From the NCBI GenBank assembly GCA_030605835.1, contig JAUWHO010000044.1:1-32447 (forward strand): 32,447 nucleotides of DNA, written 5' to 3'. The DNA comes from Candidatus Zixiibacteriota bacterium. GTDB lineage: Bacteria; Zixibacteria; MSB-5A5; DG-27. The position numbers and the translations under genes are program-made. Within the stretch, counting starts at the first letter, position 1, and every line of letters starts with the position of its first letter. Shown piece by piece: positions 1-32,447 of this stretch. The notes under the pieces are model-generated. The model was given only the letters and a program-made list of their open reading frames with translations, was not told the DNA's origin and searched no databases.

Positions 1-60
1 AGACGCCGCCAGCAGGTGGACGAAACCTCGACCCATATGGTAATTGACAGCAAAACTGAA

Positions 61-1776
61 TCACTTCACCAGCATCATCCTCTTGGTCTTGGTGAAATCG
101 CCAGCAGTCAGTTTGTAGAGATAAAGGCCAGACGAGACCTCCGAAGCATCCCAGACAACAGACCTGTATCCTGCCTGCTGTCTGCTGTCTACTAAGGTTT
201 CCACTTTTTGCCCGAAGATGTTGTAAACCTCCAGCTTGACGTAAGCATCAACCGGCAGTTGATATTTGATGCTCGTAGTGGCATTGAAGGGATTAGGATA
301 ATTCTGGGAGATGGCATAGTCGCTGGGTAGACTGCCTGCTGTCGAGCTAGCCTGTTTGAACCAGTCCCCACTCTCGAGCAAATAGCTTATTCCGTCACCT
401 ATTGAGCCACTCTTGCTGAAATAGAAATAAGAGGAATCTATTATGGTAGCGGGATAGTCGCCAACATAAGCGACAAAGGTATAATCTCCACCCGGTGCAG
501 AACCGGGGACAGATTGACTGATCTGGTTCATGCCGAGGCTGTCAGCTGGAATCCTGATATTCTCATAGAGGTCTATGGGACCATACTGCCCTATCCCTGG
601 AACAAAGGCATATGTCCAAATGTCAACTCTACCCGGGTGACCAAGGAAATTGAACACCCACCCGTCGTAGATGATGTCTCCTCCTTCACGTGGGATGACG
701 ATTGGCGTATCATGAGGATAAAGCTCTACAATTCCAGGGACATCTTGATTGAAGTAGTAAGCACCGATGTCGGAGCGGGTGCCGTCGGGGTCAGTCAAAG
801 ATGGGTCTCCCGCATCAATGCAGGGGGAGTGCCACCGAAGGTGAAAATCCTCTCTTTCAGGCCCCACAAAAATGGGGTCAGCGTCGATATTTCCTGCTCC
901 GGGCCAGCCACCTTGGACGTCGCAGTATCTTACTGTGGCATGACCGCCTTCCAGGAAAAGCTCCGGACCGTTTGGTGCTGTATCTTCCCACAGGATGTTG
1001 TTAGCAATCGTAGGGCTGGACCAGTTGTAGCAATAAATCCCGCCCCCGTGATAGTAAGCCCAATTCCCGCTGATGGTATTATTGCTTATCGTGGGGTTGG
1101 AATAGTAGCATTCAATCCCGCCGCCGGCATTAGCCCAATTCCCGCTTATAGTGTTGTTCCTTATCGTTGGACTCGATTCCCAGCAAGAAATCCCGCCGCC
1201 ACCGTCGGCTGAATTAGTGCTGATGCTATTATTGTTTATCGTGGGGCTGGAATCCCAGTAAAAAATCCCGCCACCAAATGCAGCCGAATTGCCGCTGATG
1301 GTATTGTTGCTTATGGTGGGGCTGGAATCATCGCAATAAATTCCGCCGCCGAACAAATCCGCCGAATTCCCGCTGACGGTGTTAGCGCTTATCGTTGGGT
1401 TGGAATACAAGCAATAAATCCCGCCGCCGTCATAAGCATGTCCATTCTGAATCTTAAATCCTATAACCTGCGCCGTGCTATCTTCCGCAGTTGAAAAGGT
1501 GATAACCGAAGCCGATTGGTGTCCGTCAATTATGGTGCTGGACACGAAGCTCGTGTCTCCGGTGGTCAGAAACAGCGAAGCCAAAACGACGTTGTGTCCG
1601 TTGAAGTTAAGATTCTCATAGTAAGTGCCGGGCTGCACCAGGACAGTGTCGCCGTCTTGCCCGTGGTCTATCCCCTGCTGGATGGTCGGGTAATCGCCGG
1701 GGATGTTGATTATGGTGGCGTTGGCGCCGGCAACCAGCAATACCACCATTACGATTGCGACCATTAGCTTTCTCAT
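61..1776 (-). CDS. Secreted right-handed parallel beta-helix protein with C-terminal sorting domain
   Basis: A 571-residue protein predicted to be exported and displayed on the cell surface. I start it at 1776, not at the longer ORF start (1866), because a GAGGTG ribosome-binding site lies 7 bases upstream and the protein then opens with a signal peptide (MRKLMVAIVMVVLLVAGANA). After the signal come 'PTIQQGID' and 'GDTVLVQPGTY', typical of pectate-lyase-like beta-helix proteins. At least six repeats of the form 'SSPTISNNTISGNSA..GGGI' follow, one helix turn each, and then an 'SDIGAY' ending. The last ~80 residues form a FlgD-like/T9SS type A sorting domain: 'NYPNPFNATTSIKYQLP', 'VYNIFGQKVETL', 'SSGLYLYKLTAG' and a terminal 'KRMMLVK'. 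No catalytic site is recognisable; a structural, adhesive or polysaccharide-binding role is inferred. Confidence 0.85.
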   Translation of the reverse strand: MRKLMVAIVMVVLLVAGANATIINIPGDYPTIQQGIDHGQDGDTVLVQPGTYYENLNFNGHNVVLASLFLTTGDTSFVSSTIIDGHQSASVITFSTAEDSTAQVIGFKIQNGHAYDGGGIYCLYSNPTISANTVSGNSADLFGGGIYCDDSSPTISNNTISGNSAAFGGGIFYWDSSPTINNNSISTNSADGGGGISCWESSPTIRNNTISGNWANAGGGIECYYSNPTISNNTISGNWAYYHGGGIYCYNWSSPTIANNILWEDTAPNGPELFLEGGHATVRYCDVQGGWPGAGNIDADPIFVGPEREDFHLRWHSPCIDAGDPSLTDPDGTRSDIGAYYFNQDVPGIVELYPHDTPIVIPREGGDIIYDGWVFNFLGHPGRVDIWTYAFVPGIGQYGPIDLYENIRIPADSLGMNQISQSVPGSAPGGDYTFVAYVGDYPATIIDSSYFYFSKSGSIGDGISYLLESGDWFKQASSTAGSLPSDYAISQNYPNPFNATTSIKYQLPVDAYVKLEVYNIFGQKVETLVDSRQQAGYRSVVWDASEVSSGLYLYKLTAGDFTKTKRMMLVK

Positions 1777-1869
1777 AACTACACCTCGTAACTGGGTAAG
1801 AAAACCTACCCTTTGAAGGTTGTTTGTCGAAGCTAAATGCTGGATTTCCCTTAATGCTCGCTCCAATTC

Positions 1870-1897
1870 AAGATACCATGCCGAACCCTGTTGTCAA
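1870..1897 (-). promoter_or_regulatory. Sigma-70-like promoter of the beta-helix protein
   Basis: On the minus strand, TTGACA (1897-1892) and TATCTT (1875-1870) are separated by 16 bp. This predicts a start near 1863 and a leader of about 85 bases before the ATG at 1776. Called from consensus matching only. Confidence 0.5.
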
Positions 1898-1986
1898 GGA
1901 AAAACAGGTCACTGAAGACTCACGCCGGTTCTCTCTCGTTTTCCGACTAGCTGACTGTAAGCTTCAAGGTGGGTCAGAGTTTGCCC

Positions 1987-2016
1987 TTGACATTCAAGAA
2001 GCGGTTGTGTTATTCT
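1987..2016 (+). promoter_or_regulatory. Sigma-70-like promoter of the HIT-leuC-leuD genes
   Basis: A perfect TTGACA at 1987-1992 is followed after 18 bp by TATTCT (2011-2016), predicting transcription from about 2023 into the HIT-family gene. It is divergent from the beta-helix promoter in the same 290-bp intergenic region. Confidence 0.5.
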
Positions 2017-2068
2017 AATTCCTGTTGTGCGTTTTCCTTTGACGATGTGAGCTCTCTCATAACCGGAC

Positions 2069-2608
2069 ATGAGAAACCTCTGGGCACCGTGGCGACAGGA
2101 GTTCATCTTGGGCAGAAAAGAGAAGGGTTGCATCTTCTGTAAGCGCCTCACCAAGGATGATGACCGCAAAAACCTGATCCTTTTTCGGGGCAAGACCGCC
2201 TTCGTGATTCTGAATAAATATCCTTACAACAGCGGCCATTTGATGGTGGTTCCCAATCGGCACAAAAGGGACTTAGAGGCGTTGACTATCAGGGAACTGA
2301 CGGAGCTAATGCAGTTGACCCAGAAATGTGTTCAAGTTCTGAAGAAGACCTTCTCCCCTGATGGTTTCAACATCGGTTTTAATCTGGGCAAGGCAGCGGG
2401 AGCGGGAATTGACGATCACCTCCACGTTCATATCGTCCCTCGTTTCACCGGAGATACAAACTTCCTGCCGGTTCTCGGGCAGACCAAACTGCAATCTATA
2501 GGCCTGGAAGAGGTGCTCGATTTTCTGACGCCAGGCTTCTCCGCCAAAGGCGGATCCGCCCCCGGCGGAAAAAGGGCAGCAAGAGCGAAAAGAGCAAAGA
2601 AGTCCTGA
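2069..2608 (+). CDS. HIT-family protein (Ap4A phosphorylase/hydrolase-like)
   Basis: A 179-residue histidine-triad protein. The family cleaves or transfers nucleotidyl groups (diadenosine polyphosphates, adenylyl conjugates) through a His-AMP intermediate. The triad HLHVHIVPR spans residues 117-125, preceded by 'GAGIDDH'. The opening 'MRNLWAPWR' and 'CIFC' (21-24), with His57 and His65, match the bacterial Ap4A-phosphorylase-like subgroup, in which Cys/His residues can bind zinc. The catalytic domain ends near residue 156; the remaining tail is low-complexity and basic, and part of it is encoded by a 30-bp double palindrome (2540-2569). It is followed after 22 bases by the leuC-like gene, suggesting co-transcription. 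Family assignment is firm; the substrate is not known. Confidence 0.9.
   Translation: MRNLWAPWRQEFILGRKEKGCIFCKRLTKDDDRKNLILFRGKTAFVILNKYPYNSGHLMVVPNRHKRDLEALTIRELTELMQLTQKCVQVLKKTFSPDGFNIGFNLGKAAGAGIDDHLHVHIVPRFTGDTNFLPVLGQTKLQSIGLEEVLDFLTPGFSAKGGSAPGGKRAARAKRAKKS
2540..2569. repeat. In-frame tandem palindrome inside the HIT gene
   Basis: Two adjacent 15-bp palindromes, TCCGCCAAAGGCGGA and TCCGCCCCCGGCGGA, fill exactly ten codons (SAKGG and SAPGG). The insertion keeps the reading frame and lies beyond the conserved HIT core. It resembles REP-like palindromic elements that can settle in coding sequence. Similar CCGCC/GGCGG stems recur at 4870-4883, 17341-17353 and 23221-23233. Confidence 0.7.
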
Positions 2609-2630
2609 TTGGGGTGCTAACCTCAAACTG

Positions 2631-4232
2631 ATGAAGATCCCCCACAAAAAAGAGCTGATCGAACTACAAAAGAGGTATCGCACCGACAAACGGATCGGCG
2701 AGGCTTTGGGCGGGGTGCCGGCTTATCTGGTGGCATACTGGAGGCGGAAGAAAAAGATCGGGCGTTACAATTACCCCAAATACTCTGAGGAACAGATCAA
2801 GGAGCTTTGGGAGAGACTCGGCGACGATGCCAAGGCCGGAAGGGAATTGGGGATCCGCAGTCACGCCTTCCGGAGGTGGCGGAAAAGATATAAGCTCAAG
2901 GAAAAGCCGGTTCAACTCAAATTAGAACAGCTCAAGTTGGAGCTGGACATCAACTTCAATCTCCTGAGAAAATCGATGAGATATACCATCGCCCAGAACC
3001 TCTTAGCTTCAAGAGCTGGAAAGAAAAAGGTCGAAGTCGGTGAGATCGTGGAGGTGGAGCCGGATTTGGCCATGAGCCACGACAACGCCGGTCTGGTCAT
3101 TAAGCAGTTCCGGCAGATCGGAGTTGAGAAGGTTTGGAACAACAAGAAAATCGTAATCCCCCTCGACCATCGTGCCCCGGCAGAATCGGAGAAGACCGCA
3201 ATAGCACATAAGTCTATCCGGGAGTTTGTAAGGGAGCAGGAGATCAGAAACTTCTACGACATTCGGGAGGGGGTTTGCCATCAGGTGGTGGTGGAGAAAG
3301 CCCACCTGCTTCCGGGACAGTTGGCAGTCGGGACCGATAGTCACACAACTTCCTACGGCTGTATCGGAGCAGTCTCCACCGGAATCGGCGCCACGGAGAT
3401 GGCGGTGGTGTGGGCCACCGGCAGAATCTGGCTACTGGTGCCGGAGACCATAAAGATCACCATCGACGGCAAACTCCCCAAGGGAGTCTACGCCAAGGAC
3501 GTCATTCTCAATCTGGCCAAGAGGTTGACGGTGGAGGGAGCCAACTACAAGGCGATCGAGTTTTACGGCTCCACCGTCAAGGAGATGTCGATCTCGGAGC
3601 GGTTCACGCTGTCGAACCTCTCCATGGAGATGGGGGCGAAGTTTGCAGTGGTTCCCTTCGACGAGACCGCTCAGACCTATCTGGTGGGACGGACCAATAA
3701 GAACTACGAGCCGGTGTTTGCAGGAGAGGAGGCCGAATACGTTCAGGAGGTGGAGCTTCGAGTGGAGCGTATGGTTCCCCAGGTGGCTTGCCCCGACAAC
3801 GTTGATAACGTCAAGAACGTCGCGGAGGTCACCAGGGTTAGGATCGATCAGGTGGTTCTGGGAAGCTGCACCAACGGCCGCTTGGACGACCTCGAGATCG
3901 CCGCCAAGATATTGAAGGGGAGAAAGGTTCATCTCGATGTGAGGATGCTGGTGATTCCAGCCTCCCGTTCGATCTACCTGCAGGCGATGGAGAAGGGGTT
4001 TCTCAGGGATTTCATAGAGGCTGGCTGCGTGGTTCTGAATCCCGGCTGTGGACCCTGTCTCGGCGCTCACCAGGGAATCCTGGCTCCGGGAGAGAGATGT
4101 CTGGCGACCACCAACCGGAATTTTAAGGGGAGGATGGGCTCCCCCGAGGCAGAGGTCTATTTAGGCAGCCCAGCGACGGCAGCCGCCAGCGCCATCAGAG
4201 GTAGAATCACCGACCCGAGGGAGTTTCTGTAG
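2631..4232 (+). CDS. leuC: LeuC/homoaconitase-type hydro-lyase large subunit with N-terminal double HTH
   Basis: A 533-residue protein. From about residue 116 it is the large subunit of a 3-isopropylmalate dehydratase/homoaconitase-type enzyme, which isomerises a hydroxy-diacid through dehydration and rehydration on a [4Fe-4S] cluster. The three cluster ligands are visible as Cys413 (GSCTNGR) and Cys473/Cys476 (PGCGPCLG); 'GTDSHTTSYG' and 'HDNAGLVIKQF' are also family motifs. The first ~95 residues are not part of the enzyme fold. They hold two tandem copies of a ~40-residue helix-turn-helix-like unit (about 7-46 and 53-92), each ending in a W-R-basic stretch. The small subunit follows after 10 bases. 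leuA and leuB are not in the window, so isopropylmalate, homoaconitate or another substrate is possible; the symbol is provisional. Confidence 0.88.
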   Translation: MKIPHKKELIELQKRYRTDKRIGEALGGVPAYLVAYWRRKKKIGRYNYPKYSEEQIKELWERLGDDAKAGRELGIRSHAFRRWRKRYKLKEKPVQLKLEQLKLELDINFNLLRKSMRYTIAQNLLASRAGKKKVEVGEIVEVEPDLAMSHDNAGLVIKQFRQIGVEKVWNNKKIVIPLDHRAPAESEKTAIAHKSIREFVREQEIRNFYDIREGVCHQVVVEKAHLLPGQLAVGTDSHTTSYGCIGAVSTGIGATEMAVVWATGRIWLLVPETIKITIDGKLPKGVYAKDVILNLAKRLTVEGANYKAIEFYGSTVKEMSISERFTLSNLSMEMGAKFAVVPFDETAQTYLVGRTNKNYEPVFAGEEAEYVQEVELRVERMVPQVACPDNVDNVKNVAEVTRVRIDQVVLGSCTNGRLDDLEIAAKILKGRKVHLDVRMLVIPASRSIYLQAMEKGFLRDFIEAGCVVLNPGCGPCLGAHQGILAPGERCLATTNRNFKGRMGSPEAEVYLGSPATAAASAIRGRITDPREFL

Positions 4233-4242
4233 AGGTCATCCG

Positions 4243-4758
4243 ATGTTGAAAAAGATAAAAGGCCGGGTCTGGAAATTGGGGAATAACATCGACACCGACA
4301 TAATCTATCCCGGCAAATATCTTCCCATCATCGAGGCCAAGGAGATGGCCTTGCACGCCCTGGAGGGATACGACAAGGATTTCCCCAAAAAGATCAAAAA
4401 AGGAGATGTAATTGTCGCCGGCGCCAACTTCGGCTGTGGTTCCTCCAGAGAACAGGCGGCGACGTCACTCAAACATGCCGGGATTGCCTGCATTGTGGCG
4501 AAATCCTTTTCCAGGATCTTTTTCCGGAACGCCATCAATCAGGGGTTGGCGCTGGTGATCTCGAAGGAGGCTCACAGGCTGGTGAAGGAGGGGGAGGAAG
4601 TCACCATCGACTTTGCCAAGGGGAAATTGTCGACGCAGAAGGGAGAGACGGACTTCCCGCCCCTGCCGGAGATGGTAATGGGAATCCTCGACGATGGGGG
4701 ACTGATAGCACACACCCGCAAGAGACTCGGAATAGCAAAAGCAGACAGCAAACAGTAA
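4243..4758 (+). CDS. leuD: LeuD/homoaconitase-type small subunit
   Basis: A 171-residue swivel-domain subunit that pairs with the preceding large subunit and supplies substrate-binding residues. Motifs are 'NNIDTDIIYPGKYLP' near the N terminus, 'GANFGCGSSREQA' (the substrate-binding Gly-Cys-Gly-Ser-Ser-Arg loop), and 'SFSRIFFRNAINQGL'. The length matches the short archaeal-type LeuD/HacB subunits. The loop after 'GKYL', which sets substrate choice in this family, reads 'PIIEAKEM'; I cannot assign a substrate from it. The last codons (about 'AKADSKQ') run into a 7-bp tandem repeat array that continues past the stop, so the C-terminal tail appears to be repeat-derived. Confidence 0.9.
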   Translation: MLKKIKGRVWKLGNNIDTDIIYPGKYLPIIEAKEMALHALEGYDKDFPKKIKKGDVIVAGANFGCGSSREQAATSLKHAGIACIVAKSFSRIFFRNAINQGLALVISKEAHRLVKEGEEVTIDFAKGKLSTQKGETDFPPLPEMVMGILDDGGLIAHTRKRLGIAKADSKQ

Positions 4759-4844
4759 ACAGGACACGGGGAACAGGAAATGGGGGGTGGGGAGGCCAAT
4801 TCACTATTCACTATTCACCATTTACTATTTACCATTTACCATTG
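4740..4844. repeat. Inverted pair of degenerate heptad arrays after leuD
   Basis: Seven-base units run agcagac, agcaaac, agtaaac, aggacac, ggggaac, aggaaat (4740-4781, then G-rich units to about 4795), starting inside the leuD C terminus. The polarity then flips to actattc, actattc, accattt, actattt, accattt, accattg (4803-4844). The second half resembles the reverse complement of the first in pattern. The same unit family recurs at 10898, 17647, 18915, 22082 and 23345. Confidence 0.85.
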
Positions 4845-4995
4845 ACAGGGTATCCGAGTGGCCTCTCCCAAAGGCGGGCCGCCTCACGTGGCTGCCACCG
4901 GGTAATACTTCCTATCGATGCCGAAACAAGCTCGGGCGGGGGTTGCACCCCTGCCCGTCTTAGGGTGGGAGTTCAACTCCCACCCCAGCTGGAAG
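4845..4995 (+). repeat. Composite palindromic element, copy 1
   Basis: This directly follows the heptad array. Landmarks in order are GGGTATCCGAGTGGCCTCT (4848-4866), a GTGGCTGCCAC hairpin (4889-4899), AAGCTCGGGCGGGGG-TTGCA-CCCCTGCCCG (4928-4957), a perfect 23-bp palindrome GGGTGGGAGTT/AACTCCCACCC around one C (4963-4985), and CAGCTGGAA (4986-4994). The same order appears on the minus strand at 17640-17523. The rest of the gap to 5240 holds no gene I can support; TTGCTC (5134-5139) with TATTTT (5157-5162) at 17-bp spacing is a weak promoter candidate for the MCE gene. Confidence 0.75.
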
Positions 4996-5240
4996 AATGA
5001 GACACTCTCACCCCAATCACCGCCCAAGAACGCAAATTGGCCGGTAGCCATAGCACAATACCATCTGATTGAAACGAGAATGAAAACGAGTGAGAGACCT
5101 GGCTTCCTTTCTTTCTTCATTTTCAGAAAACTCTTGCTCAGAAATCCGATCGGGACTATTTTGTTGGACGCAGTTCTGTTCAAGGAATGTGAGACGGATA
5201 CGATAAAGGTTATATAGACCCTATCTGACAGGCTGTTGGA

Positions 5241-6137
5241 ATGGACAAACACACCGCCGAGCTGAAGGTTGGGATTCTCGTAATTCTCGCCCTCGTCATC
5301 TTTGGTTATGCAATCCTCTGGATCAAGGATTACAAATTCCGGGTGGAACATTACGCCTTAGAGGTGCTTTTCCCCCGGGTGGGAAACTTGGATGTCGGCG
5401 ATCCGGTCTCGGTTCTGGGAGTTGACAAGGGAGAGATCAAAGAGATTCGACTCGAAGGCGGGGATGTTCTCGTCACCGTCAGCATGGCCGGCGATGTCAT
5501 CCTGAAGAAGGATGCCACCTTCGGGGTTAAAAATATCGGACTTATGGGAGAGAGGTTTATCGACGTGGAGCCGGGCCACTCCGACACCCTCCTCGACCGC
5601 GGGCTTCCCGCCAAGGGATACTACGACACCGGCATCCCAGAGGTGATGGGTCTGGCGGGCAGGGCCGTGGAGGAGATTCGGGAGCTGGTGGAGATTCTGA
5701 GGGGCAACGTCATCAACGAAGGAACGGCGCTGCAGTTTAACCGGATTATCACCAATCTCGAGAAAATCACCAGCGAGACATACGAATTTTTGGAGAGCAA
5801 CAAAGAGAAGATAAGCAGCGCCGTCGAAGACTTCTCCCAAACCTCCAGGGAGCTGCGGATGTTGGTGGAGGCGAACAAAGACAAGCTCCAGACCACCGTC
5901 GATAACTTTGAGAAATCCTCTCGAGGGCTGGCGGAAGCAACCTCCTCCCTGGAGGAGCTCTCCGGCAATCTGAAATCGATCGCCGCCAGGTTGGAGTCGG
6001 AGGAGGGCACCTTCGGCATGCTCCTGAAGGATAGATCGCTCTATGATGACCTCAAGAAGACCACTGCCGACCTGGATTCGCTGCTTATCGACATAAAGAG
6101 AAACCCCAAAAAATATATCCATTTAGAGATCTTTTAG
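5241..6137 (+). CDS. MCE-domain (MlaD-like) lipid-transport protein
   Basis: A 298-residue inner-membrane-anchored periplasmic protein. One N-terminal membrane helix (about 10-28, 'VGILVILALVIFGYAILWI') is followed by a single MCE/MlaD domain (about 36-115) with 'VGNLDVGDPVSVLGVDKGEI' and 'IGLMGERFIDVEPG'. A long helical, coiled-coil-prone tail runs from about 140 to 260 and is probably the tunnel or needle part seen in MCE oligomers. Proteins of this family bind lipids for an ABC transporter that moves phospholipids between the membranes. The usual permease (MlaE) and ATPase (MlaF) genes are not in this window, so its partners must lie elsewhere or upstream in evolution. The stop codon directly abuts the next ATG. 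Confidence 0.85.
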   Translation: MDKHTAELKVGILVILALVIFGYAILWIKDYKFRVEHYALEVLFPRVGNLDVGDPVSVLGVDKGEIKEIRLEGGDVLVTVSMAGDVILKKDATFGVKNIGLMGERFIDVEPGHSDTLLDRGLPAKGYYDTGIPEVMGLAGRAVEEIRELVEILRGNVINEGTALQFNRIITNLEKITSETYEFLESNKEKISSAVEDFSQTSRELRMLVEANKDKLQTTVDNFEKSSRGLAEATSSLEELSGNLKSIAARLESEEGTFGMLLKDRSLYDDLKKTTADLDSLLIDIKRNPKKYIHLEIF

Positions 6138-8300
6138 ATGCCGGGGCAGGAAAGCAGGGTCAAATTCCTCTTTGCGGTCCACTCTCATCAGCCGGTCGGG
6201 AATTTCGACTTCGTCTTTCGGGAGGCTTACGATAGCTGTTATCTCCCCTTCTTGGAGTGTTTGACAAAACATCCAACGGTCAAGGCTAACCTCCACTACT
6301 CCGGGGTGCTGCTGGAGTGGATGAAGGAAAACCGGCCCGAATACTTGAAGATGTTGAGGCAGATGGTCGAATCGGGACAACTTGAGATTCTGACCGGAGG
6401 TTTTTACGAGCCGATTCTCCCCATAATCCCGGATGGAGACAAACTCGGACAGATCCAGATGCTGACCGAATTCATCCGGGAGGAGTTCGGATATGAGCCC
6501 GTGGGACTGTGGTTGGCCGAGAGGGTGTGGGAGCCCCACCTTCCCAAGTCCCTATCCTCTGCCGGTGTGAAATACCTCATCGTCGATGACGCCCACTTCA
6601 AATACTCTGGCCTGGAGGACAAGCAGCTGAAAGGATACTATCTCACCGAGGAGGAGGGATACACGCTCGCCCTTTTCCCCTCTTCCAAGAAGCTTCGGTA
6701 TCTCATCCCCTTCAGGCCGGTCGGGGAGTTCATCGACTTTATGAGGGAATTGAGTCAAGCGGGAGGCCAGCCGGTCATCACTTACGGGGACGATGGGGAA
6801 AAATTCGGGGTCTGGCCCGGAACCCACAAGCACTGTTACGAAGAGGGTTGGCTGGAGGAGTTTTTCTCGGCGCTGGAGGAGAATTCAGATGTGATCGAGA
6901 CCGTTCACGCCTCCGAGGTCATAAAGACCATCCCCCCTCTGGGAAGAATCTATCTGCCGACGGCTTCTTACAGTGAGATGATGCAGTGGGCACTGCCCAG
7001 CGAAAGCTACATCAAATTCGAGGATTTCGAGAAGAGGCTCAAAGAGGAGGAGCTATTCGAATCTTATCACATCTTCGTCAGGGGAGGTTTTTGGAGGAAT
7101 TTTTTGGCCAAATACCCCGAATCCAACAACATGCACAAGAAGATGCTGTGGGTGGGTGAGAAGATCAATCGCATAGGGAAAGTGCAACTGTCAAGCGAAG
7201 AAGAAGAGCTGTTGATTGAGATCAAACGGGAGAAATATCGGGGGCAGTGTAACTGTGCATACTGGCATGGGGTTTTTGGAGGACTTTATCTGCCTCACCT
7301 GCGAGGGGCCATGTACAAGCACCTGATCAACGCCGAGAGGTTGACCGACAGGCTCCGTCGTGAGAAAAACGGCTGGGTTGACGTTCACCGATTCGATTTC
7401 GACCGCGACGGTAAGAAAGAATTGATAGTAGAAACCCCAAAGCTCAATGTCTACCTCAAGCCGGATAAGGGAGGCACTCTCTTCGAGTTAGACTACAAGC
7501 CTAAAGGCATAAACCTCCTGGACACCTTGACCCGACGAGAGGAGGGCTATCACCGCCAACTGTCAGAATCGGTTGCCGGCGAGAATACGGAAACGGTGGA
7601 GAGCATCCACGACCGCCTGGAGGTTAAAGAATCGGGACTGGAGCAGTTGCTTTTCTACGACTGGTATGACCGCAAAAGTCTGATAGACCACTTCCTCGGG
7701 AAGGAGACGACCCTGGAGTCATTTTCGAGGTGCCAGTATGAGGAGAAAGGAGATTTCATCAATCAGCCTTATCAGTTGGAGGTGAAAGAGCAAACTGAGG
7801 GGACTCGGATTCACCTCCGTCGTGATGGACATATCTGGGTGGGAAGTAACTGGATACCTCTCACACTGGAGAAGATTCTGTCTGTTCCCAAAGAGGGCGC
7901 CGAATTTGAAATCCTTTATCGCCTCTGGAATCGGCACAGTGCTAAGATAGAGGTCTTATTCGGGGTGGAGTTCAACATTTCGATGCTCGAGGGTGGCCTT
8001 GACAACTCGAGACTCTTTGTGAAGGGGAAACATCAAGAAGAGGCAGAATTGAACTCCACGCTGGAGGTAGCCCGGTCCACGGCTTTCGGCATCCGCGACA
8101 AATCGATGGGTCTGGAGGTAGCAGTAGAAACCGACACCCCTGCGACGTTGTGGTCTTTCCCGATTGAGACCGTTTCGCTATCGGAGTCAGGTTTGGAAAA
8201 GAACTACCAGAGCTCGGTGATATTCGCGCACTGGCACTTGGAGCTTCCGGCAGGCAGCCCGGTGGAACTGAGATTGGTACAAAGAATCTCGGAGCTTTAA
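6138..8300 (+). CDS. GH57 4-alpha-glucanotransferase/alpha-amylase-like
   Basis: A 720-residue glycoside hydrolase family 57 enzyme acting on alpha-1,4-glucans, most like the 4-alpha-glucanotransferases. The five family regions are visible: HSHQP (15-19), 'GGFYEPILPIIP' (87-98), 'WLAERVWEP' with the predicted nucleophile Glu128, 'YGDDGEKFG' with the predicted acid/base Asp at 218/219, and 'ASYSEMMQWALP'. The C-terminal half (about 380-720) is the beta-rich DUF1925/DUF1926-type region usual in this subgroup. There is no signal peptide, which suggests cytoplasmic glycogen or maltodextrin metabolism. It starts on the base after the MCE gene's stop and its end overlaps the convergent Mut7-C gene by 4 bp. 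Confidence 0.92.
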   Translation: MPGQESRVKFLFAVHSHQPVGNFDFVFREAYDSCYLPFLECLTKHPTVKANLHYSGVLLEWMKENRPEYLKMLRQMVESGQLEILTGGFYEPILPIIPDGDKLGQIQMLTEFIREEFGYEPVGLWLAERVWEPHLPKSLSSAGVKYLIVDDAHFKYSGLEDKQLKGYYLTEEEGYTLALFPSSKKLRYLIPFRPVGEFIDFMRELSQAGGQPVITYGDDGEKFGVWPGTHKHCYEEGWLEEFFSALEENSDVIETVHASEVIKTIPPLGRIYLPTASYSEMMQWALPSESYIKFEDFEKRLKEEELFESYHIFVRGGFWRNFLAKYPESNNMHKKMLWVGEKINRIGKVQLSSEEEELLIEIKREKYRGQCNCAYWHGVFGGLYLPHLRGAMYKHLINAERLTDRLRREKNGWVDVHRFDFDRDGKKELIVETPKLNVYLKPDKGGTLFELDYKPKGINLLDTLTRREEGYHRQLSESVAGENTETVESIHDRLEVKESGLEQLLFYDWYDRKSLIDHFLGKETTLESFSRCQYEEKGDFINQPYQLEVKEQTEGTRIHLRRDGHIWVGSNWIPLTLEKILSVPKEGAEFEILYRLWNRHSAKIEVLFGVEFNISMLEGGLDNSRLFVKGKHQEEAELNSTLEVARSTAFGIRDKSMGLEVAVETDTPATLWSFPIETVSLSESGLEKNYQSSVIFAHWHLELPAGSPVELRLVQRISEL

Positions 8301-8755
8301 TCGGGGATGAACCTTTTCAACTTCTCAAAGAGGCGCTCGACGTGGGTTCCCGCCCAGAAGATCTTATCGCAACCTTTACAGTGTAGAAATCTCTCCTGAG
8401 TTTTGAAGACATACGGGGGGATTCTCTGCTTGCATTTTTCTTTGGGGATCTCGACCAACTCGGTGTTGCAGTCTAGACAGCGGGTGAAGGTCTTATTCTT
8501 CTGGGGTTTCAGCTCCAGCTCGCGAAAGACCTGCTGCAGTTGTTCTACGGGGTCGTAGAACCTAATCAGGACAATTTTGTCTGCGGACTTGAGAGTTTTG
8601 AGTTTCGAATCCCTGCTCAGGATGATCCTGGTGTCGCTCAAGGCGATCCGGAGAAGCTCGCTATCCTCCATTTCAGATTTGAAGAGGGTGTCATAACCCA
8701 AGACCCGGAGGTATTTAGCGAGCTTGCCCAGGTTGTCGTCGCAAATGAATTTCAC
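8297..8755 (-). CDS. Mut7-C RNase domain protein
   Basis: A 152-residue protein of the Mut7-C (formerly DUF82) family, a PIN-like predicted ribonuclease fold fused to a zinc ribbon. The N terminus 'MKFICDDNLGKLAKYLRVLGYDT' shape is characteristic: acidic residues at 6/7 and 'ILSRDSKL' supply likely metal ligands. The C-terminal half has two CxxC pairs ('RCLDC' and 'HCKGC') for zinc. The start is fixed by this conserved N terminus; a GGAAAG lies about 10 bases upstream. Its RNA target is unknown. No functional link with the neighbours is apparent. Confidence 0.88.
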   Translation of the reverse strand: MKFICDDNLGKLAKYLRVLGYDTLFKSEMEDSELLRIALSDTRIILSRDSKLKTLKSADKIVLIRFYDPVEQLQQVFRELELKPQKNKTFTRCLDCNTELVEIPKEKCKQRIPPYVFKTQERFLHCKGCDKIFWAGTHVERLFEKLKRFIPD

Positions 8756-9108
8756 TTTCCGAAATTACCTTTGATGGTTCCATTTGTCAATGTATCCGTT
8801 TGCCGAAGTAAACGGTAAAAAAGACGTAAGGCAATCGGTAAGCCGTTAACCGCGACGGCTCCGCACCCGCTCCGAAGTTCGTCATTGTCCGTTATTGTCC
8901 ACTTAGTCCACTTTCGGAATATCCCGAATCTCAAGGAAAGATCTCAGAGATGGCTTCGTCAAAAACCTTGACAAGCTGTGATGGTGGAAGCAATATTTCA
9001 ACAGGCAGGTGCATCCTTGAGGATTCTCGGCACCTTTTGGCCCTGGGCGGGAGAGGAGATTGTCGTCCGAGTCTGCACTTCTGATCTCATGGAATAGCAG
9101 CGACTCTC
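8756..9108. other. Intergenic region without a supported gene
   Basis: This 353-bp stretch lies between the divergent Mut7-C and radical SAM genes. The short open frames here lack ribosome-binding sites and family resemblance. A TTGACA at 8968-8973 with a poor -10 match (CAATAT, 8991-8996) is a weak candidate promoter for the radical SAM gene. I see no RNA gene or clear repeat. Confidence 0.5.
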
Positions 9109-10212
9109 ATGAAATTGACCTGCTATTATAAATTATACCACTTCATCGAGCGTCATCGCTTGAAATACCGCGCGCTGCAAGTGGCGAGGCTCTTAGGATT
9201 AAGATATCTGGTCGTCCGGATGGACACCAATTTCCTTTGTAATTTGAGATGTCCCAGCTGCCAATTCAGCGCTGACAGGATCTCTTCCATGAGACAGCCA
9301 GCGATGTCGCTGGACCTGTTCAACAAGATCGCTCAAGACGTTTTCCCCAGAACCCGGATCCTGATTCTCTCCTGTGGCGCGGAACCTCTGATGACCAGAA
9401 ATTTTGACGAATTCTTGGACCGCGCCGGTGCTTATAATCTTCCGTTTCTCGGCTTCGTAACGAACGGAATGCTATTGAACGAAAAACATGTGGAGGCTTC
9501 GATTCGTAATCGTGTGTCGGAGGTCATCTTCTCCCTGGACGGTGCCACTAAAGAGACCTATGAAAAACATAAAGCTGGAGGCAACTTCGAGCAAGTACTG
9601 AGCAACATCAAGATGCTCAGAAGCTATCGAGCGAAAGCAAAAGCAAAACACCCGGCGATACGTTTCAATTACGTTCTAACCCGCAGCAACATCACCGAGG
9701 TATGCGATTTTCTCAAGCTTGCCAAATCACTCGGCGGTTCGACCGTGAGGTTTCGGCACCTCACCGATTGGGGAGCAGCCATGGACTTTTCGAAAGAAAC
9801 GCTATCCGCCTCCCCGGAGCTTTATAACCGGTATCACGATGAGGCGAGACAATTGGCCACCGAACTGGGGATTGAGGCGTTACTGCCAGCACCTTTTGAC
9901 CTGTCCAGCCATGAGGGCGAAAAACAAGTCTCAGGCAATGACAAGAAGTCTGCAGGACATATCTGCATCCAACCCTGGGCTTTCCTATATGTTGAGCCCC
10001 AGGGGCTCTGCCGTCCCTGTTTCTTTGTGCCTCCCCAGGGCGATCTTTCCAAAATGACTTTCTCCGAATATCAGTCCCTGCCGGAGATGAAAGAGCGGAA
10101 GCAGAGGCTACTGCATGATGTTGAAAACAGTTGCCTCTTCAAAGTTTGCAGGATGAAGATCACCTCCTCCGTGAACGATGACTCCAATTTCCTTCTCTCC
10201 GATGCGGACTGA
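9109..10212 (+). CDS. Radical SAM protein with SPASM-like C-terminal domain
   Basis: A 367-residue radical S-adenosylmethionine enzyme. The cluster-binding motif is C44-NLR-C48-PS-C51 (CNLRCPSC). 'SCGAEPL' and 'FVTNGMLL' follow in the usual order of the TIM-barrel core. The C-terminal part has 'CIQPWAFLYVEPQGLCRPC' and later cysteines ('SCLFKVC'), the layout of a SPASM/twitch auxiliary-cluster domain. Such proteins modify peptides, sugars or other proteins; nothing nearby looks like a precursor peptide or a partner, so the substrate is unknown. The ATG at 9109 has no convincing Shine-Dalgarno sequence. Its composition is somewhat more AT-rich than the flanking operons, which could mean acquisition; this is a visual impression. 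Confidence 0.87.
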   Translation: MKLTCYYKLYHFIERHRLKYRALQVARLLGLRYLVVRMDTNFLCNLRCPSCQFSADRISSMRQPAMSLDLFNKIAQDVFPRTRILILSCGAEPLMTRNFDEFLDRAGAYNLPFLGFVTNGMLLNEKHVEASIRNRVSEVIFSLDGATKETYEKHKAGGNFEQVLSNIKMLRSYRAKAKAKHPAIRFNYVLTRSNITEVCDFLKLAKSLGGSTVRFRHLTDWGAAMDFSKETLSASPELYNRYHDEARQLATELGIEALLPAPFDLSSHEGEKQVSGNDKKSAGHICIQPWAFLYVEPQGLCRPCFFVPPQGDLSKMTFSEYQSLPEMKERKQRLLHDVENSCLFKVCRMKITSSVNDDSNFLLSDAD

Positions 10213-10240
10213 AGCCGCCGAACTTCACTGTTAACCGGCG

Positions 10241-10443
10241 TCACGTGGGGCATCTGACGCCACCGCCAGAGGATTCCGAAGGCCTATGCCTTCATCTCTA
10301 CCTAATATGAGATTGTAGCGGAAACCTTCAGGTTTCCAAGAAACAACCACTGTTGGTCACAGCCGTGCGCCTGCCCGACCAGGGGCTCGTATGAGATACC
10401 CTCATCCGTGACCGCTTCGGTATCGGACGGGGCGTCCGATACC
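10241..10443. repeat. Cluster of intergenic palindromes
   Basis: Three inverted repeats lie between the radical SAM gene and the NifX-like gene: GGCGTCA...TGACGCC (about 10238-10262); ATTGTAGCGG leading into GGAAACCT-TC-AGGTTTCC (10312-10337); and GGTATCGGACG-GGG-CGTCCGATACC (10419-10443, perfect 11-bp stem). The second is homologous to a minus-strand copy at 17409-17381. None has a T-run typical of an intrinsic terminator. No gene is supported in 10213-10483. Confidence 0.65.
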
Positions 10444-10483
10444 AACAGAGTTGAGGTGACTCTGAACTGCAAATGCGGACTAT

Positions 10484-10876
10484 CTATCCGTGGGGTCCGC
10501 GGCAGAAGCCGTCAACGTTCTCCTTGAGCTTTCCCTGGATGAAGAGCCCGACCGCCTCCTCGGCGGTGGCCTCCTGGTCTAAGACAAAGGAGCGAACTCC
10601 GGCTTCCTGGAGCGCCTGTCCTGCTCGCCAACCCATACCATAACTTATCACCGCCTCACAATCGCTCAACGCCTGGATTACTGAACCGTGGTTGGGCCCA
10701 CCCCCAGGGTGCCCATCTCCGGGACGCTGTCCCCGAGCATGGGGAGTGAAGGTATTGGGGCGTATCTCCCGTCCGGTGATCTTCTGATCCTCGATCTCAA
10801 AGATCGCAAAACAGGCACATCTGCCGAAGTGAGCGGAGATGTCCTCGCCGTTGTTCGAAGCGACAGCTACTTTCAT
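10484..10876 (-). CDS. NifX/NifB-type metal-cluster-binding protein (1)
   Basis: About 130 residues, a member of the dinitrogenase iron-molybdenum cofactor (NifX/NafY/ORP-like) fold family. Proteins of this fold carry or buffer Mo-, Fe- or Cu-containing clusters. Seen here: 'MKVAVASNNGEDISAHFGRCACFAIFEI', split as 'MKVAVAS' and 'HFGRCACF', then 'ISYGMGWRAGQALQEAG' and a C-terminal 'GFCRGPHG'. A Gly/Pro/His-rich loop (about residues 45-60) is inserted after the first half. I start it at 10876 (GGAG 4-5 bases upstream); the ten codons before it in the longer frame are heptad-repeat DNA. It is the last gene of the module and lies 86 bases after the first ferredoxin-ATPase. Confidence 0.85.
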   Translation of the reverse strand: MKVAVASNNGEDISAHFGRCACFAIFEIEDQKITGREIRPNTFTPHARGQRPGDGHPGGGPNHGSVIQALSDCEAVISYGMGWRAGQALQEAGVRSFVLDQEATAEEAVGLFIQGKLKENVDGFCRGPHG

Positions 10877-10897
10877 GCGCGACTCCGTCATTGATTT

Positions 10898-10939
10898 ATG
10901 GTCCATGGTTCCTGGTTCATAGTTGATGGTTCACGGTGC
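10898..10939. repeat. Heptad array between the ATPase and NifX-like genes
   Basis: Six 7-bp units in a row: atggtcc, atggttc, ctggttc, atagttg, atggttc, acggtgc. On the transcribed (minus) strand they read as accatg-type units, the same family as those at 4803-4844. They lie 3' of the ATPase gene (stop at 10963) and just before the NifX-like gene's ribosome-binding site. Confidence 0.8.
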
Positions 10940-10962
10940 TCAAATGATATTTATTCGGTTAA

Positions 10963-11817
10963 TCATAGAGACAGCAATTTCTTCCAGATCGCCTCTATCT
11001 TTTCTGAGACACTATTGTGCGAATATTCTATTAGAGGAACCCCCGCAACTAAGGCCTCGGTTACAACCCTGTCGAAGGGAATCCTTCCCAATACCGGGAT
11101 ATCTCTATTCTCACACCAGTCCTCTATATCCTTCGAGATTTCGGGGTTGATATCATACTTATTGATAACCACGGCGCTCTTGACTCCGAAATGGTGAGCA
11201 ACCCCGATCACGCGCTCCAGGTCGTGACTTCCGGAGATGGTCGGTTCGGTGACCACCAAAGCCAAGTCCACGCCTGCCAAAGAAGATATCACCGGACAAC
11301 CAATCCCCGGCGGCCCGTCGATGATGACCAAATCGAGTTTCTCGCTTGAGGCCAGCTCCTTTGCCTTCTGCTTCACCAGTGTGACCAGCTTCCCGGAGTT
11401 CTCTTCTGCGATCCCCAGCCTGGCGTGGACCAGGGGGCCATACTTGGTGTCAGAAAGATACCATTCCCCGCAAAGGTTCTTCTCCATCCGGATTGCCTCC
11501 TCCGGACAGGTATAATGACAGACCCAGCAGCCCTCACAGCTTATCGGGTCAACAACGTAGTCTTCGGGTATGGCATCAAATCTGCACACCTCCCGGCAGC
11601 GGCCGCACTCGGTGCAAAGCTCCTGGTCGATCACCGCCTTCTCCCCCTCCTCGAATCTGTGTGTCTCCTTGACTTCGGGGTGGAGTAGAAGATGGAGGTC
11701 GGCGGCGTCAACATCGCAGTCCACCATCACCTTCTTTTTGGCCAAGACCGCAAAAGAGGCCGTCAGTATCGTCTTGCCGGTGCCCCCCTTTCCGCTTATG
11801 ACCGTGAGCTGTTTCAT
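10963..11817 (-). CDS. MinD/Mrp-type ATPase with inserted 2x[4Fe-4S] ferredoxin domain (1)
   Basis: A 284-residue cytoplasmic P-loop ATPase. The deviant Walker A motif GKGGTGKT is at 9-16, 'VDCDVDAADLHL' at 32-43 and 'VIIDGPPGIGCPV' in the middle. Between them sits a bacterial-ferredoxin insert with two CxxCxxCxxxC motifs (Cys68/71/74/78 and Cys94/97/100/104), enough for two [4Fe-4S] clusters. This architecture is known from ATPases next to NifX-like and orange-protein genes, where they are thought to assemble or deliver metal clusters; that role is inferred here. It starts 5 bases after the transporter's stop and is a paralogue of the protein at 12956-13828. Confidence 0.9.
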   Translation of the reverse strand: MKQLTVISGKGGTGKTILTASFAVLAKKKVMVDCDVDAADLHLLLHPEVKETHRFEEGEKAVIDQELCTECGRCREVCRFDAIPEDYVVDPISCEGCWVCHYTCPEEAIRMEKNLCGEWYLSDTKYGPLVHARLGIAEENSGKLVTLVKQKAKELASSEKLDLVIIDGPPGIGCPVISSLAGVDLALVVTEPTISGSHDLERVIGVAHHFGVKSAVVINKYDINPEISKDIEDWCENRDIPVLGRIPFDRVVTEALVAGVPLIEYSHNSVSEKIEAIWKKLLSL

Positions 11818-11821
11818 CTTC

Positions 11822-12850
11822 TTACAATCCGATTAAGTATAAGGCACCCCCGATTAAGAGCCCATAGACCAGATTGAATAGCTTTATCTTGACTGTATCC
11901 CTGACGCTGTAGGAGAGGAGCGGTAACATCCCGTGCCCGTCTTGGACGATGGAGCTGGTGAGAAGCACCGAGAAGGGGACAAGACCCTGAGTGAACATCA
12001 TCACGAAGACTAAATGAGGCCCCGACTCCGGGACCACCGCCACCAGAGCCGACAGAATCAACACCCAGACCATGTGAGCATCGACGAACGATTCTAAATC
12101 CCAGTAGTGCAAAGCTAGGTGCACCACCAGGAGAGCAAACAGAGTCCAGAGGAAAACCCGCCACAGATGTTCCTTTATGATGTGTCTCCAGATATGTTCG
12201 CGGAGATAATGGTCAGAAACTGTGGCGGTAGTGGCAGCGATGATCAACAGTATGGATAGCAGAAATCCTCTCTCGACATTCCAGGAGGGGGGACCGAAAA
12301 GTCCAAGGATGACCAGAAGAACGAGGATGATCACTAAGGAAAAAAGCACGAACCGAAACCCAAAGGGTGAGAAGATCTTCCTCCAGGCTTGAGGACTGAA
12401 GAGCTGAGCCTCTATGTGACTTTCGTGAACCAGCTCAACTTCGCACTTCTCCGAGGCTTTCACCCTCAAAAGAGGAGCCACCTTATCGGTCAACCAGGCC
12501 AAAGCTATCCCCAGAACGAAAAGCATCAGGAAAAGAAGCAGCGCCGTCTTGGGGAAGAGAGCTAACATCACGAAAGCCTCATCTCCGGAGGTGGCAATCA
12601 TCCCCCCGACGATGGCGCCGAAGCCGATAAGCCCGTGGACGTAAAAGGAGACGTTCATGAAAGCCCCCAGACAACCCGGCGTCGCCCCTAAAAAGGAGGC
12701 GGTAGTGTACTGGCGCCACCTGCCGCCTCGAATAATGGTGGCCATCTTACCCTTGCTTAAGACGTTGAGATAGTCGGTAATGAGCATCATCCCGAAGACG
12801 AAGATGCTGATGACTAGCGAGTGCTTGAGAATGTGAACTAGTTCCGACAT
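11822..12850 (-). CDS. ArsP_2-type putative metal/manganese transporter
   Basis: A 342-residue polytopic inner-membrane protein with about eight to ten hydrophobic helices and a charged central loop ('KVAPLLRVKASEKCEVELV' region, then 'SPQAWRKIFSPF'). It shows the two related half motifs of the ArsP_2 family (PF11449, annotated as putative arsenic efflux or manganese transporter): 'GATPGCLGAFMNVSFYVHG' with 'SGDEAFVM' in the first half, and 'VPESGPHLVFVM' with 'IVQDGHGMLPLLSYS' in the second. Conserved Asp/Glu/His residues sit within the membrane segments, consistent with cation transport. Its place between two cluster-binding ATPases suggests it moves the metal or oxyanion that the module handles; the substrate is not known. 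Confidence 0.82.
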   Translation of the reverse strand: MSELVHILKHSLVISIFVFGMMLITDYLNVLSKGKMATIIRGGRWRQYTTASFLGATPGCLGAFMNVSFYVHGLIGFGAIVGGMIATSGDEAFVMLALFPKTALLLFLMLFVLGIALAWLTDKVAPLLRVKASEKCEVELVHESHIEAQLFSPQAWRKIFSPFGFRFVLFSLVIILVLLVILGLFGPPSWNVERGFLLSILLIIAATTATVSDHYLREHIWRHIIKEHLWRVFLWTLFALLVVHLALHYWDLESFVDAHMVWVLILSALVAVVPESGPHLVFVMMFTQGLVPFSVLLTSSIVQDGHGMLPLLSYSVRDTVKIKLFNLVYGLLIGGALYLIGL

Positions 12851-12955
12851 GAGGACCTAATCATCATTTGCGCCAGTTTATCACCGCTTCTCTTAACGAG
12901 TATCAAAGCAAAGAGTCTGCAACGTACTCTCGTGGCACTTTCTTCAGATGATGAC

Positions 12956-13828
12956 TCAACCTGATTGGGCCTGCAATTCAACTTGTACTTGGCTTTCTAT
13001 CAAATTCCAGATACGGGCAAAAATCTGCAGATATCTCTCCTCCTCGTTGAGGATAGCAATACCTGTGGAGTAAAGACGGGCGAGCTTATGATCATACGGT
13101 ATCTCGCCTAATACGGGAATGGCCTCTCTTTGACAGTAATCCTTCACCCCCCGATCGCCGAGGTCGGCACGATTTATGATAACCCCTATGGGAATTCCGA
13201 GTTTTCTCACAACTCCCACCGCCAGTTCGAGATCGTTCAAACCGAATGGGGTGGGCTCGGTCACCAGCAGGGTGTAATCGCTCCCCTTGACGGATTCCAC
13301 CACCGGGCAGGAGGTGCCGGGGGGAACGTCGATTATGGTCACGGCATCGGGATCGATTCTCTCCTTGACCGCCCTTATGAGGGGTCCGGCCATCGCCTCC
13401 CCAATGTTCAAACGACCGTGAACGAAGTTGATGGAGCCGGATTTCCCCGCCTCCAGAACTCCCATCTCCCGATCCTTTTCTGCGATTGCTTTCTCCGGAC
13501 ACAGGAGAGTGCAACCGCCACAGCCATGGCAGAGCTGGTCGAAGACCATTACCTGATCTTTCAGCACCGCCAGGGCATTGTAGGCACAGACCTCTGCGCA
13601 CCTCCCGCAAAGGGTGCACATACTATCGTCGATTTTAGGAACAGGGATGGTTACCGGCTGTGAGGTGTCTAATTTCGGTTTCAGGAAGAGATGGGCATTC
13701 GGCTCCTCGACGTCGCAGTCGAGAAGTTGCACCTTCGCGGAATTCTCCCTTGCGAGAAACAGGGCTAGATTTACGGCGATGGTGGTCTTGCCGGTGCCAC
13801 CCTTGCCGCTGGCAACCGATATAATCAT
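12956..13828 (-). CDS. MinD/Mrp-type ATPase with inserted 2x[4Fe-4S] ferredoxin domain (2)
   Basis: A 290-residue paralogue of the ATPase at 10963-11817. I start it at 13828 because that ATG overlaps the upstream gene's TGA (ATGA) and the protein then opens 'MIISVASGKGGTGKT'. The deviant Walker A is at residues 8-15, 'LLDCDVEEPNAHLFL' follows, and the ferredoxin insert carries Cys71/74/77/81 and Cys100/103/106/110. 'TIIDVPPGTSCPV' is the Walker-B-like region. The overlap implies translational coupling with the metallo-hydrolase. A second, distinct copy in the same cluster suggests the two ATPases may work as a pair, as proposed for the ORP cluster ATPases of Desulfovibrio (family knowledge). 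The 105 bp before the transporter gene contain nothing I can identify. Confidence 0.9.
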   Translation of the reverse strand: MIISVASGKGGTGKTTIAVNLALFLARENSAKVQLLDCDVEEPNAHLFLKPKLDTSQPVTIPVPKIDDSMCTLCGRCAEVCAYNALAVLKDQVMVFDQLCHGCGGCTLLCPEKAIAEKDREMGVLEAGKSGSINFVHGRLNIGEAMAGPLIRAVKERIDPDAVTIIDVPPGTSCPVVESVKGSDYTLLVTEPTPFGLNDLELAVGVVRKLGIPIGVIINRADLGDRGVKDYCQREAIPVLGEIPYDHKLARLYSTGIAILNEEERYLQIFARIWNLIESQVQVELQAQSG

Positions 13829-14607
13829 TCTATATTTATTCTGCTTCCAACCCCGAGTTTGATGAAATCCTCTTTGTATCCCCTCTCGAAGAGCTCTCGG
13901 CACTCATCTCCACTGCAGTGGCAGGGGGCGGATTTAACAACTCCCAAGCGTCTGAAATCCTGGACGATTTTCCCTATCTCACGCTCGGAGGTTGAAAGCA
14001 GGTGGAATCCTCCCATCACCAGATGGATATCCTCCTTGAAAGATTTCTTAACTTGCTCGATGATCTCCACTATCCCGGGATGTGCGCACCCAGTGATGAT
14101 CACCAAACCTTTCGAGGGTTTGACCACCAAGGATTGTTCTCTAATGCCGGTTCCTAACTCCCCAGTGGAGAAGACGTCTTTGCAAACTTCAATTGGGTCA
14201 CCAACTTCGACGTAGTTGGCTCCTAGAGATTTGACTCTCTTTTTGAAGTTGGAGGGAAATGACGGTAAAAGAAAGACGTCCACCTTAGCATTTTTCTCCA
14301 AAAAACCCTCCAGGCCTCCGGTGTGGTCGCCGTGTATGTGGGAGAGAAAAACAACCTCGACCTTGGTGGGATCTACCCTTAACTTCTCCATGTTATAGAG
14401 TAAAGTCTCGCTGTCTCCACCGGTGTCAAAGAGGATAGTCCTCTGGTAGCCCTCCACCAAGCAGGAAAAGCCCCAGCCGGTTCTCAGCCCTTCAACCGAG
14501 GGGTTATTATCGTAGACTACGGTTATAGTCATCTCCTCCTCTGCCATCGAAACTGCTCCGCTACATATAATAAACAGCGCCACCGGAGACAAGGCAAACA
14601 GACGCAT
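13825..14607 (-). CDS. Exported metallo-beta-lactamase-fold hydrolase
   Basis: A 260-residue protein. The metal-binding motif HIHGDH is seen at residues 90-95 ('FLSHIHGDHTGG') with Asp61 ('LFDTGG') and later His residues in 'TGCAHPG' and 'MGGFHLL'. The pattern is closest to the subgroup annotated as 7,8-dihydropterin-6-methyl-4-aminobenzene-phosphate synthase-like, whose annotation is often too specific. An N-terminal hydrophobic stretch ('FALSPVALFIICSGAVSMA') looks like a signal peptide, which is unexpected beside cytoplasmic cofactor genes. A strong GGAGGAGG site lies 6 bases before the ATG. Its end overlaps the next gene by 4 bp. A short TTCCGG/CCGGAA hairpin (14623-14640) sits just upstream. 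Confidence 0.85.
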   Translation of the reverse strand: MRLFALSPVALFIICSGAVSMAEEEMTITVVYDNNPSVEGLRTGWGFSCLVEGYQRTILFDTGGDSETLLYNMEKLRVDPTKVEVVFLSHIHGDHTGGLEGFLEKNAKVDVFLLPSFPSNFKKRVKSLGANYVEVGDPIEVCKDVFSTGELGTGIREQSLVVKPSKGLVIITGCAHPGIVEIIEQVKKSFKEDIHLVMGGFHLLSTSEREIGKIVQDFRRLGVVKSAPCHCSGDECRELFERGYKEDFIKLGVGSRINIE

Positions 14608-14676
14608 AGCAACCTCCTCCCCTTCCGGGACTCTCCGGAATGGTTCAATTCCACCCTAACTTGCTGGAAATAGCGC

Positions 14677-14916
14677 CTAGGCCCTGGTCATGGTGCCGTT
14701 GCATTTGGGGCAGGTTACCTGGTTGCAGGGGATACCAATTTGATGGGGAACCTTTGCTCCACAGGAGGGGCAAACACATTCCCCACTCGGCCCCATGCCC
14801 TGACCGCCCATACGACCTCTGCCGCCTCCTCCACCTCCCCGACCGCCCCCGCGACCCATTCCTCTTCCGGTACCGGGTCCCTGACCCGTCGGTCCAGTTC
14901 CATCTCCTCTTGGCAT
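14677..14916 (-). CDS. Small Gly-rich zinc-ribbon protein with DUF5320-like N terminus
   Basis: A 79-residue protein. It opens 'MPRGDGTGPTGQGPGTGRG', the same tag that starts the two DUF5320-type proteins of this module. A Gly/Arg-rich linker follows (residues about 20-42), then a four-cysteine knuckle, 'CPSC' and 'CPKC' with extra Cys in 'CVC' and 'IPC', likely binding zinc or iron. It has a GGAG site upstream and stays in the module's orientation. Function is unknown; a metal-carrier or scaffold role fits the context. Confidence 0.75.
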   Translation of the reverse strand: MPRGDGTGPTGQGPGTGRGMGRGGGRGGGGGGRGRMGGQGMGPSGECVCPSCGAKVPHQIGIPCNQVTCPKCNGTMTRA

Positions 14917-15008
14917 TGCACTTCTCCTTTTTCTCCTAGTCTGTTTTATGGAAAGCTAAAGCTTTCCACTACTCTCTACTACCGTTTCTTTGAAACTGAA
15001 GGTCTCCG

Positions 15009-15383
15009 CTACATCCCTCCCTTCATTCCGAAATGACCGGGGACGGAGGCATTGGAGAGATCCTGGAGCTTGCCCTCCTTGAACGACTTCAATGACTCCT
15101 CAACGGTTCCCGAGGCGCCGCCGTAAACTTTAATGCCGGCACCCCGGAGGGTGCGAAAGGCGTTCGGCCCCACGTTTCCGGTGATTACCGCCTCCACCCC
15201 CTTATCCAGCACCAGCTGGGAGGCCTGAATCCCAGCGCCTCCACCGGCACTGACGGCGGGGTTCGAGATCGCCTCAAAAGAATCGGTCTCACTATCAACG
15301 ATCAAGAAGTAGGCGCATCTCCCGAAGCGAGGATCCACCTCGGAGCTGAGTTTATCGCCCTGAGAAGTAATTGCGATTTTCAC
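15009..15383 (-). CDS. NifX/NifB-type metal-cluster-binding protein (2)
   Basis: A 124-residue protein of the same fold family as the one at 10484-10876, and closer to the typical size. It reads 'MKIAITSQGDKLSSEVDPRF', then 'GRCAYFLIVD', 'VITGNVGPNAFRTLRGAGI' and 'VYGGASGTVEESL'. The GTG start (15383) has AGGAG eight bases upstream. The second copy in the cluster supports a cluster-carrier system that uses two such proteins. There is no nitrogenase gene here, so a role in nitrogen fixation is not implied; the related orange protein binds a Mo-Cu-S cluster. Confidence 0.88.
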   Translation of the reverse strand: MKIAITSQGDKLSSEVDPRFGRCAYFLIVDSETDSFEAISNPAVSAGGGAGIQASQLVLDKGVEAVITGNVGPNAFRTLRGAGIKVYGGASGTVEESLKSFKEGKLQDLSNASVPGHFGMKGGM

Positions 15384-15437
15384 AGTTGATTCTCCTTTTA
15401 TGATCGGGGGGAGGAAGACCTCCCCCCTTTCTCCTGC

Positions 15438-15848
15438 TTAAGCGACCTTGTCGCCTTTACCGCTGGCTTTGGCCTGTTTCAGCTCATCCAGCCTGCCGCG
15501 CAACCCGCCTATCTCCTCTTCCAGAGCTTTGATATCATCCTGAATAACGATCCTCTCCTGCTCTGGAGTCATGGGCGGGTAACCGTAGTCAGGGGGGTAG
15601 GCTGGGTCGTACCCCGGGTAGGCATAAGTTGGGGCATAAGCCGGTGGATATCCGGGATAACCATATCCCCAGCCGCGACCTCCTCCCCAGGCGCGGCCGC
15701 GGCCACCACCCCGGGGGAAACCGCCTCTGCCGACTCCGTAGAAGCCCCCACCTCTGAATGGGGAAACACCTCCCGGCCAGCAGAAGCCCATGCCCCGACC
15801 AGTGCGAGCACCCATACCCAGCGGTCCAGTTCCATCGAATCCTGGCAT
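15438..15848 (-). CDS. DUF5320-type Gly/Tyr-rich protein with C-terminal coiled coil
   Basis: 136 residues. It starts 'MPGFDGTGPLGMGARTGRG', continues with 'FCWPGGVSPF' and a Gly/Arg, then Tyr/Pro-rich region ('YPGYPPAYAPTYAYPGYD'). It ends in a helical, charged segment (about 90-130, 'IKALEEEIGGLRGRLDELK') that probably forms a coiled coil. AGGAGG stands seven bases before the ATG at 15848, which is why I prefer it to the GTG two codons earlier. Families with this tag are regularly found beside NifX-like and DUF134 genes; no biochemical function is established that I know of. Confidence 0.8.
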   Translation of the reverse strand: MPGFDGTGPLGMGARTGRGMGFCWPGGVSPFRGGGFYGVGRGGFPRGGGRGRAWGGGRGWGYGYPGYPPAYAPTYAYPGYDPAYPPDYGYPPMTPEQERIVIQDDIKALEEEIGGLRGRLDELKQAKASGKGDKVA

Positions 15849-15919
15849 TTTCACTCCTCCTTTCTTTTACCTTTCTCTCTGATTTAGAAGTAACTCAAAG
15901 TCCATGGCGCATAGGGGAG

Positions 15920-16168
15920 CTAAGCTAAACGGTATGGCGGATAAGGCCACATCCAGCCTCTCCCCCAACCGCGTCCCGAGTACCCGTATCCCCGGCTTCT
16001 CCGTCCCCAGCCGCGGCCGCGGCCGCCACCCCGGCGGAAACCGCCTCTGCCGACACCGAAGAATCCTCCACCTCTAAATGGAGAAACACCTCCCGGCCAG
16101 CAGAAGCCCATGCCCCGACCTGTTCGGGGGCCATAGCCCATCGGTCCAGTTCCGTCGAATCCTGGCAT
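15920..16168 (-). CDS. DUF5320-type Gly/Arg-rich protein, short paralogue
   Basis: 82 residues, nearly identical in its first ~50 residues to the protein at 15438-15848 ('MPGFDGTGPMGYGPRTGRG', 'FCWPGGVSPFRGGGFFGVG'). It lacks the coiled coil and ends in 'WPYPPYRLA'. The leader sequences of the two genes are also alike (GGAGGAATGAAAATG here, AGGAGGAGTGAAAATG there), so this is a tandem duplication. I start at the second ATG (16168) for correct spacing to the GGAGG. Possibly a partner or decoy of the longer copy; function unknown. Confidence 0.78.
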   Translation of the reverse strand: MPGFDGTGPMGYGPRTGRGMGFCWPGGVSPFRGGGFFGVGRGGFRRGGGRGRGWGRRSRGYGYSGRGWGRGWMWPYPPYRLA

Positions 16169-16269
16169 TTTCATTCCTCCTTTCTCTTACGTTCTTGAAT
16201 GAAAACATTTATAGAACATCTCGATTGACTCTTTCTGTTTTAAGGAACGGATTTCTCCGACCATAAACA

Positions 16270-16746
16270 TTATCTCCAACCTCCTCCCCAACCTCTGCGG
16301 CCTCCACGACCTCTCCCTCTCCGACCTCGTGCACCTCGATTCTCCAACATGCTATTGACGTATTCACTTCCGCACTGAGGGCAATCTGGAGGTCTCGGAA
16401 AACCGGGGGGAACCTCCCAGTTGTGATCGCACCGCCGACAGTAGAAGATCGCTTCCGGTAGAGCGTAACTGCCACCCTCTATTCTCAAGGCGTCGCCGTT
16501 GACCAGAGCTTGAGCGATCTTTCTGTGCGCTGACTCCAAAATTCTCCCGAAGGTCTGGCGGGAGATGTTCATCTGTTGAGCCGCTTGTTCTTGATACAAC
16601 CCTTCGAGGTGAGCAAGCCGAACCGCCTCTAACTCGTCCACGGTGAGGTTCACCTCCCCAAGATCTCTCAGGGGGATACCCTGGGGCTTGAAATAGCTGG
16701 CTCCCGGCTCCCAGTTGACCCATCTGTTCTTTATGGGACGAGGCAT
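16270..16746 (-). CDS. DUF134 family DNA-binding protein
   Basis: 158 residues, beginning 'MPRPIKNRWV' (16746), four bases after the TrmO stop. Residues ~35-85 form a sigma-region-4-like helix-turn-helix: 'LTVDELEAVRLAHLEGLYQ' followed by 'AAQQMNISRQTFGRIL'. A four-cysteine ribbon comes next ('YCRRC' ... 'CPQC'). The tail is Gly/Arg-rich ('GRRGRGRGGRRGWGGGWR'), like the DUF5320 proteins beside it. DUF134 proteins are predicted transcription regulators, and the zinc ribbon suggests metal or redox sensing. As the second gene behind a promoter with a perfect palindrome (17215-17230) it is the best candidate for the module's own regulator. Confidence 0.88.
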   Translation of the reverse strand: MPRPIKNRWVNWEPGASYFKPQGIPLRDLGEVNLTVDELEAVRLAHLEGLYQEQAAQQMNISRQTFGRILESAHRKIAQALVNGDALRIEGGSYALPEAIFYCRRCDHNWEVPPGFPRPPDCPQCGSEYVNSMLENRGARGRRGRGRGGRRGWGGGWR

Positions 16747-16750
16747 ATCG

Positions 16751-17197
16751 CTACTCGCTGAGTTTATCCTCCAACCAACCGGAGGAGGCCTCCGGGACGG
16801 AATCAAATTGGGGGACATAAGGCTTTATGTCCAGAAGCGGGGTTTTATCGATCATATCGACGCCAGAGACCTCAAGCACGTTCTCTTTCCTTTTGACCAG
16901 TTGCACCACCGTCAATCCAATCGGATTTGGGCGGCAGGGATGGCGTATGGCGAAAATGCCTCTTTCTTCTGGGCCCAGATAGGGCTTTGCCAGAAGCTTC
17001 GCCTCTCCGGAGCAGTGGAAATGGTAGAGCAAGATGATATGCGAGAACCTCTCCACATCCTTCAAACCCTCCGAAAATTCTGGATGAACCTCCACCGTTC
17101 CCTCTACCTGCTGCTTGAGCCTTCCCTGTATCGGAATCTCCCCTAAGTTCTTGTAGGGAGTGTGAATAACTCCGATCGGCTTTAGTTTCACCTCCAT
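16751..17197 (-). CDS. trmO: TrmO/TsaA (YaeB-like) tRNA methyltransferase
   Basis: A 148-residue single-domain member of the TsaA/TrmO family. In E. coli TrmO uses S-adenosylmethionine to methylate N6 of t6A37 in tRNA. Family motifs are 'PIGVIHTPYKN', 'DVERFSHIILLYHFH' and 'IRHPCRPNPIGLTVV'. It lacks the C-terminal extension of E. coli TrmO, as many short archaeal and bacterial relatives do; such short members often sit beside metal-related genes, so a different methylation target is possible. It is the first gene of the module, 37 bases after the predicted transcription start. Confidence 0.85.
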   Translation of the reverse strand: MEVKLKPIGVIHTPYKNLGEIPIQGRLKQQVEGTVEVHPEFSEGLKDVERFSHIILLYHFHCSGEAKLLAKPYLGPEERGIFAIRHPCRPNPIGLTVVQLVKRKENVLEVSGVDMIDKTPLLDIKPYVPQFDSVPEASSGWLEDKLSE

Positions 17198-17214
17198 TTT
17201 CGTCCTGCCTTGTT

Positions 17215-17230
17215 ATGAGCATATGCTCAT
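17215..17230. promoter_or_regulatory. Perfect 16-bp palindromic operator
   Basis: ATGAGCATATGCTCAT is self-complementary over its whole length. It lies at about +4 to +20 relative to the start predicted from the promoter at 17241-17268 and 18 bases before the TrmO start codon, an ideal position for repressor binding. The likely ligand is the DUF134 regulator encoded two genes down (inference). Confidence 0.65.
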
Positions 17231-17240
17231 TACTACTATC

Positions 17241-17268
17241 AATATATCGGCAAGTTTGAGCTTGTCAA
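17241..17268 (-). promoter_or_regulatory. Strong sigma-70-like promoter of the NifX/MinD module
   Basis: On the minus strand a perfect TTGACA (17268-17263) and TATATT (17246-17241, five of six) have a 16-bp spacer. Transcription should begin near 17234 and run into trmO and the following genes. Confidence 0.65.
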
Positions 17269-17309
17269 GAGAAAAAATGAATTTTTTTCGCGGATGGGGG
17301 GTAGTATCA

Positions 17310-17369
17310 GCGTCAGGCCCACAGGGCGTATGAGACGCGTCCGCCTCAGGCGGACTTCGGTCCTGACAC
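17310..17369. repeat. Dispersed cruciform repeat, degenerate copy
   Basis: GCGTCAGG opens the element at 17310 and CCTGAC closes it at 17362-17367. Inside is GTCCGCC-TCA-GGCGGAC (17339-17355), followed by TTCGGTCCTGACACAAC. A compact copy with perfect outer arms lies at 23207-23249. The two share about 35 nearly identical bases. Confidence 0.65.
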
Positions 17370-17380
17370 AACTCAGAACT

Positions 17381-17480
17381 GAAGACCTGAGGGTCTTCCC
17401 CGCTACAATAGGTAAGGTGCCGTCAGATGCCTTAAGCACGCCCACATCTGACGTAGACTGTCGAATGTGGGCATTCGACA
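17381..17480. repeat. Three consecutive palindromes
   Basis: GAAGACC-TGAG-GGTCTTC with flanking CCCGCTACAAT (17381-17409) is the minus-strand homologue of the element at 10312-10337. CGTCAGATG and CATCTGACG (17421-17429 and 17445-17453) form an inverted repeat around 15 bases. TGTCGAATG-TGGG-CATTCGACA (17459-17480) is a perfect 9-bp stem. No gene is visible between 17231 and 17708. Confidence 0.65.
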
Positions 17481-17522
17481 GCACGAGCGAATTCACAGCA
17501 GATTAAACAGATTAAACAGATT

Positions 17523-17640
17523 CGTTCCAGCTCTGGTGGGGATTGAACCCCCTCCCTCACGCGGGCACGTGTGCAATACCTGCCCGAGCTTTGTGACGGC
17601 ACGGTTAAGTCCCAGTGGCAGAGGCCACTGGGCTACCCTC
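17523..17640 (-). repeat. Composite palindromic element, copy 2
   Basis: Read on the minus strand from 17640: GAGGGTAGCCCAGTGGCCTCT, here shortened to its core GTAGCCCAGTGGCCTCT, then a CCCAGTGGC/GCCACTGGG hairpin (17613-17634). GTGCCGTCACAAAGCTCGGGC follows, then TGCA and GTGCCCG, GGGGGTTCAATCCCCAC, and AGCTGGAA near 17525. The order and many of the bases match copy 1 at 4845-4995. Copy 2 lies 3' of rsgA in the same orientation, as copy 1 lies 3' of leuD. It superficially resembles a tRNA T-arm but does not fold as a tRNA. Confidence 0.72.
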
Positions 17641-17646
17641 TCGGGT

Positions 17647-17694
17647 GGTAGATGGTGAATAGCAAATGGTGAATAGACCTCCCTGTCTCCTGGG
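17647..17694. repeat. Heptad array after rsgA
   Basis: Units ggtagat, ggtgaat, agcaaat, ggtgaat run from 17647 to 17674, followed by a pyrimidine-rich pair (cctccct, gtctcct) to about 17692. Read on the minus strand after the rsgA stop (17709), two purine-rich units come first and then units of the accattt/ctattc type, the same succession as after leuD. Confidence 0.78.
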
Positions 17695-17708
17695 GGCTCA
17701 GAGGAAGG

Positions 17709-18656
17709 TTATAGGGTCTCCAGTATTCTCTTGTAGCTGTCGTATCTCGTTTCGTGGATTTTTCCGCTTTGCAGTTTCTCTTTGACGGCGCAACCCGGCT
17801 CGGTGAGATGGAGACAATCGTTGAATTTGCACTTCCCCAGACAGTCCTCGAACTCCGGGAAATACCAAGCCAAGTCCTGTTTGTCAACATCCCACAAACC
17901 TAGCTCCCGCAAGCCGGGGGTGTCGGCGACAAAGCCGCCGAAGTCGAGAGGATAAAGCTCCACGTAGGAGGTGACATGCTTGCCCTTCAACGAATACGTG
18001 GAGACTTCTCTGGTGACAAGCTTCAGCCCCTTCTGAATGACATTGAGGAGTGAGGATTTCCCCACGCCGGAGTGTCCGGCCAAGACCGAGATCTTGTCCT
18101 TGAGGCAGGCCTTGAAATCCTCCAATCCCCTCTTCTCAGGGACGCTGGTGAAGATTACCTTGTATCCCAAATCAGGATACGGAACTAAATCTTCCTTGTA
18201 TTTCTCATCAGAAGCGAGGTCAATTTTGTTGACGCAAATGATCGGCTGAAGTTCCCCCTTTTCGGCGGCTATCAGGAATCTGTCGATTGCTCTGGTTTTC
18301 AACAGCGGCAGCTGGACGGAGGCGACGATTATCATCTGCTGGACGTTGGCGACCAGGACCTGTTCGCCCCGGTGAAGCTCCACCTCCGGGCGGGAGAGTT
18401 TGGTCTCCCGGGGGAGTATCTCCTCGATCACCCCGGAGGCCTCATCGGACAAGGTGACCATGACGCGGTCTCCGACCACCGGAAAAATCCGTTCCCCTGA
18501 AGTGCTCGCGGGGAGGCCCTCCTTCTTGATTCTATATCTCCCCCGGAAAAAACAGGCGACTGTCCGGGAATCAACAAGGACGTTGAAAGAAGAGCCCACC
18601 GCCCTGGTGACGATGCCCTGAACTCGGGAGTTTTCTTTACTCTCCTTCTTTCTCAC
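17709..18656 (-). CDS. rsgA: RsgA, ribosome small-subunit-dependent GTPase
   Basis: A 315-residue circularly permuted GTPase that checks the decoding centre during late 30S maturation. An OB-fold occupies roughly residues 10-90. The G motifs are in permuted order: G4 'VNKIDLA', G1 'GHSGVGKSSLLN', G3 'ADTPGLREL'. The C-terminal zinc knuckle reads 'CLGKCKFNDCLHLTEPGC' with the usual Cys/His spacing. Length is typical. It is transcribed away from pyrE, with a strong predicted promoter at 18860-18888 and a leader of about 195 bases that includes a terminator-like hairpin. Confidence 0.95.
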   Translation of the reverse strand: MRKKESKENSRVQGIVTRAVGSSFNVLVDSRTVACFFRGRYRIKKEGLPASTSGERIFPVVGDRVMVTLSDEASGVIEEILPRETKLSRPEVELHRGEQVLVANVQQMIIVASVQLPLLKTRAIDRFLIAAEKGELQPIICVNKIDLASDEKYKEDLVPYPDLGYKVIFTSVPEKRGLEDFKACLKDKISVLAGHSGVGKSSLLNVIQKGLKLVTREVSTYSLKGKHVTSYVELYPLDFGGFVADTPGLRELGLWDVDKQDLAWYFPEFEDCLGKCKFNDCLHLTEPGCAVKEKLQSGKIHETRYDSYKRILETL

Positions 18657-18680
18657 GTTATACCGTTTCTGCAGAACGCT

Positions 18681-18718
18681 AAAAAGGTCGCCACTGCCCT
18701 AAGGTAACGCCGCGACCT
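18681..18718 (-). terminator. Terminator-like hairpin in the rsgA leader
   Basis: On the minus strand AGGTCGC (18718-18712) pairs with GCGACCT (18691-18685), followed by a T-run (18685-18681), 25 bases before the rsgA ATG. An alternative stem, GCCAC (18724-18720 region) with GTGGC (18695-18690 region), overlaps it and would exclude it. This could be an attenuator; the loop is long (about 20 bases), so the call is weak. Confidence 0.35.
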
Positions 18719-18859
18719 GGTGGCTCAAGATGACGGTGTTGACTGTCCCATCGAATCCAGCAGGTTGGTTCAAGCTCCATAACTGCAAGGTTAATCCTTG
18801 TTTCCAATTGCAAACCCATCCTCCCCGCAAAATCGTAGTTGACTTCTACTTTACGATAA

Positions 18860-18888
18860 AATATACTCTCAGTGGCTGTAACTGTCAA
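18860..18888 (-). promoter_or_regulatory. Strong sigma-70-like promoter of rsgA
   Basis: TTGACA (18888-18883, perfect) and TATATT (18865-18860, five of six) with a 17-bp spacer on the minus strand. Predicted start is near 18853, giving a long leader before the ATG at 18656. Confidence 0.65.
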
Positions 18889-18914
18889 GGCTGGCCACTC
18901 GCCGAGCGGCGAGC

Positions 18915-19011
18915 AGTTAATGGTTAATAGTAAATGGTGAATGGTCGTAAGGCGAGAGCCCAACGGTGGTCGGGGTGGCTGCCCTGTTTACTGTCTACTA
19001 TCTACTGTTTT
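18915..19011. repeat. Inverted pair of heptad arrays upstream of pyrE
   Basis: Units agttaat, ggttaat, agtaaat, ggtgaat, ggtcgta (18915-18949) are followed after 34 bases by ctgttta, ctgtcta, ctatcta, ctgtttt (18984-19011). The second array has the opposite polarity and ends just before the pyrE ribosome-binding site. Confidence 0.82.
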
Positions 19012-19027
19012 ATGAGGTGAGGGAAAC

Positions 19028-19573
19028 GTGGACAACAGAGAAAAACTGCTACAGCTTCTGAAGGAAAAAGCCCTGCGCTTCGGGGAGTTTGTTCTCGCCT
19101 CCGGGAAGAGGTCGGACTATTATATCAACGGCAAGCTAATCTCGTTAGACCCCGAAGGACTTTACCTGCTGTCAGAGATAATATTGGAGAAGATCAAAGA
19201 TGATAAAGTCGATGCCGTTGGAGGCATGACCCTCGGAGCCGACCCCATGGTGGGAGGCGTTATCACCCTGGCGGGACAGAGGGGTCTCCCCTTAAGAGGT
19301 TTCATCGTTCGCAAGGAGCGCAAGGATCACGGCACCCAAAGCCAGGTGGAGGGAAGTCTCCGTAAGGGGGATCGGGTGGTGATAGTGGAGGATGTCTCCA
19401 CCACCGGTGGCTCCTCTCTTAAGGCCATCAAAGTTGTGGAGGAGTTGGGCTGCCGGGTCGTCAAGGTGATCGCCCTGGTAGACAGAGATGAGGGGACGAA
19501 AGAGACCTTCGCCAGAGGGGGGTATGAGTTCGAACCGATATTCACCACCAGCGATTTGGGGATTAAAGCGTAA
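19028..19573 (+). CDS. pyrE: Orotate phosphoribosyltransferase
   Basis: A 181-residue enzyme that joins orotate to PRPP to make OMP in pyrimidine synthesis. The PRPP-binding motif is 'VVIVEDVSTTGGSS'; the N-terminal 'FGEFVLASGKRSDYYINGK' and the catalytic-loop 'VRKERKDHGT' are typical. It starts with GTG at 19028 behind a GAGGTGAGGG site. No other pyr gene is in the window. It is followed after 49 bases by the Lon-type protease. Confidence 0.95.
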   Translation: MDNREKLLQLLKEKALRFGEFVLASGKRSDYYINGKLISLDPEGLYLLSEIILEKIKDDKVDAVGGMTLGADPMVGGVITLAGQRGLPLRGFIVRKERKDHGTQSQVEGSLRKGDRVVIVEDVSTTGGSSLKAIKVVEELGCRVVKVIALVDRDEGTKETFARGGYEFEPIFTTSDLGIKA

Positions 19574-19622
19574 AACCAAAGAGGTGAGAACTTAATATCG
19601 TGGATACGTGGACTTTCAATAG

Positions 19623-22082
19623 ATGGGTAAGAAAATGATAAAGGCCGAGCCTCACCCGGAACTTCCGGTAGAGAAGCTGCGCTGGAGATGTGACCCGAAG
19701 CTGTTCGACTTCAAAACCACCGACGAGTTGAGCGCCTGCGAGGAGATAATTGGCCAGCGTCGAGCCGAAAGTGCCATCCAGCTGGGGCTGGAGGTGAAGG
19801 GGAGGGGTTACAATATCTTCGTCACCGGTCTGGTCGGCACCGGCAGAACCTTCACCATCAAACACCTGCTGGAGAAGTTGGATAAGGGCAAAGAACCACC
19901 GGACGACATCCTCTACGTCCACAACTTCTCCGACCCCGATATGCCCCGAGCCATCACCCTGCCGGCCGGAAGAGGCAGCCGATTCAAAAAGGATATGGAG
20001 AATCTGGTCAACTCCCTTTTGAATACCATCTCCGGGATCTTCGCCAGCGAGGAATATCAAGAGAAGCGCAAGGAGATCGTCGAGATTTTCAAGCAGAGAC
20101 AGGCTAAGATAATCCAGGGGTTCGAGAAGAAGGTCACCGAGAAGGGCTTCATCTTGGTGCAATTGCAGATGGGGCCATACGTCAAGCCCGACCTCCAACC
20201 GGTGATGGAGGAAAAGCCGGTGGACTTCAAGCAGCTGGAGAGTCTGGTGGCAGAGGAGAAATTCCCCCAGGAGAAGCTCTCGGAGCTCAAGGAGACCTAC
20301 GCAGAGCTTCACTCAGAGATGGAGACCGCTTTCGCCGCCAGCAAGGGAATCATAAAGGAGATGGAGGAGGCTTTGGGAGCGCAGGACGAGAAGATCCTGG
20401 TGCCGATAATCGAGGAGCTGATAGCGGAGCTGAAGCGGGAATACACTTATAAATCGGTGGCAATCTACCTCAACGAGGTCCAGGACGATGTCATCGCCCA
20501 TCTGGATTTCTTCCGCCAACCTAAAAGAGAGGAGCCGCCGGCAGGTCCGCAAGCGCTCTTAGGGAGCGCACCTGAGGATCCCTTGAAGAACTACCGGGTG
20601 AACCTCCTGGTGGACAACTCCAAAACCGAGGGGGCGCCAATCATAATCGAGACCTTCCCCTCCTACACGAATCTCTTTGGAACCATAGAAAGGGTGATGG
20701 AAAGAGGAGGGGTGTGGAAGACAGACTTCACCATGATAAAGGCCGGTTCTCTTCTGAGAGCCAACGGCGGCTATCTGGTGATGAACGCCCTGGATATCCT
20801 TCTGGAGCCGGGAGCGTGGCCAGCCCTCAAACGAACCCTCCGATTCGGACAGCTGCAGATTCAATCCCTCGACCCCTTCTACTTCGTCGCTTCCTCGAGC
20901 TTGAAGCCGGAACCGATTGAGGCCGACCTCAAGGTGCTCTTGATCGGGGACGAATTCCTCCACCAACTGCTCTACTACCGGGACGAGGATTTCAAAAAAG
21001 TCTTCAAGGTCAAAGCCGAGTTCGACAGCGTCATGCCCCGGGATGATAAAACCATCCATGAATACGCCTCTTTCCTCAAGAAGATAACCGAAGAGGACGA
21101 GCTTTTGCCCTTCAACCCCGAAGGAGCCTCTGCGGTCATCGAGTTTGCGGTGCGTCTGGCAGGAAAGCAGAGCAAGATCACCACCCGCTTCACCGCAATT
21201 TCTGATCTGATTCGGGAGGCCTCCTACTGGGCAAAGAAAGCCAAGGCTAAGACTGTGGTCGGCAGTCACGTCGAGAGAGCAATCGAGGAGTGGAAGAAAA
21301 GGCACAGCCTCACCGAAGACAAGATTCAGGAGATGATTGAGGAGGGGGATCTCTTAATCGACACCAAGGGAGCCAAGGTTGGACAGATCAACGGGCTTTC
21401 AGTTTACAGCATCGGGCAATATAGCTTTGGCAAGCCCACCAGAATCACCGCTCAGACCTCTTTAGGTCGTGCTGGGGTGATAAACATCGAGCGGGAGGCA
21501 GAGCTCTCGGGCCCCACCCACAGCAAGGGAGTTCTGATTCTCACCGGATACCTGCAGGGCAAATATGCTCAGGACAAACCTCTGGTTATGAACGCCTCCA
21601 TCTGCTTCGAACAGTCCTATGGCGGCGTGGATGGTGATTCCGCCTCCTCCACCGAGATTTACGCCATCCTCTCAAGCCTTGCGGGGGCGCCCATCAGGCA
21701 GGATTTGGCGGTCACCGGCTCGGTCAACCCGAACGGGGAAATTCAGCCTATCGGGGGGGTCAATCAGAAGATCGAAGGCCACTTCGACGTCTGCAAAGCC
21801 AGGAGACTGACCGGCACTCAAGGAGTGTTGATTCCCCATCAGAACGCCGACGAGTTGATGCTCAAGCAGGAGGTGGTGAAGGCAGTAGAGGCGGGAAGAT
21901 TCCACATCTATGCTGTCAAGACCATCGACGAGGGGATTGAGATCTTAACCGGGGTCAAAGCCGGGGTGAGAAAGAAAGACGGCGAGTTCGAGGAGGAGAC
22001 CATAAACTATCTCGTGGACCGAAAGCTGAAGGGGCTGGCCGAAAGTTGGAGAGCTTATATCGGCAATGACACTGCCAGCTGA
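19623..22082 (+). CDS. Lon-family (LonB/AAA_32-type) ATP-dependent protease
   Basis: An 819-residue soluble protease of the AAA_32 plus Lon C-terminal domain type, distinct from classical LonA because it lacks the LAN domain. The P-loop-like motif is 'GLVGTGRT' (69-76), with Arg where most Walker A motifs have Lys; I believe this is usual for the subgroup. A helical insert runs from about 130 to 330. The proteolytic dyad is Ser673 ('GDSASS') and Lys716 ('NQKIEG'). The ATG at 19623 is weakly supported (no close Shine-Dalgarno); Met5 is an alternative. The stop codon leads straight into a heptad array. Confidence 0.92.
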   Translation: MGKKMIKAEPHPELPVEKLRWRCDPKLFDFKTTDELSACEEIIGQRRAESAIQLGLEVKGRGYNIFVTGLVGTGRTFTIKHLLEKLDKGKEPPDDILYVHNFSDPDMPRAITLPAGRGSRFKKDMENLVNSLLNTISGIFASEEYQEKRKEIVEIFKQRQAKIIQGFEKKVTEKGFILVQLQMGPYVKPDLQPVMEEKPVDFKQLESLVAEEKFPQEKLSELKETYAELHSEMETAFAASKGIIKEMEEALGAQDEKILVPIIEELIAELKREYTYKSVAIYLNEVQDDVIAHLDFFRQPKREEPPAGPQALLGSAPEDPLKNYRVNLLVDNSKTEGAPIIIETFPSYTNLFGTIERVMERGGVWKTDFTMIKAGSLLRANGGYLVMNALDILLEPGAWPALKRTLRFGQLQIQSLDPFYFVASSSLKPEPIEADLKVLLIGDEFLHQLLYYRDEDFKKVFKVKAEFDSVMPRDDKTIHEYASFLKKITEEDELLPFNPEGASAVIEFAVRLAGKQSKITTRFTAISDLIREASYWAKKAKAKTVVGSHVERAIEEWKKRHSLTEDKIQEMIEEGDLLIDTKGAKVGQINGLSVYSIGQYSFGKPTRITAQTSLGRAGVINIEREAELSGPTHSKGVLILTGYLQGKYAQDKPLVMNASICFEQSYGGVDGDSASSTEIYAILSSLAGAPIRQDLAVTGSVNPNGEIQPIGGVNQKIEGHFDVCKARRLTGTQGVLIPHQNADELMLKQEVVKAVEAGRFHIYAVKTIDEGIEILTGVKAGVRKKDGEFEEETINYLVDRKLKGLAESWRAYIGNDTAS

Positions 22083-22158
22083 ACAGCAGGAAACAGGAGA
22101 TAGGAAGTAGGGAATAGGAAAAACCACTCACCACTGACCACTCACCACAAACTCCTGG
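22082..22158. repeat. Eleven-unit heptad array filling the lon-M28 gap
   Basis: Six purine-rich units (aacagca, ggaaaca, ggagata, ggaagta, gggaata, ggaaaaa; 22082-22123) are followed in the same phase by ccactca, ccactga, ccactca, ccacaaa and ctcctgg (22124-22158). The array runs from the last base of the lon stop codon to the ATG of the next gene. Confidence 0.85.
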
Positions 22159-23067
22159 ATGAGAAAAGCATCGCCTCTCTTTATAGTTCTTATTCTGATT
22201 TCAGTAATCATAATGACTCCGGACCGTCGGAAGGCGCCGCCACCGGTTTTCGACGAGGGGGAGGCTTTCAAATTCCTGGAGGCGCAGTGTTCCTTCGGGC
22301 CTCGGAATCCAGGGTCGTATGGTCACGGGCGGTGTCTGGATTATCTTCTTGAGCAACTGACAGCTAGTGCCGACACTGTCTTCAAGCAGGTGTTTACCCA
22401 TATCGAATACGCTACCAGTACCGATGTCGAATACACAAACCTCATTGCCCGTTTCCAGCAGAAGAAAAAGCGGAGGCTTATTTTCTGTGCCCACTGGGAC
22501 ACCCGCCCCTTTGCAGATGAGGATCCTGACAGCTCCAACTGGGACAGACCGATCTTGGGTGCAAACGACGGTGCCTCGGGGGTGGCAGTTCTGTTGGAGA
22601 TCGCGAAGATTTTGGGAGATAGCAAGCCCCGATATGGCATTGACATAGTTCTATTCGACGGGGAGGATGGCGGTCGAAAGGGTCACACCGAGGAATATCT
22701 CTTGGGCTCCAAATATTTCGTTCAGAATATGCCTGTTCCGGAGCCGGAGTTTGTGATTCTGCTGGATATGATCGGGGATCGGGATTTGCAAATATACAAG
22801 GAGGTTTTCTCGAATAGATATGCGCCCGAGGTTGTCGATCTCATCTGGGAGAAAGCGGCGGAGCTAAGACTTCCGGGATTTTTTCGCCTCACCAAACATA
22901 TGATGATCGATGACCACATCCCCTTTTTGGAGCGCGGCATTCCTGCGGTTGATATTATAGATATGGATTATCCCCACTGGCACACCTTAGAGGACACCCC
23001 GGATAAATGCAGTCCCCAGAGCTTGAAGGTAGTCGGAGAGCTACTATTGGCACTCCTCTACGATTGA
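22159..23067 (+). CDS. M28-family zinc peptidase/glutaminyl-cyclase-like protein
   Basis: 302 residues. An N-terminal hydrophobic segment ('PLFIVLILISVIIM', about 5-19) acts as a membrane anchor or uncleaved signal, so the enzyme should face the periplasm. Metal ligands of the M28 fold are visible: 'CAHWDTRPFADED', 'GANDGASGVAVLL', 'FDGEDGG', 'LLDMIGD' and the C-terminal 'PHWHTLEDTPD'. This set resembles glutaminyl-peptide cyclotransferases as much as aminopeptidases; either activity is possible. No ribosome-binding site precedes the ATG because the upstream gap is all heptad repeat, so translation may depend on coupling to lon. Confidence 0.87.
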   Translation: MRKASPLFIVLILISVIIMTPDRRKAPPPVFDEGEAFKFLEAQCSFGPRNPGSYGHGRCLDYLLEQLTASADTVFKQVFTHIEYATSTDVEYTNLIARFQQKKKRRLIFCAHWDTRPFADEDPDSSNWDRPILGANDGASGVAVLLEIAKILGDSKPRYGIDIVLFDGEDGGRKGHTEEYLLGSKYFVQNMPVPEPEFVILLDMIGDRDLQIYKEVFSNRYAPEVVDLIWEKAAELRLPGFFRLTKHMMIDDHIPFLERGIPAVDIIDMDYPHWHTLEDTPDKCSPQSLKVVGELLLALLYD

Positions 23068-23102
23068 CATTCTCCAACCGCTGACAGGGGTGACGGATAG
23101 AA

Positions 23103-23176
23103 GAGAAGGCGGGGATAAATTCCCCGCCCTACAGCTTCTCCGACGTCAGACCGGGGCCGGGGCAGGAATGCCCCGG
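23103..23176. repeat. Two palindromes after the M28 gene
   Basis: GAGAAGGCGGGGA...TCCCCGCC...CTTCTC (23103-23140, inner 8-bp stem at 23108-23128) is followed by CCGGGGCA-GGAA-TGCCCCGG (23157-23176). Neither has a T-run. Together with the next three entries they fill 23068-23444, where I see no gene. Confidence 0.65.
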
Positions 23177-23206
23177 CTATGCCGAGGTGTTCATTTCATT
23201 ACCTTG

Positions 23207-23249
23207 GCGTCAGGAGACGCCCGCCGCAGGCGGACATCGGTCCTGACGC
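23207..23249. repeat. Dispersed cruciform repeat, intact copy
   Basis: GCGTCAGG and CCTGACGC form perfect 8-bp outer arms around an inner CCGCC-GCA-GGCGG hairpin, then ACATCGGT. The element is 43 bp and corresponds to the longer, decayed copy at 17310-17369. Confidence 0.7.
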
Positions 23250-23287
23250 AACCAAGATTCATCGCCTTCCGGCTGGAGGAGCTGCTG

Positions 23288-23325
23288 AAGCTTTCACGGG
23301 CGGGGGTGCAACCCCCACCCGAGCC
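23288..23325 (+). repeat. Fragment of the composite palindromic element
   Basis: AAGCTTTCACGGGCGGGGG-TGCAA-CCCCCACCCG resembles the central hairpin of copies 1 and 2 (AAGCTCGGGCGGGGG-TTGCA-). The remaining parts are absent, and a heptad array begins 20 bases later. Confidence 0.55.
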
Positions 23326-23344
23326 GGTGAGAAGGATCCAACTT

Positions 23345-23421
23345 CCTGTCTCCTATCTCCTACCTCCTGTTCCCTATTTCCTGTTCCCTGTTTCCTATTT
23401 CCTGTCCCCTGTCCCCTGTCT
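23345..23421. repeat. Eleven-unit heptad array 3' of rluD
   Basis: Eleven consecutive units: cctgtct, cctatct, cctacct, cctgttc, cctattt, cctgttc, cctgttt, cctattt, cctgtcc, cctgtcc, cctgtct. On the coding (minus) strand of the pseudouridine synthase this is a purine-rich array starting 23 bases after its stop. It is the most regular array in the window. Confidence 0.9.
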
Positions 23422-23444
23422 CAATATTGGCACTGGTCTGGTAC

Positions 23445-24419
23445 TTACAGGGGGGCAGCTTCCAGAAACTGCAGAGCCCTCTTCATATCCTCTGGCAAGT
23501 CGGCGCGGAACTCCAAGGTCTCCTTCATGGTGGGATGAGTGAAGCTCAAATAATAAGCGTGCAGGGCTTGTCTATCAATCTGTTTGAGGAGGCGATTGGC
23601 CTCTTTTCTTTCCTCCCCGGGGAGGCTTTTCACCCATTTCTGTCTGCCGCCATAGGTGGGGTCCCCCAAGACCGGATGCCCGATGAAGGAAAGGTGCACC
23701 CGTATCTGATGAGTGCGACCGGTCTTTAAGCTCACCTCGACAAAGTCACACAGGCTGAAGATCCTTTTGACCTCGTAAGTGGTAGAGGCCTCTCGGCTTT
23801 TCGCGTAAGTGACCGCCATCGTTTTTCCATCTTTGGGGGAACGTCCGATCGGAAACTCGATGGTGCCGCAATCGTCGGGGAGATGCCCGCACACCAGAGC
23901 CAAATACTTCCTCACGGCTTTTCGGGATTGAATCTGCTCTCCCAGATCAAGCATCGATTTCTCATTTTTCGCCACCACCAGAAGCCCGGAGGTATCCTTG
24001 TCCAGGCGATGAACGATGCCGGGTCTTCCCTTCACGCCGAATGCCAAGAATTCTTCGGTGTGAGCCAAGAGTGCATTCACCAGAGTGCCGGAGCGGTGCC
24101 CGCATGCCGGATGCACCACCATCCCCGCCGGCTTGTTGACCACCAGGAGGTCCTGATCCTCATATACGATATCCAGAGGGAGGGATTCGGCGAGAAGCTC
24201 AAACTGCCTCGGTTCCGGGATGGTCACCTCCACAAGCTCCGCAGCTCTCACCCGGTAATGGGGTTTCCTCTTGCGGGAGTTGACCAGGACGTTTCCGCTC
24301 CTTATCAGTTCCTGAATGTAGGTGCGGGAGATCTTGTCCGTGAACTTGACGCAAAAATGATCGAGCCTTCTCCCCTCCTCCTCTTCTGGAACCTTGAAGC
24401 TGTGCTTCTCTTCCGCCAT
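23445..24419 (-). CDS. rluD: RluA/RluD-family pseudouridine synthase
   Basis: A 324-residue enzyme that converts uridine to pseudouridine in 23S rRNA (RluD-like) or a related RNA. An N-terminal S4 RNA-binding domain (about 15-65, 'RLDHFCVKF') precedes the catalytic domain. The signature 'GIVHRLDKDTSGLLVVAK' carries the catalytic Asp140; 'VNKPAGMVVHP' and 'LKTGRTHQIRVHLSFIGHP' are further family motifs. It lies 9 bases after lspA, a common neighbour. RluD is the likeliest paralogue by its S4 domain, but the exact target site cannot be set from sequence alone. Confidence 0.92.
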   Translation of the reverse strand: MAEEKHSFKVPEEEEGRRLDHFCVKFTDKISRTYIQELIRSGNVLVNSRKRKPHYRVRAAELVEVTIPEPRQFELLAESLPLDIVYEDQDLLVVNKPAGMVVHPACGHRSGTLVNALLAHTEEFLAFGVKGRPGIVHRLDKDTSGLLVVAKNEKSMLDLGEQIQSRKAVRKYLALVCGHLPDDCGTIEFPIGRSPKDGKTMAVTYAKSREASTTYEVKRIFSLCDFVEVSLKTGRTHQIRVHLSFIGHPVLGDPTYGGRQKWVKSLPGEERKEANRLLKQIDRQALHAYYLSFTHPTMKETLEFRADLPEDMKRALQFLEAAPL

Positions 24420-24428
24420 AAGTGCGGT

Positions 24429-24995
24429 TCAAGAGCTTTCTTTGTCTTGGATCTTCCGTTCCGGACGGAGAATGAACAGAAGGATGATGATGAAGACCCC
24501 GACGGTGATGGCGCTGTCCGCCACGTTGAAGACCGGCCACCTCTCCAACACCAGGCCGGGGAAACGCAAAGAGGCGACGTTGAAATCAGGTATGTTGATA
24601 TCGGGGATGTCGAAATCCAGGAAATCTAAAACCTCCCCGAACCAGAGGCGGTCTATCAGATTCCCGAGCGCGCCTCCGACGACCAGCGCCAGGGGGAACC
24701 TCAAGTCGCGATGCCGATGATGGGATATGTAATAGTAGTAGACTATGAAAATTATGGCGACGATGGAAAACAAAAGATAAAAAAGATCCCCCCCATAGCT
24801 TAGGCCGAAGACCCCCCCGGGGTTGTAAATATAAGTTAATCTGAAGAAATCGCCGAAGACCTCGATCGACTCCCCCAGAGAGATGGTCTTCTGAACGATG
24901 AATTTGCTCAGGCGGTCGAGGATCAGCACCCCCAGGCAGACAAACAGAGGGCCAGCCCAGGTCTTGGAGAGGGGTTCCCTTGCAACCGTTGACAC
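24429..24995 (-). CDS. lspA: Lipoprotein signal peptidase
   Basis: About 188 residues, the aspartic membrane protease that removes signal peptides from diacylglyceryl-modified prolipoproteins. Four hydrophobic helices are visible. The catalytic aspartates lie in 'GNLIDRLWFG' and 'FNVADSAITVG', with 'NPGGVFGL' as another conserved loop. I start it at a GTG at 24995, just after the TraR stop (TAACGGTG), because the longer frame would overlap TraR by about 100 bases and adds a polar, unconserved tail. The stretch between 'LDFLDF' and 'FNVADS' is about 20 residues longer than usual and probably forms a periplasmic loop. Confidence 0.9.
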   Translation of the reverse strand: MSTVAREPLSKTWAGPLFVCLGVLILDRLSKFIVQKTISLGESIEVFGDFFRLTYIYNPGGVFGLSYGGDLFYLLFSIVAIIFIVYYYYISHHRHRDLRFPLALVVGGALGNLIDRLWFGEVLDFLDFDIPDINIPDFNVASLRFPGLVLERWPVFNVADSAITVGVFIIILLFILRPERKIQDKESS

Positions 24996-24997
24996 CG

Positions 24998-25384
24998 TTA
25001 GGTTCGGGGAAGTGCCCCCCTCTCCTCCTTCTCCTTGCAGGCGATACACATGCGGGCGTGAGGCACGATCTTTAAGCGTTCGGGCCTGATGGGCTTGCCG
25101 CACACCTCGCAGCTGCCGTAGGTATTGTCCTTTATCCTCCTCAAGGCCTCGTCAATTCGATAGAGGAGACGACCGGTCTGCGAGGCCAAGAGAAAGGCCT
25201 TCTCCCGCTCCGCGGCGTCGGTTCCCTGGTCGGCCATGTGATAGCTGAACGAGGACAGATCCCCGGAGCTTTCGCGAGTGGTGCTGTCCATGGAGCTTTC
25301 CTTCAGCAGACCCATCTCCTCCACCAACCCCACCCGCTTCTTCAAGAGAAGCTTCTCGTATCGCTGTAAGTCTCTCTTTCTCAT
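24998..25384 (-). CDS. TraR/DksA-family zinc-finger protein
   Basis: A 128-residue protein. An N-terminal coiled coil (about 5-30 and 58-85) is followed by a C4 zinc finger with Cys92, Cys95, Cys113 and Cys116 ('CEVCGKPI' and 'CIACKEKEE'). DksA-like proteins bind the RNA polymerase secondary channel and modulate transcription with ppGpp; the short TraR/YocK type in an ileS-lspA operon is common in many phyla. The coil-tip acidic residues typical of DksA are not clearly present ('ADQGTDAAEREK'), so full DksA function is uncertain. Confidence 0.88.
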   Translation of the reverse strand: MRKRDLQRYEKLLLKKRVGLVEEMGLLKESSMDSTTRESSGDLSSFSYHMADQGTDAAEREKAFLLASQTGRLLYRIDEALRRIKDNTYGSCEVCGKPIRPERLKIVPHARMCIACKEKEERGALPRT

Positions 25385-25406
25385 CTCCGAACAGAACTCC
25401 CGAATT

Positions 25407-28400
25407 TTATGTTGAAACCCTCCTCACAGAAATAGCCGCCTTCTCTCCGTTAATGTCCCATCTTTGAGAGAAAGCATCGCCCTCGGTTTTGAACTGGATC
25501 TTCTCCGAGAGTGTTTCCCGCGCTATGTAGTCGGAAAAACCCTCCACCGCTCTCTGGAGCAACGGGGTGGTCTCGATCCCCAGGACTATCCGGTCGCTAA
25601 CGTTGAAACCGGCCTTCTTGCGCATGTTCTGGACTTTGTTGACCACCTCCCGAGCGAAACCCTCCCCCCGGAGCTTATCGTCGAGCTCGGTAGAGAGGTA
25701 GACCCGGTAGCCGTTCTCGCTGGCGCCGACATACCCAGCTCTGGTGACCTCTTCGATTTCGACCTCCGAGGCCTCTATGGACTCCTCCTGTCCCTCCACG
25801 GACAGTTTCAAGCTGCCGCTGGCGCGGAGCGCCTCCACCTTTTCGGCGGGAAGCTCTCTAATTACTTCGGCGACAGCGTTCACTTTCTTACCAAATCTGG
25901 GTCCCAGGTTCTGAAAGATCGGCTTCGCCACCAGCCGCTTCAAGCTGGAAGCGTCCTTCAGGAACTCGACCTCTTTGACGTTTACCTCCTCGGTGAGCAA
26001 ATCCAACAGCCCGTCTAAGAGCTGTGGAGCTTCGTCTTCCGGGAGGATCACCGAGATCTTTTTGAGCGGCTGTCTCACCTTCAGTTGAGCCGATTTTCTG
26101 GCCGCCAACCCCAGGCTGATGATCTTTCTCGCGGTTGACATCCTCCACTCCAGTTTCTTATCGATTAGCTCCTCCCGACCCGGGGGATAGTCGGAGAGAT
26201 GAACGCTCTCCGGAGCCTGGGGGTCCTGCTTGGCAACGAGTTCCTGGTAAAGCTCCTCGGCCACGAAGGGAACCACCGGGGCGACCGCTCTCACAAAGGC
26301 GACCAGGACCTCATACAGGGTGAGGTAGGCAGAAAGTTTGTCGGGGGACTCCTCCGCACCCCAGAAGCGTCTCCGGGAGCGACGAACATACCAGTTGGAC
26401 AGATCCTCGATGAGAAAATCCTGCAGCAGCCGGGAGGCTCTGGTGATCTGATAGTCTGACAGATTCCTGTCGGCGGCCAAAAGAGTGCTGTTTAATCGGG
26501 AGACTAACCAGCGGTCCAAGGGCGGTCTTTGGTCAAGATCCAGCTGGTGTTCTCCGGGATCGAACTTGTCGATGTTGGCGTACAGGGCGAAAAAGGAGTA
26601 ACTGTTCTTCAGAGTTCCCAAAAACCTCCTGGCAACCTCGGTTACCCCCTCGGGGTCGAAACGGGTCGGGAGCCAGACCTGGGAGGTGGTGACGACATAC
26701 CAGCGGGTGGCATCGGCACCGTGTCGGGAGAGAATCTCGCGGGGATCGACGACGTTCTTCTTCGACTTGCTCATCTTGACCCCTTCCTTGTCCTGGATGA
26801 GCTCGTGGACGATCACGTTTTTGTAAGCGGGCTGGTCGAAAAGGAAGGTCGAGATCGCCAGGAGGGAATAGAACCAACCCCGGGTCTGGTCGATCCCCTC
26901 GCTGATGAAGTCCGCCGGAAAACGGTTTTTGAACTCCTCCTTATATTCGAAGGGATAATGATACTGAGCGTGGGGCATGGCCCCGGAGTCGAACCAGGCG
27001 TCGATCACCTCCGGGGTGCGCCGCATCACGCCGGAACATTTGTCGCATCTCAGGGTGACCTCATCCACGAAGGGGCGATGCAGATCCAGGGGGTCGGGAA
27101 CTGCCTCACCCTTCTCCTTCAGCTCGGCGATACTCTCAATGGAGGTCTCCGCCCGGCAGTTGTCGCAAACCCAGATGTTGAGGGGGGTACCCCAGTATCT
27201 CTCCCGGGAGAGGGCCCAATCGACGTTCCCCTCCAACCACTCTCCAAATCGTCCCTCCTTCAACTCCGGGGGATACCAGTTGATCTTGCGGTTGTTAGCC
27301 AGGAGTCTGTCCTTATAGCCGGTGGTGCGGATGAACCAGGATTTGCGAGCATAATAGATCAGGGGCGACTCGCACCTCCAGCAGAAGGGGTAGGTGTGAC
27401 GATAGGTTTCGCTCTTGAAGAGCAGACCTCTCTTCGTCAAATCCTCAAGGATGAGAGGATCGGCCTCCTTGACGAACATCCCTCTCCAGGGGGTGACCTC
27501 CTCGGTCAACCTCCCCCTCTCGTCGACGCTCTGAACCACCGGAAGGTCATAGATTTTGCTCAGCTCGTAGTCGTCGGCACCGAAGGCGGGGGCGATGTGA
27601 ACGATCCCGGTCCCCTCCTCGGTGGTGACGAAGTCGGCCAAACAGACGTAATAGGCTTCCCGATCCGGTTCGGAGAAACTGAAGAGGGGCTTGTAACGGA
27701 GGCGCTCCAGTTTCGTTCCTGGGAAGGTTTCGATCGGCTCCCGCACCTGGGGGAAGAGTTTTTCGGCCCGGGAGCGAGCCAGAATCAATTTATCACCTTC
27801 ATACTCGATCTTGACATATTCAACTTCAGGGTGGACTGCCAAGGCAACATTCGAAATCAAGGTCCAGGGAGTGGTGGTCCAGACGAAGAAGTAGGTGCCA
27901 GGTTGGTCGACAAGCTCGATCTTGACGTAGACGGAGGGATCTTCGACCTCCTCGTAACCGAGAGCAACTTCGTGAGATGATAAAGCCGTCCCGCACCGTG
28001 GACACCACGGAAGAATCTTGTGCCCTTTGTAAAGAAAACCCTTGCGGTGGAACTGCGCCAGGCTCCACCAGACCGACTCGATATACTCGTTGGTGTCTGT
28101 GATGTAAGGATGCTCCAGATCCAGCCAGAAGCCTAAATTGACGGTGAACTCGTCCCACTCCTTTTTGTATCTGAAGACTGACTCCTTACACTTCTGGTTG
28201 AACTTGACGATGCCGTACTCTTCGATCCTCTCCTTGGAGTCGAATCCCAGCTCCCTCTCCACCTCCAATTCGACCGGAAGGCCCTGGGTGTCCCACCCCG
28301 CCTTGCGCTCTACCAGAAAACCCTTCATAGTCTTATAGCGGCAGATGGTGTCTTTGATGGTTCGAGAGAGGGCATGACCAATGTGGGGCAGACCGTTGGC

Positions 28401-28550
28401 GGTGGGTGGACCCTCGTAGAAGACGAAGGCTGGAGAGCCCTTTCGGATCTCAATCGATTTCTGGAAGATGCGATTCTTCCCCCAGAATTCGTTGATCTCT
28501 CTCTCTACCTGAGGATAATTAAATTCCTCTTTGATTTGTTTGAAAGGCAT
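25407..28550 (-). CDS. ileS: Isoleucine--tRNA ligase, type 2
   Basis: 1047 residues, charging tRNA-Ile with isoleucine and editing valine. The HIGH motif is at 56-59 ('ANGLPHIGHALS') and KMSKS near 593 ('GVKMSKSKKN'). The CP1 editing insert (about 190-400) contains 'FVWTTTPWTL'. Zinc-type CxxC pairs are seen in 'WVCDNC' and 'LRCDKC'. The 'PPTANG' form of the first motif and the length fit the eukaryote-like IleS2 type, known in other bacteria for low mupirocin sensitivity. Nothing resembling a T-box leader can be expected, since the gene starts one base after the upstream coding sequence. Confidence 0.96.
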   Translation of the reverse strand: MPFKQIKEEFNYPQVEREINEFWGKNRIFQKSIEIRKGSPAFVFYEGPPTANGLPHIGHALSRTIKDTICRYKTMKGFLVERKAGWDTQGLPVELEVERELGFDSKERIEEYGIVKFNQKCKESVFRYKKEWDEFTVNLGFWLDLEHPYITDTNEYIESVWWSLAQFHRKGFLYKGHKILPWCPRCGTALSSHEVALGYEEVEDPSVYVKIELVDQPGTYFFVWTTTPWTLISNVALAVHPEVEYVKIEYEGDKLILARSRAEKLFPQVREPIETFPGTKLERLRYKPLFSFSEPDREAYYVCLADFVTTEEGTGIVHIAPAFGADDYELSKIYDLPVVQSVDERGRLTEEVTPWRGMFVKEADPLILEDLTKRGLLFKSETYRHTYPFCWRCESPLIYYARKSWFIRTTGYKDRLLANNRKINWYPPELKEGRFGEWLEGNVDWALSRERYWGTPLNIWVCDNCRAETSIESIAELKEKGEAVPDPLDLHRPFVDEVTLRCDKCSGVMRRTPEVIDAWFDSGAMPHAQYHYPFEYKEEFKNRFPADFISEGIDQTRGWFYSLLAISTFLFDQPAYKNVIVHELIQDKEGVKMSKSKKNVVDPREILSRHGADATRWYVVTTSQVWLPTRFDPEGVTEVARRFLGTLKNSYSFFALYANIDKFDPGEHQLDLDQRPPLDRWLVSRLNSTLLAADRNLSDYQITRASRLLQDFLIEDLSNWYVRRSRRRFWGAEESPDKLSAYLTLYEVLVAFVRAVAPVVPFVAEELYQELVAKQDPQAPESVHLSDYPPGREELIDKKLEWRMSTARKIISLGLAARKSAQLKVRQPLKKISVILPEDEAPQLLDGLLDLLTEEVNVKEVEFLKDASSLKRLVAKPIFQNLGPRFGKKVNAVAEVIRELPAEKVEALRASGSLKLSVEGQEESIEASEVEIEEVTRAGYVGASENGYRVYLSTELDDKLRGEGFAREVVNKVQNMRKKAGFNVSDRIVLGIETTPLLQRAVEGFSDYIARETLSEKIQFKTEGDAFSQRWDINGEKAAISVRRVST

Positions 28551-28551
28551 T

Positions 28552-29727
28552 TCAATTCAGACTAAGACCTAATTTACCGCACAGCAATCTCTCAGCGAAG
28601 TCGAACTCTCTAAGCTCTGGAAATGTTTCTTTCAACTTTTGCACTCTTTTTAACGTCGTCCGGTAAATCACTGGGCTTTCCTTGCTTGGATTTGGGTCGA
28701 CTATTCGCATTGCGTATTTCCTGATCATTAGAAGCGTATCTGGGTTTTGTAGTTTCTCATTCGTGGATAGCTCCAAGAACCTTTTACATCTCCCACGGTC
28801 AGACCACATCGAATAATTCAAATCGTTGAGGTGGGCATCATAATATGGATTACTCAAGTCCCCTCCCATTTTGGAGTTTACACATAGTGTGTACACACGA
28901 TCAGCGATCTCAAAGTGGGAATTGGCTCCGACGTCCTCAAAAGACAGATTAGAAACGATTTGTTGATGCACAATGTCTGACCTCAATTCATAAAAGAGAC
29001 CGGCCCAGTCTTCGAGGCGGCGAATATCAACACCAATGCAGGAAAACACGTTGGACAGCTCCTTTTGAAAGGCCTTCTTTTTCCCATAAAAGGGAAGTTG
29101 AAAAAGTGTCTCAAAAGCTGTGCAGAGAAATACCAACTGAACGAATTTTGTGGAGTATGCAGCTTTAGTGTGTGCCAGATTATACCAACGTAACGAGTCA
29201 AAAAAACTGATGTCTTTCTTACCATGCTGAAGAGCCTCACGAAAGTCCTTGAAAAGCCTGTTTCGTTGTATCCTGACTACTGGCCTTTTAAGAAAGAGAT
29301 AATATGGCGGCTGGACAAAGTCATCTGCACCAAGAGGCACGGATATTCGGGCTGCCCAAGATATAGTTGTCTTTGTGACAGGTGCGCTCGATCCCAATTC
29401 AGAGCTAAAGAAAGTGAATTGGTCTGCCAAGTCCGGGGAAATGTCGCCATTAGTCAGAGAAACATAGGCAATCGCATCTACGCAATGTTGAAAGTTGTCG
29501 GCATCGTCGCTGGCAGAGCCGGTATTATAAGCAACAGTGAGAAATGCGCTTTCACCCTTCTTGGCGTCTAGGAAACGGTCCACTAAAAAATTCAAGTTCG
29601 TGTTCTCAATATGAGTTAGAATTCCAAGATTAGCGCCAGAACCAAACCTCTCGAACCTGTAAGAGCCAAAATCAAAGCACTCCTCAAAGGCTACCCAAGG
29701 CAATATATAAATGCGACGTTTCATCAT
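28552..29727 (-). CDS. HEPN-domain-like hypothetical protein
   Basis: 391 residues, no close family recognised. The middle to C-terminal part (about 175-320) looks like a HEPN domain: a helix with 'FVQLVFLCTAFETLFQ' is followed by 'LFYELRSDIVHQ', where Arg249 and His254 form the RxxxxH motif of HEPN ribonucleases. The arrangement is reminiscent of ApeA-type proteins. The N-terminal ~170 residues are beta-rich in appearance and unassigned. Its ATG overlaps the punA stop (ATGA) and its stop lies one base from the ileS start, so it is expressed inside the housekeeping operon. The DNA is visibly more AT-rich than its neighbours and few relatives of this operon carry such a gene, which suggests acquisition. 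A defence or RNA-cleaving role is inference. Confidence 0.7.
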   Translation of the reverse strand: MMKRRIYILPWVAFEECFDFGSYRFERFGSGANLGILTHIENTNLNFLVDRFLDAKKGESAFLTVAYNTGSASDDADNFQHCVDAIAYVSLTNGDISPDLADQFTFFSSELGSSAPVTKTTISWAARISVPLGADDFVQPPYYLFLKRPVVRIQRNRLFKDFREALQHGKKDISFFDSLRWYNLAHTKAAYSTKFVQLVFLCTAFETLFQLPFYGKKKAFQKELSNVFSCIGVDIRRLEDWAGLFYELRSDIVHQQIVSNLSFEDVGANSHFEIADRVYTLCVNSKMGGDLSNPYYDAHLNDLNYSMWSDRGRCKRFLELSTNEKLQNPDTLLMIRKYAMRIVDPNPSKESPVIYRTTLKRVQKLKETFPELREFDFAERLLCGKLGLSLN

Positions 29728-30545
29728 ATTCTTTCGAGGGTTTTGACTATGAGCCTCTTCAACTTTGGCTCTGCCTCCGCGGCGGTCTTTAAGATCTTTT
29801 CGAGATTCATCGGTCCCAGAGCGTCGGGCAAACCCATGTCGGTGACGATCGAAAGCCCTAAGACCTTACTTCCCTGGTGTCTGGCGACTATGACCTCCGG
29901 CACCGTGGACATCCCCACCACGTCGGCGCCGATCATACGCAGGAAACGGTACTCCGCGGCGGTCTCCAGATTCGGCCCGGCGACGGAGACATAAACCCCC
30001 TTCTGAAGCCTTATCCCCTCATCCAAGGCCACCTCCTCCACCAGCTTCATCAAATCGTGGTCATAACAGTCATACATGTCGGGGAATCGAGGACCGAGTT
30101 CGTCGTAATTCTTGCCGATCAGGGGATTATCTCCCTGGAGATTTATATGATCGGTTATCACCATGATATCGCCGGCTTCAAACTGTGGGTTCATTCCCCC
30201 GCAGGCATTCGAGACCACCAGGATTTTCACGCCCAACTTGTGCATCACCCTGACCGGAAAGGTCACCTCCTGCATGCTGTAACCTTCGTAGTAGTGGAAA
30301 CGCCCCTGCATCGCCATCACCTTCTTGCCGGAGAGAGCTCCCAAAAGGAGCCGTCCGCTGTGGCTCTCCACCGTGGAGACCGGGAAATGAGGAATGTCGG
30401 TATATTCAATGACCTTGTCTACCTGAATCTCCTCCCCGGTGGAGCCCAGCCCGGTTCCCAGGATAATCCCTATCTCGGGGGTGATCTTCGTCTGCTGTTT
30501 GATGAAATTGGTCGCCTGATCTATCTTCTCCAAAAGGTCTTCCAT
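29724..30545 (-). CDS. punA: Purine-nucleoside phosphorylase (inosine/guanosine type)
   Basis: 273 residues from the ATG at 30545, which I prefer to the longer frame because the extra 33 residues overlap the divIVA end and are not conserved. It splits purine nucleosides with phosphate to base and ribose-1-phosphate. Family motifs are 'ILGTGLGS', 'FPVSTVESHSG', 'GRFHYYEGY', 'VSNACGGMN', 'SVAGPNLETAAEYR' and 'VGMSTVPEVIVARH', all of the trimeric class. AGGAAAGGG lies about ten bases before the start. Confidence 0.93.
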   Translation of the reverse strand: MEDLLEKIDQATNFIKQQTKITPEIGIILGTGLGSTGEEIQVDKVIEYTDIPHFPVSTVESHSGRLLLGALSGKKVMAMQGRFHYYEGYSMQEVTFPVRVMHKLGVKILVVSNACGGMNPQFEAGDIMVITDHINLQGDNPLIGKNYDELGPRFPDMYDCYDHDLMKLVEEVALDEGIRLQKGVYVSVAGPNLETAAEYRFLRMIGADVVGMSTVPEVIVARHQGSKVLGLSIVTDMGLPDALGPMNLEKILKTAAEAEPKLKRLIVKTLERI

Positions 30546-30573
30546 CCTGACTTTCCCTTTCCTGCTTAAGGAT

Positions 30574-31149
30574 TTACTCCTTTTCCTCGGGGTCTTGAAG
30601 GTCAGTGCCACCTCGGGTTTTAAACTCCTGTACCACCCGTTCAATCTCCTCCTCGGTTGTCAATACTTTCCTCGGCGGCAGCTTCCCCAGGGGCTGGAAA
30701 TCCTCCTTGATCGCCTCCTCAATCAACCGTTGGTGAGTCTCCAACAGTGACTTCACCCTGACCGCAAACGATTCCTTCAGCCCTTTCAGCTCCGCGATCT
30801 TGGCTCTGAGCCCGCTCAGCTCCTGGTGGGCTCTGTCGTAAAGCTTCTCGCTCTCTAATTTGGCGCGCCTGAGAATCAACTCCGCCCGCTCTTCGGCATT
30901 CTTGATCATCTCCTCCGCCTGGCGCTGGGAGGTCAGAAGGGTGCTCTGCAGGGTGGCTTCGATTTTCTTGTAGTCCTCCAGGCGGTCATTCAAATGGCTG
31001 AGCTCCTCCTCCAAGTCGTTCTTCCTCCTGGTGAGGTTCTCCATCTCGGAGGCTACCATATCCAAGAAGGTGTCGACCTCGGTGCGATTGTAACCGCGAA
31101 ACTGCCGTCCGAACTCCTGCTTGCGGATATCTAATGGCGTAGTGTCCAT
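30574..31149 (-). CDS. DivIVA-domain protein
   Basis: 191 residues. The N-terminal membrane-curvature/anchor domain is clear ('TPLDIRKQEFGRQFRGYNR' then 'EVDTFLD', residues 4-30), followed by a long coiled coil (about 31-145). DivIVA proteins mark negatively curved membranes at poles and septa in Gram-positive bacteria; relatives in Gram-negative candidate phyla are less studied. It is placed right after yggS, its usual neighbour in the ylm/division region. The C-terminal 45 residues are charged and unconserved. Confidence 0.88.
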   Translation of the reverse strand: MDTTPLDIRKQEFGRQFRGYNRTEVDTFLDMVASEMENLTRRKNDLEEELSHLNDRLEDYKKIEATLQSTLLTSQRQAEEMIKNAEERAELILRRAKLESEKLYDRAHQELSGLRAKIAELKGLKESFAVRVKSLLETHQRLIEEAIKEDFQPLGKLPPRKVLTTEEEIERVVQEFKTRGGTDLQDPEEKE

Positions 31150-31157
31150 ACTGTTAC

Positions 31158-31847
31158 CTACTTTCTGGGACCGAAAATCGAGGTCCCGATGCGCAACATA
31201 TTTGCCCCCTCCTGGAGGGCTACCTCGTAATCGGCACTCATCCCCATGGACAGTATCTCCATATCGATGTTGGGGATGGAGGCCTCCTTCAGCTCCTGGA
31301 AAAGCCTCCTCAACTCTCGGAAGCTTCTCCGGATCAGATTCTCCTCCTCGGTGAAGGGCCCAATCGTCATCAACCCCAAAACCTTCAGGTTCGGGAGAGC
31401 GGCAACCTGTTCCGCAAACCCTAATACCCTCTCCGGCTCCAGACCGAATTTGCTCTCCTCCGCGGAGGTGTTCACCTGCATCAGGACTCTGGCCTCTTTG
31501 TTCATGCTCTGGGCCCGGGAAGAGATCTCGTTAGCTAACTTCATGGAATCCAGAGAGTGAATCAAATCAAACATCTCTAAGGCGGCTTTAACCTTGTTGG
31601 TTTGCAGGTGTCCGACCAGGTGCCAATGGGCACGGTCACCGATAGCTTCAAATTTGCTCTTTGCCTCCTGGACCCGGTTCTCACCAATCTCAGTGATTCC
31701 GCAGTCCACCGCCTCTTTCACTAGCTCCAGCGGAATAGTTTTTGCCACCGCCACCACCTTTATCTCCTCGGGATGGCGCCCGCTGTGGTGACAGACCTGG
31801 TCTATGCGTTCCCACAGCCGATCCCAGTTCTCTTTGATCTCCGGCAT
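31158..31847 (-). CDS. yggS: YggS-family PLP-binding homeostasis protein
   Basis: 229 residues, a single alanine-racemase-like barrel that binds pyridoxal phosphate and balances PLP and amino-acid pools. The Schiff-base lysine is Lys36 in 'VVAVAKTIPLE'. Other motifs are 'GENRVQEAKSKF', 'WHLVGHLQTNK', 'LMQVNTSAEESKFG' and 'LSMGMSADYEVAL'. It is the first gene of the yggS-divIVA-punA-HEPN-ileS-traR-lspA-rluD transcription unit, eight bases before divIVA. Confidence 0.94.
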   Translation of the reverse strand: MPEIKENWDRLWERIDQVCHHSGRHPEEIKVVAVAKTIPLELVKEAVDCGITEIGENRVQEAKSKFEAIGDRAHWHLVGHLQTNKVKAALEMFDLIHSLDSMKLANEISSRAQSMNKEARVLMQVNTSAEESKFGLEPERVLGFAEQVAALPNLKVLGLMTIGPFTEEENLIRRSFRELRRLFQELKEASIPNIDMEILSMGMSADYEVALQEGANMLRIGTSIFGPRK

Positions 31848-31864
31848 ACAAATTTCAGCCGACT

Positions 31865-31893
31865 AAAATAACCGATGAGGAATCAAATTGCAA
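31865..31893 (-). promoter_or_regulatory. Candidate promoter of the yggS-ileS-rluD operon
   Basis: TTGCAA (31893-31888) and TATTTT (31870-31865) with a 17-bp spacer on the minus strand, each four of six matches. The predicted start near 31858 leaves a very short leader. No other promoter-like pair is evident in this gap (31848-32003). Confidence 0.4.
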
Positions 31894-32003
31894 CCTTTTT
31901 TAGGAATCGACAACCTCTGGTGACCTCAAGTCGATCCTGTAAAGTTATGGTCGCTTAATCTGATGCCAACTTTGGCCGCATTCGGGTTCGACTATGCAGC
32001 AAC

Positions 32004-32034
32004 AAAAAAGCGCCCGGGAGTCTCCCGAGCGCTT
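32004..32034 (-). terminator. Intrinsic terminator of the downstream-truncated sorting-domain gene
   Basis: On the minus strand AAGCGCTCGGGA pairs over 12 bp (one G-T pair) with TCCCGGGCGCTT around a three-base loop, followed by a T-run (32009-32004). It stands 22 bases after the stop at 32057. Confidence 0.9.
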
Positions 32035-32056
32035 ATTCATCCCACTCCGCGCCGAC

Positions 32057-32447
32057 TTACTTCAGCAGGTTCATGGACTTCGTAGCACTGTAGTCAGCGG
32101 TGGTCAGCTTGTAGAAATAGACTCCACTGGAGACACTGGAAGCATCCCAGGCCACCACTTGCTCGCCAGCATCCATCTGCCCGTCAACCAAGGTAACCAC
32201 CAGACGACCAGTAATGTCGTAAACGTTCAGGCTGACATTGCCGGCCTCAGCCAGGCTGAAGCTGATGTTGGTGGTGGCGTTGAAGGGGTTGGGATAGTTC
32301 TGGGCCAGGGAGGTAACCGTAGGCAGACCAACCTCCGGACGCTCAACCTCATGCAGACTCCACTCGGTGTTGTCGCCAACCCTCCAGGGCACACACTGAA
32401 TGATGTCGGTGTTCATGCAGCAGAAGAGGTCATAACCGCTCAGAGTG
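32057..32447 (-). CDS. 3' part of a surface protein with a T9SS/FlgD-like sorting domain
   Basis: The frame is open to the window edge (codons reading 'TLSGYDLFCC' precede the first internal Met at 32416), so the N terminus lies outside. The visible ~129 residues hold a short linker and a complete C-terminal sorting domain: 'NYPNPFNATTNISFSL', 'VYDITGRLVVTLVDG', 'SSGVYFYKLTTADY' and 'TKSMNLLK'. The domain is clearly homologous to the end of the beta-helix protein at 61-1776. It marks an exported, cell-surface-attached protein; the functional domain is not visible. Confidence 0.88.
   Translation of the reverse strand, partial: TLSGYDLFCCMNTDIIQCVPWRVGDNTEWSLHEVERPEVGLPTVTSLAQNYPNPFNATTNISFSLAEAGNVSLNVYDITGRLVVTLVDGQMDAGEQVVAWDASSVSSGVYFYKLTTADYSATKSMNLLK

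Follow-up and report, generated by a model that had tools for sequence, protein, structure and literature searches.

This locus raises the question of what acts on a perfect 16-bp palindrome that follows a promoter of near-consensus sequence, and whether it is the DUF134 protein, the product of the second gene behind that promoter. The window, by which we mean the whole stretch of 32,447 nucleotides analysed (contig JAUWHO010000044.1 of a Candidatus Zixiibacteriota bacterium), carries on its minus strand TTGACA, a 16-bp spacer, TATATT and then ATGAGCATATGCTCAT, ahead of genes that include those for NifX-type and MinD/Mrp-type proteins (Table 1). As judged from the sequence comparisons described below, DUF134 is very probably a local autorepressor of its own NifX/MinD (orange-protein-like) operon, acting via an operator of the ATGAGCATATGCTCAT type.

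Promoter, palindrome and genes in the window

The promoter, which the earlier note had called near-ideal and placed ahead of the module, agrees with that description; it matches the consensus at 11 of 12 positions and lies upstream of trmO-DUF134, and one other site with 11/12 matches was found in the 8 kb scanned. The same note had put the palindrome at +4 to +20. The perfect 16-bp palindrome after the promoter was confirmed, and its span was corrected to +5 to +20 (it starts 10 bp past the -10 hexamer, and +1 was set 7 nt past the -10). The third claim concerning the module, that the DUF134 protein combines an HTH with a four-cysteine ribbon, also stood: the protein belongs to the family (DUF134/UPF0251, PF02001, 75.9 bits; gathering cut-off, 27), and C102, C105, C121 and C124 (numbered without the Met) are conserved in 90% or more of 58 sequences.

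Table 1. Positions of the promoter, the predicted operator and the downstream genes in the window
Feature	Position	Strand	Evidence
-35 hexamer TTGACA	17263..17268	-	
-10 hexamer TATATT, 16-bp spacer	17241..17246	-	
Predicted DUF134 operator, perfect 16-bp palindrome ATGAGCATATGCTCAT, ~+5 to +20	17215..17230	.	
TrmO (tRNA m6t6A methyltransferase), first gene of predicted operon; start at 17197	16751..17197	-	PF01980 E 1.9e-41; TIGR00104 above cut-off
DUF134 protein, predicted autorepressor, second gene; sigma-region-4-like HTH and CxxC/CPxC ribbon	16270..16746	-	PF02001 E 3.9e-21; model pLDDT 89.3
Start of recognition helix, codons S62-R63-Q64-T65-F66-G67-R68-I69; covarying R63 and R68	16540..16563	-	
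Four-cysteine ribbon CxxC...CPxC of DUF134	16372..16440	-	
DUF5320 protein	15920..16174	-	PF17253 E 4.9e-9
DUF5320 protein	15438..15854	-	PF17253 E 4.1e-13
NifX/ORP-type Nitro_FeMo-Co protein	15009..15383	-	PF02579 E 1.1e-27
Small Gly-rich protein, two CxxC pairs	14677..14916	-	translation; no NCBIfam match
Metallo-beta-lactamase-fold protein	13825..14607	-	PF00753 E 2.5e-11
MinD/Mrp-type ATPase with 4Fe-4S domains	12956..13903	-	PF01656, Fer4
ArsP_2 / arsenic efflux-type permease	11822..12850	-	PF11449 E 3.9e-34; NF037962 above cut-off
Second MinD/Mrp-type ATPase with 4Fe-4S domains	10963..11817	-	
Second NifX-like protein	10484..10906	-	nifX TIGR02663 E 1.2e-6, MrpORP E 6.2e-12, both below cut-off

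Taken alone, the palindrome is at chance level and has no significance: one perfect 16-bp palindrome was observed in the 32-kb window against 0.505 expected, and at least one occurred in 82 of 200 simulated windows. What makes it significant is where it lies and that it is conserved, not its mere occurrence. At up to three mismatches the word was found once in the window (0.07 expected); in the whole genome, which has a single DUF134 gene, it was found once at up to two mismatches, and 7 other places each had three mismatches. A plasmid search using 101 bp around the site gave no match. No tRNA was found in the window by ARAGORN; a T-arm-like sequence, GGGGGTTCAATCCCC, was observed on the minus strand at 17529-17590, a region with only a chance-level Rfam match to tRNA-like RNA (E 0.99).

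The genes downstream follow one another on the minus strand in the order of Table 1. Since some of the intergenic gaps are 60-100 bp and leave room for internal promoters, we infer the extent of the operon, as we do physical binding, the dimer state and repression. Three separate proteins of the window scored 36, 64 and 45.5 bits with the MrpORP profile (NF041136, for an Mrp ATPase fused to an ORP domain), below the equivalog cut-off of 450 bits. Among 78 DUF134 loci, the flanking sequence covered contained a NifX-like gene at 54 and a MinD/Mrp ATPase gene at 28. Neighbours were scanned by a longest-ORF rule (57 first-downstream and 53 second-downstream genes from the 78 loci), and Nitro_FeMo-Co was by far the commonest first-downstream family (26/57, the protein of the window excluded). 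DUF134 itself was present in 83/247, 192/299 and 41/147 genomes of three phyla.

In the structure model of DUF134, the long recognition helix begins with the residues that covary with the operator (see below). A sequence search returned no solved structure of DUF134, and Foldseek matched nothing to the full-length model at E 0.001 or better. In some classes having an operator the ribbon pattern is absent, for example in 23 of 29 members of the SQ..HR class; thus, the ribbon is not needed for DNA recognition. A NifX-like domain follows DUF134 in the same frame in at least 16 of 320 proteins (an undercount, many loci having ended early). Such one-frame fusions, at L190, L197, L198, L226, L227, L187, L202 and L139, are candidates for a one-protein cluster sensor.

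Predicted operator words and recognition helices of DUF134 genes

DUF134 was found above the Pfam cut-off in 16 of 58 related genomes (17 genes), and a palindrome was present upstream of all 16 genes having upstream DNA (L057 has none). Eleven of these palindromes were ATGAGCATATGCTCAT at 0-2 mismatches, and five had the ATGTGC..GCACAT form. The site is 468 bp upstream of DUF134 in the window and in a genus relative, with trmO between, and 12-32 bp ahead of the start codon in the other related genomes. Note that the best upstream palindrome and the DUF134 start of Zixibacteria contig L081 are the same as those of the genus relative (G001). Of the 11 genomes that have a window-type DUF134, 10 carry the window word at up to one mismatch, compared with 4 of the 47 others (Fisher p 2e-7); the near-matches inspected in genomes lacking a window-type DUF134 (L010-L013, L018, L021 and L022) were inside open reading frames.

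In the wider survey, named genomes yielded 80 DUF134 loci, archaeal ones among them, spread over many phyla; as these were the best 80 of 518 relatives, the sample is biased to closer ones. With a class search this gave 116 genes, 110 of them distinct after duplicates and weak hits were dropped. A palindromic motif was searched for in each helix class, blind to the window word, and scored as the log-likelihood gain compared with shuffles. The motif of the GR class (51 genes) was ATGAGCATATGCTCAT itself (gain 493; shuffles 31-34), that of the GN class (23 genes) was ATT[AG]GCATATGC[CT]AAT (210; 28-30), that of the QR class (20 genes) was ATGTGCATATGCACAT (185; 22-30), and 8 genes gave the weak motif ATGAATwwwwATTCAT (33; 19-23). 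Words of the own class, at up to two mismatches within 150 bp, were present in 37/51, 18/23, 13/19 and 4/8 genes, respectively, and in 0, 3, 0 and 42 of 5400 shuffles (L121, of which the upstream region is short, was excluded, and that of L106 is partly N). For several of the genes missed, the word was 380-1050 bp upstream and, like that of the window, preceded a leader gene.

Further sets were then collected by place: of the Desulfobacterota-like places without a locus 68 were taken and 6 left (contig ends or already in the set), 8 of 16 archaeal places were taken, and the Bacillota were the first 40 listed minus one already in the set. The word of the GR class was recovered again from 50 further Desulfobacterota-like GR genes (353; 40-45). 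Ten archaeal HQST genes gave ATGCATwATwATGCAT (87; 21-22), 32 archaeal SQ genes gave ATGAATATATATTCAT (70; 23-27), and the Bacillota set (70 genes) gave a weaker related word, wTkrACATATGTymAw (120; 35), in a fraction of about 0.37 of the genes. The Desulfobacterota-like SRGTVQR genes had no adjacent site; their predicted GTGC word is farther upstream, typically at about 400 bp (11/18 within 1.4 kb at up to three mismatches; de novo gain 113 compared with about 30).

A single operator for all DUF134 was ruled out, the gains of the SRPTVTR class (10 genes; 36 vs 24-29) and of the Bacillota SR..FQR genes (31 genes; 31 vs 22-27) being near those of the shuffles, with no convincing motif in either; for many Bacillota DUF134 genes no operator was detected. 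The SRPTVTR genes (L107, L173, L175, L176, L182, L183, L184, L188, L192 and L196) may have other control. The ARTTVQS class comprised 4 genes only. As side observations, the SRH.[FY]GR helix (L139, L177, L202, L274, L279, L281, L287 and L303, several of them NifX-fused) pairs with sites of the ATGCTCAwwTGAGCAT type, in which the TGAGCAT heptamer is reversed in orientation (8 of 9 genes, some imperfect; gain 67 vs 24-31), and L323 (SPATFCR) and L281 (SRATFCR) have sites of the ATGAAATATAT type, a further word in the code.

Half-sites were numbered A1 T2 b3 b4 b5 b6 and the helix was written S-[R/Q]-x-T-F-x-[R/N]. The correspondence of helix to half-site was SRxTFGR with ATGAGC, SRQTFGN with ATTRGC, SRGT[IV]QR with ATGTGC, SQPTFHR with ATGAAT and HQSTFQR with ATGCAT; the window (SRQTFGR with ATGAGC) follows it. 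Where the last helix residue is R, b3 is G, and where it is N, b3 is T; an R as the first residue pairs with b6=C (G on the opposite strand), a Q in that place with b6=T (A on the opposite strand). The pairing of Arg with guanine and of Asn or Gln with adenine is the usual recognition chemistry.

These rules were fixed before 120 further loci were collected (121, minus duplicates). A word-blind caller placed an operator within 100 bp of 35 of the 120 held-out genes and of 99 of 2400 shuffles (about 4% false calls). In the held-out half-sites, position 3 agreed in 10/10 cases for N to T and 47/60 for R to G, and position 6 in 6/6 for Q to T and 50/62 for R to C. With the same caller the first set gave 32/32 (N to T), 91/104 (R to G), 125/128 (R to C) and 8/8 (Q to T), and for the set that immediately preceded the rules the counts were 35/52 (R to G), 20/28 (R to C) and 22/24 (Q to T). 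Half-sites of the form GCTTAT (b3=A) were always on the right-hand side (27 right, 0 left) and were followed by AA in 24 cases and TA in 3; thus, the operator incorporates the -10 box at these sites. Exceptions to the code were L266 and L285 (SRxTFGR with ATTGGCATATGCTTAT) and L073 (ATAGGCGTATGCCAAT).

On a tree built with the helix masked, residue and base agreed in 103/105 and 103/104 genes with an operator for the two positions, the best tree implying 7 and 6 residue changes. Only two independent pairs on well-supported branches were obtained for the last helix residue and one for the first, and the pairings were fully concordant in 192 and 180 of 200 and never opposed, on a tree that is poorly resolved because the protein is short. 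Phylogenetic independence of the covariation is no more than suggested by these comparisons. Paralogues within one genome also differed in their words: SRPTFSR/ATGAAC and SRPTFGR/ATGAGC in G246, SQPTFHR/ATGAAT and SRPTFGR/ATGAGC in G360, SRHTFGR/GCTC and SRATFCR/GAAA in G331, and SRQTFGN/ATTGGC (L070) and SRATFAR/ATGAGC in G145.

The exact word ATKRGCATATGCYMAT was present in 15 of 30 whole genomes, once in each (the reversed control, in none), and all 15 sites were at DUF134 loci, 14 of them at survey loci and one ahead of the second DUF134 of G145. One of the 14, the extra predicted operator ATTGGCATATGCTAAT at L163 (1501-1516), precedes a MinD/Mrp ATPase gene 2.4 kb upstream of DUF134; a second local target is therefore possible.

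Operator position and alternative explanations

The position relative to promoters was examined in 125 distinct bacterial operator contexts: 66 operators overlap the region from -35 to -10, 42 are at 0-20 bp past the -10, 2 are upstream of the -35, and 15 have no promoter-like match. As in the window, where the operator directly follows its own promoter, 108 of the 125 thus have the arrangement expected of an autorepressor, overlapping or directly following a sigma70-like promoter; of 375 random positions, 327 had no promoter. In 44 of the 108 operator-promoter pairs the word occupies the spacer between -35 and -10 and extends into the -10. This overlap excludes a purely RNA role and is suited to steric blocking. 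Further claims of the earlier note, namely the repressor-type position, the DUF134 operator and autoregulation, are supported by residue-base covariation together with promoter geometry. The condition by which the note would have been refuted, absence of the palindrome at orthologous clusters, did not hold, as the palindrome was present at the related genes and recovered de novo in other lineages. The operator, its family-wide conservation, the helix covariation and the promoter overlap are, at the level of sequence, supported.

The palindrome might instead belong to another regulator of NifX/MinD clusters, e.g. a metal-dependent global repressor, with DUF134 a mere neighbour; a NifX-cluster regulator would be expected to co-occur with DUF134, given the NifX-like genes at 54 of the 78 loci. 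We consider this improbable, because the word shifts with the recognition helix of DUF134 itself, paralogues within one genome carry different words, exact sites number about one per genome and lie at DUF134, and the inspected near-matches fall inside open reading frames. It is a little less probable still that DUF134 binds there as an activator, for instance by a MerR-like distortion of the spacer. The 44 operators located inside the spacer and into the -10 would allow it, but the spacers were 16-18 bp as the scan demanded, mostly 17, and not of the lengthened kind that characterizes MerR-type promoters, and the 42 sites past the -10, that of the window included, suit blocking only.

The palindrome of the window is also part of the transcript, and its folding (-8.8 kcal/mol, z -2.4) is better than that of shuffles, as expected of a 5' leader hairpin tuning trmO translation or RNA stability. 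This reading was rejected as very improbable, since the word is often upstream of the start site (in the 44 pairs it is between -35 and -10 and untranscribed) and the Rfam search of the window gave no match. As for a chance palindrome, one of 16 bp is expected per 32 kb about half the time; conservation and de novo rediscovery refute chance, of which the probability is negligible.

The reading that we prefer is thus autorepression by DUF134. A DUF134 dimer would read the two 5'-ATGAGC half-sites through the start of the sigma-region-4-like helix SRQTFGRI, and at about +5 to +20 it would block transcription of its own operon (trmO-DUF134-DUF5320-NifX-MinD...). It would act as a local switch under negative feedback, and each genome would have one main site. 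The inducing signal, a metal or redox one in the proposal of the earlier note, may come from the cysteine ribbon or from NifX/metal-cluster products. More tentatively, and with a probability well below even, DUF134 might sense the state of a metal or of an Fe-S/heterometal cluster that the operon's NifX and MinD proteins make or carry, via the ribbon or a fused NifX domain, and so exert feedback on the assembly of clusters in anaerobic bacteria and archaea.

Known systems and implications

SorC proteins have a sugar-binding effector domain. The HTH core of DUF134 resembles that of DeoR/SorC (DNA-bound DeoR domain, PDB 7bhy; 39 columns, 44% identity, rmsd 0.6 A), with the helix NISRPTVSRLL compared with NISRQTFGRIL in DUF134; unlike SorC, DUF134 proteins carry a cysteine ribbon or a NifX domain, or lack both. 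The fold of model residues ~13-85 also resembles sigma region 4 bound to -35 DNA (PDB 2h27 and 1ku7), with middling Z scores of 6.6 and 5.9; Z was 5.9-7.3 over the sigma region 4 chains, which can mean only a common arrangement. The TIGR02937 sigma70-ECF profile matched DUF134 at E 8.6e-7 and 28.7 bits, below its cut-off of 42.9, and among the Pfam hits listed for the protein there were no other sigma regions, including region 2. Whereas sigma region 4 binds a -35 element, the predicted target of DUF134 is a palindrome over promoters, with repression as the outcome. In the LacI and MerR families (PMC2978694 and PMC5045206), helix residues of local regulators correlate with operator bases; the DUF134 code is similar in this respect, but belongs to a different protein family.

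ORP proteins are NifX-like. Those of Desulfovibrio vulgaris include MinD-type proteins with 4Fe-4S motifs, and two divergent orp operons are under sigma54 and the activator DVU2106, according to passages of PMC3897727 and PMC6345978. As far as those passages go, the orp operons and the DUF134 clusters both have NifX-like and MinD-type genes, and the window, unlike the orp operons, has a sigma70-like promoter and a predicted DUF134 operator. DVU2107 is absent from both papers, DUF134 from PMC3897727 and "DUF" from PMC6345978. No description of a DUF134 operator or regulon was found in the literature searched (subscription papers and RegPrecise were outside its scope), the matching passages of PMC545781 contain no DUF134 regulon, and the operator motif strings occurred only in papers with unrelated titles. 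Priority for the DUF134 operator is not certain.

DUF134 is a family of unknown function that is widespread, and many of its hosts have little genetics. The operator and the small residue-to-base code would make DUF134 a testable transcription factor, of which the targets may be predicted from sequence, and the operator would also offer a way into how NifX/orange-protein clusters, of unsettled function, are regulated.
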